Source: Saprospiraceae bacterium | GTDB taxonomy: Bacteria > Bacteroidota > Bacteroidia > Chitinophagales > Saprospiraceae | Assembly: GCA_027488135.1 (NCBI GenBank) | Contig: JAIYCH010000068.1 | Location: 1-55,013 of the forward strand | DNA: 55,013 nucleotides | Reading direction: 5' to 3' | In this document: piece by piece, positions 1 to 55,013 of the stretch | Layout: every line of letters starts with the position of its first letter | Position numbering within the stretch: position 1 is the stretch's first letter | The notes under the pieces: generated by a model | Database searches by the model: none | Told to the model about the DNA's origin: nothing | Seen by the model: the letters and a program-made list of their open reading frames with translations, nothing else | Translations under genes and position numbers: made by a program

Positions 1-26
1 TAATCAATAAATCAAAATAATCATCC

Positions 27-671
27 ATGGTAGCCATTATTACAGGAGACATTATCGCATCGAGGAAGTTGGTTAACCAAGAAAAATGGTTGTCGCCACT
101 CAAAAACCTATTCTCAACATGGGGAAATAGCCCTAAAGATTGGAAATTAGATAGGGGCAATTTTTTTCAAGTTGAAATTACACATAGCGAAGAAGTGTTA
201 ATAAAGGCTTTGGAAATAAAAGCACTGATTAAAAAAGTAGCTCCTCTTGATGAAAGAAAAAAAATAAGCACCATAGACGTTCGACTAGCTATTGGTATAG
301 GAGAAAAAACATACTCAGGTGAAAGTATATCAGAAAGTAATGGTTCGGCCTTTATCCATTCGGGTGATAAATTTGATGTGTTAAAAAAAGAAAACATAAC
401 GTTGGGGATAAAAAGCCCATGGAAAAGTTTTGATGAAGAAATGAATTTGTACTTAAAATTAGTAGGTACTTTCATGGATAAATGGTCAGTTTCTTCAGCA
501 GAAATAGTCGAAATCGTGCTTAAAGTGCCAAACATCACTCAAGATAAAATAGGAAAGCAACTGGGCATCCAACAAAGTGCCGTAAGTCGTAGATGGAATA
601 GAGCCAATCTGAATGAAATATTAGAAGTTGAAAAAATGTTTAAGAAAAAAATTCAAACGCTACTCCTATGA
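27..671 (+). CDS. SatD family protein with C-terminal helix-turn-helix
   Basis: The N-terminus MVAIITGDIIASRKL is the signature opening of the SatD family, whose biochemical role is poorly known. The 214-residue product ends with a helix-turn-helix-like stretch (about residues 170-200, QDKIGKQLGIQQSAVSRRW), so it probably binds DNA. The start is fixed by an in-frame stop at 18-20. The stop codon overlaps the start of the next frame (ATGA at 668-671), which begins like DUF3307, the usual partner of SatD; here the partner is broken. Length fits the family. The family call is from recognition of the N-terminus; the function is not established. Confidence 0.8.
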   Translation: MVAIITGDIIASRKLVNQEKWLSPLKNLFSTWGNSPKDWKLDRGNFFQVEITHSEEVLIKALEIKALIKKVAPLDERKKISTIDVRLAIGIGEKTYSGESISESNGSAFIHSGDKFDVLKKENITLGIKSPWKSFDEEMNLYLKLVGTFMDKWSVSSAEIVEIVLKVPNITQDKIGKQLGIQQSAVSRRWNRANLNEILEVEKMFKKKIQTLLL

Positions 672-736
672 TCATACTTATCAAATCCATATTAGCCCAT
701 TTTATTGGCGATTTTCTTCTACAGCCCAAATCATAG
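668..736 (+). pseudogene. DUF3307 membrane protein, N-terminal stump
   Basis: The frame starts at an ATGA overlap with the SatD gene and reads MIILIKSILAHFIGDFLLQPKS followed by TAG. This matches the conserved first helix of DUF3307 proteins (AHFxGDFxLQPxxW), in which Trp follows the LQPKS-like segment. TAG at 734-736 is one base from TGG, so a nonsense change at that Trp is the simplest reading. A few plausible codons follow (VENKEIQS), then similarity ends. The intact protein would be a multi-pass membrane protein of over 200 residues, so this is a remnant of a translationally coupled satD-DUF3307 operon. Confidence 0.65.
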
Positions 737-804
737 GTGGAAAATAAAGAGATACAGTCATAGAACAATCATCCAAATAATACATTCAAATTTTACATTA
801 CCTA

Positions 805-872
805 AAAGGCAACTTACAAGCCGACCTTTCCCCTACCTAAAAGTACATTTTTTTCAAGCCTACACCCAAGAC
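805..872 (+). repeat. Dispersed repeat, copy A (pair with 4290-4356)
   Basis: A stretch of about 67 bases starting AAAGGCAACTTAC, then GCCGACCTTTC and an AT-rich TACATTTTTTTCAA part, recurs at 4290-4356 with a few mismatches. Neither copy is coding. The pair brackets the RhuM/HigBA remnant block. Origin unknown. The rest of 737-1052 has no gene that I can support; a short palindrome (GGAAATTATTTCC) lies near 938-952. Confidence 0.5.
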
Positions 873-1052
873 TATTTATTAATCCGTACATTAGCCAATG
901 TTTGATTTGTCAAAATTTGTAATCAGGTAGCTGAAGGAAATTATTTCCTGTTAAATAAATGATTACTATATTACTATTTATGTTGATAACATTAAAATTG
1001 CCGAAAACGAGTATAACCTTTCTGTAAGGTGCATAATAAGAGAGATTAATAT

Positions 1053-2045
1053 ATGAGCGAGATAATTTTATATACGACAGAAGATGGAATAACTAAAATT
1101 AATGTCCAACTTGAAAATGAAACGGTTTGGCTCACGCAAGAACAAATGGCAAATCTGTTTGGTAAAGCTAGGAGCACCATAACTGAGCATATTTCTAACA
1201 TTTTTGTTGAAGGCGAATTGGTTGAAAAAGTGGTATGTCGGAATATCCGACTAACCACTCATCATGGTGCAATCGAAGGAAAAACACAGGCCAAAGATGT
1301 AAAACACTATAATCTCGATGTTATCATTTCTGTAGGCTACAGAGTTAAATCTATCCAAGGAACACGTTTTCGCCAATGGGCAACACAACGCCTAAAAGAG
1401 TACATCGTTAAAGGGTTTACAATGGACGATGAACGCCTTAAAAACTTAGGCGGTGGTGGCTATTGGAAAGAATTGCTGCATCGCATCAGAGATATTCGAG
1501 CATCAGAAAAAGTGTTTTATCGGCAAGTGCTCGACATTTATGCTACAAGCATTGATTACGACCCCAAGGCTGATGTTTCAATTGAGTTTTTTAAAAAAGT
1601 ACAAAATAAAATTCATTTTGCTGTACACGAACAAACTGCAGCAGAAATAATTTTTACCCGTGCCGATGCCGAAAAAGAATTTATGGGCTTGATGACATTT
1701 TCGGGCTCCCAACCACATTTAAAAGATGTTGTAATCGCAAAAAACTATTTAAACGAAAAAGAACTACGGGCATTAGGTCAAATTGTTTCGGGCTACCTGG
1801 ATTTTGCCGAACGACAATCCGAACGGGAAGAAGTAATGACAATGAAAGATTGGGCAATGCATTTAGACCGTATTTTAACCATGAGCGGTGAAAAATTACT
1901 GCAAACTGCTGGAAGTATAAGCCACGACAAAGCCATTGAAAAGGCCACCAACGAATACAAAAAGTATCAACAAAAAACACTAAGTGAAGTTGAAAAAAAC
2001 TACCTGGAAAGTTTGAAAGTGATAGAACAAAAAACGAAAAAATGA
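1053..2045 (+). CDS. RhuM family protein
   Basis: This 330-residue protein has the full RhuM architecture: an N-terminal part with ENETVWLTQEQMANLFGKARSTITEHI (about residues 22-49, DNA-binding-like), the conserved core HYNLDVIISVGYRVKS and FRQWATQRLKEYI, then GFTMDDERLKN, and a helical C-terminus ending in Lys-rich EQKTKK. RhuM proteins are widespread on islands and near toxin-antitoxin and restriction loci; their biochemical role is unresolved. The frame is complete and of normal length. A deleted relative sits at 9034-9425, and the last ~130 bases plus the 3' flank are nearly identical there. Start chosen at the first ATG, with purine-rich GAGAGATTAAT upstream. Confidence 0.85.
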   Translation: MSEIILYTTEDGITKINVQLENETVWLTQEQMANLFGKARSTITEHISNIFVEGELVEKVVCRNIRLTTHHGAIEGKTQAKDVKHYNLDVIISVGYRVKSIQGTRFRQWATQRLKEYIVKGFTMDDERLKNLGGGGYWKELLHRIRDIRASEKVFYRQVLDIYATSIDYDPKADVSIEFFKKVQNKIHFAVHEQTAAEIIFTRADAEKEFMGLMTFSGSQPHLKDVVIAKNYLNEKELRALGQIVSGYLDFAERQSEREEVMTMKDWAMHLDRILTMSGEKLLQTAGSISHDKAIEKATNEYKKYQQKTLSEVEKNYLESLKVIEQKTKK

Positions 2046-2565
2046 TGAATTTTTAATGATGCATGGTGAATGGAATTCATGAGAGAAAATATAGTGAAAA
2101 AATAAAAGTTTTGACATTGCAGTGGTTGGGTACCCGGTGTTCATTTTACACCCGGATATCCATTTAATCCTTCTAATAGGAGTAGGGAAGCATATTCCTT
2201 CCTTCAAATACTGGAACGTAAACCGGAATACGATGAGGGACATGGTTCAAAACGATTAGTTGTTTTATTTTTATCCGCCTATGGTATAGTGACTTGTGGT
2301 GCTTTTTTTTGCCAGGCTGGAAAAAAAATAGAACCATTTGCCCTATTGCTCCATGATCAAATTAGGTCAAAGTATTTGTTGGTTGATTATTTCACAGAAC
2401 CCTGGAGCGATTACACCAAATTAGAGGATGTCGCCGGCGATCATAGCGGAATGCATAATTTGCCTCGGTATTAGCGTATTATTTAAACGAAACAAACTTT
2501 CGCTAATACATACCAAAATGGGTGACCATACAGAAAGATCGTTTCGGGTATAAGGGAGTTATGGT
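1910..2565 (+). repeat. Segmental duplication, copy 1 (RhuM tail + uncharacterised family + flank)
   Basis: From the RhuM C-terminal codons (ATAAGCCACGACAAAGCC) through the decayed gene behind it to a tail containing CGAAACAAAC, TTTCGCTAATAC and GTTTCGGGTATAAGGG, this segment recurs at about 9288-9945. The copies are close at base level but differ by a replaced block: 2380-2480 here against 9748-9860 there. The duplication carries two different genes together, so a DNA segment was copied rather than a single gene. Confidence 0.75.
2120..2474 (+). pseudogene. Decayed member of the family of the intact gene at 20587-21372
   Basis: One frame ending at TAG 2472-2474 reads SREAYSFLQILERKPEY, then KRLVVLFLSAYGIVTCGAFFC, FALLLHDQI, KYLLV, PWSDY and GMHNLPRY. 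The intact protein encoded at 20587-21372 has AYSFLQILEREN, RLAVVFLFADGIATYDALFC, FAVLIHDHG, KYLLVAENSQPWS and GGMYNTPRF in the same order. The first ~120 residues are missing, the loop HGFGGNYDKFG is deleted, and several conserved residues are changed. It directly follows RhuM. The family has no function that I know. Confidence 0.8.
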
Positions 2566-2576
2566 GCATTATAGCT

Positions 2577-2836
2577 GTTCCATTCAGAACCCAAAAATAT
2601 AATGACAAAGAAATTGATTTTGTGGTGCAAAAGCCTAATAATGAACGCGAATATTATCAAATAGCTTTTACAGTTAATGACGAAAAAACATTTGAACGTG
2701 AAATTTCGGCATTTAGAAATATTCTTGATAATTACCCAAATTTTTACTGACACTCGACTTTGACAATACAAATATTGAAGGGATACATAAAGTAAACGTT
2801 ATAGATTGGCTGTTAGGTGCAAGCCACAGCCCATAA
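2577..2836 (+). pseudogene. AAA ATPase / DUF4143 protein, C-terminal fragment, frameshifted
   Basis: The frame from about 2577 reads KYNDKEIDFVVQK and then YYQIAFTVNDEKTFEREISAF and NILDNYPNF before a stop near 2748. A one-base shift resumes with LLTLDFDN and IHKVNVIDWLLG up to TAA at 2834-2836. This is the typical C-terminal end of the DUF4143 family of AAA proteins (KEIDFVAEK, VAYLLxDEKTxEREF, NYPK, FLL). The ATPase part is gone. A second tail of the same family lies at 13475-13634. Confidence 0.7.
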
Positions 2837-2935
2837 CAGCGGTTAAAATAAATTGTGGTTTTCAAAAGAATGTTTGTGCTTCAAAATCGCCAACTTTCTT
2901 TAGCCGCAAATCGTAAGGTGTCATGCTTGAGTTCC
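2811..2935 (+). other. Structured spacer, possible cassette boundary (element 1)
   Basis: Immediately after the DUF4143 tail, the sequence GTTAGGTGC, then ATAACAGCGGTT and GTGGTTTTC, resembles spacers at about 3925-4010 and 12030-12157: a TAACAGC or GGTAAC core followed by GGTTTT and a TTC-containing stretch. These spacers lie between unrelated small genes. The GTTAGG and TAAC boxes recall integron attC core sites, but no integron integrase is in the window and I could not fold the element. Confidence 0.3.
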
Positions 2936-2956
2936 GTCTTCCAAAAAATATTTTGC

Positions 2957-2992
2957 AAATGTTCGGATATTTACCGAACATTTTTATCTTTG
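2957..2992 (+). promoter_or_regulatory. higBA promoter with palindromic operator
   Basis: A perfect 10-bp inverted repeat (AAATGTTCGG at 2957-2966, CCGAACATTT at 2974-2983, 7-base spacer) directly precedes TATCTTTG (2985-2992), a match to the Bacteroidota -7 element TAnnTTTG. The start codon of the toxin is at 3000, so the transcript has almost no leader. The palindrome's position suits autorepression by the HigA-like antitoxin. Confidence 0.6.
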
Positions 2993-2999
2993 TATCGCT

Positions 3000-3344
3000 A
3001 TGGAAATAACTGGAAAGAGTAAACTTGAAAAGTTGAGTCGAAAAAACCGAGGAAATACTTTACTTATTCAAGCGATTGATCAACTAGTTGATGATCTTGA
3101 AAATAAGGATTGCTCTAATCAACAACAACTAAAGAATATCAGACCAGATGCGGACTTAGTTCATAATGATGGATTCTACATATTTAACATACAAGTTCAC
3201 AGAGTGATGATTCTAATTGAATTTGAAGACAACGGCGAAGCCACTATTGTGTGGTGTGGTAGTCATGATGAATATGAAACAACTTTCAAGAACAACAAAA
3301 GCACGATAAAGAAATGGTTAAATAATCAAGGTTTAATCAATTAA
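3000..3344 (+). CDS. higB: HigB-family toxin (mRNA interferase, RelE superfamily)
   Basis: The 114-residue product has the HigB core: IRPDADLVHNDGFYIFNIQVHR (about residues 46-67), then MILIEFEDNGEATIVWCGSHDEYE. In the family this fold cleaves mRNA on the ribosome. It lies 11 bases before an antitoxin gene with a helix-turn-helix, and a palindromic operator overlaps its promoter. Toxin-first order is typical of HigBA. Only about seven bases separate the -7 box from ATG, so the mRNA may be leaderless. Length is normal and the frame intact. Confidence 0.8.
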   Translation: MEITGKSKLEKLSRKNRGNTLLIQAIDQLVDDLENKDCSNQQQLKNIRPDADLVHNDGFYIFNIQVHRVMILIEFEDNGEATIVWCGSHDEYETTFKNNKSTIKKWLNNQGLIN

Positions 3345-3355
3345 AAGAGGAAAAC

Positions 3356-3913
3356 ATGAAAGAGCAAGCGGATTTGAAAAGTATTTTGAAAGCAGGAAAG
3401 CTGACAAATGAATTAGATCTCGAAAGAGCTTCAATTCTAGACAATAAATTACGCCTACTTGCAAAGGATAATCCAGAATTAATTGAATCTCGCAAGAGAC
3501 TTAGATCAATTATTAAACAATACGAGAAAAAAAATTGGTCAAAAGAATCAGCAATTGATGAGCAGAAGATAAAAGAAAGCGATATCGCTGAATTTATTGC
3601 AGAGCAAGAGAGAGTTTTCCTGGAAAACAGGAAGAATGCAATCAAAGAGAATTTAGATAAACTGAAAATTACACAACAGGAATTAGGAAAAATACTAGGT
3701 CATGGAAAGACCTATATGTCTGAACTAATGAATGGAGTAAGTCCGTTTAGCATGCGTGATTTAATAATATTGCACAAACTATTTGGAATAAAATTAGAGT
3801 ATTTGATCCCAACAATTATATCTGAAAAAGATCGAGTTAGAATAAGGACTTCCCTGAATCAATTAAATAAGGCTGAAATTAGATTTGAGAATGAAGATCT
3901 GGTATTCGCATAA
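3356..3913 (+). CDS. higA: HigA-type antitoxin with C-terminal helix-turn-helix
   Basis: A 185-residue partner of the preceding toxin; the start follows a good ribosome site (AGAGGAAAAC). The first ~90 residues are charged and helical (EQADLKSILKAGKLTNELDLERA) and probably bind the toxin. Residues about 100-155 form an Xre-like helix-turn-helix (LDKLKITQQELGKILGHGKTYMSELMNG, then LHKLFGIKLEYLIP). This domain order is that of long HigA proteins. It would neutralise HigB and repress the operon through the palindrome at 2957-2983. Confidence 0.8.
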   Translation: MKEQADLKSILKAGKLTNELDLERASILDNKLRLLAKDNPELIESRKRLRSIIKQYEKKNWSKESAIDEQKIKESDIAEFIAEQERVFLENRKNAIKENLDKLKITQQELGKILGHGKTYMSELMNGVSPFSMRDLIILHKLFGIKLEYLIPTIISEKDRVRIRTSLNQLNKAEIRFENEDLVFA

Positions 3914-3924
3914 AAAGGCACGAG

Positions 3925-4289
3925 CACCTAACAGCACCTACCCCAAAGGCGGGGTTTTGTGTTCCAAAGACAGATTTGTGGTTGCTCAAACATTGTACTT
4001 TTAATCAACATTTGTGGTGAATCGCCCTCCCTGGAAGATTCAAATCATTTTGCTGATGTCAGCAAAATGATAGATTTAGTCAAAGGAGGCTAACGAGAAG
4101 TAAAAGATTTAATGCTTACCCTTAACCCTTGTTTCCTAATTGCTCAATATGGGGACTCAAAGAATTTGATACTCCCGATGCTTAGAACTGCTTTACCCCA
4201 AAATTAATATCATATAGGTTAATTAATTCAAATTTTACGTCAATTAAATTTGCCAAATAAAGTCCGTAGCTCATTGGACGGCAACAAAC
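3925..4289 (+). other. Gene-free spacer with cassette-boundary-like element and hairpin
   Basis: Just past higA, CACCTAACAGCACC is followed by ACCCC, AAAGGC, GGGGT (a small hairpin) and TTTTGTGTTCCAAAG, resembling the element before higB (2811-2935) and the one at 12030-12157. Further on, a perfect 12-bp stem with a 2-base loop spans 4045-4070 (TCATTTTGCTGA / TCAGCAAAATGA). I see no coding sequence between 3914 and 4414. Confidence 0.4.
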
Positions 4290-4356
4290 AAAGGCAACTT
4301 ACATGCCGACCTTTCTCAAGCCCAAAAGAATATTTTTCAATTACACCACCAACGAT
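4290..4356 (+). repeat. Dispersed repeat, copy B (pair with 805-872)
   Basis: AAAGGCAACTTAC, GCCGACCTTTC and an AT-rich tail repeat the element at 805-872 with scattered mismatches. Non-coding; function unknown. Confidence 0.5.
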
Positions 4357-4362
4357 ATAGAG

Positions 4363-4388
4363 AATTATCGTTCATTGAAGCGATAATT
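4363..4388 (+). promoter_or_regulatory. Inverted repeat upstream of the RecG/AlbA-like fragment
   Basis: AATTATCG (4363-4370) and CGATAATT (4381-4388) are perfect 8-bp arms with a 10-base spacer, followed by further AATTATC and CGAT motifs up to 4411. An operator or a relic of the promoter of the gene whose 5' half is missing. Confidence 0.35.
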
Positions 4389-4414
4389 ATAATTATCATC
4401 TATTTAAACGATAT

Positions 4415-5182
4415 TTGCACTATGATAGCAGTTTACTCTTGAAAACATTCGACGTATTGCCATGTAAGGGAAGCACTTTAGAAGATATTAGTCTGGAACT
4501 TTTTAAGTTGAGATATCTACCATCAGCTATTGACACAGATACCTTAGCAAAAAATGGAAATGACTTAAAATCACAGCTGGCCTCCTTTAAATTTTATGAC
4601 ATCAAAGAAGATTGTCCGACATTTGCCGGTATTTTGATGTTTGGAACAAATCCTCGATTCTTTATTCCCGGGGCAAGTGTACAGTATGTTCGTTTCAAGG
4701 GAGAAGATGAGGCGAGTGATTTTGATTTTGAACACCGCTTCGAAGGTGACTTAACCACCCAATTGGGGCAAATGGAAGGATTTATAAAAGCGAATATTGT
4801 GAGATTAGTGTTGCCTGAACTTGGTGGAAAATATGTTTCAAGTTATCCCTTACGAGCGGTAAAAGAATTGTTGTTCAATGCGGTAATTCATAAAAATTAC
4901 CAATCTAATGCCCCGATCAAATTTTATGAGTTTTCTGATAGGATAGAAATATCAAATGCTGGAGGTCTATATGGCAAAGCACTACCAGAAAATTTTCCTA
5001 ATGAAAATGACTATAGAAATCCTGTTATTTCAGAGGCCGTTAAGAACCTGGGCTTTATTTATGGATTTAATGTAGGAGTAGAAGCTGCCATCGCTGCTTT
5101 AAGTAAAAATGGTAGTCCTGCGCCTGAATTTCTGAAAGATCAGCCTTTTTCATTTTTAGTTAAAATCTTTAAAAGGATTTAG
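4415..5182 (+). pseudogene. RecG-like / AlbA-type ATP-binding protein, N-terminally truncated
   Basis: The 255-codon frame contains the GHKL-type ATPase part found at the C-terminal side of AlbA_2 (Schlafen-like) proteins: YPLRAVKELLFNAVIHKNY (about residues 145-163) followed by FYEFSDRIEISNAGGL. The preceding TFAGILMFGTNPRFFIPGA segment is also typical. The AlbA_2 domain that should precede HYDSSLL is absent and the only start is TTG at 4415, so the 5' part has been lost. The C-terminal winged-helix end is also missing; a fragment that looks like such an end is at 49699-49950. It is followed one base later by a ParA stump. Confidence 0.65.
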
Positions 5183-5183
5183 C

Positions 5184-5262
5184 ATGAAATCAATTATTTT
5201 ATTTAACAATAAAAGTGGCGTTGGTTGGTAAAATAGCTTTAGTTTATTGTATAATGCGTTAA
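5184..5262 (+). pseudogene. ParA/MinD-type ATPase, N-terminal stump
   Basis: ATG at 5184 begins MKSIILFNNKSGVG, the opening of ParA-family ATPases including the deviant Walker A (KGGVGKTT in functional proteins). A 4-base tandem duplication (TTGGTTGG around 5221-5228) throws it out of frame to a stop at 5229-5231; undoing it gives GVGKIALVYCIM. Nothing recognisable follows. It starts one base after the RecG/AlbA-like gene, so the two were probably co-transcribed. Confidence 0.5.
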
Positions 5263-5322
5263 TAATGAAAATAAAAAACTTGACAGGCAAGATAAATAAT
5301 ACACCTTAGAGTTTACTTTCCT

Positions 5323-5349
5323 AATTGTGGGTTCAGCGAACCCACAATT
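5323..5349. repeat. 27-bp palindromic repeat, left copy
   Basis: Perfect 12-bp arms (AATTGTGGGTTC / GAACCCACAATT) around AGC. An identical 27-base copy lies at 7361-7387, so the two palindromes bracket the toxin-antitoxin operon at 5404-7248. This copy could also act as a terminator for the operon. Confidence 0.8.
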
Positions 5350-5403
5350 ACATTCCGGTGATATAGTGCCACTTCATTTTAGGCTTTTAGATTAGATTTC
5401 CTT

Positions 5404-6420
5404 TTATCCAATTAACTTAATGGTTTCACTCCAGTAAAACAATGCTTCACCTTTTGCAACAAACTTCAACTTTTTGTTTAAGAAATTAAAATCTGGATGT
5501 TCAATCAAGAATATTTTATTATCTGCCACACCATCAAATTTTTTCAGTTCACCTTTAGCTTTTACTAAAGTGTGGGCAGCTAGATATGCAGCCTTTGCTG
5601 CTGCTAGTTGAGCATCCTCAATGTGGAAACTTCCTAAATAAACATAATGTCTGAATTGATTTATACCATTTTTTAACTCTTCAAATTTTTCTACATTTTC
5701 TTTTTCCTGATTATCTCTTTTAGCCATAATAATTCCAGTATCAATTATATCTTGTAAAACAATTTCAGCTGTGAGTTCACTTTCCGGCCTATAACTTATT
5801 TCCCCTTTTGCTGTTGCATAAAAAGATTTTCTAAAAACCTCGATATCTGAAAGTATATTGAAAAGTGTACCGATATCATATAACTGCTTTATTATTTCCT
5901 TTTCTTTTTCCATTTTATATGGAATACCTATAGTTGTTGGAGCGTAAGCTGTTAGCTTATCTCCTGCTATTGAATTTTCGCAAGGAACAAAAACGGTTAA
6001 AGGCTCATTATTTTGTTTTATCCATCCAGTATTGATAGGCTTTTCTTTCAATACAGGATAAGTGTTTTCAGCAAAAAGTATATCTAATAATATTTCTCGT
6101 TCTGGGTTTTGAACTATTTGACCTTCCTGATTTTTAGTTACAAGATTTGATTTATAAATAAATTTGTAATGAGCTTTTGGAATTTTGCCTTTATAACTTC
6201 TTCTTTCATCTGCCTCTAACTTTAAGAAAACATCACCAACTATTTTTTTCAAGTAGTTTTCAAGTTCTTCACGATGAACTTTTGGATTAATAATTACATC
6301 AATATCAACAGAAAACCTTGCAGGTCTTTCTAATAGAAGAATTAAACTTGTACCTCCTTTGAATATAAAATCCAGTCCCGTTTGCTTTAATTGCTCCAGC
6401 AGATATAAAGCATGGATCAT
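5404..6420 (-). CDS. Nucleotidyltransferase toxin, AbiEii/AbiGii family (5' end frameshifted)
   Basis: FIFKGGTSLILLL followed by RFSVDIDVII (about residues 19-45) is the GG(S/T) and DxD-type active site of the nucleotidyltransferase AbiEii/MenA-like toxin family, which modifies tRNA or other targets in characterised members. The remaining helices are of normal size. The present ATG (6420) is not the natural start: a frame beginning at 6503 (MIDKLSLSAEW) overlaps the antitoxin stop by 8 bases, runs to a run of five A (6442-6446 on the minus strand) and with one more A would continue as KDPSLIESMIHAL into this frame. So either one base is missing in the assembly or the gene is truly frameshifted and shortened. 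Confidence 0.75.
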   Translation of the reverse strand: MIHALYLLEQLKQTGLDFIFKGGTSLILLLERPARFSVDIDVIINPKVHREELENYLKKIVGDVFLKLEADERRSYKGKIPKAHYKFIYKSNLVTKNQEGQIVQNPEREILLDILFAENTYPVLKEKPINTGWIKQNNEPLTVFVPCENSIAGDKLTAYAPTTIGIPYKMEKEKEIIKQLYDIGTLFNILSDIEVFRKSFYATAKGEISYRPESELTAEIVLQDIIDTGIIMAKRDNQEKENVEKFEELKNGINQFRHYVYLGSFHIEDAQLAAAKAAYLAAHTLVKAKGELKKFDGVADNKIFLIEHPDFNFLNKKLKFVAKGEALFYWSETIKLIG

Positions 6421-6495
6421 GCTTTCAATAAGACTTGGATCTTTTTAAATTCGGTCTGTTTTAGGTTTATCCATTCTGCTGAAAGAGATAATTTA

Positions 6496-7248
6496 TCAAT
6501 CATTAAAAATAGTTTTAGGCAAGTCTGTTTTTTGCATTAAATACGCTGCTATGTCATCTTTTTTAGATCTTCTGTTTGCATAATTTAAAAGCGTCGTGGT
6601 ATTAAAAGCGTATTTTTTAAAAGCATTATTGACAATGCGTATCAATTCACTTCCTTGAAAAGCTTCGAATAGTTTTTTCTCCGAATAAATATCTACAATC
6701 AATTTCTCCAATGTAATGGTAGGAAAGTGATCAATCCTTTGTAAAGGTGATTTCGTAATGAGTTTTTTTATAATAATAGCATTTGTTTTATCATTTATAT
6801 AAAGCGCTATTTCTTTTTCAGTTGGCTCCAAAAAAATATCTTTTACATTAGTATCTTGTAAATAATGGAATACTGGTTCTAATGCATCTTTCTCAACTTC
6901 TAAAACAGTGAAAGTATTGCCAGGTATATGTAGCATAAATTCATTTAAAATTTGAGTTGACCAAATACTTAATTTAAGATCACTGAATTGTTTTAACAAT
7001 AAACTAATTAGTTCTTTATTTTCATTCGTCACTTCAGGGTTATAATTGGGAAGTGAATTAAAGGTGAAAATATCCTTGGTTAAGGACCGAATAATTTTAC
7101 TTTCTTTTAAAGAAAAAAGCCGCCATCTAAAAGTTGTTTCTTTTAAAGGCTCAAATTTTCTGTAAAAATCATACAATTCGTTCCGGGTAAAGTATTCTTT
7201 TCCTTTGAAATGTTCCTGCAAGTGTTCTATGATTGCCTTATTTGCCAT
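6496..7248 (-). CDS. Antitoxin-like partner of the nucleotidyltransferase toxin (DUF6577-like)
   Basis: A 250-residue protein. ATG at 7248 (MANKAIIEHLQEHF) is chosen over the longer start at 7293 because a TACCTTTG -7 box lies between them at 7275-7268. The N-terminal ~75 residues look like a winged helix (YFTRNELYDFYRKFEPLKETTFRWRLFSLKESKII), and the rest resembles the C-terminal half of AbiEi-type antitoxins (TLEKLIVDIYSEKKLFEAFQG). It directly precedes the toxin, with overlapping stop and start codons. It should repress its own promoter via the inverted repeat at 7287-7326. The DUF number is my best recollection. Confidence 0.7.
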   Translation of the reverse strand: MANKAIIEHLQEHFKGKEYFTRNELYDFYRKFEPLKETTFRWRLFSLKESKIIRSLTKDIFTFNSLPNYNPEVTNENKELISLLLKQFSDLKLSIWSTQILNEFMLHIPGNTFTVLEVEKDALEPVFHYLQDTNVKDIFLEPTEKEIALYINDKTNAIIIKKLITKSPLQRIDHFPTITLEKLIVDIYSEKKLFEAFQGSELIRIVNNAFKKYAFNTTTLLNYANRRSKKDDIAAYLMQKTDLPKTIFND

Positions 7249-7267
7249 TACATTATGATTGTCCTTG

Positions 7268-7326
7268 CAAAGGTAGGAATTTAATTCAAACAATAGACAC
7301 TTTTTTATATTAGTGTCTATTGTTTG
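7268..7326 (-). promoter_or_regulatory. Promoter and long inverted-repeat operator of the toxin-antitoxin operon
   Basis: A perfect 15-bp inverted repeat, CAAACAATAGACACT (7287-7301) and AGTGTCTATTGTTTG (7312-7326), spacer 10 bases, lies just upstream of TACCTTTG on the minus strand (7275-7268), a TAnnTTTG -7 box. This places transcription start near 7262 and supports the antitoxin start at 7248. Confidence 0.65.
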
Positions 7327-7360
7327 GAAATGAAATATTGGTCAATGATGATGGGCTATC

Positions 7361-7387
7361 AATTGTGGGTTCAGCGAACCCACAATT
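7361..7387. repeat. 27-bp palindromic repeat, right copy
   Basis: Identical to 5323-5349, with 12-bp arms AATTGTGGGTTC / GAACCCACAATT. The flanking bases also partly agree (following TACA vs TACAT). The two copies bound the toxin-antitoxin operon on both sides. Confidence 0.8.
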
Positions 7388-7620
7388 ACAAAACACCCAA
7401 AATTGGCTGCTTTATTGAAAAATAAAGTTCGGGTAGAAGGAATAAAAGTTTTGTTATGCCAGACCAATTATTTAAAATGCGTGTAAATTTATTTATTATT
7501 ATTTGCTTAACCCTTACCTGAAACTGGACAAGGAATACACAACAGAAAATCCAGTAAAAGTGATTGGTATTAACAGACTTTTCATTTTCAAAAAGTAAAA
7601 AAAATCTTGAAAATTTTAAA

Positions 7621-7730
7621 GGCTCGTTTTCAGAAACAGTTATTGAAGAAAGACGTGCGGAATGATGTAAATCTTTTTAGATACTTCCTCGCTTTTTAAG
7701 CTTTATTTTATGGAAAGTATAAGGGATTAG
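7621..7730 (+). pseudogene. Decayed antitoxin-PIN toxin pair, junction remnant
   Basis: One frame ends GSFSETVIEERRAE at TGA 7663-7665, which overlaps ATG at 7665. That second frame has a stop as its second codon and then reads IFLDTSSLFKLYFMES, the beginning of a PIN-domain nuclease (LDTSxLxKLY with the first catalytic Asp). Overlap of a small antitoxin end with a PIN start is normal in VapBC-like operons. The rest of 7388-7908 shows no intact gene; scraps such as YIGDYAIRIL in 7825-7850 are not assignable. Confidence 0.4.
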
Positions 7731-7908
7731 AGAGCAAAGCTTAGTTTTATATTGTTGAGGGTGAAAATTGTCGAAGAGTATATGGATGGTCAAACTGATT
7801 TGATTGAAATCAATTCAGCTATTTATATTGGAGATTACGCCATAAGAATATTATCTTAACAACGAACAATTTGAAAATGTTAATGCCGATGCAGTTGAAA
7901 TTATCAAA

Positions 7909-8781
7909 TTGATTAGAACCTTCATCAAAACCAACATTAACCTTTATGCCAAAAGTTTCCATACGTTTAACAACAAATGGTGGTTTTCGGTATTGGATAT
8001 CGTAGCGGTGCTTACCAATCAGAGCGACTATAGCAAAAATCGTAACTATTGGAAATACCTCAAAGCCAAACTCAAAAAAGAAAACAACCAAGTGGTTAGT
8101 GTCACTACCCAGTTGAAATTTTTAGCTCCTGACGGAAAATTGCGATTAGCTGATATGTTGGATTATGAAGGCATTATTGCATTAGGAAAAACATTTCCTG
8201 GAACAAAAGCCAATAAATTTATAGATTGGTTTACCTATAGCCCAGAAAGCATTGATGGTAAAAGCAAAACCAAGGCGTATGCCTTATTTGAAAATAGTTT
8301 TGTGGATAGTTTAGAAGTAGGCACAGCCAAGGGCCTACAACAAATCCATGCCTATATTTTTGGTGGATTATATGATTTTGCAGGACAATTACGAACTAAA
8401 AATATTGCCAAAGGTGGTTATAGATTTGAATATGCAAACCATTTAAGTAGCACCTTGCTAAAAATAGACACTATGCCTGAAACTAATTTTGATGAAATGG
8501 TAGAAAAATATGTAGCTATGAACAAAGCACATCCATTTATGGAAGGCAACGGCAGAAGTACTCGAATTTGGCTAGACTTGATACTAAAAAAACAACTAAA
8601 AAAATGTGTGGATTGGAGCAAAATAAGCAAAACCAATTATATGAATGCAATGATTATAAGCTCAGTAGATAGTAGCGTTTTACATGCACAACTAAAAAAA
8701 GCACTTACCATCGATATTAACAGTAGAGAAATGTATATGAAAGGTATCGATTATTCATACTATTACGAAGAAAATGATTAA
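7909..8781 (+). CDS. fic: Bro-N domain fused to class III Fic adenylyltransferase
   Basis: Residues ~14-108 form a Bro-N-type domain (WWFSVLDIVAVLTN, YWKYLKAKLKKENNQ, LKFLAPDGKLRLADML, IDWF). Residues ~118-290 closely follow the small Neisseria-type Fic enzyme: GLQQIHAYIFGGLYDFAGQ, then HPFMEGNGRSTR (catalytic His208) and WLDLILKK. The C-terminus has SYYYEE (Ser283 to Glu287), the C-terminal inhibitory helix of class III Fic proteins. Such enzymes transfer AMP to proteins. No ATG is available in frame; TTG at 7909 is the likely start or a nearby start has been lost. An Xre gene follows 44 bases downstream. Confidence 0.8.
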   Translation: MIRTFIKTNINLYAKSFHTFNNKWWFSVLDIVAVLTNQSDYSKNRNYWKYLKAKLKKENNQVVSVTTQLKFLAPDGKLRLADMLDYEGIIALGKTFPGTKANKFIDWFTYSPESIDGKSKTKAYALFENSFVDSLEVGTAKGLQQIHAYIFGGLYDFAGQLRTKNIAKGGYRFEYANHLSSTLLKIDTMPETNFDEMVEKYVAMNKAHPFMEGNGRSTRIWLDLILKKQLKKCVDWSKISKTNYMNAMIISSVDSSVLHAQLKKALTIDINSREMYMKGIDYSYYYEEND

Positions 8782-8825
8782 TCAAAATTGGATTTTAAGT
8801 ATAAAATGGCAAAAAAAGTAAAAGT

Positions 8826-9047
8826 ATGCAAACCACAAGTTTCAATGAAGTTTTAGACATGCATATAGGCAAGCATGGAACCAAAAAAAGGGAAAAATTT
8901 GAACAAGAGCTAAGAATTGAACTTTTAGGAGATGCTATAAAAAAAGCCAGAAAGGCTAAAAATCTAACACAGGAACAACTTGGTGAACTTGTAGGTGTGC
9001 AAAAGGCACAAATCTCAAAAGTGGAAAATTCTGAATATTTACAATGA
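8826..9047 (+). pseudogene. Xre-type antitoxin, truncated by fusion to a RhuM remnant
   Basis: The first 68 residues (MQTTSFNEVLDMHIGKHGT, then LTQEQLGELVGVQKAQISKVEN) match the complete 106-residue antitoxin encoded at 46351-46671 (LTQAQLGELVGVQKAQISKIEN). After the helix-turn-helix the frame runs five codons into foreign sequence and stops at 9045-9047; in another frame that sequence is RhuM (NIYNEKEL). The last ~35 residues are lost. It may still bind DNA. It lies 44 bases behind the Bro-N/Fic gene, possibly by chance since its relatives pair with HigB-type toxins. Confidence 0.7.
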
Positions 9048-9425
9048 AAAAGAACTTACTGAAGAAGATACCATGAGAAAAATCGGAATTTCCGATTTTT
9101 CTACTAAATCCACCAATTCCTACAACCTTGATGCCATCATTTCAGTAGTGAATAGGGTTAAATCTTTACACGGCACCCTGTTTCGCCAGTGGGCAACTCA
9201 ACCCCTCAAAGAGAACATACTCAAAGGTTTTACCATGGACGATGAACGCCAAAAAAATCTGGGCAGTGGTGGCTATTGGAAAGAACGGCTGGAAACATAA
9301 GCCACGACAAAGCCATTGAAAAGGCCACCAACGAATACAAAAAGTATCAGCAAAAAACACTAAGTGAAGTAGAAAAAAACTACCTGGAAAGTTTGAAAGT
9401 GATAGAACAAAAAACCAAGAAATGA
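9034..9425 (+). pseudogene. RhuM family pseudogene with N-terminal and internal deletions
   Basis: Starting abruptly after the Xre remnant, the frame reads NIYNEKELTEED, then YNLDAIISVVNRVKS, FRQWATQPLKENI, GFTMDDERQKNLG and GGYWKERLE to a stop at 9298-9300. In a shifted frame it resumes ISHDKAIEKATNEYKKY and ends EQKTKK at TGA 9423-9425. Compared with the intact RhuM (1053-2045), about 440 bases between WKELL and TAGSISHDK are missing; GCTGGAA is shared at both ends of the deletion. The last part is nearly identical to copy 1. Confidence 0.8.
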
Positions 9426-9945
9426 TGAATGGAATTCATGAAAGAAAATATAGTGAAAAAATAAAAGTTTTGGCTTTGCAGTGGTTGGGTACCCGGTGTT
9501 CATTTTAGGTCTAATTAGCCTTTTAATCCTGTTAATAGGAGAAGGGAAGCCTATTCCTTTCTTCAAATACTGGAACATAAACCGAGATACGATGAGGCAC
9601 ATGGTCCCAAACGATTAGTTGTTTTATTTATATTTGCCGACGGTATAGCGACTTATGACGCTTTATTTTGCCAGGCTGGAAATAAACTGGAACCATTTGC
9701 TCAATTGCGCCATGATCAAATTAAGCCAACGTATTTGTTAGGTATTAAGGTTTATTCATATCCTACTACTAAGTTTTCGGAGCAAATGTCAGTTCCTTTG
9801 CATTCTTAGCAAATTAATGTATCCGTCTGTCTAATTTATAAATTAGATTGTATATTGAGTCAGAAATTAAACGAAACAAACCTTCGCTAATACCTACCAA
9901 AATAGGTGACTACACGAAAAATTGTTTCGGGTATAAGGGTGTTAG
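9288..9945 (+). repeat. Segmental duplication, copy 2
   Basis: Counterpart of 1910-2565: RhuM tail, the spacer GAATGGAATTCATG, the decayed uncharacterised-family gene, and the tail CGAAACAAAC, CTTCGCTAATAC, GTTTCGGGTATAAGGG. The block 9748-9860 is unrelated to copy 1. Confidence 0.75.
9510..9748 (+). pseudogene. Second decayed member of the 20587-21372 family
   Basis: One frame reads NRRREAYSFLQILEHKPRY, AHGPKRLVVLFIFADGIATYDALFC, then FAQLRHDQI and TYLLG. This is nearer to the intact protein (ADGIATYDALFC identical) than the copy at 2120-2474. It breaks off at about 9748, where foreign sequence begins. The N-terminal half is missing. Confidence 0.8.
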
Positions 9946-9969
9946 TGGTAACCCTATAGAACGTGCATA

Positions 9970-10938
9970 ATGACAAGACAAATTAAAATATTGACATTTC
10001 TAAATTTTCTAATTTTAGTCTTTTGCAATCAGACATTTGGTAAAAATACTATAACTAAGGAAATACTTTGGACAACTGATTGGAGTCCTAACGGAAAGTA
10101 CATAGCCATTGGAGGCAATGTAGGCGCTTTAAATATCTACACCAAAGGAAATCTAAATCTTTATAAGTCATTTCCAGTAAAGAACACAATTACTCGTGTA
10201 AAATGGCATCCTTCAATGAATGTTATTGCTGTGACATCACAAATGTCAGACGAAAAATCATTTATTTTCAATTTAGAAACGAATGAAAAAATTGAACTAA
10301 ACGGAATTTCATCAGATGGAGCAAGAGGAGTTGATTGGAATTACACAGGTGAATACTTAGCCATTGCTGATAATGATGGTCAAGTGTTAATATTTAATAC
10401 AAAAGGTGAATTGATAAGAAAGTTTGTTAATCAAATTAATTCTACCAAAAGTATTACAGCTATTGCTTGGCATCCAAAAAAAAATACGCTTACAACAGTT
10501 ACTGACAAAATACGTTTTCTTGACCTTAATGGAAATTTAATAAAATTAATCAAACATAGACCAGAAGATGTAATGTTACTGAGTATTTCTTGGCACAAAT
10601 CAGGTGATTTTTTTGTGACAGGTGATTATGGAGACGAAAAAGACAAATCATTACTTCAATATTGGAACGAGCAAGGTGAACTTATAAAATCAATTGATAT
10701 TAGTAAAGGTGAGTATAGGAATTTAGCTTGGAATCCAAAAGGAGATAGACTTGCATCAGCAAGCGACCTATTAAGAATTTGGGATACAAATGGAAACCTT
10801 ATTTCAAAAGGTAATTCAAAAGACAATTTATGGGGAGTTTCTTGGAATGAGAAAGGAAACAGAATTATTACATCAAGTATGGAACAAAAAATATTGGTTT
10901 GGAATAAAAAAGCGAAAATAATATTGACCAGAGAATAA
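9970..10938 (+). CDS. Secreted WD40-repeat beta-propeller protein
   Basis: A 322-residue protein with an N-terminal signal peptide (ILTFLNFLILVFCNQTFG). Seven WD-like repeats can be counted from phrases such as WSPNGKYIAIGG, WHPSMNVIAV, WNYTGEYLAIAD, WHPKKNTLTTV, WHKSGDFFVTGD, WNPKGDRLASAS and WNEKGNRIITSS, each followed by a strand with IYT, FNT, WDT or WNK. Seven repeats would close one propeller. No enzyme motif is seen; a binding scaffold in the periplasm or on the surface is likely. It starts directly after the duplicated segment (GTTAGTGGTAAC upstream) and may be co-transcribed with the next gene 18 bases on. Confidence 0.75.
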   Translation: MTRQIKILTFLNFLILVFCNQTFGKNTITKEILWTTDWSPNGKYIAIGGNVGALNIYTKGNLNLYKSFPVKNTITRVKWHPSMNVIAVTSQMSDEKSFIFNLETNEKIELNGISSDGARGVDWNYTGEYLAIADNDGQVLIFNTKGELIRKFVNQINSTKSITAIAWHPKKNTLTTVTDKIRFLDLNGNLIKLIKHRPEDVMLLSISWHKSGDFFVTGDYGDEKDKSLLQYWNEQGELIKSIDISKGEYRNLAWNPKGDRLASASDLLRIWDTNGNLISKGNSKDNLWGVSWNEKGNRIITSSMEQKILVWNKKAKIILTRE

Positions 10939-10956
10939 TTAATTTGATTAACAATT

Positions 10957-12027
10957 ATGCAGAAAACATTTGGACAAATGACCACGGAAAAGAAAAAATC
11001 ACTTCAAAAAATCCTTGATAATACAGTTGACGGCAAAAAGGTGTTTGGGACATCTTTCTCCATTAAAAAAGATACATTGGTTTGGAACGGAGCAGCAGGA
11101 AATTTGTCAATAGACCAGCCTTATTTCATTGCCAGCACAACCAAATTATTTACGACGGCAATAATTCTAAAACTGAGAGCAGAAAGTAAACTCAGTCTTG
11201 ATGACAAAATCAGTAAATACATTGATAAATCAATTTTATCAGGACTGCATATTTACAAAGGGAAAAATTATTCAGAAGAACTCACTATTAAACACTTACT
11301 TTCTCATACTTCAGGTTTACCTGACTACTTCCAAGGAAAAGGAACAAGTGGTAAAAGTTTAGAAAATGAAATAACAGAAGGTAATGACCAATTTTGGACT
11401 TTTGAACAAGCCATTGAAAGGACAAAAAAAATGACACCCCTTTTTGCACCCGGTACAAAAGAAAAGGCAAACTATTCAGATGCAAATTTCCAACTTTTAG
11501 GAAAAATTATGGAGAACATAACACATAAATCGTATGCTGAAAATTGTATCGAATGTATCATCTATCCATTGGGTTTGACAAAGACCTATCTCTATCAAGA
11601 CTCAACTGACAAAACGCCAAAGATACTTTTTTACAAGAGCAGCGAACTGAACATACCCCAAGCTATGACTTCTTTTGGCGCAGACGGTGGAATAGTTTCC
11701 ACTTCAACCGATATGCTTATTTTTATTGAAGCATTTTTTACAGGAAAGATTTTCCCAAAAGAGTACATCAATGAATTGCAAGAATGGAATAAAATATTTT
11801 TTCCTATGAAAGCAGGAATTGGAATTCACTTGTTTAAACTTCCATGGATTTTTAACCCGACAGGTGCTGTGCCTTATTTCATTGGACATTCCGGACTTTC
11901 TGGAGCATTAGCATATTACAGTCCAAAGGAAAATATATTTATCGTAGGAACAGTAAATCAAGTCGCACATCCAGACATTTCCTTTAAGACAATGATTAAA
12001 CTAACTCAACAAATAATGAACAAATGA
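10957..12027 (+). CDS. Serine hydrolase, beta-lactamase/PBP4* family
   Basis: The class C beta-lactamase-like fold is indicated by STTK (SxxK, about residues 51-54 of the mature fold, after YFIA), YSDAN (YxN motif) after APGTKEKANYS, and a C-terminal HSG (HxG). LTIKHLLSHTSGLPDY is the common family phrase. Members are esterases, peptidases or beta-lactamases; the substrate cannot be told here. No clear signal peptide is visible from this start; a second ATG lies eight codons in (10978). Follows the WD40 gene at 18 bases and is followed by a structured spacer. Confidence 0.8.
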   Translation: MQKTFGQMTTEKKKSLQKILDNTVDGKKVFGTSFSIKKDTLVWNGAAGNLSIDQPYFIASTTKLFTTAIILKLRAESKLSLDDKISKYIDKSILSGLHIYKGKNYSEELTIKHLLSHTSGLPDYFQGKGTSGKSLENEITEGNDQFWTFEQAIERTKKMTPLFAPGTKEKANYSDANFQLLGKIMENITHKSYAENCIECIIYPLGLTKTYLYQDSTDKTPKILFYKSSELNIPQAMTSFGADGGIVSTSTDMLIFIEAFFTGKIFPKEYINELQEWNKIFFPMKAGIGIHLFKLPWIFNPTGAVPYFIGHSGLSGALAYYSPKENIFIVGTVNQVAHPDISFKTMIKLTQQIMNK

Positions 12028-12029
12028 GA

Positions 12030-12157
12030 AGTACTGGTGGTAACACGGGTTTTGCATTCGGCGTGGTGACACTTAAACTTGGTGCTTTGTGCTACGAAAT
12101 CCGTCCATTGCAAATCTGCAAATCATTAGCGGCTAATGTAAAAGACCACCGTTTCAA
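12030..12157 (+). other. Structured spacer, possible cassette boundary (element 3)
   Basis: About 128 bases lie between two unrelated genes. The ends are imperfectly complementary: CTGGTGGTAACACGGG at 12036-12051 and GACCACCGTTT at 12145-12155. Inside are GGTTTTGCATTCGG and a GC-containing stretch AATCCGTCCATTGC that contrasts with the AT-rich neighbours. Spacers of this style (see 2811 and 3925) sit between small accessory genes in Bacteroidota genomes. I could not fold it or search for more copies. Confidence 0.4.
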
Positions 12158-12634
12158 ATGACACCAAGAATTGAAATATTAAACGAAAAGAAATTAGTAG
12201 GCAGACGACTAACAATGAGTTTTGCTGACTATAAAATTGGGGAACTTTGGCGGACTTTTTCACCAAGACGAAAGGAAATAAATAACAACTTGACAAATGA
12301 CCTCATTTCATTGGTTATTTACGAACCCAATCATTTTACTGACTTCAAGCCGACTAACGAATTTGAAAGGTGGGCAGCCGTTGAAGTTGCAACCTTTGAC
12401 TATGTACCGGCCGAAATGGAAACGATTATTTTACAAAGTGGACTTTATGCGGTATTTGACTACAAAGGTTTGAACACGGACAATTCCATTTTCCAATATA
12501 TTTTGGGAACTTGGTTGCCAACCTCAGACTACGATTTAGATAACAGACCGCATTTTGAAGTTTTGGGCGACAAATACAAAAACAATGACCCGACATCTGA
12601 AGAAGAAATTTGGATACCAATAAAAACGAAATGA
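12158..12634 (+). CDS. GyrI-like / AraC effector-binding domain protein
   Basis: A 158-residue single-domain protein. MTPRIEILNEKKLVGRRLTMSF, ELWRTFSPRRKEI, and the end FQYILGTWLPTSDYDLDNRPHFEVLGDKY with EEEIWIPIK are typical of the GyrI-like small-molecule-binding fold; the last phrase includes the conserved Glu of the family. Known relatives bind hydrophobic cations or inhibit gyrase; stand-alone Bacteroidota versions are mostly uncharacterised. Starts at the edge of the structured spacer. Confidence 0.75.
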   Translation: MTPRIEILNEKKLVGRRLTMSFADYKIGELWRTFSPRRKEINNNLTNDLISLVIYEPNHFTDFKPTNEFERWAAVEVATFDYVPAEMETIILQSGLYAVFDYKGLNTDNSIFQYILGTWLPTSDYDLDNRPHFEVLGDKYKNNDPTSEEEIWIPIKTK

Positions 12635-12651
12635 GAAAACCAGCCGCCAGC

Positions 12652-12807
12652 ACTATTTGGGAATATGGTAGAAAGTATCATGGCCGTATTTATGGTGGTC
12701 GTTTCAAACTTTGCTTTGAGGAATACAGTATATAGCCTTACGATAGCTATGAGAATGGTTCTGCAATGAGAGCAATTGCAGTTTGTTTTGAATATAATGA
12801 CCTCTAA
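12652..12807 (+). pseudogene. ADP-ribosylglycohydrolase fragment
   Basis: The reading TIWEYGRKYHGRIYGG, then PYDSYENGSAMRAIAV and EYNDL matches TIWEYGRKYDGRGYGG, PYGSYGNGSAMRASAV and AFNDL of the intact enzyme at 18783-19574. A stop interrupts it at 12733-12735 and another ends it at 12805-12807. Only about 50 codons of a ~263-codon gene remain, without the metal-binding ends. The rest of 12808-12943 holds nothing I recognise except TTGGCTGTTAG near 12914, similar to the boundary elements. Confidence 0.85.
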
Positions 12808-12943
12808 AGTGTTTTCTACAAGGTGCATAAACCGGTGAAATGGACCACCAAATCTGATTTGAATGAAAAAAAAGGGCTGAAACAACCAGTTTATCATTAC
12901 TAATTCGTTATGCCATTGGCTGTTAGTAGTTATTTTTAAAAAA

Positions 12944-13309
12944 ATGTATATGAGCAATTTAGAAGCAACAAGTTTAATTAAAGAAGCTTTAAACGGATTT
13001 ATCACAAATTTTCCTAAGACTCGTGTAAGATATGAATTCGATATTAACGCTAATGTTCATTGTATAGAAATAGTGCCAAATCATATTTATCATTTAGAAA
13101 ATGATTATATTGAATGGGAAAATAAATTTACAAACAATTTCATAGCCTTATTTCCAGAGCAAAATATTTGCTTTTTTTCAGATGATGCATTAGTTGGTAT
13201 TAACCATATTCAGTTTGAACTTGAAGGTAGCAGATATGTTGAATTAACTTCTACTAATGAGGGCAAAGTTCCAGCTAATCAAGGACTTTTTGTTAAAATC
13301 GATAAATAA
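12944..13309 (+). CDS. Hypothetical protein
   Basis: I do not recognise this family. The 121-residue product (or 119 from ATG at 12950, MSNLEATSLIKEA) is soluble, acidic and without signal peptide. It starts with an amphipathic helix, then alternates strand-like stretches (VHCIEIVPNHIYH, NICFFSDDALVGI, RYVELTSTN), consistent with a small alpha/beta fold. It follows the ADP-ribosylglycohydrolase fragment and precedes a long hairpin. The frame is free of stops and the codon use looks like the neighbours, so I take it as a real gene. Confidence 0.6.
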   Translation: MYMSNLEATSLIKEALNGFITNFPKTRVRYEFDINANVHCIEIVPNHIYHLENDYIEWENKFTNNFIALFPEQNICFFSDDALVGINHIQFELEGSRYVELTSTNEGKVPANQGLFVKIDK

Positions 13310-13425
13310 ACCTATAAGTTGATTTTTTGGAAATAGTTTGTATGATTGCTGGCCAATGATTCGCTTTCCACTTTAATAGTGATTATTTAGCCTATTTACT
13401 TATATTCAGTGGTATGACAACTACC

Positions 13426-13468
13426 TAAAATAGCGAAACTTGTAAATTTTGCAAGTTTCGCTATTTTA
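13426..13468. promoter_or_regulatory. Long perfect hairpin / operator-like inverted repeat
   Basis: 17-bp perfect arms: TAAAATAGCGAAACTTG (13426-13442) and CAAGTTTCGCTATTTTA (13452-13468), loop 9 bases. It could terminate the gene ending at 13309, but it is directly joined to a DUF4143 tail and may be the original upstream repeat of that gene, left after an internal deletion. Confidence 0.55.
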
Positions 13469-13474
13469 TTTTAT

Positions 13475-13634
13475 ATCTCTGTCCGATGAAAAGACGGTAG
13501 AACGTGAGTTTGGAGCATTAGAAGAAATCAACGACAACTATCCAAAATTTTTACTTACTACAGACGGATTTACCCAAAACCGAAATGGAGTAAAACATTT
13601 GAACGTTTTTAATTGGTTGCTTGAAACAAATTAA
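13475..13634 (+). pseudogene. AAA ATPase / DUF4143 protein, C-terminal tail
   Basis: The frame ends LSDEKTVEREFGALEEIND, NYPKFLLTTD and NGVKHLNVFNWLL, the canonical last ~50 residues of DUF4143-type AAA proteins. No start other than TTG inside the hairpin, and no ATPase domain. It is less decayed than the tail at 2577-2836, since no frameshift is seen. Confidence 0.75.
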
Positions 13635-13668
13635 AAATAATAACTACTATTATATCCACATCATCCCG

Positions 13669-16536
13669 TTAAATTTTTGAGGCACTTAAATATGCCAGCA
13701 AATCTGCTAATTCCTGATGACTGATATTCAATGACTTTGCTGCCGGCATCAAACTTTTGGTTTCTTTTACTTTTGATTTTACCTCCGACTTTTTTAGCAC
13801 CATTTGTTTACCTGCTAAATCTTTAATGGTTAGGTTATTTTCATTTTCAGAAATTAAAAAGCCATAATACCTGTTTTCATCTTTCATTTCAATATTGAAT
13901 CCCTCATAGCCAAATACAATAGAGGAGTTCGGATAAACAATGGCTTCATAAAGACCTGACTTATCGAGTTTAGAACTAATATGCGTAAGATTAGGGCCTA
14001 TTTGTATGCCCAACATATCCATTTGATGACATTGTACGCAATGGGTGTTAAATACTTCTTTTCCTGCTGCGGTATTAGAAACTAAACCTAAAATTTCTGC
14101 CTGAGGATAGGATAAATTTTCATTTTCCATTTGATGTAGGCTTTGTGCCTGAAGCCTGATAGCTGGTAAATCACTGGCCAAAAGTGCCTTTCTGGAGGAA
14201 TCGGCAAGCACCCCTGTAATGATATTTTTTTTATATAAATCAATGAGAATTTGAGCGCCTACTTCATTTTTTGCCATGGATAAAGCCGTATTTTTTCGAT
14301 CTCCAAAAGCAATATTTTCATTTTGCACTTTTTCTTTATTGGCAAGCATTTTAAAAAGGATTTTTTGCTTTGCCAGTGCATCGGCGTCATCTGACCAATC
14401 GTGGAGTTCGCTCCATAAATTTGAACTTCTGAAAACTAACCAATAACTGGCTTCCTCTGCGATGGACTGGTTAGCGTTCGTTTTAAATGTTAAAACGGCT
14501 TGAACTGCCTCTTTTGTAGGCATAAATCCAATGGCAGTAAGCGCTTTTTTCCGTTTTTCAAGGGTGCTTTCTGTATCAAGGACAATGTTTTTAAAAAAAT
14601 CCAAAGCTGAATCCGGATGTAAGGTGAATAAGAGATCAAAATATCCCTCTCTCTCTAAAAGTTCCTTGTTCTGTTTGTAAAAAAGTTCCATATTTTCCTC
14701 GCCTAAAACCAGCTTTATGGCATTGTTAAAATAGGCATCCTGGTAAGGTAAAAGTAAAGACTGGAGTATGGTATTTTTGGTACTATAGGTTTCTTTTTCT
14801 AAGGCTAAAAGGATTTCACGACGTAGAAAAGATGAACTTTGGGAGGGCATCTTTTTTATCAATTCCAAAAGATTATCTGCTGATAACACGGAGCGAAGGG
14901 CTCTAAAAGCTACTATTTTTTGATCTTCATTTCCGTTTATAAGTTTATTTTTCAAAAAATCGATGCCTCTGTCTCCAGCATATCCCATCAGATAATAAGC
15001 TCTGGCCGAGGTGAAAGGATTTTTGTTTTCGACCCAGGAGAGGGCAGCTTCAAAGGCAGATGATTCATTGCTTTTCAGGGCGTTAAAAGCCTGATTTCTA
15101 ACATTGACGGCAGGATTATTGAAAGCAATGTTTAAACCTTTTTTCGTAGAAAAATCAAGAACCGGGGATTTTAATTTTTTCCCTTTTGGGGTAATTCGGT
15201 AAATTCGACCGTATGCCTTTTCATCTTTTACCTGATGGCCTCCAACCACAGCATCAAACCAATCGGCAACATACAATGCGCCATCCGTGCCGATAAGCGC
15301 GTCAGAGGGGCGGAACCATTTTGATTTATTGTCGAAAAAAGCTTTATTGTTCCATTCGTAAGCAGGATCATCCTCTTTATTTGAACTTAAAAATATAGAT
15401 TTTTTTCCAGCCAGATGATAGCCGGAACCAGATTTATACGGTTGATAACCAAAGAGTACATTTCTGCCGGCATCACAACTTAGTACCATGCCTCTATACT
15501 TTACACCCAGGCCATCGCCTTCTATTCTCAACATACCAGTAGGGGATCCGGCTCCAGTATTATCGCCGGCAGGCATTACTCCCGGGTCATTTTGGTGCCA
15601 GTGCGCTTGCCACATAGTCTGGTTAGGCCTATGATCCGCATTCCAGTAACGAGTACCGTCCTCGCTAAAAAAACCCGCATTTCCGCCTTCTGCTAACCAG
15701 GAAACCCGACAGGTAACTACTTGATCGTCATTATCATTTTGCCACATATTACCCATTCCATCCACATAGGTTTCAAATGAATTTCGAAAATTATGAGCTA
15801 AAACTTTTAATCCTGTTGCATCTGCATTCATTTTCAATTGTAACCCTCCAACCCAGATTTTCCCATCATCACTTTTTTGATTTCCTTGATTTTGAAGATT
15901 ATAGGGAGATCCACCTGTATATAAACTGCCTGAACGTAAAGTAAATCCGGATTTATCAGTAACCTGATGTGGGCCTGCATTTCCCACGTTAAAATAATAG
16001 GCACCATCGGGACCTGTCACCACACTATGCAAAGAATGATCGTGATCTAAACCGCCAAAACCAGTCAATAAAATTTCTTTTTTATCTGGTTTATCATCCC
16101 CGTCGGTATCTGTATATTTAATTAAATGAGGGGAGCAAGAAACCAGCACTACATTTCCAAGAACGGCAATACCCATTGGACTGATGAGATCTTTATCTTG
16201 TACATAAACTTTGGATTGATCTGCTTTGCCATCCTGATCGCTATCGGTTAGAATAACAATTCTATCCCCTTCTTCTCTGTTTAAAAATGGTTTTCCTTCC
16301 CGATTGAACTTTCTATAATTTACAGCCTCTGTGACCCATATTCTCCCTTTAGCATCGGTATCCATATTACTTGGGTTATAAAGCATAGGGGATTCAGCCC
16401 AAAGAGTAACTTCTAAATCATAGGGAAGATATAAATCAAGGGGATATTCATTGGCAAGCTGAAACGGATTTTTATCCAGAGATAGCAAAAGGGCACTTGC
16501 AAATGCCAGCTTTAAGATTTTAAAATAATTAAGCAT
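13669..16536 (-). CDS. PVC-type cytochrome: propeller dehydrogenase, HEAT repeats, cytochrome c
   Basis: A 955-residue exported protein (signal peptide ILKLAFASALLLSL). Residues ~30-460 form a sorbosone/glucose-dehydrogenase-like propeller (PSNMDTDAKGRIWVTEAVNYR, VLTDSDQDGKADQ, LYVADWFDAVVGGHQ). Residues ~470-800 are helical HEAT-like repeats. The C-terminal ~130 residues are a cytochrome c domain with CVQCH haem motif and GPNLTHISSKL. This architecture is common in Planctomycetes-Verrucomicrobia and Bacteroidota and is thought to oxidise sugars or related polyols. It overlaps the upstream isomerase gene by 8 bases, so they form an operon. Confidence 0.85.
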   Translation of the reverse strand: MLNYFKILKLAFASALLLSLDKNPFQLANEYPLDLYLPYDLEVTLWAESPMLYNPSNMDTDAKGRIWVTEAVNYRKFNREGKPFLNREEGDRIVILTDSDQDGKADQSKVYVQDKDLISPMGIAVLGNVVLVSCSPHLIKYTDTDGDDKPDKKEILLTGFGGLDHDHSLHSVVTGPDGAYYFNVGNAGPHQVTDKSGFTLRSGSLYTGGSPYNLQNQGNQKSDDGKIWVGGLQLKMNADATGLKVLAHNFRNSFETYVDGMGNMWQNDNDDQVVTCRVSWLAEGGNAGFFSEDGTRYWNADHRPNQTMWQAHWHQNDPGVMPAGDNTGAGSPTGMLRIEGDGLGVKYRGMVLSCDAGRNVLFGYQPYKSGSGYHLAGKKSIFLSSNKEDDPAYEWNNKAFFDNKSKWFRPSDALIGTDGALYVADWFDAVVGGHQVKDEKAYGRIYRITPKGKKLKSPVLDFSTKKGLNIAFNNPAVNVRNQAFNALKSNESSAFEAALSWVENKNPFTSARAYYLMGYAGDRGIDFLKNKLINGNEDQKIVAFRALRSVLSADNLLELIKKMPSQSSSFLRREILLALEKETYSTKNTILQSLLLPYQDAYFNNAIKLVLGEENMELFYKQNKELLEREGYFDLLFTLHPDSALDFFKNIVLDTESTLEKRKKALTAIGFMPTKEAVQAVLTFKTNANQSIAEEASYWLVFRSSNLWSELHDWSDDADALAKQKILFKMLANKEKVQNENIAFGDRKNTALSMAKNEVGAQILIDLYKKNIITGVLADSSRKALLASDLPAIRLQAQSLHQMENENLSYPQAEILGLVSNTAAGKEVFNTHCVQCHQMDMLGIQIGPNLTHISSKLDKSGLYEAIVYPNSSIVFGYEGFNIEMKDENRYYGFLISENENNLTIKDLAGKQMVLKKSEVKSKVKETKSLMPAAKSLNISHQELADLLAYLSASKI

Positions 16537-17392
16537 TGAAAATACTTTTTAGGAAAGTAAGATTTTGTTGATGTCCATGTATAAAATCATATTTAGGAGG
16601 CAATGCTCCTTCTATTTGCATCCATTTAGCAGGATGAAAGTTAATATCATTTAAAGCACGAGAAACTTTAACCCAATCGATATCAGCTTTTCCGAGAAAG
16701 GCTCCATTTTCTTTAAGGTGAAGCTCACAAATATTTTTATTTCCCAAAAGCTTGATTTCGTGATAAATATCATTCCCTGCATCCTGTGCATTCCTGAAAT
16801 CGTAATAAACCTTTAAATTATCAGAACCCACTTTATCCATGATATCAAGATGTTCCTCTGCGGTTAGATAGGATTCTATGCCCAGGGTAATCTTATTTTT
16901 TTCAGCATAAGGCATCACTTGTTTTAATTTTTGAATCACAGTATCCATGCCTTTAGCGTCATTCCTTAGATCATTTTTAGAAAAAAATGCCAATAATACT
17001 ACTTCAACATTAAAAAATTTAGCGGCATCGATGGCATCAAAAACCCATGCATCTGTTTGATTATCTGACTTATATGGTACATTATTTAGTTCTCCTATAG
17101 CCATGGAGGAAATGGCTATACCCGTTTCTTTTGCTTTATCACGAAATTGGATTTGCGTGTTTTTATTTCGCAAGTGCATGCCATCTTGTCGAGTGCCTAA
17201 ATTTACCTGAACACCGTCTAAACCGATGGATTTTGCCACGTCAAACGAAGCTAATTTTGAATTTTGACCCAAGGACCAGTCACATGCGCCAATTTTATAA
17301 TTTTTAAGCTTCAAGGAAGCTAAATATTCAAAATCGAAACACGTAGAAGCACCTAATAGCGTTAAATATTCTATAAACTGACGTCTTACCAT
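16529..17392 (-). CDS. Sugar phosphate isomerase/epimerase (TIM barrel)
   Basis: The 287-residue product has the xylose-isomerase-like barrel pattern: IGACDWSLG, AKSIGLDGVQVNLG, KETGIAISSMAIGELNNVPY, KITLGIESYLT (metal-ligand Glu), LKVYYDFRNAQDAGNDIYHEI (Asp) and ICELHLKENGAFLG (His). MVRRQFIEYLTLLGAS at the N-terminus resembles a Tat-type leader, though with one Arg pair only and a weak hydrophobic part. Together with the downstream cytochrome-dehydrogenase it suggests a catabolic route for an unusual sugar or cyclitol; the substrate is not evident. Confidence 0.8.
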   Translation of the reverse strand: MVRRQFIEYLTLLGASTCFDFEYLASLKLKNYKIGACDWSLGQNSKLASFDVAKSIGLDGVQVNLGTRQDGMHLRNKNTQIQFRDKAKETGIAISSMAIGELNNVPYKSDNQTDAWVFDAIDAAKFFNVEVVLLAFFSKNDLRNDAKGMDTVIQKLKQVMPYAEKNKITLGIESYLTAEEHLDIMDKVGSDNLKVYYDFRNAQDAGNDIYHEIKLLGNKNICELHLKENGAFLGKADIDWVKVSRALNDINFHPAKWMQIEGALPPKYDFIHGHQQNLTFLKSIFNA

Positions 17393-17523
17393 GATAATCA
17401 GGATGAAGTTACTTTGTAATAATACGAAAAATTATTTCGATTATAAACCGTCAGTATTAATTAAAAACAAAGAAGGGAGAAACTATTTGTAATAAGGAAT
17501 TTTCTTTCCAAAGGAGTAAAAAT

Positions 17524-17621
17524 AAAACGAAGGTAAAAATTACTCTTAAAGCAAAAACGAGAGTAATTTTTGATTATATTTACTCTCGAATACGCATCGG
17601 AAGTAACAAACGCCTTCGTTT
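17524..17621 (+). promoter_or_regulatory. Nested inverted repeats upstream of class II fic
   Basis: 12-bp perfect arms AAAAATTACTCT (17535-17546) and AGAGTAATTTTT (17560-17571) are followed by a third half-site TTTACTCTCG (17579-17588). Outside these, AAAACGAAGG (17524-17533) and CCTTCGTTTT (17612-17621) also match perfectly. Likely operator sites for the Fic protein's own winged helix or another repressor. Confidence 0.5.
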
Positions 17622-17633
17622 TAAAATAATAAA

Positions 17634-18731
17634 ATGAGTAAGAAAATAACTTATAATCCAGAAATTCCATACAATGATTTACCGCTATTACCACCCAAAG
17701 CGGAAATAGAAAATACGACCATACTCAAAAAAACGATTGCAGCCAGTAGGGCTTTATCAGAATTAAAAGGAGCCATTACAAATTTACCCAACCCAAGGCT
17801 ATTTATCGATACAATCAATTTACAGGAAGCGCAAGCTAGTTCTGCCATTGAAAATATAATCACAACAGAAGACGAACTATTTAAAGCATCCATTGCGGAG
17901 AAAAAAAATGATAATCCGGCTACAAAAGAAGTATTGCATTACAAAGATGCCCTATGGTTTGGTGTGGAACAAATAGAGAATAGACCTATCCTAACAACGA
18001 ATCTTTTTATTGCAGTCGTGCAAATCATAAAAGAAAATCTATCAAGTATTAGAAATGCACCTGGAACAAAATTAAAAAATCCAGCAACAAACACGGTAGT
18101 CTATACACCACCAGAAGGAGAAAATGTAATCAGAGAAAAGCTAAAAAACCTGGAAGATTTTATTCATGCAGAAGATAATATTGACCCATTAGTCAAAATG
18201 GCCATTATTCATTATCAGTTTGAAGCAATCCATCCATTTTTTGATGGAAATGGTCGTACAGGAAGAATCATACTCTTATTATACCTCAAAATAACCGGCT
18301 TACTTGATTTGCCGTCACTATATTTAAGTAATTATATCCTTCAACACAAAGAAAAATACTACCTAAATCTTAGAAAAGTAACAGAAGAAGGAGAGTGGGA
18401 AGATTGGATTATGTATATGTTGGATATGGTAGAACAAACGGCCTTGAAAGGAAGGAGACAAATAGCTGATATTGAAAAACTGATGAATGAAATGGGCACC
18501 GAAATACAAAAAAAGTTACCAAAAATATATTCAAAAGATCTTATGTTAGAGCTATTCCGATTACCATATACAAAAAGAAACCAATTAGAAAAGGCAGGAT
18601 TAGGCAATCTTAAAACGGCAGGTAATTATTTAAAAGAATTGGAAAATAAAGGCTTCTTGAAAAGCGAACAAGTGGGTAAAGAAAAGTTATATTTGAATGT
18701 TAAGTTATTAGAAGTTTTGAGCAAAAAATAA
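17634..18731 (+). CDS. fic: Class II Fic family protein adenylyltransferase
   Basis: A 365-residue protein. The N-terminal Fic_N part carries the inhibitory motif SSAIEN (Ser69 to Glu73-Asn74, [S/T]xxxE[G/N]) placed before the catalytic core, the mark of class II Fic enzymes. The core has HPFFDGNGRTGR (His200) with PPEGENVIREKLKNLEDFI before it. Residues ~295-365 are a winged helix (KRNQLEKAGLGNLKTAGNYLKELENKGFL). The full motif predicts AMP transfer to protein hydroxyls, held off by Glu73. Upstream inverted repeats suggest regulation. An ADP-ribosylglycohydrolase gene follows at 51 bases. Confidence 0.88.
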   Translation: MSKKITYNPEIPYNDLPLLPPKAEIENTTILKKTIAASRALSELKGAITNLPNPRLFIDTINLQEAQASSAIENIITTEDELFKASIAEKKNDNPATKEVLHYKDALWFGVEQIENRPILTTNLFIAVVQIIKENLSSIRNAPGTKLKNPATNTVVYTPPEGENVIREKLKNLEDFIHAEDNIDPLVKMAIIHYQFEAIHPFFDGNGRTGRIILLLYLKITGLLDLPSLYLSNYILQHKEKYYLNLRKVTEEGEWEDWIMYMLDMVEQTALKGRRQIADIEKLMNEMGTEIQKKLPKIYSKDLMLELFRLPYTKRNQLEKAGLGNLKTAGNYLKELENKGFLKSEQVGKEKLYLNVKLLEVLSKK

Positions 18732-18782
18732 AAAAGCCAAATTATTTAAAATCAATTTTCAATCTAAACTACATAAAAAAGG

Positions 18783-19574
18783 ATGATTTCAAATTCAAAC
18801 ACAATAATCGGTGCAGTTATTGGAGACGTTATTGGTTCCGTATTTGAGTGGAACAACATTAAAACGACGGACTTTGACTTATTCAATCCAGCATGTGATT
18901 TTACAGACGACTCGGTTTTAACGATTGCTGTTGCAGATTGCATTCTGAACAAAAAACCTTTTGCAAGGACCATCTGGGAATATGGCAGAAAGTATGATGG
19001 ACGCGGGTATGGTGGAAGTTTCTACCTTTGGTTAAAAGAAGATACCTTAGAACCTTACGGTAGCTATGGAAATGGATCAGCGATGAGAGCAAGTGCCGTG
19101 GGATTTGCCTTTAATGACCTGGAAACAGTGATGGAAGTGGCTAAACAGTCAGCGGAAGTAACTCATAACCATCCGGAAGGAATAAAAGGAGCTCAAGCAA
19201 CGGCAACAGCCATATTTTTGGCAAGACAAGGAAAAACAAAGCCAGAAATCAAGGACTTCATATCCCAGACTTTTAATTATAACCTTGACTTCACTCCGGA
19301 CGAAATACGGCCAACCTACCCCTTTGATGAAACTTGTCAAGGTACTGTTCCACAAGCTATTGTGGCATTTCTGGAAAGTACAGACTTTGAAAATGCGATT
19401 AGGCTTGCCATATCCATCGGTGGGGACAGTGATACCGTCGCCTGCATAACCGGAGGAATAGCGTCTGCCTTTTACAAACATATTCCAAAAGAAATTTTAG
19501 ACTTTGTGGCAGAAAAACTACCACTGGAATATATTGAAATAATGAACCAATTTGACAAAAAATATAAACAATAA
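18783..19574 (+). CDS. ADP-ribosylglycohydrolase family protein
   Basis: The 263-residue enzyme starts with IGAVIGDVIGSVFEW, then DFTDDSVLT (first metal ligands, ~residues 39-47), and ends with ISIGGDSDTVACITGGIASAF (second metal site, ~residues 217-237). These are the paired motifs of the DraG/ARH fold, which removes ADP-ribose from proteins or other acceptors using two Mg ions. GNGSAMRASAVGF lies between. All ligand positions are present. A 50-codon fragment of a related gene is at 12652-12807. Proximity to fic suggests both act on nucleotide-modified proteins; this is inference. Confidence 0.88.
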   Translation: MISNSNTIIGAVIGDVIGSVFEWNNIKTTDFDLFNPACDFTDDSVLTIAVADCILNKKPFARTIWEYGRKYDGRGYGGSFYLWLKEDTLEPYGSYGNGSAMRASAVGFAFNDLETVMEVAKQSAEVTHNHPEGIKGAQATATAIFLARQGKTKPEIKDFISQTFNYNLDFTPDEIRPTYPFDETCQGTVPQAIVAFLESTDFENAIRLAISIGGDSDTVACITGGIASAFYKHIPKEILDFVAEKLPLEYIEIMNQFDKKYKQ

Positions 19575-19593
19575 AGCTGTCGAACATATTGTT

Positions 19594-19835
19594 TCGGTCT
19601 TGTTTTTTATTAAATTTACCTATTTATCGGTCTTGTTTTTTATGGAAAATAACCCTTTATTGATTTGTATTTTTATCTTCTTATTTATTCAAATTTGAAA
19701 ATGTCAAAGTGATTCCATTATACGCAGTTTCAAATCTCAAGTCTCTTATATACCAATAAAAGCTAGCCATCCATTCATGTCCTGAAATGGCGACCTAACC
19801 TAGCGATGGGTGAAAGCCCGTCGAATAATGAAAGG
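19594..19835 (+). other. Gene-free stretch with direct repeat and a structured segment
   Basis: TCGGTCTTGTTTTTTAT occurs twice, at 19594-19610 and 19627-19643. Further on, GGCGACCTAACCTAGCGATG followed by GGTGAAAGCCCGTCG forms a hairpin (CGATGGG / CCCGTCG, 19804-19823). The phrase CCTAAC-CTAG-GGTGAAAGCCC is reminiscent of domain I of bacterial group II introns, but the intron ends and a maturase are absent, so I leave it as an unexplained, possibly RNA-derived fragment. Confidence 0.3.
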
Positions 19836-19860
19836 ACTAAACCATATTTTCCTTGTAAAA

Positions 19861-20580
19861 TTATTCCAATGCAGAAATATTATTCCGATCGTTGATTTCA
19901 TTTATTAATTGTTGCAACGCCTTTGTTTGCTCATCAATAGTAAAAGAGGAAAAAGCTACCATCTTATGAAATACACCGATGGAAGGGCTTTTAACTCCCG
20001 AAAGATTTTTTTCTAATCTCAATAATTGTTTTTCATTGTCAGACCAGAATAATGCTTTAAAAACCGAGCCGCTCAAAGGGGAAGATGCCATACTAACCAA
20101 ATATAACTCTTTATGTCCGTCAATTTCATCAAAGTAATAATGATTGCCACTTTCAATAGATTCAAAAAGAGAGCCCAGTGAATATTTAAAACCTCCTATG
20201 TACATGCCGCCGCTTGATAAAATACCGGGGTTCAACAGATAATATTCTGCTTTATTTAATACTAAATCTCTATGTTGAAAAATCAATCCTGCATGATTTT
20301 CAAATAATCTATTCATTTTATTTTTATCATTTGCTAAGTAATTCGTAATAAAATAATGATGATATAAACCTTTTATATCAATGTAATCTTTTGTGATCCG
20401 AATGAGGTTGTCCTGTATTAAATGTTTACAGATACTGGCGACATGCCCTGATTTATTCTCAAGCACCAGATTGCCATCTATTTCGTCGAGAATTTTACAG
20501 GTAGAATCTTCATCAACCTTCCAATGGCTAAAATCAATAGGTAATAACTTACCAGCTTTTGTTTTAATATTCGTAAGCAT
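19861..20580 (-). CDS. Hypothetical protein, operon partner of the uncharacterised family gene
   Basis: I do not recognise this 239-residue protein. It has no signal peptide or membrane segment. Features: a short N-terminus (KAGKLLPIDFSHW), a helical middle, a Gly/Ser-rich loop (ILSSGGMYIGGFKYSLGSLF), HKELYLVSMASSPLSGS and a C-terminal helix. It starts 6 bases after the stop of the gene at 20587-21372, so the two are co-transcribed and probably act together. The decayed family copies at 2.1 and 9.5 kb do not keep a trace of this partner. Confidence 0.6.
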   Translation of the reverse strand: MLTNIKTKAGKLLPIDFSHWKVDEDSTCKILDEIDGNLVLENKSGHVASICKHLIQDNLIRITKDYIDIKGLYHHYFITNYLANDKNKMNRLFENHAGLIFQHRDLVLNKAEYYLLNPGILSSGGMYIGGFKYSLGSLFESIESGNHYYFDEIDGHKELYLVSMASSPLSGSVFKALFWSDNEKQLLRLEKNLSGVKSPSIGVFHKMVAFSSFTIDEQTKALQQLINEINDRNNISALE

Positions 20581-20586
20581 TTTTAT

Positions 20587-21372
20587 TTAGTTATAATGAT
20601 TAATTATTTCACTTGATTTATAAAATGGTCTTGATTCTTTGCTTTGGTATAAAAATCTAGGGGTATTGTACATGCCTCCACGATCACCTTCGGGTTCAAG
20701 TTGAAAATGAGTGCTCCAGGGTTGGGAATTTTCAGCAACCAATAAATATTTGGGTATGACCCTGTTTTGAGCGGCTATCCTGTTCATCAAACCATACTGA
20801 CCAAATTTATCGTAATTTCCGCCAAAGCCATGATCATGAATTAAAACGGCAAATGGATTTCGATGAGCCTTTTTTTGACAAAATAAGGCGTCATAAGTGG
20901 CAATTCCGTCGGCAAAAAGAAATACAACGGCCAATCTTTTAGGTCCATGGGTCTCTGTAAGGTGATTTTCCCTTTCCAATATTTGCAAAAACGAATAGGC
21001 AGTATTTCTCCGATTTGCTAAATGACCAGGCCTTTGTTGGCTGGGGGAGATGCTCGGATTCCAGCCATTTGGCGCCAGATCATAGCTCGTAAGTTGAATT
21101 TTGAATAGATTAACATAACCCTTAAAGGGGTGTCTCTGTATTTCTGTTTCTAATTCATTTTGCTTCAACATATAGTCAACGTAAACAAATGAATGGGCAC
21201 TGTGGGTAGAACCGAATACTTTGACAGCATGTCCATCGGTGTAAGAACCAGGATAATAGACAATTCTTGAGGCAAAAAAATTCTGGTATGGAAATGGGTC
21301 TCCCTCTTTGATTTCGAGAAGCCATCGGGGAATGGGTTCTTTGTCTTTTTTCAAATAATCATAAACGGTCAT
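20587..21372 (-). CDS. Conserved protein of unknown function (intact member of a three-copy family)
   Basis: A 261-residue cytosolic protein without recognisable enzyme family. Distinct phrases are ASRIVYYPGSYTDGHAVKVFG, HSAHSFVYVDY, GWNPSISPSQQRPGH, HGPKRLAVVFLFADGIATYDA, LIHDHGFGGNYDKFG and GDRGGMYNTPRF. The His- and Gly-rich segments (YTDGH, HSAHS, HDHGFGGN) look conserved enough to be an active or metal site. Two decayed relatives in this window follow RhuM genes. It heads a two-gene operon with 19861-20580 and is divergent from the secreted enzyme at 21530. Confidence 0.65.
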   Translation of the reverse strand: MTVYDYLKKDKEPIPRWLLEIKEGDPFPYQNFFASRIVYYPGSYTDGHAVKVFGSTHSAHSFVYVDYMLKQNELETEIQRHPFKGYVNLFKIQLTSYDLAPNGWNPSISPSQQRPGHLANRRNTAYSFLQILERENHLTETHGPKRLAVVFLFADGIATYDALFCQKKAHRNPFAVLIHDHGFGGNYDKFGQYGLMNRIAAQNRVIPKYLLVAENSQPWSTHFQLEPEGDRGGMYNTPRFLYQSKESRPFYKSSEIINHYN

Positions 21373-21529
21373 CCTAAATTATTTTAAGTTTTTTTTGATG
21401 GACTTCATTTTAAATGCTAAATTATAGCTAAAAAAAACGCAATCCGTTTTTGACAAGGTTGTTATCCCTGTCATCTAACTTATTAATTGCTTATCTTTAA
21501 GTTTTAAAATGTTTATTTAATCTTGCCAA

Positions 21530-24500
21530 ATGAAAATTACCGTTTTGTTAATGATTATTTGCCTGACCTTTAACGGGTTAAATGCACAGCGATTGATGGA
21601 TAGTTCCAGATCTACCATCGGTTATATTGACAATGGCAGGGTGATGAATAGTTCCCGTTCAACCATTGGATATATCGATGCCGACAGGATGATGAATAGT
21701 TCCCGTTCTACCATTGGTTATTTTGATAATGGCAAGGTCATGAATAGTTCCCGTTCGACCATTGGTTATCTTGACAATGGCAGGGTAATGAATAGCGCCA
21801 GATCTACCATCGGTTATTGGGAAAATGGCAGGGTCCAGAACAATTCCCGCTCTACCATTGGGTATTACGAAGGGGTAGCTGGCGAGCATGCTGCTCTATT
21901 CTTTTTCTTCTTTTTTTATGATTCCAATACCATTAAAGTTCCTACTCTTTCCACTACAGCTATTAGTAATCTGGGGAGCACTACCGCAAGTTCCGGAGGG
22001 AATATCACTGCCGACGGAGGTGCAACCGTGACGGCACGGGGTGTTGTTTGGTCCACTAATCCGTCGCCGTTGGTAACCCTTTCAACCAAAACTTCAGATG
22101 GAACCGGAATAGGTACATTTACCTCTTCCCTGACCTCTCTTTCTCCCAATTCGACCTATTATGTCCGTGCTTACGCGACAAATAGCGCAGGTACAGCTTA
22201 CGGAAATGAGGTCAGTTTTAAAATAAATACGAATAATGTGGTAACTTCTGGAAATTTGACCTCAGCAACGAATATAAGTATCAAAAAAACGTGGTCCCAA
22301 CAACCTAACGGATATACCTACCCGATGAATATTTTTGTTCCAACAGGTGCTGTCCCTCTGGGGGGCTTTCCCGTTTGTATATTGCTTCACGGCAATGGAG
22401 GAAATGGCCCAGGAATGATAAACCAGTTTTTATCTACTTTGTCGTGTCATATTCTGGTGGCTCCCAGCGGTTATCAGACGAGTTGGAATATCTGCGCTGA
22501 AAACAGTGATGCGCCCGATGTTGAGATGATTCAAGACCTAGTTAATAACCTGCAAGGCTATACCAACGTAAATCCTAATAAAATCAGAATTTTAGGTTCT
22601 TCAAATGGTGCAGGGCTTGCCAATCGGGTATTTATTGAGAATACAAATCCTGGCATTGATATCATTTGTGCTATCGTTTCTCATTTGAATGAGCCGCAAT
22701 ATCATTCTGGGAATTTTTATAAGCCGGGAAATACCACAGACCCGTCTGGTTCTTTTTGTGGATACAATGTGTTGGCCACTCCTTTAAAAACAAGGAAATA
22801 TTTAAGTATTAGTAATGATAACGATAATCTGATTCCATATTTGGGAGGAACTTCAGTGGTGGGAGTAAGCTTTTTAGCAGCGGAAACGGCCGCATTGACC
22901 ATTGCGAAATATAAAGGACACACAAACAATATATTAGCGACGGGTGTAAACATGGGAGATCCATCGATTACTGAATTTTCTTACCTATCAGGAGATGTAG
23001 TGCACCTAAAGGGGAATGCGATGCATGGAACGAATGCTACACAAAGGTCTTACATAAAAAAATATTTTTCAGACTGCCAGGCATCTACGAGTGTTCCAGT
23101 TATCTCCACCTCCACCGTAACTGATTTAGGCACTACGACTGCCACTTCCGGAGGAAATGTGAGCGCTGACGGAGGTGCAAGCGTGACGGTGCGGGGTGTG
23201 GTTTGGTCCACCAATCCGTCGCCAATAATATCACTATCGACGAAGACGTCAAATGGAACCGGAACGGGTACATTTACCTCTTCCCTGACATCGCTTTCTC
23301 CCAACACCACCTATTATGTCCGTGCTTACGCCACAAATAGTGCAGGTACGGCTTACGGAAATGAGGTCAGTTTTAAAACAGATAATGTATTAGCGTCAGT
23401 TCCCACTCTTTCCACCTCCACCGTAACTGATTTAGGCACTACGACTGCCACTTCCGGAGGAAATGTGAGCGCTGACGGAGGTGCAAGCGTGACGGTGCGC
23501 GGTGTGGTATGGTCAACCAATCCGACGCCTGTAGTATCACTAACGACGAAAACGTCAAATGGGACTGGAACGGGCACATTTTCTTCTTCTCTGACATCTC
23601 TTTCTCCCAACACCACTTATTTTGTCCGAGCTTATGCGACAAATAGTGAGGGAACAGCCTACGGAAATGAGATAAGTTTTAAGACAAATTCCTCTTCAAC
23701 ACTTTCAGTTACCCCATCGGTAATAACGTTTGGAACAATTGGAGGAGCCCAAAGCGTGTTTATTCGTTCAAATGCGGCCTGGAGCATTTCGGAAGGGTTT
23801 GACTTTATCTCGGTTTATCCAACATCCGGAAATGGGGATGCCTCAGTGACAATTCAATGTAATGCCAATAATTCCCAACAAAGCCGCAGTGGATCGTTGT
23901 TGGTGAATGTCTCCGGATTACCAGTTCAAATGATTACTTTATTACAGGAAAGCAGTCAAGTAATAAATACTACAGCAATCCTGACGGTTGATATTTCAAA
24001 AGCCGGAAAAGCACCTAAGGATCTGCTTGGCGTTAATCTCGGTCCAGGTACTTCGGTTAAAGGTTATCAGGAGGCAGGAATTCGGGAAATAAGGACACAT
24101 GATTTCTATGGTCCTTTCGATTACTGGAATTATACCGTTAACGCATTGGATACTACCGCAAAAAGGTTCCGGTCTACTTTTGATCCAACCAAAGAAAGTT
24201 CGTATAATTGGAAAGAATCGGATGCAAAAATGGATACGATTATTAGTAACGGTTTCAAGGCCTTTTTCCGCCTGGGAATTAGTTATCCACATCATCCGGC
24301 TGTTCCGACTTTTCCGCCCCTGGACGCATTGGCTCAGAGTTTCATGACTTTTGGAGAAATAAGTCGCCGTACGGTAATGCATTACACAAAAGGATGGCAT
24401 AATGGATTCACTTACCCAATCCGCTATTGGGAAATATGGAATGAGCCCGATTTTAAAGAGAAATTTTGGAGTGGACCTCAAGGAACCCCCATTAATTATT

Positions 24501-25621
24501 TCAACTTGTACAAAAGTGCCAGTGCCGCGATTAAGGAAGTGGACGCTCAGCTTAAAGTAGGAGGTCCGGGATTGGCTTATGCCAGCCTTTTCTTTAAGAA
24601 TCAGGGTTATGTAACAGAATTCATGGCCTATTGTCAAACTAACCGACTTCCTCTCGATTTCTACTCCTGGCATTTATATGACGTTCGCAATCCACAGGGA
24701 ATCAAGGCCTATGCCGAAACAATAAGGAATTATCTCGATAAGTATGGATACACAACAGCAGAGTCCTTTATCACAGAGATTAATCCAGATTTGAAAGGGG
24801 CTTCTTTTCAAAATAATGCGCGAGGAGCGGCTTGGGTTATCGGTGCATTTATAAGCTGTAATCAGTCACCTGTGGACAAATTTTTCTGGTATCGGGGTGT
24901 CCAATTATCCCCACTTACCAATCCAGACGGTACTACGTCAGGAAATCTTCTTTGGACTGGCCTGGCATATAAGATATATGCTTCTTTCCTTTTGGAAAAT
25001 GTAAAGACGATTCCCGTGACTGGCGAGTTATTTGTTTCTTCGGCTTTTGATCGCGATACAACCAGCCTGCAGGCCTTAGCGGGACAATCTATTTCAATGG
25101 ATACCATTTCGGTACTTATCAGCCACCTAAATTCCCCATCTAATACCCTGAATGTCGAATTAGCTAATCTTCCGTGGAATGGTTCGGCAAGAATGGTATT
25201 GACCCGCTTAAATGATCCGGATAGAAAGCTTGTAATTACGGAGACTAATTCGATGGTGGAAAATGGAAAGGTATCTTTTTCAGTTCCTAACGCTTCAACA
25301 CCTGGTACTTGTCTGTTAAGAATTATCCGAAAGCAGACATCCACGAGCATTCCAGCCATATTACCCGCAGAGTTATTTGAAATTTTTCCGAATCCCTCTA
25401 CAGATGATGTGAATTTATTGCCGCTAAGTGATTTATCTGGAAAAGTAACCCTTCAGCTAATTGGATTAAATGGGCAACAAATATGGTCAAAGCAAATCAA
25501 CGATGTAATCGCAGGTGAAAGCATCCAGGTATCACTGAACAGGTTTCAGTCAGGACTATATCTCCTCCGCATTCAAACTGAAAATGGAGTATTGGTCAGA
25601 AAGTTGGAGATCATAAGATAA
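21530..25621 (+). CDS. T9SS-exported multidomain enzyme: esterase plus GH39-like glycoside hydrolase
   Basis: 1363 residues. Signal peptide 1-19 (cleaved after NAQ); six 16-residue repeats with SRSTIGY (~22-118); Fn3-like repeat (~140-232); an alpha/beta-hydrolase of the PHB-depolymerase/feruloyl-esterase type (~235-515; HG at ~287, GSSNGAG with Ser358, late HGTNATQ); two more Fn3-like repeats (~519-715); a BACON-like domain (~718-800); a GH clan-A domain resembling GH39 (~813-1270; YWEIWNEPD with acid/base Glu972, FITEINPD with nucleophile Glu1083); and a Por secretion tail (~1285-1363, FPNPSTDDVNL, GLYLLRIQTENGVLVRKLEI). It likely removes acyl groups and cleaves xylan-like glycans at the cell surface. 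The esterase is almost identical to that in the next gene. Confidence 0.8.
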   Translation: MKITVLLMIICLTFNGLNAQRLMDSSRSTIGYIDNGRVMNSSRSTIGYIDADRMMNSSRSTIGYFDNGKVMNSSRSTIGYLDNGRVMNSARSTIGYWENGRVQNNSRSTIGYYEGVAGEHAALFFFFFFYDSNTIKVPTLSTTAISNLGSTTASSGGNITADGGATVTARGVVWSTNPSPLVTLSTKTSDGTGIGTFTSSLTSLSPNSTYYVRAYATNSAGTAYGNEVSFKINTNNVVTSGNLTSATNISIKKTWSQQPNGYTYPMNIFVPTGAVPLGGFPVCILLHGNGGNGPGMINQFLSTLSCHILVAPSGYQTSWNICAENSDAPDVEMIQDLVNNLQGYTNVNPNKIRILGSSNGAGLANRVFIENTNPGIDIICAIVSHLNEPQYHSGNFYKPGNTTDPSGSFCGYNVLATPLKTRKYLSISNDNDNLIPYLGGTSVVGVSFLAAETAALTIAKYKGHTNNILATGVNMGDPSITEFSYLSGDVVHLKGNAMHGTNATQRSYIKKYFSDCQASTSVPVISTSTVTDLGTTTATSGGNVSADGGASVTVRGVVWSTNPSPIISLSTKTSNGTGTGTFTSSLTSLSPNTTYYVRAYATNSAGTAYGNEVSFKTDNVLASVPTLSTSTVTDLGTTTATSGGNVSADGGASVTVRGVVWSTNPTPVVSLTTKTSNGTGTGTFSSSLTSLSPNTTYFVRAYATNSEGTAYGNEISFKTNSSSTLSVTPSVITFGTIGGAQSVFIRSNAAWSISEGFDFISVYPTSGNGDASVTIQCNANNSQQSRSGSLLVNVSGLPVQMITLLQESSQVINTTAILTVDISKAGKAPKDLLGVNLGPGTSVKGYQEAGIREIRTHDFYGPFDYWNYTVNALDTTAKRFRSTFDPTKESSYNWKESDAKMDTIISNGFKAFFRLGISYPHHPAVPTFPPLDALAQSFMTFGEISRRTVMHYTKGWHNGFTYPIRYWEIWNEPDFKEKFWSGPQGTPINYFNLYKSASAAIKEVDAQLKVGGPGLAYASLFFKNQGYVTEFMAYCQTNRLPLDFYSWHLYDVRNPQGIKAYAETIRNYLDKYGYTTAESFITEINPDLKGASFQNNARGAAWVIGAFISCNQSPVDKFFWYRGVQLSPLTNPDGTTSGNLLWTGLAYKIYASFLLENVKTIPVTGELFVSSAFDRDTTSLQALAGQSISMDTISVLISHLNSPSNTLNVELANLPWNGSARMVLTRLNDPDRKLVITETNSMVENGKVSFSVPNASTPGTCLLRIIRKQTSTSIPAILPAELFEIFPNPSTDDVNLLPLSDLSGKVTLQLIGLNGQQIWSKQINDVIAGESIQVSLNRFQSGLYLLRIQTENGVLVRKLEIIR
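21597..21880 (+). repeat. 48-bp in-frame tandem repeat (six units)
   Basis: Six coding units of 16 codons share SSRSTIGY followed by x(D/E)NGRVM. They differ mostly at third positions and in the codon after GY (I, I, F, L, W, Y). Followed by the odd run AALFFFFFFYDSN. The unit looks like a short beta-hairpin repeat; role unknown, possibly a surface spacer. Confidence 0.85.
22240..23090 (+). repeat. Esterase-domain duplication, copy 1
   Basis: About 850 bases encoding VTSGNLTS to FSDCQAST are nearly identical to 26980-27835 in the next gene; I count eight amino-acid differences in about 280 residues. The surrounding domains differ, so one domain was copied or the two are kept alike by gene conversion. 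Confidence 0.85.
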
Positions 25622-25784
25622 TATAATTTTTTGCTAGTGAGCATTACCATTTACTAAAGAAGCAATGCTCCATCATTTTCCTATTATGAATGGTATCGGC
25701 ATCTCCCTACTATGCATACTCTTACTATCTCCCTGATTTTTTTAATTAATTAAATTTTATTATTTTGGGAATAAATTAACTAAA

Positions 25785-28103
25785 ATGAGATCTCTTCAAG
25801 GAATTTTCCTGCTTTTAATGATCCTTGGTGCAGGATTTAAAAGCCAGGTGATAGCGCAACAAACTCAACAAGGTCCATGGAATAGCCCATTAAAGATTGC
25901 CACCTCAACAGATGGCATTAATTTCACATCAAGTAATATTTTCCAGGATTCCTCGGGCGTACCTCATGTGATCCGTTGGAAAGGGGATACGCTGATATGC
26001 GTATTTCAATGGTTTCGAAAACCTAATCCCTCTCCAACATGGGATCGGGTCGCAGTAAAATTCTCCTATAATAAAGGACTAGATTGGACTAGTCCGGTAC
26101 CTTTGAATTTTTTAAATTTCCCGGTAGATTATCAAAGACCTTTCGATCCTACTGTTGTGACCTTTGGGAAGGATAGCCTTCGCATTTATTATTCATCGGG
26201 TTTAGGTACATCTCAAGGGGGCCTAACAGCTGCAGTTAATACCTATTCAGCGGTAAGTGGGGATGGACTGAATTTTTATTTCGAATCTGGTGCCAGGGTT
26301 GATGAGGCAGCTAAACAAGTAATTGATCCGGCATTAGCCTGGTTCAAAAATCAATGGCACTTCACAGCGCCGAAAGGTGCTCCTCAGGACGGAGCACTAC
26401 ATTATACTTCTGCCGATGGACTTACATTCAAGGCTGAGCCAGTGATTCCCTCTGACAATAACCATAATTGGACAGGTAATCTTATGGTTGACTTGACAGG
26501 AAAGCTTCGTTTCTACGGTTCAGGCAATAAATTATGGTATAGTAATAGTTCCGATGGCTTCTCTTGGAGTGCATTTACGGATACCAATATTAATGGAGGT
26601 GATCCTTCAGTTTTACAATTGGAAACGAATCGTTTTTTGATGATTTATGTTGGTGAACAATATAGTTCAGTCACCACTCAAATTCCCACTCTTTCCACCT
26701 CTGCCGTAAGTAATTTAGGCACTACGACTGCCACTTCCGGAGGAAATGTGAGTGCAGACGGAGGTTCAAGCGTGACTGCCCGCGGCGTGGTATGGTCCAC
26801 CAACCCGATGCCTGTAATATCACTATCGACGAAGACGTCAAATGGTTCTGGAACGGGCACATTTTCCTCTTCTCTGACATCTCTTTCTCCCAACACGACC
26901 TATTATGTCCGTGCTTATGCGACAAATAGTGCGGGAACAGCCTACGGAAATGAGATAAGTTTTAAGACAAATAATACGGTGACTTCAGGCAATTTGACAT
27001 CATCAACAAGTATTAGTATCAAAAAAACGTGGTCACAACAACCTAACGGATATACTTATCCGATGAATATTTTTGTTCCAACAGGTGCTGTCCCTCAGGG
27101 TGGCTTTCCCGTTTGTATATTGCTTCACGGCAATGGTGGAAATGGGGCAGGAATGATAAACCAGTTTTTAGCCACCCTGTCGTGTCATATTCTGGTGGCT
27201 CCCAGCGGTTATCAGACTAGTTGGAATATCTGCGCTGAAAACAGTGATGCGCCTGATGTTGAGATGATTCAAGATCTGGTGAATAACCTGCAAGGCTATA
27301 CAAATGTTAATCCTAATAAAATCAGGATTTTAGGTTCTTCAAATGGAGCAGGGCTTGCCAATCGGGTATTTATAGAGAATACAAATCCGGGCATTGATAT
27401 CATTTGTGCTATTGTTTCCCATTTGAATGAACCCCAATATCATTCGGGGAATTTTTATAAGCCGGGAAATACTACGGACCCATCTGGTTCTTTTTGCGGA
27501 TACAATGTATTGGCTACCCCTTTAAAATCTAGAAAATATCTGAGTATTAGCAATGATAACGATAATCTGATCCCATATTTGGGAGGAACGTCAGTGGTAG
27601 GAGTGAGTTTTTTAGCAGCGGAAACGGCCGCATTGACTATTGCGAAATATAAAGGACACACAAACAATATATTAGCAACTGGGGTAACTATGGGAGATCC
27701 ATCGATTTCTGAATTTTCCTATCTTTCAGGAGATGTAGTGCATTTAAAGGGGAATGCGATGCATGGAACGAATGCTACACAAAGGTCTTATATAAAAAAA
27801 TATTTTTCAGACTGCCAGGCATCTACGAGTACTACATCCTTGTTGCCGGCTGAGGTATTTGAAATTTCCCCGAATCCCGCCTCAGATGATGTGGATATAT
27901 TGTCGCTTGGTGATATTTCTGGAAATGCGACACTACATTTAATTGGATTGAACGGTCAACAGTTATTGACGAAGAAATTTAACGGATTAAGGTCAGGTGA
28001 AAGTATCCGACTTCCACTGAATCAGGTTAATTCCGGTTTATATTTCTTACAAATTCGGACAGAAAAGGGGGTATGGGTCAGGAAATTGGAAATCATGAGA
28101 TAA
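25785..28103 (+). CDS. T9SS-exported enzyme: glycosidase-like propeller plus esterase
   Basis: 772 residues. Signal peptide 1-25 (LLLMILGAGFKSQVIAQ). Residues ~28-295 look like a five-bladed GH43/sialidase-type propeller (TDGINFTSSNIFQDSSGVPHVIRW, FDPTVVTFGKDSLRIYYSSG, IDPALAWFKNQWHFTAPKG, GDPSVLQL). Then one Fn3-like repeat (~300-397), the alpha/beta-hydrolase (~400-680, GSSNGAG with Ser519), and a Por secretion tail (~688-772, ISPNPASDDVDIL, GLYFLQIRTEKGVWVRKLEI). Same orientation as the previous gene at 163 bases. The two probably attack the same acylated polysaccharide. The propeller family is inferred only from the repeat pattern. Confidence 0.75.
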   Translation: MRSLQGIFLLLMILGAGFKSQVIAQQTQQGPWNSPLKIATSTDGINFTSSNIFQDSSGVPHVIRWKGDTLICVFQWFRKPNPSPTWDRVAVKFSYNKGLDWTSPVPLNFLNFPVDYQRPFDPTVVTFGKDSLRIYYSSGLGTSQGGLTAAVNTYSAVSGDGLNFYFESGARVDEAAKQVIDPALAWFKNQWHFTAPKGAPQDGALHYTSADGLTFKAEPVIPSDNNHNWTGNLMVDLTGKLRFYGSGNKLWYSNSSDGFSWSAFTDTNINGGDPSVLQLETNRFLMIYVGEQYSSVTTQIPTLSTSAVSNLGTTTATSGGNVSADGGSSVTARGVVWSTNPMPVISLSTKTSNGSGTGTFSSSLTSLSPNTTYYVRAYATNSAGTAYGNEISFKTNNTVTSGNLTSSTSISIKKTWSQQPNGYTYPMNIFVPTGAVPQGGFPVCILLHGNGGNGAGMINQFLATLSCHILVAPSGYQTSWNICAENSDAPDVEMIQDLVNNLQGYTNVNPNKIRILGSSNGAGLANRVFIENTNPGIDIICAIVSHLNEPQYHSGNFYKPGNTTDPSGSFCGYNVLATPLKSRKYLSISNDNDNLIPYLGGTSVVGVSFLAAETAALTIAKYKGHTNNILATGVTMGDPSISEFSYLSGDVVHLKGNAMHGTNATQRSYIKKYFSDCQASTSTTSLLPAEVFEISPNPASDDVDILSLGDISGNATLHLIGLNGQQLLTKKFNGLRSGESIRLPLNQVNSGLYFLQIRTEKGVWVRKLEIMR
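26980..27835 (+). repeat. Esterase-domain duplication, copy 2
   Basis: Partner of 22240-23090. The Fn3-like repeat directly before it (26685-26975) is also close to those of the first gene, so the shared block may start earlier. Confidence 0.85.
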
Positions 28104-28324
28104 AATGATTTTTCGTTGATAAGCAATAATAAAACAGCTCATAATCAGGCTAAAACGAATGGACATTAGTGAAACCTATATTCAATGCGCACCTTGAATA
28201 TTAAAATATAAGCCATATTCTCGAAGTTAACGGATTGGAAAAACGCATAAACTGTCTTGAAACTCCAGTTTAATGGCTATTCAATTAGCCTACATTTACC
28301 AATTAATTTATTGGAAGTCTTAGA

Positions 28325-28357
28325 GTTATGCTCGCATAACCAGCCAGGGGTCTGGCT
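28325..28357. other. Two adjacent hairpins in a gene-free stretch
   Basis: GTTATGC-TC-GCATAAC (28325-28340) and AGCCAG-GGGT-CTGGCT (28342-28357) are perfect and directly abut. Possibly a terminator for the secreted-enzyme genes, though no T-run follows. The remainder of 28104-28380 shows no gene. Confidence 0.4.
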
Positions 28358-28380
28358 CAACCATCTCATTTAATTAAAAA

Positions 28381-28446
28381 ATTTACATATATTGTAAATA
28401 AATTAAAAAATATTTACATTTTACGTAAATTTTTTGTAAATTTATA
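28381..28446 (+). promoter_or_regulatory. Tandem operator sites of the GNAT-like/HTH operon
   Basis: Two dyads, ATTTACA-TATAT-TGTAAAT (28381-28399) and ATTTAC-ATTTTAC-GTAAAT (28412-28430), plus a third half-site TTTTGTAAATTT up to 28443, lie directly before ATG 28449. Repeated TTTAC/GTAAA sites next to a gene pair with a DNA-binding second gene suggest autoregulation as in toxin-antitoxin operons. Confidence 0.55.
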
Positions 28447-28448
28447 TC

Positions 28449-28916
28449 ATGAAGGTTATTGACACATTAACAGGTAAAAAGCATTTGGTAGATATTTTAC
28501 CCGTTGACATGGCGGACTTCAAAATTTTAACAAAAGACAGGTATTTTTTTGACTGGAATTTGGAGAAAAAACAAGAAGTACATAAACTACTGATTAAAGG
28601 CTCAAAAGATATTTTAGGTCTTGTCTCCATAGAGAGAATTCCTCAGGAATGGAGAATTCACATTAGGCTTTTAACAGTTTCAAAAGAAAACAAAGGATCT
28701 GAAAAAAAATATGATAGAATAGTTGGATGCTTCATTGCATTTATAGCAAAAATGGCAATTCGTGAATTTGGAGAACTAGCATGCGTTTCACTTAAATCTA
28801 AGAGCGAAATTGCACAGCATTATATGGATAAATACGCTATGCGTTTAACAGGAATGACGCTAAGTATAGAGGTTCCAGAAATTATTGACTTAATAAATTT
28901 TTACGACAATGACTGA
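28449..28916 (+). CDS. GNAT-like acetyltransferase, putative toxin
   Basis: The 155-residue product has a weak GNAT layout: KGSKDILGLVSIERIPQEWRIHIRLLTVS as the central strands, then KKYDRIVGCFIAFIAKMAIREFGELACVSLKSKSEIAQHYMDKYAMRLTG, where a helix, a strand and the YMDKYAMR helix fit the end of the GNAT fold. The usual QxxGxG/A motif is not clear (NKGSEKKYDRIVG is at that place). It overlaps the following HTH gene by 8 bases, and tandem operators precede it, so a toxin-antitoxin arrangement is likely. Family assignment is inference. Confidence 0.55.
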   Translation: MKVIDTLTGKKHLVDILPVDMADFKILTKDRYFFDWNLEKKQEVHKLLIKGSKDILGLVSIERIPQEWRIHIRLLTVSKENKGSEKKYDRIVGCFIAFIAKMAIREFGELACVSLKSKSEIAQHYMDKYAMRLTGMTLSIEVPEIIDLINFYDND

Positions 28917-29439
28917 AGATAATAATCTTATGATGGATGTAGAATACGGAATCGACTCAAGATATAAATCTGGTTTGGAGAGTGTATCTGAAGCTACCAT
29001 TTTGATGGAAGCTCGTTTAAGGAGGATGAAAATGCTTTCCAAAGACCAAATAACAAAGGCCAAACTTTTACAATTGAAACTAAAAATGGAGGAATTTATT
29101 AACCATCCGATTTATGATAATCATAATCATTTTTCAAATTTTCTAAAGTTTTATATAGATTCAATATATTCAAAGAGGAGTACCTTTGCAAAGGATATAA
29201 ATGTTGATCCTGTTAGCTTAAGCCAGGTAATAAATAATCATAGAGAACCCAAAGATGAGTTTATTTTGAAATTAATGATTCATTCTGAGAAAGCATATAA
29301 GGATGTTTGTTCTTTTAATAAAAAAATCTGGTATCAGATTTATTTTAATAACAAGATTTGTGAAATTATGGCAAAGCAGGAACAATGGCAACCTGAAATA
29401 GAAAAACAGGTTCGTATAAGTGAAGTAACTAAGTTTTAG
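28909..29439 (+). CDS. Helix-turn-helix protein, putative antitoxin of the GNAT-like gene
   Basis: A 176-residue protein whose start overlaps the previous stop (translational coupling). Residues ~85-115 (FAKDINVDPVSLSQVINNHREPKDEFILKLM) form an Xre-like helix-turn-helix. The first ~70 residues are helical and charged, a probable toxin-binding part. It should repress the operon through the TTTAC sites upstream. A strong bidirectional terminator follows. Confidence 0.65.
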   Translation: MTEDNNLMMDVEYGIDSRYKSGLESVSEATILMEARLRRMKMLSKDQITKAKLLQLKLKMEEFINHPIYDNHNHFSNFLKFYIDSIYSKRSTFAKDINVDPVSLSQVINNHREPKDEFILKLMIHSEKAYKDVCSFNKKIWYQIYFNNKICEIMAKQEQWQPEIEKQVRISEVTKF

Positions 29440-29464
29440 AATTTTCCCCTACAAACTATAATAT

Positions 29465-29505
29465 AAAAGACCGTATTTTTCATCACCTGAAAAATACGGT
29501 CTTTT
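29465..29505. terminator. Bidirectional terminator
   Basis: A 16-bp perfect stem, AAAAGACCGTATTTTT (29465-29480) and AAAAATACGGTCTTTT (29490-29505), with a 9-base loop, ending in T or A runs on both strands. It lies between convergent genes ending at 29439 and 29550. Confidence 0.85.
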
Positions 29506-29549
29506 GTTGTGTCATTGTCCTAAAATAGCTTTTAAAACAAGTAAGGTTA

Positions 29550-32006
29550 CTACTCCTTCTCTTCTTTTTCTTCCTTTTCGTTTATCTTTAAAAAAGCAGC
29601 ACGAACAGGTGAAGGTGCCGGTTTTCCTTTAATGCCCTGCCATAAAATTTCGTTCATAACTAAATCCGGAACTTTGTCCTCCCTGCTCCAATCAAATTTT
29701 TCAGATAATTTTGATACAGCTGAAATACCAGGATTTACTGGATTTTTATCGTTCAGATTTACATTTGATGGTAAATGATTGAAAGGGGTGAAATCAGGAT
29801 TTTTCGTGAATGATCGCCACATTGGAGTCGCTCCAGCGTCATATTGGGTCATTGGGGGTAAGCCCAAAATCAGTTCCATAGTGCGCAACATACCTGATGT
29901 GGTGTACATGGTATGATCCACATAATTTTTCTTCACATAAGGGCTAATCAAATAGGCAGTGCTTCGGTGGGCATCGACATGATCTGGTCCATTTTGAGCA
30001 TCATCTTCTAAGATGAAAACCGCCGATTCTTTCCAAATAGGGCTCTTACTTAAATGATCTATAAACATGCCCACTGCCAAATCGTTGTCTGCCACATGGG
30101 CATAAGGTGTAGGTCTTCCAGCACGCATACCCTCCGTGTGGTCATTTCCAAAACGGATAGTTGAAAAATTAGGTACAGCATTAATAGTGATAAGAGAATC
30201 AAAATCTTTTTCCCATTGATAATAACGGGTGGTATCCCTGATACTTAAATTATAAGATGCAAAATAGGCCAAGTGACCATTCAAGACATCCAATTTAGTC
30301 TTTGTTCCCATCAAATCTGCTGTAAATTCACCATAAGACCGGAAAGTCACATTATGTTTAGCACAATTATCCCAGATAAAACCATCCTTATTATTACCGA
30401 TTTTAAGAGAAGCGGATGAACCAGTTGTGCCTCCTTTACTGCCATACGATGCTGGCCAGTTTTTCTCCACATAATCATTTGCGTAAGCGCCCATACTCCA
30501 GTTATGACCGTCAGCGCTCACTTCCGCATCTACATAAAAATTATCAAGTAAAACATAATCTCTTGCAATTTTATGTTGGTTAGGCGTTATTGATTCTCCA
30601 AAAAGCAACAAGCTGGTGTCACCATTTCCGCCTTTTATGTCTGACAAGACCTGGTCATAAGTCCTGTTTTCCTTTATAATGTAAAATACATATTTGATTG
30701 GCGATTTATCACCTACTTTCATGGGTATTGGGTTACCTACTTCGCCTTCTGCCATTAACTCTTTTTCTTTCGAATAGGGTGAATTTTTATAAACCGCCTC
30801 AGAATATACTGCTAACGTTGCTGCTTCAGGTTCCGGAATGATACTTAAGGTTCCCCTAAACATAGCCGCAATATATTGTACTGTCGCAGGTTTAGTACTG
30901 TCACCCATTTGATTACGTACTACCTGAGTTTTATTCACCGGATTGGGTCCATAAGGATTCGCATAAGATGACAGTCCTTTTCCATTGATAACATAAATGT
31001 TTTTACCAACTACTTTCACATTGGTTGGATACCAGCCAACAGGTATGAATCCTTTCGATATGCTTTTTGACAACACCGTTACATCAAACACTGCAAGGCA
31101 ATTATTATCGGCATTGGCTATATAAAGTGTTTTTTCATCTTCACTTAAAGCTATGCCATTACTGGTAGAACCACTCGGTGAATTAGGAAATAAGGAAGCG
31201 TTTAAGGTTTCCTCCACCTTGTTGTTTTTCGTATTGATCACAGAAACTGAATTATCTTGTGAGTTGGCAACAAAAAGTAAATTACCTTTTTTATTTAATA
31301 ATAATTCATTCGGATGATCACCAACGGCAATTTCTGCAGATATCTTTTCAGACTTGATATCGTAAACCAATACTTTTTTGTTTCCCCAAAGACTGATGTA
31401 TAATTTTGATTTATCAGCGGATAATTTGCAAGTGTAAGCTTCAGCCCCAAGACTAACCTTATTGAGTAGTTTTTTTGTGGTCAAATCAAAAACAAATAAA
31501 CTATTCGCTTCCTTAGTTACGACAAATAACTTTTTGTGTTGCTTCTCATCTACCTCAAGACCAGCAGTGCCAATCATATTTGGCCATGGATTTCCTAAAA
31601 TAAATGAATCTACAAGGACCATTTTATTTTTTGAAATACCATATTTGTTTACCCTGTTATCGTGACCCCCTGAGGCATAAATGAATTTGTCGTCCTGGCT
31701 AAAAGTTAACCCATACCATGCTTTGGCAATGATGATACTGTCCAAACGAATTCCCTTTTCAACATCAATCAAGTCAATAGTATGCGTTGATTGGCCATTA
31801 TTGGTAATAGCCATTCTTTTTTTATCATGGCTGACAGCCAGATTTAGAGGGAGATCTCCAACAGGTAAATTTTTTCCAACTGGGGTCAATGACCAACCAT
31901 TTGGCAACAAGATTCGACGGTTATTGAGCGATTCAGTTGTTTGTGCAAAAGAACTGCTGGTAAGAATTACCGCTGCAATTAAAAATAATAAGGCTTTAAA
32001 TTTCAT
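29550..32006 (-). CDS. YVTN beta-propeller / alkaline-phosphatase-superfamily phosphoesterase
   Basis: 818 residues, exported (signal peptide ALLFLIAAVILTSSSFAQ). Residues ~40-365 are a YncE/YVTN-like propeller (KLYISLWGNKKVLVYDIKSEKI, GNLLFVANSQDNSVSVINTKNNKV, KTLYIANADNNCLAVFDV, PVGWYPTNVKV). Residues ~430-770 are a phosphoesterase-family domain (IKYVFYIIKENRTYDQVLSD, LDNFYVDAEVSADGHNWSMG, FILEDDAQNGPDHVDAHRS). This bifunctional arrangement is a known family; the phosphoesterase part resembles phospholipase C/acid phosphatase enzymes. The C-terminus ends in a Glu/Lys-rich run. Periplasmic location expected; substrate unknown. Confidence 0.85.
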   Translation of the reverse strand: MKFKALLFLIAAVILTSSSFAQTTESLNNRRILLPNGWSLTPVGKNLPVGDLPLNLAVSHDKKRMAITNNGQSTHTIDLIDVEKGIRLDSIIIAKAWYGLTFSQDDKFIYASGGHDNRVNKYGISKNKMVLVDSFILGNPWPNMIGTAGLEVDEKQHKKLFVVTKEANSLFVFDLTTKKLLNKVSLGAEAYTCKLSADKSKLYISLWGNKKVLVYDIKSEKISAEIAVGDHPNELLLNKKGNLLFVANSQDNSVSVINTKNNKVEETLNASLFPNSPSGSTSNGIALSEDEKTLYIANADNNCLAVFDVTVLSKSISKGFIPVGWYPTNVKVVGKNIYVINGKGLSSYANPYGPNPVNKTQVVRNQMGDSTKPATVQYIAAMFRGTLSIIPEPEAATLAVYSEAVYKNSPYSKEKELMAEGEVGNPIPMKVGDKSPIKYVFYIIKENRTYDQVLSDIKGGNGDTSLLLFGESITPNQHKIARDYVLLDNFYVDAEVSADGHNWSMGAYANDYVEKNWPASYGSKGGTTGSSASLKIGNNKDGFIWDNCAKHNVTFRSYGEFTADLMGTKTKLDVLNGHLAYFASYNLSIRDTTRYYQWEKDFDSLITINAVPNFSTIRFGNDHTEGMRAGRPTPYAHVADNDLAVGMFIDHLSKSPIWKESAVFILEDDAQNGPDHVDAHRSTAYLISPYVKKNYVDHTMYTTSGMLRTMELILGLPPMTQYDAGATPMWRSFTKNPDFTPFNHLPSNVNLNDKNPVNPGISAVSKLSEKFDWSREDKVPDLVMNEILWQGIKGKPAPSPVRAAFLKINEKEEKEEKE

Positions 32007-32226
32007 TTCATTTTTTTTTGTGGCAAAAGAATGGATGGTTTATTTTTGAAAATAATAAATTTCCTAAAATTAAGTACCAAATATTAATTGAAAGTGAGGT
32101 GAAAAATAAGAAATAGTTAACCAATGAATGGCAAATTTTTTTTATTGAGGAAAAATAATAATCAAACATAGAACTTTTTTTCAACTCATCAGGTTACTAG
32201 AAAATATATTATTACATTTTTAACAA

Positions 32227-32300
32227 AGTATCACGAGACCAAAAGGTCACCAACCGAGCACTAACCCTGCTGCGGTGGTAAAATGATGCGGACTTGATGT
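32227..32300 (+). promoter_or_regulatory. Structured metK leader, candidate SAM-responsive riboswitch
   Basis: In the 450-base gene-free stretch before metK, AGTATCACGAGACC is followed by a GACC-AAAA-GGTC hairpin and then by ACCAACCGAGCA (32249-32260) pairing with TGCTGCGGTGGT (32268-32279). TTGATG near 32292-32299 can close the outer ATCA. The opening ATCACGAGA resembles the 5' end of S-box riboswitches, but the usual AGGGA and GCAACC cores are not evident. A further GACCC/GGGTC hairpin (32411-32437) lies just before the start codon. Confidence 0.35.
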
Positions 32301-32457
32301 CAAAAACAAAGGGAAATGAATTTTTTCTTCTTAAAATGCCGTTTTGTTGGCGCCTATCTTCTTGAGGCGTTCTCTTTCGTGTTGTTTTATGTTTTGATTT
32401 GGCCGCAACAGACCCAGTGTTCTTGTCATGTAGGGTCACTTAAATCAAATACATATC

Positions 32458-33600
32458 ATGAACAACCGATTTCAATTTACCAGTGAATCCGTTTCCGCTG
32501 GCCATCCGGACAAAGTTGCCGATCAGATCTCAGATGCTATTCTGGATGCATATCTGGCGATTGACCCTTTTTCAAAGGTCGCCTGTGAATGCCTTATTAC
32601 AACCAATCTGCTCATTATTGCAGGTGAAGTCACCTCCAATGCCAAAATTGATCCCATTGAGATAGCTAAAGGCGTTCTGAAGGGCATTGGATACGATAAT
32701 GATGCCGTTGGTTTCAATTGCAATAAGGCAATCATTCAAAATGTGATCCATACACAAAGCAGGGAAATTTTTAATAGTGTAGTAGATGGCGGCGCGGGTG
32801 ATCAGGGTATTATGTTTGGTCATGCTTGTCGCGATACCAAAGAATGGATGCCCCTGGCCATCATGCTTTCTCACCAGATAGTTGAAAAACTCCATGACCT
32901 TCGTAAAGATAAAACCCTTCCCTGGCTTCGTCCCGATGCAAAATCGCAGGTAACCCTAACTTATGAAAATGGGGCGCCAGTTTCAGTGGACAAGGTGGTC
33001 GTTTCTACCCAGCATGACGAAAGTATTTCCCAGGCTGATATACGAACTGCTGTCATTGAGAAGGTGCTCGAACCCATTCTCGGGGAGTGGATAACGGATA
33101 AAAAACCGGAGTATCTCATCAATCCATCGGGTAGTTTTACAATAGGTGGCCCCCATGGAGATACAGGCTTAACAGGTCGTAAAATTGTGGTAGATACCTA
33201 CGGTGGAAGTTGTCCACACGGCGGCGGTGCCTTTTCTGGAAAAGATCCTAGTAAAGTGGATCGAAGTGCCGCTTATGCAGCGAGATATATTGCCAAACAT
33301 TTGGTGGCATCCGGTTTGATGGATAGATGTACCGTGCAATTATCTTATGCCATCGGTGTGAGCGAACCGACCTCCATTCATTTTGAATCTTATGGTACTC
33401 ACAGATGTGATTTATCAAAAATAGTGGAGCTGATTTATGATTTATTTCCCGTGAGGCCTAATCAAATTATCGATGCTTTTCAATTGAGAAATCCTATTTA
33501 CGCTCAAACGGCAGCGTATGGACATTTTGGAAATGAAAATTTCCCATGGGAAAAGCTAGATGACTCAATTTTAATTAAATTGAAGGCATTGGCTAAGTAG
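32458..33600 (+). CDS. metK: S-adenosylmethionine synthase
   Basis: 380 residues, within the normal range. Makes SAM from methionine and ATP. Signatures: SVSAGHPDKVADQISDAILD (Met/ATP and Mg site), GGAGDQGIMFGHACRDT (the GAGDQG loop), GPHGDTGLTGRKIVVDTYGG, and GGGAFSGKDPSKVDRSAAYA (P-loop-like). The first ATG follows the structured leader and TACATATC. Next gene is convergent. Confidence 0.97.
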   Translation: MNNRFQFTSESVSAGHPDKVADQISDAILDAYLAIDPFSKVACECLITTNLLIIAGEVTSNAKIDPIEIAKGVLKGIGYDNDAVGFNCNKAIIQNVIHTQSREIFNSVVDGGAGDQGIMFGHACRDTKEWMPLAIMLSHQIVEKLHDLRKDKTLPWLRPDAKSQVTLTYENGAPVSVDKVVVSTQHDESISQADIRTAVIEKVLEPILGEWITDKKPEYLINPSGSFTIGGPHGDTGLTGRKIVVDTYGGSCPHGGGAFSGKDPSKVDRSAAYAARYIAKHLVASGLMDRCTVQLSYAIGVSEPTSIHFESYGTHRCDLSKIVELIYDLFPVRPNQIIDAFQLRNPIYAQTAAYGHFGNENFPWEKLDDSILIKLKALAK

Positions 33601-33617
33601 GAAAAGCAATTGGTTTA

Positions 33618-33661
33618 GGTGGAATGGGTGTTCTTTATAAATCAAAAATACCCATTTCACC
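33618..33661. terminator. Imperfect hairpin between convergent metK and deacetylase genes
   Basis: GGTGGAATGGGT (33618-33629) and ATACCCATTTCACC (33649-33662 region) pair with one mismatch around an AT-rich loop. Suitable as a bidirectional terminator. Confidence 0.55.
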
Positions 33662-33662
33662 C

Positions 33663-34607
33663 TTATCTTGGCTTTACAACAACCTGATAATTTGCATCTA
33701 TCTTCAGACAATATTTCATACAGGACATCAAATCCCCTGTATGAAGACTTAAGACGGAGTCGAAATCATCATCGCGATAACCACCAAAAAGGGCACAAGA
33801 AACAGGAAGATTTCTTCCAAGCCTGGCATCCATTTCCCTGACCCATCCCCAAAAATAATCGGCACATTTCATCCACCATTCGGTACTGCATTGGTCGCCC
33901 AGCTGATCATCCTTATGTGAATCAGCGCCATGACACCAGACCACGTAATGAATTTGACCTGAAATGAGAGCTGGTTTCAGGATATTTACCAGAAAATTTT
34001 CAACTTCTCCAAAGTATTCAGCATCATAAAGCCTGGGGTTAAAATTAAATCCGACGGGAATCGCCTTTTCTAAGTCAGGAGCAAAAGATCTGGTATCTTC
34101 AATGGAATTTCCAAAATGACCATCCAGATCAAGATAACAGCCTGCCATTTTGAATTCTTCCCAAATCTTCAATGAGCTGATTACCTGTCCACTAAAGGTA
34201 CAAAATGCGGAGCCTCGGTTGGGACGTGCATGATGAAAACCACTGGAAGGGCTAAAACTAATTTCGTGAGGATGTACCACCGAATTTCTAATGGCCGTAT
34301 AAAGGGAAGCATTATTCATTAACACCGCTGCTGAGAATTCCTTACTCCACTTTAAACCATTAGATTCACAATTACCTTTTCCTTCCAAAAAATTATCCAC
34401 ATATTCAACGGTATGAGCCGTTAATAAATCTTGTTTCGTTAAGGCTGAAAAATCGGCATGGATATCAAAATATTTTATTAGTTCGTTGTCTTTAAAAAAT
34501 TGAATTAACTTTTTAGGTTTCAAAGGTGATTTGCTATAATTTTTATCGGCGTTACTTTCACAGGCCTGAAGGGGCGTATAAAACGTTTTAATTTTATTGA
34601 ATCTCAT
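33663..34607 (-). CDS. Histone-deacetylase-superfamily deacetylase
   Basis: The 314-residue protein carries the HDAC fold signatures: FSPSSGFHHARPNRGSAFCTFSG (charge-relay His pair and Gly-rich loop, ~residues 119-141), CYLDLDGHFGNSIEDT (metal-ligand Asp and His, ~159-174) and VWCHGADSHKDDQLGD (second metal Asp). Bacterial relatives (AcuC, acetylpolyamine amidohydrolase) deacetylate lysine or polyamines; the substrate here is unknown. Single gene, facing metK. Confidence 0.85.
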   Translation of the reverse strand: MRFNKIKTFYTPLQACESNADKNYSKSPLKPKKLIQFFKDNELIKYFDIHADFSALTKQDLLTAHTVEYVDNFLEGKGNCESNGLKWSKEFSAAVLMNNASLYTAIRNSVVHPHEISFSPSSGFHHARPNRGSAFCTFSGQVISSLKIWEEFKMAGCYLDLDGHFGNSIEDTRSFAPDLEKAIPVGFNFNPRLYDAEYFGEVENFLVNILKPALISGQIHYVVWCHGADSHKDDQLGDQCSTEWWMKCADYFWGWVREMDARLGRNLPVSCALFGGYRDDDFDSVLSLHTGDLMSCMKYCLKIDANYQVVVKPR

Positions 34608-34678
34608 GTTATCATTTTTAAATAAATGCTGATATTGAATAATATAGACTAAATTTATGAATTATCAGAAAGTTTAAA

Positions 34679-37600
34679 ATGATTCACAAGTTTTTTTTTA
34701 GTGTTTTTTTTCTTTTTTTCTTCCAGTTTGTTTTTTCTCAAATTGGGAATGAGTTTTGGTTTGCTGCCCCTGATTTACAAGAGAGACATGGTGATGATCC
34801 TATTATATTAAGGATTTCCACCCATGGGGAAGATGCAAAAGTTATCATTTCCCAACCATCAAATAATGCTTTTAAAAAAATAGAAGTAACCGTCCCTAAA
34901 AATTCATCTTATTCCATAGACCTCACCAAATTTAAACATATTATTGAGTGTGATAGCATCAATAAACCTCAAAATAGAGGTTTATTCATTCAATCTTCAT
35001 GTAAAATAAGTTGTTACTATGACATTGCGGATGCGTTGAATGGCGACCTTTTTTCATTAAAAGGAATAAATAGCCTGGGTGAGAAATTTACCGTTCCACA
35101 GCAAATGAGTTTATCTTCATGGAATTATCCACTTTACACCTCTAATTTTATCATCGTTGCAACGGAAGACAGTACGACGGTAAAAGTCTATCCAACCAAA
35201 GATTTAGCAGGTCAGGGATCTAAGAAAGAAATAATTATTATCTTGGATAAGGGGCAAACCTATTCATTTGAAAATATATCCAAAATACCCAATCAGCGCG
35301 CAGGAGGAACTATTGTACTTTCCAACAAGCCTATTGCTATTACCATAAAAGATGATTCCATTCAATTACCTGGCTATGGTTGTGCTGATACTGCTGGAGA
35401 TCAACTTATCCCCGATGATTTAGCGGGCAATGAATTTGCTATCATGAAAGGGTATTTTTTTTCTTCTGACAGGTATTTTATTTTTCCCATTGAAGACTCC
35501 ACCAAGGTTTATGTAAATGGAATACTTAAAAAAATACTTAATAAAGGTGATTATTATGAGGGAATTTTAAATGAAAATGCATGTTTTGTAAATACCAGTT
35601 TCCCCGTTCAAATTTTTCATATTTCTGGATTCGGTTGCGAAATTGGTGGGGCCATTTTACCTGGACTTTCTTGCACCGGTTCCAATGTGGTGAACGTAAA
35701 TAGAGCCACTAACCAGGATTTTTTTATAAATATCATTACAAAAAAAGAAAATATAAATGATTTTTATTTCAATGGACTACCAAATATAATAAGAGCCCTT
35801 GATTTTGTTGAAGTAAATGGGTCGGATGGTTCCTGGATGGTTTACAGAAAAAATATACCATTGAGCCAATTAAAAGCGGGTCAAACAGCCTCAGTTAGTA
35901 ATAAAGTGGGGCGATTTCATCTGGGAATCATTCATGGTGATGAAGGTTCAACTACGCGATATGGTTATTTTTCGGATTTTTCAAATACAACCATTGTTTT
36001 TGAAAATATAGAGGAATCAGTTTGTGATGCCCTTTCCTCTTATTGTTATGGAGCGTCCATTCAATTGAATCCTAAAATAGATAAATCAAGTAGCTATTTT
36101 TGGGAAGGACCAAATAAATTTTATACAAAAGATTTAAATTTAAATATTCCTTCATTTTCTGAAAAGGATGAAGGATATTATACCTTCACAGTCATAGGTG
36201 GTAGTTGTGGCGTAAGTAAAAAGAGAATTTATTTAACCAAACCGGAAGTAAATCCATTGGTGGCAGATTTTAATGTTAATCAGGCCGTGCAATGTTTTGG
36301 AAATAATTTATTCGAATTTCAAGATAAATCCATTTCGGCGAATGCTTCAGATATCAATAAAAGACAATGGGTTATTGCTGGAGATAAAAAGAATTATACG
36401 GAAGTTTTTAAAACCTCCTTTAAGGATACAGGTCTTTATATCATTGGTTTACTCATTGAAGATGTAAATAATTGCAGGGATACCATCGAAAAGTATGTTA
36501 GAATATTAGCAAATCCCAGGATAGATTTAAAAATAAATGGAAAGCCTGCCTTTTGTGCTGGAGATTCTTCTGTTCTTAGCATTTCTTCCAGTGAAGTTGA
36601 CAATTTAAATGAAATCAAATGGTTTAAAGACAATGTGGTTTGGGATTCAATTGACACTGATATTACGGTGAAACAGGCTGGGAATTATCAGGTTATGATC
36701 TCAAATAAGGATGGTTGTGCCACCATATCCGACCAGTTTCCATTTGAAGTCTATGATAATCCTACTATTTCCTTATTGAAGCCTTTATCGTACTTTATTT
36801 GTGATAGTGTCCAAGTTACTTTAAATGCCGTAACTAGTGGTTTGGTTAACTGGTATTTTAATGGACAGCCTATAGTGGGAGCAACTTCCAGCCAGTTAAA
36901 AGTTCATCGGGGTGGCGTTTATGAAGTAAAAGCCTTTTCTGCAAAGGGATGCATGACTTTATCGGACACAAAAATTATATTGAATAATATCAATGTTCCA
37001 AAACCTGATTTTTCTTTCATTAATTCTTGTGTTCAGGTGCCAGTGACTTTTTTAAATGAAACTAAAGGAGAGGATAATTATCAATATATTTGGGATTTTG
37101 GCGATGGAACTGGGGTTTCTTTCAATAAATCTCCAGTTCATTCATTTCAAAAATCTGGTTTATTTAATGTTTCATTGAGCATAGAAATAGAGGAATGTCC
37201 TGAACAAGTACCAATAAAAAGTAAGAAAATTCAGGTCGAACAGCCTATTGCCGGTATTCGTTACCCAGTTATGAATGTCAGTAAGAATTATCCTCAATCT
37301 CTTTTTGCCAGAAAATTTGGAGTGACTTATGATTGGAAGCCTGGTGTTGATTTAAAGGGTTGGAATGCCTACAACCCCATTTATAATTCCAAAATGAATC
37401 AGGAATTTTTAATTGATATTTATACTGCCAATAAATGTAAAACAACAGATACCCTTCAAGTGAATGTTTTTGAAAAAACGGATATTATGGTTCCAGAGGC
37501 TTTCACTCCTAATAATGATGGCGTAAATGACCAATTAATTTTTTATAATATCGGCATAACAAAATTAAAGTATTTCAGGATTTTTAATAGATGGGGGCAA

Positions 37601-37753
37601 TTATTATTTGAAACAACAAATGAAAATTCTTATTGGGATGGTACTTTCAATGGGGTTTCACAACCCATAGATTCTTATGTTTGGATGGTGGAAGGGGTTG
37701 GATCAGATGGTGGAACGTTTAATAAACGAGGTCAATCAATATTAATAAGATGA
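34679..37753 (+). CDS. Surface protein with IgGFc-binding-like domain, PKD and gliding-type C-terminal domain
   Basis: 1024 residues with signal peptide (FFFSVFFLFFFQFVFS). Residues ~22-440 resemble the IgGFc-binding-protein N-terminal domain (GNEFWFAAPDL, STTVKVYPT, GQTYSFENI, VYVNGI). Several Ig-like segments follow (~445-770), then a PKD domain (~790-850, YQYIWDFGDGTGVSFNKSPVHSF). The C-terminus (~935-1024, VPEAFTPNNDGVNDQLIFYNIG, FRIFNRWGQLLFET, YWDGTFNG) is the gliding-motility (type B) sorting domain for T9SS. It overlaps the PorP/SprF gene by 4 bases, the usual pairing for such exported proteins. Confidence 0.88.
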   Translation: MIHKFFFSVFFLFFFQFVFSQIGNEFWFAAPDLQERHGDDPIILRISTHGEDAKVIISQPSNNAFKKIEVTVPKNSSYSIDLTKFKHIIECDSINKPQNRGLFIQSSCKISCYYDIADALNGDLFSLKGINSLGEKFTVPQQMSLSSWNYPLYTSNFIIVATEDSTTVKVYPTKDLAGQGSKKEIIIILDKGQTYSFENISKIPNQRAGGTIVLSNKPIAITIKDDSIQLPGYGCADTAGDQLIPDDLAGNEFAIMKGYFFSSDRYFIFPIEDSTKVYVNGILKKILNKGDYYEGILNENACFVNTSFPVQIFHISGFGCEIGGAILPGLSCTGSNVVNVNRATNQDFFINIITKKENINDFYFNGLPNIIRALDFVEVNGSDGSWMVYRKNIPLSQLKAGQTASVSNKVGRFHLGIIHGDEGSTTRYGYFSDFSNTTIVFENIEESVCDALSSYCYGASIQLNPKIDKSSSYFWEGPNKFYTKDLNLNIPSFSEKDEGYYTFTVIGGSCGVSKKRIYLTKPEVNPLVADFNVNQAVQCFGNNLFEFQDKSISANASDINKRQWVIAGDKKNYTEVFKTSFKDTGLYIIGLLIEDVNNCRDTIEKYVRILANPRIDLKINGKPAFCAGDSSVLSISSSEVDNLNEIKWFKDNVVWDSIDTDITVKQAGNYQVMISNKDGCATISDQFPFEVYDNPTISLLKPLSYFICDSVQVTLNAVTSGLVNWYFNGQPIVGATSSQLKVHRGGVYEVKAFSAKGCMTLSDTKIILNNINVPKPDFSFINSCVQVPVTFLNETKGEDNYQYIWDFGDGTGVSFNKSPVHSFQKSGLFNVSLSIEIEECPEQVPIKSKKIQVEQPIAGIRYPVMNVSKNYPQSLFARKFGVTYDWKPGVDLKGWNAYNPIYNSKMNQEFLIDIYTANKCKTTDTLQVNVFEKTDIMVPEAFTPNNDGVNDQLIFYNIGITKLKYFRIFNRWGQLLFETTNENSYWDGTFNGVSQPIDSYVWMVEGVGSDGGTFNKRGQSILIR

Positions 37754-38748
37754 AGGGCCTGAAATTCATTTGTTTTATCTTGTTTTTTGCTAATGTGATG
37801 GGTTTGGCGCAAGACCCCCATTTTTCGCAATATTTTATGTCGCCGGCTACTATAAATCCTGCGTTAGTTGGAACAGGTTATGGAAAATATAGGCTAATGA
37901 GCAATTACAGGGACCAATGGAGTGTTGGAAATACACCTTACAGAACTTACACGATAGGCTTGGATGCCAATTTATTTGCTGATAAAAAAGGGAATAAAAA
38001 TATTTTAGGGCTGGGTTTATTGTTTTTAGGAGATCAATCAAATTACGGCTTACTTAAAAGTTCTTATGTAAGCAGCTCCATCAGCTACCACCTGAATCTA
38101 AATGAAAATAATACTATAGGCGTTGGATTCCAATCGACTGTCGGAAAAAGATATTTAGATAGAGTGAATCTCACTTTTGGAAATCAATTTGGAAGTAATG
38201 GTTTCGATGTAAACAGGGCTAGTGGAGAAAATCAATTATTGAAAATGCCTATATTTTATAGCTTGAATACCGGCGTTCAATATAGTTACCAAACGACTTA
38301 TAATCAATTTAATATGGGGATTTCCTTGTTTAATATGAATAAACCCCAACAAAGTTTTTTAAAGGATATTTCACAAAGAGCCTCTCTCGAAACGGTGTTT
38401 TATAGTAGTTACGAATTTAGCTCCTGGAATAATCTTCTGTTTAGCACCAATGGAATTTTTAGAATTCAAGCTAAACAAAATTATTTTGCTATCGGTGGCG
38501 TAGTAGGATTAGACATGAGTAAAGGCGAAAATATTCAAGTACTTTATGCTGGTAGTTGGTTCAGGGAAGGGGATGCTATTTATCCTTATGTTGGTATTAT
38601 GCTTAATAATTTACAGATAGGTTTAAGTTATGACATTGTTATTTCCAAGCAAAATCTGGGAAATATTAATCCTCAAAGCATTGAATTATCTTTTATCTGG
38701 CGAGATCTGACGAATCAATCAGGTAAGATTATTTGCCCCTGGAGATAG
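37750..38748 (+). CDS. PorP/SprF family T9SS outer-membrane protein
   Basis: 332 residues, signal peptide (FICFILFFANVMGLAQ) and the family opening DPHFSQYFMSPATINPALVGTG, then YRLMSNYRDQW. The rest is a beta-barrel with strands ending in aromatic residues. PorP/SprF proteins hold or present T9SS substrates with type B domains; ATGA overlap with the preceding gene ties it to that substrate. Confidence 0.93.
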   Translation: MKGLKFICFILFFANVMGLAQDPHFSQYFMSPATINPALVGTGYGKYRLMSNYRDQWSVGNTPYRTYTIGLDANLFADKKGNKNILGLGLLFLGDQSNYGLLKSSYVSSSISYHLNLNENNTIGVGFQSTVGKRYLDRVNLTFGNQFGSNGFDVNRASGENQLLKMPIFYSLNTGVQYSYQTTYNQFNMGISLFNMNKPQQSFLKDISQRASLETVFYSSYEFSSWNNLLFSTNGIFRIQAKQNYFAIGGVVGLDMSKGENIQVLYAGSWFREGDAIYPYVGIMLNNLQIGLSYDIVISKQNLGNINPQSIELSFIWRDLTNQSGKIICPWR

Positions 38749-38839
38749 TTCAACGAACCGTTTCTTTATAATGACTTTTGTCATCCTTTTATATACTTCA
38801 TTACGTCATCTTTGGAGAATTATATTTTAATTCTTTAGC

Positions 38840-40654
38840 ATGACACACCCTTCCGTTCATACATTTAATATCCCTGTTATGGGGCTGGCCTATACCATTG
38901 ACAGCCCCATTCGGGTGGCCCATTTAGGTATTTCTTCCGTTATTTCCATTATGGATGACGAACTTATAGAGAAAATGAATGCTTTTTATAGTAGAAAATT
39001 TAATTGGCCGTATCAAGAAATAAATAGTAAAACTCATGACGGTAGGGCTTTGAGGATAACCAGCTACCTAAATCTTGTGGATACCATTGTTAAGTTGAAA
39101 TTTGATAATTTTAAAAAAGAATTGTCCGAGAATAAGGATTCGCTCTTGCATTTCATTGCTATGTTACCTAATAAATCAACCTTTAAAGAGGGCTTGATGA
39201 GAATGGTGGAAGGAGGGATCACCATAAGAGATGGAGTTAGGAAGTATTTAGAGGAAAATTTTTCTGCAGGGGATATTGATGTCAATATTATGACGAAAGT
39301 GGATAAAGATAATTATGAAAATAATGTCCAGCTTCCCATTGAATTTAATGATGCCCATGCCGCGCTTCGCGGTTTTGTAAACAGTAATCTGTCTTCTTCC
39401 GTCGTACTTTCTGCAGGCATGAATCCTAGATTATATAGTTATTTTGAGCATTTTGATGACTTTTTTCCGAATGAAAATGGGTTCTTGAAAAAGAAAATTA
39501 TCCTGAAAGTGAGCGATTTCCGTTCAGCCATGATTCAAGGTAATTTTTTAGCTAAAAAGGGGCTTTGGGTTTCCGAATATCGCATTGAATCGGGGCTCAA
39601 TTGTGGTGGTCATGCTTTTGCTACTGACGGACTTTTAATGGGTCCCATTTTAGAGGAATTTAAGGAGAAAAAAGGTCAGTTGATTGATTCTGCTCATGAA
39701 CTAATGGTTAAATCACTAACTTTAAAAGGGAAACCTTGTCCGGAAATGCCTTTACCTTTGAAAATTACGGCCCAAGGTGGTGTGGGAACAGCAGAAGAAC
39801 ATTCTTTTTTATTGGAGCATTATCAGCTTGATGCCGTAGGTTGGGGTTCTCCTTTTTTGTTGGTGCCTGAGGCTACTGCTGTTGATGCAGACACGCGCGA
39901 GTTATTGAAAAATGCAAAGGAAGATGATTTTTATCTGAGCCATATTTCTCCGCTTGGCATTCCTTTCAATACAGTGAAGGGGACGACCAATGAGTTTTGG
40001 AAACAAAAAAGAATAAATGAAAATAAGGCGGGTAGCTCCTGCCCAAAAGGTTTATTAGCGCTTAATAAAGATTTGGATGACAGAGGTATATGTACAGCTT
40101 CAAAAAAATATCAGGATGTTAAATTGAATGAGTTATATCAATCCCAACCTCTTATGGAGGTCGCTGAATTTGAAAAATTGAAAGCCAAAATTACCGAAAA
40201 ATCTTGCCTTTGTGTGGGTTTAGTGAATGCTGCCTATTTGGAAAATGATATAGAAATAAAAGGACAGGAACAGGGTGTCGTTATCTGCCCAGGCCCTAAT
40301 CTGGCCTATTTTAATCAGGAAATTTCATTGTCTGACATGGTAAAACATATATATGGAAGTGCTAATGTGATGAATCATGTTAATCGACCTCACGTTTTTA
40401 TAAAGGAATTACAATTGTATGTTGCTTATCTGAAAAATGACATTAGCGATGTTTCAATGGGTACAATAACATCAGGTCAAATAAAAAAATGGCATACCTT
40501 TAGGAATAATTTATCTGCTGGTATTCAATATTATATGAATTTATTTGCTAGTACAACCTATTTTAAAACAGATACATTAAACATTCAGCAGCAATTAATT
40601 CAATATCAATCGGATTTAAATGAAATTAAAATCCCCGAACCAGTTATGGCTTAA
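38840..40654 (+). CDS. Conserved Bacteroidota protein, possible flavin-binding TIM barrel
   Basis: A 604-residue soluble protein of unclear function. The central part, GLNCGGHAFATDGLLMGPILEEF (~residues 253-275) and ITAQGGVGTAEEHSFLLEHYQLDAVGWGSPFLLVPEATAV (~311-350), resembles nitronate-monooxygenase-like FMN barrels, where GGxG and VGWGSPF phrases hold the phosphate. Many cysteines follow (SSCPKG, GICTAS, KSCLCVG, VVICPG), perhaps a metal or Fe-S site. It heads a run of three genes (gaps 32 and 20 bases). The barrel idea is inference. Confidence 0.6.
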   Translation: MTHPSVHTFNIPVMGLAYTIDSPIRVAHLGISSVISIMDDELIEKMNAFYSRKFNWPYQEINSKTHDGRALRITSYLNLVDTIVKLKFDNFKKELSENKDSLLHFIAMLPNKSTFKEGLMRMVEGGITIRDGVRKYLEENFSAGDIDVNIMTKVDKDNYENNVQLPIEFNDAHAALRGFVNSNLSSSVVLSAGMNPRLYSYFEHFDDFFPNENGFLKKKIILKVSDFRSAMIQGNFLAKKGLWVSEYRIESGLNCGGHAFATDGLLMGPILEEFKEKKGQLIDSAHELMVKSLTLKGKPCPEMPLPLKITAQGGVGTAEEHSFLLEHYQLDAVGWGSPFLLVPEATAVDADTRELLKNAKEDDFYLSHISPLGIPFNTVKGTTNEFWKQKRINENKAGSSCPKGLLALNKDLDDRGICTASKKYQDVKLNELYQSQPLMEVAEFEKLKAKITEKSCLCVGLVNAAYLENDIEIKGQEQGVVICPGPNLAYFNQEISLSDMVKHIYGSANVMNHVNRPHVFIKELQLYVAYLKNDISDVSMGTITSGQIKKWHTFRNNLSAGIQYYMNLFASTTYFKTDTLNIQQQLIQYQSDLNEIKIPEPVMA

Positions 40655-40686
40655 TGTTGTAACTTTAACGCCTATAAAATGGCAAA

Positions 40687-41148
40687 ATGAAGGAGATAAA
40701 CAGGGAGCAATTATTTGCTATTCCAGCTTTCGAACAATCTTTTAAGGAGGAGAGGTTCGAAAATGAAGTGGAAACTTTTTTGGGGTATGTGAATGCAAGC
40801 GTTTCCAAGGATATCAGAATGGTTATAGGTGGTTTATTAAAATGTGCCTGCGAGTATAAATTAGATATTCCCATGTATAAATCCATTTTTTTAGACCTTG
40901 CCTGGGCAGTTCTGGAAAATAACAGGTCTTTATGGACTAAGGAGGAGAAGGCAAATGGCTATTCTGACATTGATTCACATTGGACATTATATCCTGAATA
41001 TGATGGGAGTTTTGATGATTATGAATCGATTGTATTAGATCAAACATCGTATTTTGAAGAGGTCATGGATTTGATGACCCAAGAGGAACTTCTTTATAAG
41101 GCTGAGGTATGTTTTGCCCTTTATGTGTTTTTTGTCCAAAGTAAATGA
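40687..41148 (+). CDS. Hypothetical protein
   Basis: I do not recognise this 153-residue acidic, soluble protein. It seems mainly helical (FEQSFKEERFENEVETFLGYVN, MVIGGLLKCACEYKLD, YKSIFLDLAWAVLEN), with an aromatic, Asp-rich loop (YPEYDGSFDDYES). It lies between the 604-residue protein and the pseudokinase-SUMF1 gene with short gaps, so it may be part of that operon. Confidence 0.6.
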   Translation: MKEINREQLFAIPAFEQSFKEERFENEVETFLGYVNASVSKDIRMVIGGLLKCACEYKLDIPMYKSIFLDLAWAVLENNRSLWTKEEKANGYSDIDSHWTLYPEYDGSFDDYESIVLDQTSYFEEVMDLMTQEELLYKAEVCFALYVFFVQSK

Positions 41149-41168
41149 CGTTATATTTTTAAAAGGCT

Positions 41169-42755
41169 ATGAATAGGTCAGTTTCGCATTTTACCTTGTT
41201 TGAATGTCTTTATGACGATGATTTTTCAGCTATTTATCAGGCAGAAAATAATTTATCTCATCAAAAAGTACTATTAAAAGTATTAAATCCTGGTTTGATA
41301 GAAAGGGAAGAGATTAAAAATACTTTTGTGGAGCAAGGCAATAAATGGATTTCTTTAGCACATAAGAATATAATGAAAGTTTTTCAGTTAGTTGAGGAGG
41401 ACGGATTTGTAGCCTTTGAAATGGAAAATATAGAAGATTCGGAGCCTTTTGACCAATACTTAGCTCAACTATCCTCGCTAAGTTTTGCGGAAATAAAAGA
41501 TTACTACAGACAAATATTAGCAGGAGTTATTTATCTGCATAAACAAGGAATCATTTTAAATGATTTACAACTTTCGGGTTTCCATATAACAAATAATGGA
41601 AAAATTAAATGTACCTGGTTTACCGAACAGGTCAATGTGAGGTCCCTTCCAACGATAAGCAATAATATTCATAGCTTGGGGCTGATACTAAGGAATTTGA
41701 GCGCCTTATTAAAATCTAGGAATAATGTTTATGTAGGAAGAGACAATAATATTTTTCAACAAATAATAAAAAAGGCGACAAATAAAGAGGTAAGCATCCA
41801 ATATGAGAATGTCAACGAGCTTAGTAAGGATTTTGAAAAAATAATATTTCTTGCTTATGAGAAAATGGCATTGGTTCCTTTGGAGGATAAAAAGAAGAAG
41901 ATAAATCTCCCATTTAAATGGATTTTTGCCTTTTTTATTCTTTTTCTTTTTGTTACTTTCTCTTATTTCATAGTAAATGACCTTTCCGAAGAAATAGCTG
42001 ATAAGGAGGATGTAACGGTGGTAAATAAAAATGGAGATCTACGTAGTTCCATTGAATTTGTGGATATTCCAGGCGGTAGTTTTATGATGGGTAGTCTAAC
42101 ATCAGAGCCGCAAAGAGAAAAGGATGAGCCACAATACTTCATCGCAGTCAGTCCATTTAGAATGAGTAAATATGAAATTACTTTTGACCAATATGACGCC
42201 TATTGTGAAGCCAAAGGAAAAAAGAAACCGGAGGATGAAGGCTGGGGAAGGGGAAATCGACCGGTTATCAATATCACTTGGAATGAGGCGAACGATTTTG
42301 CCGCCTGGGCTGGCTGTCGCTTACCTACTGAGTCAGAATGGGAATATGCTTGTAGGGCGGGAACGGCAACGCCCTTTTATCTTGGAAATAATATAACCAC
42401 CAATCAGGTAAATTACAATGGGGACCGTCCTTACCATAATTATCCCAAAGGAGAGAACAGGCAAAGAACACTGCCTGTTGGGTCTTTTGAACCCAATCCC
42501 TGGGGGCTATATGACATGCATGGAAATGTTGCAGAATGGTGCAGTGATTGGTTTTCAAAAGAATATGTCCCGCCAACGAAGGATCCTAAAGGTCCTCAAA
42601 CAGGAACTTATAAGATCATTCGAGGGGGAAGTTGGTGTTTGCACGCTTATATGGCAAGAAGCGCTAAGCGTGATAATGATTTGCCTTATTTTGGCTACAG
42701 TAGTGTTGGTTTTCGATTGGTTTCGTTAAAGTACAATGCCAATAAGAGCAAGTAA
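41169..42755 (+). CDS. Membrane pseudokinase fused to SUMF1/FGE-sulfatase domain
   Basis: 528 residues. Residues ~8-235 have the protein-kinase fold: VLLKVLNP keeps the ATP-binding Lys, and IYLHKQGIILNDLQLSGFHITNNG stands where HRDLKPxN should be, so the catalytic Asp context is ND rather than RD; the DFG motif is replaced by TWF. It is therefore probably catalytically dead. One transmembrane helix follows (~257-277, FKWIFAFFILFLFVTFSYFIV). Residues ~295-520 are a SUMF1-like domain (EFVDIPGGSFMMGS, NRPVINITWNEANDFAAWAG, RLPTESEWEYACRAG, GLYDMHGNVAEWCSDW, RGGSW, VGFRLV). It would sit in the inner membrane with the lectin-like domain outside. The 3' end overlaps a convergent gene by 30 bases. 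Confidence 0.85.
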   Translation: MNRSVSHFTLFECLYDDDFSAIYQAENNLSHQKVLLKVLNPGLIEREEIKNTFVEQGNKWISLAHKNIMKVFQLVEEDGFVAFEMENIEDSEPFDQYLAQLSSLSFAEIKDYYRQILAGVIYLHKQGIILNDLQLSGFHITNNGKIKCTWFTEQVNVRSLPTISNNIHSLGLILRNLSALLKSRNNVYVGRDNNIFQQIIKKATNKEVSIQYENVNELSKDFEKIIFLAYEKMALVPLEDKKKKINLPFKWIFAFFILFLFVTFSYFIVNDLSEEIADKEDVTVVNKNGDLRSSIEFVDIPGGSFMMGSLTSEPQREKDEPQYFIAVSPFRMSKYEITFDQYDAYCEAKGKKKPEDEGWGRGNRPVINITWNEANDFAAWAGCRLPTESEWEYACRAGTATPFYLGNNITTNQVNYNGDRPYHNYPKGENRQRTLPVGSFEPNPWGLYDMHGNVAEWCSDWFSKEYVPPTKDPKGPQTGTYKIIRGGSWCLHAYMARSAKRDNDLPYFGYSSVGFRLVSLKYNANKSK

Positions 42756-43160
42756 TAATAAAACGCCTAAACCTAACCAGGCTGATCTTTTCATTGCCTT
42801 ATTATTGGAAGCTAATAAGAACACTAACAATACACCGAGGAAAGCCAGTAAAAATCCGGCTAAAAATCCAATCAGATTGAAGCCGCCATCATTATTGGCT
42901 AATTCCTCTTCTAATTGGATAGGTTCTGTGGTACCCGTCTTTTTTACCTCTTTTTTTAGTAAATACAAGGCCAATTTACCTTTGAGACCTAATTTCTCAC
43001 CGGTCAATTCCTCGTATTTTGCTGGCGTAAGTGCCAATAAGTCTTCACTCGACAATTGAATCGTAGCATCTGTTGTTGCTACTTTCATAGGAGGAAGTGC
43101 CGCATTTAAAGAAATTACGGAAAAAACCAGTAGGAATAAGGAGAAGATTTTTGCTTTCAT
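42726..43160 (-). CDS. Small membrane protein with signal peptide
   Basis: 144 residues: signal peptide 1-20 (IFSLFLLVFSVISLNA), a ~75-residue soluble part (LLALTPAKYEELTGEKLGLKGKLALYLLKKEVKK), and two C-terminal hydrophobic helices (LIGFLAGFLLAFLGVLLVFLLA and LGLGVLLLLALIGIVL). The TPAKYEELTGEKL segment is common in small Bacteroidota membrane proteins of unknown role. Its end overlaps that of the SUMF1 gene tail-to-tail. Confidence 0.7.
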   Translation of the reverse strand: MKAKIFSLFLLVFSVISLNAALPPMKVATTDATIQLSSEDLLALTPAKYEELTGEKLGLKGKLALYLLKKEVKKTGTTEPIQLEEELANNDGGFNLIGFLAGFLLAFLGVLLVFLLASNNKAMKRSAWLGLGVLLLLALIGIVL

Positions 43161-43196
43161 GTCAATGAATTTATGAATTTTAAAATGGTTTTGTTT

Positions 43197-43637
43197 CTAC
43201 GCTTTGATGGGTACTTTCTTTTCTATTTTTTGAAAAATAACGGAGCCATCTCCACAGGTTGAAAAATTATTTCGCGGAATGAAATGCCCAGAGAGTTGCG
43301 TTTTCTCAATGGTTAGAAAAAAAGAAAGTAAGCAGAGGGCTACTTTATTCGGATAGTTAGTATTTATTACTTTTTCCTCGGTGATATTGATTTTATTGGC
43401 TTTAATAAATCCTTTTACACTTGTTTCGCAATAAAAGTTTTTCCCGTTTGAATAAGTTGTTCCAGTAAAGGTATTCGCTTTTACTTTGTCGATATTTAAA
43501 ACGTATTCAAATATTTCAACCGAATCATTTAATTTCCCTTGCCAGATTCCTTTAAATTTATCTGCCTCTTGACCCAAGACGAACTTAGGAAGGCAAAAAA
43601 ACAAGAATATTCCAATAAATAAATTTTGGTTATTCAT
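43197..43637 (-). CDS. Exported hypothetical protein
   Basis: 146 residues with signal peptide (LFIGIFLFFCLPKFVLGQ). FKGIWQGKLNDSVEIFEYVLNI, NTFTGTTYSNGKNFYCETSVKGFI and LSGHFIPRNNFSTCGDGSVIFQK form alternating strands like a small lipocalin-like barrel; two Cys may pair. No known function. Same strand as the preceding small membrane protein, 36 bases upstream of it. Confidence 0.6.
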   Translation of the reverse strand: MNNQNLFIGIFLFFCLPKFVLGQEADKFKGIWQGKLNDSVEIFEYVLNIDKVKANTFTGTTYSNGKNFYCETSVKGFIKANKINITEEKVINTNYPNKVALCLLSFFLTIEKTQLSGHFIPRNNFSTCGDGSVIFQKIEKKVPIKA

Positions 43638-43700
43638 ACGATATTAATTACTTTAACCTAAGCTTTTCAAATATAATGATTTTAATCAAAAATTTCAACC

Positions 43701-45236
43701 ATGTGGCGTTTAATTGGCATTCTTACTTTCATATCCCTTTCGTTTGTACCTTGTCTGAATGGCCAGACAAAGATAGATCGCATCACGTCCTTTTGTAAGG
43801 CCAATGAAAGGGAAATTCTAAAGGAATATTTTGACTTTCTTTCCTTACCCAATTTCGCTTTGAATAAGGAAGATATAAATAAAAATGCCCTTTTTATACA
43901 GCAAATGCTGGCGAAAAGAGGGGTTAAGTCGCAGTTACTTGACTCGAAAACGGCAGGAACGCCCGCAGCAGTGTATGGGGAAGTGATAGTACCTAATGCA
44001 AAACAAACCCTTGTATTTTATGCCCATTATGACGGTCAGCCAGTTAATCCTGAAAAATGGCATCCCGCTATAAAACCATTTTTACCTGTTTTTCTTTCAA
44101 AGCCTATCGATAAAGGGGGCGAAATTATTCCTTTTCCTGCGGTTGGAAGCCCAATTAATCCGGAATGGAGAATTTCAGGGCGAAGCAGTTCTGATGATAA
44201 AGCGGGCGTTATGGCCATTATTCATGCTTATGATGCCATCATAAAAAGTGGATTACAACCCTCGTGTTCCATCAAATTCTTTTTTGAAGGGGAGGAAGAA
44301 ATAGGCTCTCTTCATCTGGGTGAAATTTTGGATAAACATAAGGATTTACTTTCCTCCGATGTATGGATTATCGCCGATGGCCCGGTGCACCAATCTGGTT
44401 TGCCTTTAATAGATTTTGGTGTGCGGGGAGATGTAAACATGGATATTACCGTTTTGGGTCCTAAAAGACCCTTACATAGTGGTCATTATGGCAATTGGGC
44501 CCCTAATCCGGCACATACCTTGGTTAGACTGTTAGCCTCCATGAAAGATGATGAAGGTCGCGTTCTGATAAAAGATTATTATAAAGATGCCATCCCCTTT
44601 ACCGAAAGTGAAAAGCTGGCATTTGCCAAAGTACCTTCCATAGATAAACAAATGCAACAGGAACTGGGTATTGCACAGCCGGAAAAGGTTGGAACTTCCC
44701 TTTTTGATTCTTATCAATATCCTTCCTTGAACATTAATGGCATTCGAAGTGCAGATGTTGGTGATAAAGCCAGTAATGTCATTCCAACCGAGGCTTCTGT
44801 AACGCTTGACCTCCGTCAAGTATTAGGAACAGATTATTTGCGGCAAATACAAAAAGTGAAAGATCATATCGTTGCACAAGGATTTTACGTCATAGATAGA
44901 AATCCAACGGACGAAGAACGGCTTAAATATGCTAAAATCGCAAAAGTGTCGGCTGACAGGGGAGGTTACAATGCCCAAAGAACCCCCATGGATTTGCCCA
45001 TTGCCAAGCAGATAATTGCCGCCGTAGAAGGGGCAAATAAAGAAAGAGTGCTTACCTTTCCTACAGCTGGGGGAAGTTTGCCCTTATTTTTATTTGAAAA
45101 ACACCTAAATGCGAAAGTGGTTAACCTATGCATAGCCAATCATGACAATAATCAGCATTCAGAAAATGAGAACGCGCGGATTCAGAATATCTGGGAAAGC
45201 ATAAAACAGTTATCTGCCATTATGTTGATGGAATAG
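43701..45236 (+). CDS. M20 family metallopeptidase (dipeptidase-like)
   Basis: 511 residues with signal peptide (ILTFISLSFVPCLNGQ). Zinc-binding and catalytic phrases of M20: VFYAHYDGQP (His and Asp), GRSSSDDKAGVMA (bridging Asp), FFEGEEEIGS (catalytic Glu pair), and near the end NHDNNQHSENEN (His ligand). A dimerisation lid lies at ~250-370 (GPKRPLHSGHYG, PAHTLVRLLASM). Most like broad dipeptidases that work on small peptides, here exported to the periplasm. Confidence 0.9.
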   Translation: MWRLIGILTFISLSFVPCLNGQTKIDRITSFCKANEREILKEYFDFLSLPNFALNKEDINKNALFIQQMLAKRGVKSQLLDSKTAGTPAAVYGEVIVPNAKQTLVFYAHYDGQPVNPEKWHPAIKPFLPVFLSKPIDKGGEIIPFPAVGSPINPEWRISGRSSSDDKAGVMAIIHAYDAIIKSGLQPSCSIKFFFEGEEEIGSLHLGEILDKHKDLLSSDVWIIADGPVHQSGLPLIDFGVRGDVNMDITVLGPKRPLHSGHYGNWAPNPAHTLVRLLASMKDDEGRVLIKDYYKDAIPFTESEKLAFAKVPSIDKQMQQELGIAQPEKVGTSLFDSYQYPSLNINGIRSADVGDKASNVIPTEASVTLDLRQVLGTDYLRQIQKVKDHIVAQGFYVIDRNPTDEERLKYAKIAKVSADRGGYNAQRTPMDLPIAKQIIAAVEGANKERVLTFPTAGGSLPLFLFEKHLNAKVVNLCIANHDNNQHSENENARIQNIWESIKQLSAIMLME

Positions 45237-45290
45237 ATCTTAAGTAAAAAAGTAAGGCTCGATGGGCAACTTTGCCAAAGGCGCAAGTTT

Positions 45291-45443
45291 TTATTTAACC
45301 GTTTTTAATTTTCGTTTGTTTAGGTATTCTTTGAATTCTTCAAAAGACATTCCCTGGGTTTCTATTGAAATTTTTTCTTTTACTGCCCTAAAAAACTTAA
45401 CAGTGTCAAATTCTTTTTCTTTTACAGCTTCTTTAGTTTTCAT
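45291..45443 (-). CDS. Small antitoxin-like protein of the PIN toxin
   Basis: A 50-residue frame (MKTKEAVKEKEFDTVKFFRAV, then MSFEEFKEYLNKRK) whose ATG overlaps the stop of the PIN gene by 11 bases. Another protein of the same size and layout at 48166-48318 (MKTTEKTFDAVKFMRQERDKL, then KREIIEYFNKRK) also starts inside the end of a PIN remnant. The shared form, FDxVKFxR plus YxNKRK, defines a short family. Toxin-first order with a tiny downstream antitoxin is unlike classical VapBC. Confidence 0.7.
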   Translation of the reverse strand: MKTKEAVKEKEFDTVKFFRAVKEKISIETQGMSFEEFKEYLNKRKLKTVK

Positions 45444-45897
45444 TTACAATAATATCTTTAGGTGAGCGAATATCCAGTGGTATGTAACCGTTTTTAATAT
45501 TAATTGCGTTGTAGCCACTTATTCTGAAAACATTGACAATGTGTTTAAAGTTCCAACTTACCAAATAGTCAACTTTGTTAATTGTTGCACAAGCAATATG
45601 TCTACAATCATCCATACTGGTTTCTCCAACTACTTTTTCTTGAATATACATTTCTGCGAGCTGATTAACTTCTTTTGTAATCTCAATAATTTCAATAGTT
45701 TTTTTATTGATATTTATGAAATGTGACTTAACTTTTTCGGGGGCACTATCTAATTCATATTCAGTTAAGTCTGAGAATACACAAATTATTTTTCCTGATT
45801 TTACCATTTCAAAAAGTTGAATTGTTTCTTTTTGAAATTCAATATCATAAACTCCACCAAACACAGAAGTATCAAAATATAGTCTTGGTATTTTCAT
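45433..45897 (-). CDS. PIN-domain nuclease (toxin)
   Basis: 154 residues. IPRLYFDTSVFGGVYD (first Asp), FSDLTEYELDSAPEKVK (Glu) and ETSMDDCRHIACATINKVDYLVSWNFKHIVN (Asp pair and the SWNxxH phrase) are the PIN acidic site. Such proteins cut RNA and are toxins of VapBC-like systems. It ends LDIRSPKDIIVNEN, and that tail overlaps the start of the small antitoxin gene. Confidence 0.8.
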   Translation of the reverse strand: MKIPRLYFDTSVFGGVYDIEFQKETIQLFEMVKSGKIICVFSDLTEYELDSAPEKVKSHFININKKTIEIIEITKEVNQLAEMYIQEKVVGETSMDDCRHIACATINKVDYLVSWNFKHIVNVFRISGYNAINIKNGYIPLDIRSPKDIIVNEN

Positions 45898-46269
45898 ATC
45901 ATGAATTTACAAATATTTTAAGTCTGGAATGTTATTTTTTAGAAATTCTTTAGGTACATGCACCTTTGGGCTCGTCTCTAAAAGAAGTCTACAAGTTTTT
46001 GTAGCACAATGTGGATATTCTGGGTTGAAGTGAGTTATTCATCAATTTTGGTAAAATATAGCCAGTTATTCTAGAGATAAACCGCTCTTTGATAAGTTAT
46101 ATTTTGTGTTTCATGACCCAGTAAATGATGTAGACAATCGATTTTGTAAGACTTGATAAATTTACTGACCTTCGGTCAAATTGGAAGCATTTCAGACTTT
46201 TACCATAAATCAAATTTGTAAAGAAATAATTGTTTCCCTATCGGGAAATTCATACTTTTAATAGAAGTT
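45898..46269. other. Gene-free stretch
   Basis: AT-rich sequence with many stops in all frames. I see no convincing gene, hairpin or repeat, only short self-complementary bits such as TTTCCCTATCGGGAAATT near 46231-46248. Confidence 0.5.
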
Positions 46270-46349
46270 ATGAATGAAACCAAACTTTAATATTGAATTG
46301 TTGCCTTAAGCCATTGATTTTTTAGAAAATCTTGATTTTAAAACGAGCG
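46270..46349 (+). pseudogene. HigB/phage-type toxin, N-terminal stump
   Basis: MNETK from ATG 46270, then after a one-base shift FNIELLP, a stop, and AIDFLENLDFKTS. This matches the opening of the RelE-type HigB/Gp49 toxins (FxIExLxEAxEFLxxLD). About 26 codons remain, then the antitoxin gene starts almost at once (ATG 46351). The middle and end of the toxin have been deleted. Confidence 0.5.
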
Positions 46350-46350
46350 T

Positions 46351-46671
46351 ATGGAGACCAATAAATTTAAAACTGTTTCGCTTGACACAATGATTGACAA
46401 ACACATAGGAAAAGTTGGAACGGAAAGACGTGATGCTTTTGAAAATGAATTAAGAATAGACTTGTTGGGACAGGCTATTAAGCAAGCAAGACAGGAACGT
46501 AATCTTACTCAAGCACAACTAGGCGAACTTGTTGGCGTTCAAAAAGCTCAAATTTCTAAAATAGAAAACAGCATTAAAAATGCAAGATTTGAAACTATTT
46601 TGAATGTATTTGACGCCTTAGGTGCAAAAGTTAACTTTAGTGTTGAACTAAACAACCGTAAATTAAGATAA
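46351..46671 (+). CDS. HigA/Xre-type antitoxin, orphan
   Basis: 106 residues, complete. An N-terminal extension (MIDKHIGKVGTERRDAFENELRIDLLGQAI) and Xre helix-turn-helix (LTQAQLGELVGVQKAQISKIENS, ~residues 50-72), then ETILNVFDALGAKVNFSVEL. This is the usual antitoxin of HigB-type toxins; its toxin is reduced to the stump directly upstream. The truncated homologue at 8826-9047 shares the first two-thirds. Confidence 0.8.
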   Translation: METNKFKTVSLDTMIDKHIGKVGTERRDAFENELRIDLLGQAIKQARQERNLTQAQLGELVGVQKAQISKIENSIKNARFETILNVFDALGAKVNFSVELNNRKLR

Positions 46672-46778
46672 TATTTGATTTGTTGCAAGATTTTATGCTG
46701 TGAAAAAAGAGGAATTCTTTGGGTAATCAGGGTTTGTATGCTTATTTTTATGATACTTATTATTACTTTTTTTTAGTA

Positions 46779-47942
46779 TCAAACTTTATTTTCTATACCT
46801 TTTTTTAGCATATTTTGGATTGAAAAAAGTAATAAAATAATGGTTAATACGCAAATGGTGAGTAAAGCAATACCTGCTGTTGTTATGGCTAATAACCTGT
46901 TTTCTGCCTTAATCGAATTATCCCTGGATTTTTGATTTTCTCTCCAATTAAGTTTTTCATTATACAACTTTAAATATCTTTTAAGAGATTTTACCAGCCC
47001 GATTTCATGATAAAATTTAATTTCCTTAGTAAAATCATCAATTGCTCGTTTTAATTGTTTGGGATTTTCAACGGCAGAAGATTGTAATATTTTAAAAACT
47101 AAGAAATATTCATCTGAGCTTTCTTCATCATCAAATCCTAGGTTTCTATTTGCAGTGATTACTTTTTCAGCTTCCAGGAGTTCTTCTTCTTTTATCCCTT
47201 TTAAAAGTACATAATCTAGTATTTGATAAAATCTTTTTAGTGTTTCTTTATTAGAAATGGAAATGAATCCAAAATCCATCATCTTATTTAAACGTATGGC
47301 ATCGTTAATTGTAAATTCATCTAATCTACGATGATATTCAAACTGACTACATAAATCCTTAAATCTGGTTTCTGATTGAAGGAAATCAGGTTTATATAAA
47401 GATACAAGTAATTGAATGGAAGATAATACCTGTAATTGTGCACAATAATCTAAAGAATCAATATACCGGCTTTTGAAAATTTCATTTAGCAAATTAGGAA
47501 CGGCATTTTCATTTGGCACAAATACTTGCTTTTTTACTTTAATAGGTAACCAGGAATTTTTTGTATAAATATCATATCCAAATCGATCTTTTAGATTAAA
47601 AGTTCGTACTTGGTAACTTCCCAAACTATCCCATTCCAATAATGGAATCATTTCTTTTAATTTAGTTAAAGCATTAGTATTTAATTCCTTAGAACATTTC
47701 GATTCTTTATTTTTTGAATAATCAATAGTATCAATTTCATTTTCTACTACCTCCCATTTATCTACCTTAACTCGAATAGGCGCTCCTGGCCTTGCATTAT
47801 AAATAAACCAGATTGCTCCCAATAATAAAAGTAGAATGGAACAAACTGACAATATTTGCCATGTTCTTCTCCCAAAAGGAAATAATATTTTTTCTTCGAT
47901 TTGATTAAAGAATTGTTTGAAATTAAATGAATTACGGGACAT
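46779..47942 (-). CDS. Hypothetical protein with two transmembrane helices
   Basis: A 387-residue protein that I do not recognise. TM helix 1 lies at ~30-48 (ILSVCSILLLLLGAIWFIY) and TM helix 2 near the end at ~352-376 (LLAITTAGIALLTICVLTIILLL). Between them is a ~300-residue helical, Asp/Glu/Lys-rich domain, probably periplasmic. No enzymatic motif. Single gene convergent to the orphan antitoxin; a TGATACT / AGTATCA dyad (46751-46781) lies at its 3' end. Confidence 0.65.
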   Translation of the reverse strand: MSRNSFNFKQFFNQIEEKILFPFGRRTWQILSVCSILLLLLGAIWFIYNARPGAPIRVKVDKWEVVENEIDTIDYSKNKESKCSKELNTNALTKLKEMIPLLEWDSLGSYQVRTFNLKDRFGYDIYTKNSWLPIKVKKQVFVPNENAVPNLLNEIFKSRYIDSLDYCAQLQVLSSIQLLVSLYKPDFLQSETRFKDLCSQFEYHRRLDEFTINDAIRLNKMMDFGFISISNKETLKRFYQILDYVLLKGIKEEELLEAEKVITANRNLGFDDEESSDEYFLVFKILQSSAVENPKQLKRAIDDFTKEIKFYHEIGLVKSLKRYLKLYNEKLNWRENQKSRDNSIKAENRLLAITTAGIALLTICVLTIILLLFSIQNMLKKGIENKV

Positions 47943-48092
47943 GTATTAATTTTTTATGAAGTTAATTATAAATTGAAATAATAATCCAAATATAACAATA
48001 AATATTTACACCGAATGATATGTTAAATTGTACCGTAATTTTAGTTATTTTTAATCCTTTACCTATTTCCATACTCCGGTGATATCATCGGA

Positions 48093-48179
48093 ATGGGTGG
48101 CACAATGGCAACCAGATTATCCAACAAACAATTGGAAATACGTTCACCAAGAGAATTTGAAAAATATGAAGACGACTGA
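48093..48179 (+). pseudogene. PIN toxin, C-terminal stump
   Basis: A 28-codon frame ends NKQLEIRSPREFEKYEDD. The intact PIN protein at 45433-45897 ends IPLDIRSPKDIIVNEN; the IRSP(R/K) phrase and distance to the stop agree. As in the intact locus, the small antitoxin starts within the end of this frame (ATG 48166, out of frame). The nuclease body is missing. Confidence 0.55.
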
Positions 48180-48318
48180 AAAAACATTTGACGCTGTGAA
48201 ATTTATGCGTCAAGAGCGTGACAAATTGAGCGAGAAGTTATCCAAAATGACAAAAAGAGAAATCATTGAATACTTCAATAAACGCAAATCACAGTCGACA
48301 ATAAAACCCTCAGCATAA
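48166..48318 (+). CDS. Orphan small antitoxin-like protein
   Basis: 50 residues: MKTTEKTFDAVKFMRQERDKL, then KMTKREIIEYFNKRKSQ. Homologue of the product of 45291-45443. Start chosen at 48166, not the longer frame from 48079, because of homology and the overlap with the PIN stump. Its toxin is gone, so it may persist by chance or protect against related toxins. Confidence 0.65.
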   Translation: MKTTEKTFDAVKFMRQERDKLSEKLSKMTKREIIEYFNKRKSQSTIKPSA

Positions 48319-48331
48319 AAACATGGGTTTT
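48303..48331. terminator. Weak hairpin between convergent genes
   Basis: AAAACCC (48303-48309) and GGGTTTT (48325-48331) flank a 15-base loop at the end of the orphan antitoxin gene. A possible terminator. Confidence 0.35.
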
Positions 48332-48371
48332 ACGTCAGATAGGGTGATGTGTAAATAAAATAAACCTTTTT

Positions 48372-49250
48372 TTATTGCCCTTTATCAATTATTTGAAAAA
48401 CGCTCTCTTTGGATATTTTAAGAGATTTAGCAATGATTTCAACAGGAACACCATTTTCATTAAGCCCCAAAACCGCTTCTATTTCTTTATCTTCTTGAGC
48501 CTTTTTAATAATGTCCTTTGAATCTATCTCTATCGTATGGTTTCTACTGGCAATACTCATCAAATGCCTTAAATATGCATCATAAGCTTTACGCTCCTTC
48601 TCGGGGAGTTTCATGGCATCCAATTTCTCATTGGCTTCTTTTAAACCTTTAGCTGAAAAAGTTGGTTTGATTTCGTCATTTTTCAAGAAGTATATCCACT
48701 CGTCTAATTTATCATTTATTTTATTCTTAAACTTCCCTATCTTAATTACCCAAAATTCTGGGTAAATTTCATGCACCCTTGTCTTGTTGTACGCTTCGAT
48801 TTGCCGGTCAGAAAGCCCCAAAATATCACCCTTGTGTATGCCCTTAAATATTGTTGTGCCGTGATAAACGTAATCTTTCCCTTGTCCTAGGTCAAAATAG
48901 GCAATAGTAATCGAAATGATCTTCTTCACGTTGGCATAAGCCTGGGTTTCCTTAATGTGCTCGGTTATGGCTTTTGACGCCCCAAAAAGCATTCGGTGAA
49001 AATAGTCATACTCTTGGGTATTCTGCACTTCGATTATGACAAGTTCTCCTTTTTGGTTTTCCACCAAGATATCTACTCGATTGAACTTATCGTCCTCCTC
49101 TTCCTTGTTTCCCTCACTTTCGAGTATTTGTTTTATCAGTACTTCTTCACCAAGCAACTCTGACAGAAAGCCTTCGAGTATGTCGAAGTTAGCTTTGTGG
49201 CGGAGCATTTTTTTCATCGCCCAGTCGAAGCGCACCAATTTTTTGACCAT
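48372..49250 (-). CDS. Rpn family recombination-promoting nuclease / PD-(D/E)XK transposase-like protein
   Basis: 292 residues. VRFDWAMKKMLRHKANFDILEGFLSELLGE at the start, RVDILVENQKGELVIIEVQNTQEYDYFHRMLFGASKAI (the PD-(D/E)XK core with D and ExQ, ~residues 57-95) and the helical C-terminus with a final helix-turn-helix-like LNENGVPVEIIAKSLKISKESVFQII are typical of the family. Members nick DNA and raise recombination rates; they are plentiful in Bacteroidota and are not proper insertion sequences. The frame is intact, without flanking inverted repeats. Confidence 0.88.
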   Translation of the reverse strand: MVKKLVRFDWAMKKMLRHKANFDILEGFLSELLGEEVLIKQILESEGNKEEEDDKFNRVDILVENQKGELVIIEVQNTQEYDYFHRMLFGASKAITEHIKETQAYANVKKIISITIAYFDLGQGKDYVYHGTTIFKGIHKGDILGLSDRQIEAYNKTRVHEIYPEFWVIKIGKFKNKINDKLDEWIYFLKNDEIKPTFSAKGLKEANEKLDAMKLPEKERKAYDAYLRHLMSIASRNHTIEIDSKDIIKKAQEDKEIEAVLGLNENGVPVEIIAKSLKISKESVFQIIDKGQ

Positions 49251-49267
49251 TTCGGTTAACTTTTCAC

Positions 49268-49275
49268 CAAAGATA
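49268..49275 (-). promoter_or_regulatory. -7 promoter element of the Rpn gene
   Basis: TATCTTTG on the minus strand, matching TAnnTTTG, 18 bases before the start codon at 49250. The rest of 49276-49698 contains no gene or structure that I can support. Confidence 0.5.
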
Positions 49276-49698
49276 AGATGTTTTAGGGCATGAAAATGAT
49301 ATTTTTTTGTATTTAAACTGCTTTACATCGATCATGTCCATGTTCGACGATGCATTAACCTTTTATTAGGCCTTTTTTAAATCAGGGGTTCTTGATGAGG
49401 ACTTTGTATGTATCTTGAAACTCGATTTCTGTGATTTTTCGATGTTTAATGCACTAAAGCGATGGAAAACACCCGATCTTGCCCTTCTTTCATCAGTTTG
49501 CGACTTGTTATATATTTTGTTATTTCCAAAATTGAAATATTTTATTTAGAAAGAAGTGATCGGACTTTCGGAAATAAATAAAATATAATGAATAATCAAT
49601 TTCTTATATATGATTTCTGTTTTCCGGTTAAATAAAAATGGCTCCATGTTACAATTGTTTTTCTATTAATCTCTAATCAATCTTGGCGTTTTTAGAAC

Positions 49699-49950
49699 TC
49701 ATTTTGGCGCGGAATCGCTTCCATTATTTTGGATTCTATTTTTCCTTCTAAGTTCCAGCAACAGATTGATAATTTTGATTTTTCTTTGTTTATAATCTAT
49801 CCATTCGGGTAGTTTGTTCTGGAACAAATCATTGTCATCTTTTCTTTCCATATGCCCATGTTCTCTAATTTCCTTTTCAATTAAATCCAGATAGTATTTC
49901 TCGTCAAATGCTCTGTACTTTGAGTAATCAACTGACAAATTAGGGTTATC
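49699..49950 (-). pseudogene. C-terminal fragment resembling RecG/AlbA-like ATP-binding proteins
   Basis: The frame reads YRAFDEKYYLDLIEKEIREHGHMERKD, then NKLPEWIDYKQRKIKIINLLLELRRKNRI. This pattern (AFDxxYYxDLI, a winged helix, KLPDxLxxxQKxxKIxNLLxxLRxxGxI) is what I know from the tails of AlbA_2/RecG-like proteins, the family of the fragment at 4415-5182. No start is expected; the first ~6 codons overlap another remnant on the opposite strand. Confidence 0.45.
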
Positions 49951-49954
49951 GACC

Positions 49955-50149
49955 ATGACCGGACACACACCAAGACATACCCTTGCGTCTCACCTTCTTA
50001 AAAATGACCAAATAACGGAAGATCAAATCAGGATTATTCTTGGGCATTCCAATATTTCAACTACTAAGATATATCTGAGGGAAAAACATGGGGATGGTCA
50101 ATCTCACAATATTATGAAGAGATTTCTAGAGACAAATGTAATGAACTGA
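49955..50149 (+). pseudogene. Tyrosine recombinase (integrase), C-terminal fragment
   Basis: HTPRHTLASHLLKND, then IRIILGHSNISTTKIYLREK, contains the HxxRH box and LGHxxxxTTxxY with the catalytic Tyr of XerC/D and phage-type integrases. The rest of the enzyme (upstream Arg, Lys) is missing. It meets the RecG/AlbA-like fragment head to head at about 49950-49955, so this is a recombination scar. Confidence 0.75.
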
Positions 50150-50234
50150 TATATTGAGAGGGATTTTTGTAAATCCGTCAATAGAACTTTAATGAAATTT
50201 GAGGAAAGTAAACCTCTTTCCCAAAAACTATGGA

Positions 50235-50261
50235 TAATCCGGTAACCATTGTGCCGGATTA
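50235..50261. terminator. Hairpin downstream of the integrase fragment
   Basis: TAATCCGG (50235-50242) and CCGGATTA (50254-50261), 11-base loop. Might be a terminator or relic of an attachment site. Nothing else is visible in 50150-50372. Confidence 0.4.
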
Positions 50262-50372
50262 CACCCTTTGATTTTGTCTGGAAATTAATTAATTTACATC
50301 AACTATTTATAAAGACGTGTAGCGTATTTCTGGATGTTTTAAATGCTTTATTCATTAATAAACTTAAGTTAA

Positions 50373-51143
50373 ATGGAAGAAAATCAGCCTAATCGGTTCT
50401 CCCCTAAAAAAAAGTGGTATGTGTATTTTATTGATTTTATCATGCTCTTTGTAGCGGTAACTCTTGGTTTTTATGCTGAGAATTTAAGAGATCAGCAAGC
50501 TGAAAAAAACAGAGAAATTTCGTATTTGAAAAATATCCATGAAGACCTGTTAGTGGATATTAATAATTTTGAATATGTCATATCAAGCAACAATAGTAGG
50601 CTGAGTCTTCTTGATTCGCTACATATGGAAATTAACAAAGCAAATCCTGATCTGCCTTCACTGTATTACTACATTCGAAATCTTACCCAGAGAAGTACAT
50701 TTGAAAGTTCCCATTTGGGATTGGACCAGATTAAATCTTCAGGGGGATTTCGTTTAATTCAAAATGCTAAAATAATCGCTGGTATTCAAGATTACGAAGG
50801 CTTATTGAACAGTACTATGAAATTAGAATTAAGCAGAGAACATTCTCTTGAACAAACGCGATTTAAAATAGCTGAGGTCTTTGATGCAGGCACTCTTTAT
50901 CAGATGACAAAAAATCAAAATATGGGAGATCGTAAAATATTGAAATCAAGATTTAAACGTCCTGCCTTTGCAGCTCCTTTTGTTGTAAGGGACCATGAAA
51001 CTTTTAACGAATTGATTAACCTTGTTACTCTTAGCTTAAATATTAATATGTATTTAAATCTTCGATATAATGAATTAATGTCTATTGCAAAAGAATTAGA
51101 TGCTGCAATCATGTCGGAATATGGTAATCAGTTTATTGATTAA
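50373..51143 (+). CDS. Membrane-anchored coiled-coil hypothetical protein
   Basis: 256 residues. A single N-terminal TM helix (WYVYFIDFIMLFVAVTLGFYAENL, ~residues 15-38) is followed by a long helical domain (LRDQQAEKNREISYLKNIHEDLLVDINNFE) and a C-terminal helical part. Proteins of this layout (short cytoplasmic N-terminus, TM, then QxEEKxRE) are common in Bacteroidota and resemble DUF6090-type proteins; function unknown. Single gene. Confidence 0.65.
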   Translation: MEENQPNRFSPKKKWYVYFIDFIMLFVAVTLGFYAENLRDQQAEKNREISYLKNIHEDLLVDINNFEYVISSNNSRLSLLDSLHMEINKANPDLPSLYYYIRNLTQRSTFESSHLGLDQIKSSGGFRLIQNAKIIAGIQDYEGLLNSTMKLELSREHSLEQTRFKIAEVFDAGTLYQMTKNQNMGDRKILKSRFKRPAFAAPFVVRDHETFNELINLVTLSLNINMYLNLRYNELMSIAKELDAAIMSEYGNQFID

Positions 51144-51644
51144 CAACCCACCCAAAAATACATTTGTGGCAGGATTTGTGGCCAATAGGGAACAGGTTAA
51201 TTATTAGATTTAAACCTGTCGCGAAAAAGACGATGCGTCAACGCATCAGCGAGAGGACAGGAAATGAAAGCAACACATAATAATAAACTTCCTACTCAAA
51301 CCAAGGGCGATATGGTTAAACAGTGAAATCCTGAAATCCCTTAAATTCGTGATTCAAACTTGGTTCCACGAAAAATGTCCATTTACCTTCAATCCTTCCA
51401 AAGGTAAAAGACACTTTTTATACCAAAGAAACCGGTCGGAAAAAGACGATGCATTCATGTCCTCTATGAAATTTACCCCTGTAAGCAATTCAAACAGTAG
51501 TGTGTGAAAGTATTACTATAAATCTTTTTTAAAAAAAACATAATATTTTTTTATATTTTTGTTTAAAATTTGGGATTTACAGAGTTCTAAAGTTTGAAAA
51601 TTAGGTGATAAAACCATTTATTCTTAGAAAAACTAGAGGAAGAA
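51144..51644. other. Gene-free stretch with a nested hairpin
   Basis: A structured element at 51215-51261: outer arms CCTGTC / GACAGG and an inner perfect dyad GATGCGT-CA-ACGCATC (51232-51247). The phrase GAAAAAGACGATGC occurs in it and again near 51438-51451. The remainder contains only broken frames (for example QTWFHEKCPFTFNPSK near 51358) and an AT-rich region before the FISUMP gene that must hold its promoter. Confidence 0.45.
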
Positions 51645-54600
51645 ATGATGTACGCGAGAATTATTATGATGGTTTTTTTTCCAATTTTTGCCATTGCTCA
51701 GGCACCGCAGAAAATTAATTTCCAGTCTATTTTGAGGAATAGTTCTGGAGAAGTGGTTGGAAATAGGTCGGTCAGTTTAAAAATAACTATACTATCTGGA
51801 ACGATAAATGGATCATCAGATTACAGTGAAACGCATGCCAAAACAACGGATGCCTCAGGATTAATCAGCATACAAATTGGGATGGGTACCTTAGTATCTG
51901 GAGTATTTAACAGCATTAATTGGGGTAATCTGGCGCATTTCATCAAATTGGAAGCAGATTTCAGTGGGGGAAGCAACTATGTTATATTGGGAACGCAGGA
52001 ACTGATGAGTGTACCGTATGCTTTGTATGCTTCGAAAACGGATACTTCGGTTTTGAATCTGGCAAGTAGATTGGCAACGAAGTTGAATGGCTCGGACACA
52101 ATTTCATTGTCGAATCGAATCAATGCCAATTCCAATTCTGTTTCATCTGATACCAGTTTATTGAATCTGGCATCGAGATTTTCAACGAAGCTGAATAAAT
52201 CTGATACATTCGACATGTTATTCAATTACAAAACAGGATTGAATAATAAGCTGAATTGGATTGATACAACCAAAATGTTGTCAACATATATTAATATAGC
52301 TGATACATCCGAAATGTTATTTAATTACAAAACAGGATTGAATAATAAGCTGAATTGGATTGACACAACCAACATGTTGTCAAAGTATTTGAGAAAAGCG
52401 GACACTGCCTCCTTGTCGAATCGTATTGATGCAAAGTTAACTAAAACGGATACTGCCTCTTTGTCTAATCGAATCGATGGTAAATTAACTAAAACGGACA
52501 CTGCCTCCTTGTCGAATCGGATCGATGATAAGTTAACTAAAACGGACACTGCCTCTTTGTCGAATCGTATTGATGGGAAGTTAACTAAAACGGACACTGC
52601 CTCCTTGTCGAATCGAATTGAAGCGAAACTCAATATATCCGATTTTCCGCAAGGTGCTACTTTGGGAAATACGATGTATTGGAACGGAACAACATGGGTT
52701 AATCTTGCTCCGGGATTACCAGGTCAGGTCATGTCCATGTATTCAACTGGCATTCCCTCTTGGTCAGGTGCAGCCTACCCTAGCCTTACCACCTCATCTG
52801 TATCTTCCATAACATCCACTTTCGCCAATGCAGGGGGTAATATTTCTTCCGATGGTGGCGCATCGGTTTTGGCGCGTGGATTGGTTTATGGTACAGCTAC
52901 GAATCCCACGCTTTCTAATTCTGTATTAATCATTGGTTCTGGGACAGGCAGTTTTTCTGGTTCATTAACCGGACTAACGCCAAATACCACCTATTATATC
53001 CGTGCTTATGCTACCAATAGCTCTGGAACAGGTTATGGCAATGAAGTTATCTTTCAAATTTTACCTGTTGCGGTCCCTACTTTAATCACCACCGATGCGT
53101 CGGGTATTACCCAAACATCGGTAACATCAGGTGGAACTGTCAGCAACGAAGGTGGAGAAACAGTCACTGAAAGAGGGATTGTTTATGGAAACACTGCTAA
53201 TCCAACTACTTCAAATACAAAAATAACCAATGGTAGCGGAACGGGTAGTTTTGGCGTTAACATTACTTCATTGACCCCGAACACAACTTACTATATCCGT
53301 TCTTATGCCATAAACAGTGCTGGAACGGGTTATGGCAATAACATCACTGTCCAGACAACCGTTCCCTCTGTTCCCTCCCTAACTACCCGTGAGCTTTTAA
53401 ATATTACAAATTCTACTGCAACAGGGGGTGGAAGTATCACTAATGATGGGGGTAGCAGTATAACGGCCAAGGGGATTTGTTGGAGTACCTCACCTAATCC
53501 TACTATCTCGGATAGTAAAACCACCGACGGAACGGGAACCACCACGTTCACCAGTTTTATCACCGGACTTTCTGCTTCTGTAACTTACTATGTTCGGTCT
53601 TATGCAACCAATAGCACGGGAACAGGCTACGGTAATCAGCAGACGTTCACTACTAGTTCCACTTCCAATACCTTACCTATTGTGACATCGACCAGTGTGA
53701 CTAGATTAACAACGGTTGAAGCGACCTTTAACGCAGAAGTAAATAGTCAGGGAGGTGGAACAGTCACGGAAAGGGGCGCTGTGTGGAACACGGGTGGAAA
53801 TCCTACAGTGAACAGCAATCGAGTTCCATCAGGTTCAGGAACAGGGGTTTATACTGCAACTATAACTGGATTGAGTTTAAATTCAAATTATTATGTGCGA
53901 GCTTATGCTATCAACAACTTTGGTATCAGTTATGGGGTTGAGATACCTTACACTAATTTACTTGCATTGGCGACTTTGACAACCAATAATGTGATTGCTC
54001 AAAGCTTTACAGCCAGCAGTGGTGGAAACATCACCGATGACGGAGGTTCCACGGTTACTGCAAGAGGGGTTGTTTGGAGTACTTCACAGAACCCCTCTAT
54101 TTCCGATAGCAAAACCACGGATAGTTCAGGCACTGGTTCTTATGTAAGTAATTTCACGGCTTTAAGTCCAGGCACCTTCTATTATGTGCGTGCGTATGCA
54201 ACCAATATCACAGGCACAGCGTATGGAAACCAACAAACCTTTACCGCCATAGCTTTGCCTCCACCAGTAACAGATATAGATGGCAACACCTACAAAACAG
54301 TCCAAATAGGTACCCAGGTATGGATGAGTGAAAATTTGAAAACCTCTCGATACCGAAATGGAGGTTCCATACCTTATGTTGTTGGAAACACTGATTGGCA
54401 AGCACTTACCACGGGTGCATGGAGTAATTATAACCATGACGCCGCCAATGACACAATCTATGGAAAGTTGTACAACTGGGGTACCACGTTAGGCGACACC
54501 CTATGTCCTGCGGGTTGGGGCGTACCCACAGATGCTGAATGGACAACTTTGTCAAGTAATCTTGGGGGAGAAAGCGTGGCAGGGGGTAAGATGAAATCCA

Positions 54601-54815
54601 TTGGCACTGCTTATTGGTTTAGTCCTAATACGGGAGCTACAAATGAAAGTGGTTTTTCCGCTCTCCCAGGTGGTTATCGTCATAATTATGGTAGTTTCTA
54701 CGATATTAGCTACGATGCTTTCTTCTGGAGTGCGACCGAGTACGACTACTCCATCGCCTGGTACCGCAACCTGTACTACACCAATAGCAGTGTGGGCAGG
54801 AACTACTTCAGTTAG
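51645..54815 (+). CDS. Secreted FISUMP-domain protein, probable DGR target (variable protein)
   Basis: 1056 residues. Signal peptide (MVFFPIFAIAQ); an N-terminal beta domain (KINFQSILRNSSGEVV to ELMSVPYALYASK, ~20-125); a coiled stalk of tandem repeats with LSNRID and TDTASL (~126-335); five Fn3-like repeats (~375-870, each with GGxxSDGG, ARGxVW and TYYVRAYATNSxGTGYGN); and a C-terminal FISUMP domain (~875-1056; DIDGNTYKTVQIGTQVWMSENL, YNW, CPAGWGVPTDAEW, GFSALPGGYR, FFWSATE). FISUMP is a C-type-lectin-like fold used as the variable domain in Bacteroidota diversity-generating retroelements. The end is cut by TAG at 54813; without it the frame would close SVGASVRCLRD at 54849-54851. Start: ATG after AGAGGAAGAA. 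An avd-like gene follows. Likely binds ligands on cells or phages. Confidence 0.85.
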   Translation: MMYARIIMMVFFPIFAIAQAPQKINFQSILRNSSGEVVGNRSVSLKITILSGTINGSSDYSETHAKTTDASGLISIQIGMGTLVSGVFNSINWGNLAHFIKLEADFSGGSNYVILGTQELMSVPYALYASKTDTSVLNLASRLATKLNGSDTISLSNRINANSNSVSSDTSLLNLASRFSTKLNKSDTFDMLFNYKTGLNNKLNWIDTTKMLSTYINIADTSEMLFNYKTGLNNKLNWIDTTNMLSKYLRKADTASLSNRIDAKLTKTDTASLSNRIDGKLTKTDTASLSNRIDDKLTKTDTASLSNRIDGKLTKTDTASLSNRIEAKLNISDFPQGATLGNTMYWNGTTWVNLAPGLPGQVMSMYSTGIPSWSGAAYPSLTTSSVSSITSTFANAGGNISSDGGASVLARGLVYGTATNPTLSNSVLIIGSGTGSFSGSLTGLTPNTTYYIRAYATNSSGTGYGNEVIFQILPVAVPTLITTDASGITQTSVTSGGTVSNEGGETVTERGIVYGNTANPTTSNTKITNGSGTGSFGVNITSLTPNTTYYIRSYAINSAGTGYGNNITVQTTVPSVPSLTTRELLNITNSTATGGGSITNDGGSSITAKGICWSTSPNPTISDSKTTDGTGTTTFTSFITGLSASVTYYVRSYATNSTGTGYGNQQTFTTSSTSNTLPIVTSTSVTRLTTVEATFNAEVNSQGGGTVTERGAVWNTGGNPTVNSNRVPSGSGTGVYTATITGLSLNSNYYVRAYAINNFGISYGVEIPYTNLLALATLTTNNVIAQSFTASSGGNITDDGGSTVTARGVVWSTSQNPSISDSKTTDSSGTGSYVSNFTALSPGTFYYVRAYATNITGTAYGNQQTFTAIALPPPVTDIDGNTYKTVQIGTQVWMSENLKTSRYRNGGSIPYVVGNTDWQALTTGAWSNYNHDAANDTIYGKLYNWGTTLGDTLCPAGWGVPTDAEWTTLSSNLGGESVAGGKMKSIGTAYWFSPNTGATNESGFSALPGGYRHNYGSFYDISYDAFFWSATEYDYSIAWYRNLYYTNSSVGRNYFS
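52203..52637 (+). repeat. Coding tandem repeats of the stalk (2 x 99 bp and 5 x 48 bp)
   Basis: Two 99-bp units start at 52203 and 52302 (DMLFNYKTGLNNKLNW). Five 48-bp units follow from 52398 to 52637 (TDTASLSNRIDxKLTK). The heptad-like spacing of Leu, Ile and Leu suggests a trimeric coiled coil, like phage fibres or autotransporter stalks. The units are near identical, so copy number may vary between strains. Confidence 0.85.
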
Positions 54816-54851
54816 TCAGTTGGTGCCTCCGTTCGCTGCCTCAGGGATTGA
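54738..54851 (+). other. Probable DGR variable region (VR) with 3' initiation site
   Basis: From GAG (54738) the codons are TAC GAC TAC TCC ATC, GCC TGG TAC CGC AAC CTG, TAC TAC ACC AAT AGC AGT, GTG GGC AGG AAC TAC, and so on: nearly all variable positions end in C and most are consistent with randomised AAC. The invariant-looking tail GCCTCCGTTCGCTGCCTCAG (54825-54844) is GC-rich, as expected for the initiation of mutagenic homing. TAG at 54813-54815 would be AAG or another A-containing codon in the template. The template is not in the window, so this rests on codon pattern and context. Confidence 0.65.
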
Positions 54852-54908
54852 CTATTTGTCTATTTGACTATTTGTGGGCGAGCAAATGCGGGTGGCTAAA
54901 AGGGGGGT

Positions 54909-54928
54909 TTGGGGGGAATTCCCCCCAA
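54909..54928. other. 20-bp perfect palindrome downstream of the VR
   Basis: TTGGGGGGAATTCCCCCCAA reads the same on both strands and lies 58 bases after the end of the extended target frame. In the phage BPP-1 DGR, a hairpin/cruciform just after the VR promotes retrohoming; this one has the right position but no loop. It could also be a terminator. Confidence 0.6.
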
Positions 54929-54969
54929 TGGGTCATTTTTAGTTTTAAAAGCCTCAAAAATAAATCATT

Positions 54970-55013
54970 ATGGGATTAGCAGAAGAACTACCAGTGTACA
55001 AAAAAAGTTATGA
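54970..55013 (+). CDS. avd: Avd-like accessory variability determinant (start only)
   Basis: The last 44 bases encode MGLAEELPVYKKSY, the typical opening of four-helix-bundle Avd proteins (M-x-I/L-AEELP-I/V-YK), which bind the DGR reverse transcriptase and its template RNA. The gene runs off the window. It follows the VR and palindrome at the usual distance. Only 14 codons are visible, so the call depends on that motif and on the FISUMP/VR context. Confidence 0.7.
   Translation, partial: MGLAEELPVYKKSY

Follow-up and report, generated by a model that had tools for sequence, protein, structure and literature searches.

A FISUMP-tipped fibre-like gene as a probable remote target of a cellular diversity-generating retroelement in a Saprospiraceae bacterium

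The target gene and its flanks

The window, that is, the whole stretch of 55,013 nucleotides analysed here, is the entire contig C53 of a genome assembly of 156 contigs. Near its right-hand end lies a gene (51645–54815, plus strand, as are all oriented features below) with a 1056-aa ORF as assembled, closed by a premature TAG. A preliminary description, made from the letters of the window, took its product for a secreted protein with a C-terminal FISUMP domain. We found the same: the ORF has a signal-peptide-like start, judged by eye, and ends in a FISUMP (Fib_succ_major) tip domain (54300–54845, interrupted by one TAG) that matches PF09603 (E = 1.5e-33) and TIGR02145 (E = 1.8e-30; 106.9 bits versus the curated 41.65). 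Between these parts lie a beta-rich N-terminal domain (51666–51893), a repetitive stalk-like segment (52035–52642) with direct repeats of 48 nt and 99 nt, and five Fn3-type repeats (52770–54250, the outer bounds approximate and set by eye). The five Fn3 repeats, already described, are direct copies spaced 291–303 nt apart with an fn3 match. No T9SS tail family appeared among the Pfam and NCBIfam matches of the protein, in agreement with the earlier reading, and the run of NNC codons noted in the 3′ region is present as NNC/NNT codons.

TIGR02145 matched all 43 of the 43 aligned tips. The predicted structure of the FISUMP tip (pLDDT 88.8) had no Foldseek match in the PDB at E ≤ 0.001, with Lcl ranking first (0.19) and Bd2740 third (1.3), and a PDB sequence search with the FISUMP profile returned nothing at E ≤ 0.1. 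A search of BFVD with the tip gave three matches at E ≤ 0.001, two of them named FISUMP, which is family evidence and says nothing on the lectin fold. The N-terminal domain resembles that of the Bdellovibrio mosaic adhesive trimer (MAT), under the curated cut-off. All six N-domains given to the MAT model NF053851 matched at E ≤ 0.01 (best 1.7e-11), the one in the window scoring 27.5–40.7 bits against a cut-off of 60. The genome has 12 NF053851-like places, none above the cut-off, versus 0/14 control genomes, and a PDB sequence search with the N-domain gave one chance-level match (0.75). We regard this weak N-terminal match as a lead on how the protein might be displayed.

Downstream of the gene lies the 20-bp palindrome reported before; it is perfect (54909–54928, unstranded) and is a candidate hairpin or cruciform of a diversity-generating retroelement (DGR) target site. 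The last 119 bp of the window (54895–55013, unstranded) overlap exactly with the end of contig C150, which we take as an assembly joint. The letters from 54970 at the window edge, MGLAEELPVYKKSY, are indeed Avd-derived, as the preliminary description had it. They do not, however, begin an avd gene: this 5′ stub (54970–55013) is continued on C150 by 15 residues and then a stop, so that avd stops after 29 codons in all and is no working gene. C150 contained no match to the template repeat (TR) at E ≤ 10, and a phage DNA similarity search with 54000–55013 found no match.

A 39-bp exact direct repeat flanks the locus, with its left copy at 51144–51182 (unstranded) and its right copy on C150, past the target and the avd stub. 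In the sister genome G005, the two genes flanking the window target are neighbours and the target is absent. An avd stub of the window type is present in the sisters G002 and G006, and in G002 the identical stub adjoins the same carbonic-anhydrase-like gene; G005 may therefore have lost the target. Insertion with a target-site duplication was dropped as a firm claim, since the 39-bp repeat and the absence in G005 stand against the stub in G002 and G006. Among the flanks of other targets, C20 has a 26-bp pair; at the rest, pairs were shorter, derived from repeats or absent.

The variable repeat and its template on another contig

The variable repeat (VR) spans 181 nt (54669–54849) at the 3′ end of the target gene and is longer than the 54738–54851 first proposed. 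Compared with the TR on contig C71, it differs at 23/60 A and 4/121 other positions (p = 1.9e-9), and this adenine bias bears out, by sequence, the earlier assignment as a DGR target. The A-share of its mismatches, 85%, is the highest of the nine VRs of the genome. AAY codons make up 22 of 60 in the C71 TR. The 3′ end of the VR (54816–54851) equals the TR through 54849, as an IMH would, and holds the natural TGA.

Just before this end, an in-frame TAG (54813–54815) stands where the TR has AAG. It ends the ORF 11 residues early, so that SVRCLRD, previously described as the invariant tail of the protein, lies outside the ORF as assembled. With the last conserved residues and a nearly invariant cysteine lost to the TAG, the window allele as assembled is probably null. 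Since the TAG is inside the VR, a later round of rewriting could replace it. Across the genus, TAG occurs at this position in 1/58 VRs (those with at least 150 aligned TR positions), and in one VR of G002, on its contig C15, the adjacent codon is a stop. Of the 49 A-biased VRs, 39 retain the lysine codon, versus 2–37% for the AAY codons, a pattern that looks like selection against loss. With TAG in one VR of 58 and the lysine codon mostly kept, we do not claim a built-in off-switch as a function.

A PF00078 search of the genome gave a single reverse transcriptase (RT) match, on C71, where an open RT frame adjoins the asparagine-codon TR and the rear part of an avd gene. DGR-type RTs carry the motifs YxDD and [ILV]GxxxSQ. 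The preliminary description had expected a TR and an RT with such motifs within about 2.5 kb to the right of the window; both exist in the genome, the RT with YVDD and IGNLTSQ as read in its sequence, but on C71 and not at that place. The proposal had also been made to depend on a TR or an RT being present in the nearest 5 kb or so. In this local version it fails, since both lie on C71 and the window edge has no more than an avd stub; the version acting in trans stands.

The C71 protein matched PF00078 (E = 1.3e-20) and phrog_1423 ‘Reverse transcriptase’ (6.7e-95). No DGR-specific RT model in the profile libraries matched it; its best NCBIfam model was a group II intron RT (102 bits versus a cut-off of 300). 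In the PADLOC search, a generic RT model was best (6.6e-40), followed by mostly defence-type RT models with weaker E values among the best 25 of 66. A defence RT was set aside, because the TR, the VRs and Avd fit a DGR. C71 starts within avd and holds the C-terminal 65 aa of Avd only, the gene being cut by the contig end. A complete avd is present in the sisters G005 and G006, and the full gene of G005 served to name Avd (phrog_3206 ‘Avd protein of DGR’, 5e-23; PF22296, 53.8 bits versus 40), with NF033474 at 67.5 bits, under its cut-off of 80.

Dispersed variable repeats, palindromes and shared tails

The genome of the window has nine VR-like places at E ≤ 3.5e-13 and one sister has 20; the seven genomes of the genus together have 59, plus three TRs. 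A-bias at p < 0.01, uncorrected, was seen in 49/58 VRs. In the genome of the window, an A-share of at least 0.75 was found in 2/9 VRs (C53 and C20). The other seven have more non-A drift and one of them, C75b, lacks the A-bias (p = 0.18), so several of these ‘targets’ may be retired. Scored against its own TR, G005 had 0/4 VRs at an A-share of 0.75. In G001 and G003, VRs are A-biased although an RT match is absent; the bias can persist once the machinery is gone, or contigs with an RT may have been missed.

The palindrome, searched with up to two mismatches, occurred in all four genomes with an RT and in 0/3 without, and the reversed control gave 0. A VR-end-like motif, allowed up to four mismatches, lay 49–59 nt upstream of 14/16 non-duplicate palindrome copies; one of the remaining copies is cut by a contig start and one has none. 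When 33 VRs were each scored against the TR of their own genome, the palindrome was intact in 11, including 6/6 whose A-share was 75% or more, and it was associated with A-share (Fisher p = 4e-4; Mann–Whitney p = 1e-4; both uncorrected for shared descent). Among VRs lacking the palindrome, C147a is followed on its 3′ side by a stem of 8 bp and a 4-nt loop, within repeated sequence; C75b, C121a and C121b have just AT-rich stems of 6–7 bp there; and a hairpin looked for 3′ of C147b was not found.

The coding identity of the window target to other targets was higher in the tail than upstream: 0.91 versus 0.51 for C20, 0.93 versus 0.47 for the local targets of both G005 and G006, 0.89 versus 0.45 for contig C26 of G006, 0.78 versus 0.47 for C89, and 0.71 versus 0.61 for C75a. 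Because diverged upstream halves thus carry much more similar tails, we infer that the VR end, the palindrome and the dead avd start may have spread as one 3′ module.

A remote target and how it may be served

The single RT match and the TR on C71, the adenine-biased VR, the joint to C150 with its avd stub and the adjacency of the flanking genes in G005 lead us to consider the window gene, with good confidence, as a remote target of a cellular DGR. The C71 RT, with Avd, would reverse-transcribe the TR RNA, making errors at its adenines, and the mutated cDNA would act in trans to replace the VRs of the window target and of others; the palindrome would mark the target site. The product would be a secreted fibre anchored via its MAT-like N-domain, with the FISUMP lectin-like tip as the binding surface. 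In a broader and much more tentative picture, a single DGR in a lineage of Haliscomenobacteraceae may act in trans on a set of MAT-like adhesive fibres and short secreted proteins, rewriting their lectin-like tips. Targets would arise when a mobile 3′ module, made up of the VR end, the palindrome and the dead avd start, is pasted onto upstream gene halves that have diverged; the palindrome would decide which copies stay in play, and an allele could be switched off when a template lysine codon turns into a stop within the VR.

The best-surviving alternative, to which we give roughly a one-in-four standing, is that the VRs are remains of past rewriting and the window gene a decaying paralogue no longer served. 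The TAG within its VR and the avd stub are consistent with this, as are the non-A drift in 7/9 VRs, the VRs carried by RT-less sisters, and the RT copies of G002 and G006 that have no adjoining TR. Against it, the genome retains an open RT frame and a TR, the window VR has the top A-share (0.85) with an intact palindrome, and the stop codon is itself an A-site difference.

A local arrangement is improbable; in it, the window gene would be the resident target of the cassette, followed immediately on its right by a full avd-TR-RT, and the join to C150 would reflect another copy or strain variant. In its favour, C71 begins within avd and has neither a target nor an avd start of its own, the tails of two sister local targets are 0.93 identical to that of the window, and the assembly graph may fork at the end of C53. 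However, the exact overlap runs into C150 where avd is a stub, and both the stub beside the carbonic-anhydrase-like gene in G002 and the neighbouring flanking genes in G005 argue for a remote position. Moreover, the local targets of the two sisters with the complete order target-palindrome-avd-TR-RT are short proteins rather than Fn3 fibres, one of 308 aa and one of 276 aa whose frame is open at the contig start.

We judge equally improbable an assembly artefact, in which the VR or its TAG would be an error or would merge many alleles into one mosaic consensus. The assembly is fragmented, but the reading frame stays open as far as the TAG and runs on into the TR-identical end, the adenine bias is pronounced, and a VR of G002 has a stop one codon away. 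Finally, an explanation without a retroelement, by which FISUMP paralogues of the ordinary kind would have inherited their asparagine-rich ends in common, is very hard to reconcile with adenine-biased differences from an RT-adjoining TR and with the palindrome, even though 15 of the 24 FISUMP loci of the genome (counted from 26 matches) are not among the TR matches.

The remote-target system is of a known kind; its combination of parts is new. The DGR of Bordetella phage BPP-1 has the gene order mtd-avd-TR-brt. It resembles the present system in its RT, TR, VR, Avd and an inverted repeat 3′ of the VR, which in BPP-1 is GC-rich, with stems of 7–10 bp and 4-nt loops, 4–34 bp from the VR (available text of PMC3240598). 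Here, in contrast, the targets are dispersed, the avd beside the window target is dead, the palindrome lies 49–59 nt from the VR end in those 14/16 copies, and its AATT centre is at odds with the GRNA loop described in that paper.

According to the parts of the report available, the DGR of Treponema denticola likewise serves remote targets from one core, two to seven per isolate, and has lysine codons in its template, where stop avoidance does not apply (PMC4891356). The present case differs in its nine VR-like places (20 in a sister), its FISUMP tips, and the palindrome and avd stub that accompany several targets. For the DGRs of Thiohalocapsa PB-PSB1 (nine loci, 15 targets), trans activity was, as here, inferred from VR/TR matches, and targets spread via duplication and domain shuffling (PMC10907252, in part); those are conflict-system sensors with several RT classes, whereas ours are secreted-type proteins with one RT match. 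Cyanobacterial DGRs, as far as the sections consulted describe them, also have remote targets at gene 3′ ends, with 76 CLec targets in a 21-genome set, and cruciforms were proposed as an activating feature (PMC7517822); unlike the window system, their targets are often kinase-linked, and those sections contain no comparison of palindromes. MetaCSST, in its accessible portions, lists 271/948 DGRs with several VRs, some with a dozen to hundreds per one TR, although its many-VR example has few A-to-N changes (PMC6642488), so a high VR number from one TR is alone not new. DiGReF includes, in the part of its text at hand, a DGR from Haliscomenobacter, the group of two of the sister genomes, in structural group 2; that part mentions remote targets for other hosts but none for Haliscomenobacter (PMC3521204).

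Bdellovibrio MAT fibres have a signal peptide, a beta-rich N-domain of about 130 aa, a fibre and varied C-terminal tips (PMC10769870, excerpts). The window protein resembles this layout, with an N-domain match below the cut-off, and in particular that of Bd2740, which has a C-type-lectin tip; unlike MAT fibres, it has an Fn3 stalk. The sole mention of retroelements found in the available text of that paper is a reference title. Among the literature matches listed, no title or abstract linked DGRs with MAT fibres or dealt with VRs travelling with an avd stub.

A global metagenome survey of DGRs states, in its available text, that remote targets, with the VR away from the RT, would escape detection (PMC8144416). 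Here, a whole-genome search placed a fragment at a contig edge within a dispersed system. With the palindrome present at some copies and absent at others, the genus lends itself to a natural test of the conditions under which remote copies are live targets. In addition, DGR variable proteins may be linked to the fibres with varying tips that predatory bacteria make; the authors of the MAT paper drew this analogy on structure, between Bd2740 and Mtd (PMC10769870, in part).

The target gene and its proposed distant template

The target ORF (51645-54815, + strand; 1056 aa as called) belongs to a 4.2 Mb assembly of 156 contigs, one of which, C53, is the entire window. Its start reads by eye like a signal peptide; after a beta-rich N-domain and a repetitive stalk come five Fn3-type repeats and a FISUMP domain. 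The repeats and the tip domain, both claimed in the preliminary description, were borne out by repeat analysis and family matches. The 20-bp palindrome downstream was likewise confirmed and is perfect (54909-54928), and an avd-like frame opens at 54970. Residues 347-463 match phrog_6977, a family of phage minor tail proteins (7.1e-13).

A template repeat (TR) and reverse transcriptase (RT) had been expected to the right of the target; both exist in the genome, but on another contig, C71. The single PF00078 match in the genome lies at C71:71063-71749 (- strand), directly downstream of the TR, which has 22 AAY codons among 60 and is itself preceded by the last 65 residues of Avd, interrupted by the contig end. 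A genome search with a 161-nt stretch of the TR region returned the TR and nine places resembling variable repeats (VRs) at E <= 3.5e-13, and ten further matches at E >= 1.1 were taken as chance. Over 181 nt, the window VR differs from the TR at 23 of 60 adenines and 4 of 121 other positions. This A-bias was found in 8 of the nine VRs (p<0.001), and the C75b VR showed none against the TR (p=0.18). Since the share of mismatches falling at TR adenines (A-share) reaches 0.75 only in C53 (0.85) and C20 (0.84), rewriting of the seven other VRs may be rare or have ceased.

The window VR has TAG at codon 54813-54815, where the TR has AAG. Of 49 A-biased VRs of the genus, 39 keep this lysine codon, versus 2-37% for the 22 AAY codons, and 2 have a stop at it or at the codon before; in a third place, G001:C211, a frameshift inside the VR means that the frame read at the 3' end contains three stops. 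Judging from the modelled C20 tip, the assembled window allele is probably null, because a short strand and an almost invariant cysteine lie within the 11 residues that the TAG removes.

The contig edge

The right end of the window overlaps contig C150 by 119 exact bases. The Avd-like start described at this edge is present in its letters, but is not a working avd, as its frame stops after 29 codons on C150. Beyond this stub lie a gene that we take, by eye, to be carbonic-anhydrase-like, and a FISUMP paralogue. In the sister genome G005, a homologue of the window ORF 50373-51143 directly adjoins the carbonic-anhydrase-like gene with no target between, and in G002 the same stub adjoins that gene; C53 and C150 therefore adjoin each other, which makes the window target a remote one. 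The paralogue (C150:5632-8721) is a 1029-aa FISUMP/Fn3 protein near the window target, in opposite orientation and with an N-domain like that of the mosaic adhesive trimers (MATs) of Bdellovibrio; it was absent from the TR matches of this genome.

The target segment is flanked by an exact 39-bp direct repeat. Because the same stub also occurs in G002 and in G006:C115, in the latter upstream rather than downstream of the homologue of ORF 50373-51143, these data show presence or absence of the segment at the window site and not the direction, gain or loss. Short dispersed repeats occur at 51231-51336 and other loci. At 49955-50149, all that remains of a tyrosine recombinase is its C-terminal part (PF00589); the site looks like an integration hotspot, since G003:C98 and G006:C115 carry homologous remnants close to the same genes.

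Palindromes and putative tail modules across the genus

The RT was found in 4 of the 7 genus genomes, and in 5 of 150 genomes of the family sample, this genome and G002 included. In G005 and G006, the order is short FISUMP target, palindrome, avd (114 aa), TR and RT. A TR search of the seven genomes gave 62 places at E <= 1e-5, of which 3 are TRs and 59 VR-like (9 in this genome, and 6, 9, 10, 1, 4 and 20 in G001 to G006, respectively). A-bias at p<0.01, uncorrected for multiple tests, was detected in 49 of the 58 places with at least 150 aligned TR positions, G005:C184 (117 positions) being excluded. G001, G003 and G004 have VR-like places and no RT match; their RTs were either lost or are on contigs outside the assemblies searched. 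RT copies in G006:C26 (L055) and in G002:C164 and C100 (L056, L057) match only from residue 13 on, with unrelated sequence before them and no adjacent TR, and are probably dead DGR cores. The G005 template (L053, G005:C304) differs near its 3' end, at TR positions 148-153, and G005 VRs fit the G006 template better (local VR A-share 0.79, versus 0.64 with their own), as if the G005 template had changed recently. In G002:C16, a frame of ~1904 codons (L113) spans several VR-like places, and many stretches of the contig resemble other parts of the window.

With at most two mismatches, the palindrome occurs at five places in this genome. Two of these are one stretch, present on both contigs in the C53-C150 overlap, and each of the four distinct copies comes after a VR. 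In the genus it is confined to the four RT-bearing genomes, and the reversed-palindrome control was found in none of the seven. A VR-end-like motif stands 49-59 nt upstream of 14 of the 16 non-duplicate genus copies; of the other two, G002:C142 is truncated where its contig begins, and G006:C115 lacks such a motif nearby. Three G006 copies are imperfect, with uncompensated changes. Among 33 VRs of the three TR-bearing genomes, A-share was 0.59-0.97 in the 11 with an intact palindrome versus 0.39-0.69 in the 22 lacking one (p=1e-4), and all 6 VRs with A-share >=0.75 have it intact (p=4e-4); both statistics ignore shared descent, and descent from recent copies could produce the link.

Identity to the window was compared between the 128-nt tail and the preceding 360 coding nt. 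Tail and upstream identities were 0.91 and 0.51 for C20, 0.93 and 0.47 for each of the G005 and G006 local targets, 0.89 and 0.45 for G006:C26, 0.78 and 0.47 for C89, and 0.71 and 0.61 for C75a. The avd stubs can be grouped by shared types of break: one is common to this genome, G002 and G006, a similar break is common to C20 and C89, and one with a TTCCATAT junction occurs seven times across G005 and G006, with a similar one in G003:C149. On these sequence comparisons, the simplest reading of the shared types would be that the break came first, and that tails with one and the same dead avd start were then copied. In several of the sister stubs, avd is interrupted by a GATGCATGCATC-type repeat.

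Known parts and a possible display route

In the portions of the literature compared (also including PMC3521204 and PMC8144416 on DGRs and PMC10769870 on MAT fibres), each part is individually known: trans targets (PMC4891356, PMC7517822, PMC10907252), many VRs per DGR (PMC6642488), a hairpin or cruciform 3' of the VR (PMC3240598), lysine codons in templates (PMC4891356) and FISUMP targets, with Fib_succ_major among the target domains in 9 proteins (PMC4159848). The combination of MAT-like fibre targets, VR-palindrome-avd-stub modules and a genus-wide palindrome contrast was not found among the literature matches listed, as far as those sources extend.

The FISUMP tip was modelled at pLDDT 88.8 and had no significant match in the PDB (rank 1, Lcl C-terminal domain, E 0.19; rank 3, Bd2740 C-terminal domain, E 1.3). 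The N-domain, modelled as beta-rich (pLDDT 71.6), matched NF053851, the Bdellovibrio MAT N-domain family, at 2.1e-10 on its own, with 40.7 bits, below the cut-off of 60. NF053851 matched 6 of 6 N-domains tested, and 12 places in this genome at E <= 0.01, all scoring under the cut-off, versus 0 of 14 control genomes. Nine of the 12 have a FISUMP domain in the same ORF (paired by contig and frame length), and five of those nine, including C75b, belong to the nine VR genes. The four remaining VR genes (C20, C89 and two on C121) are short and outside the 12. The resemblance to MATs is a lead on the route by which the variable tip is displayed, rather than a sign of MAT membership.
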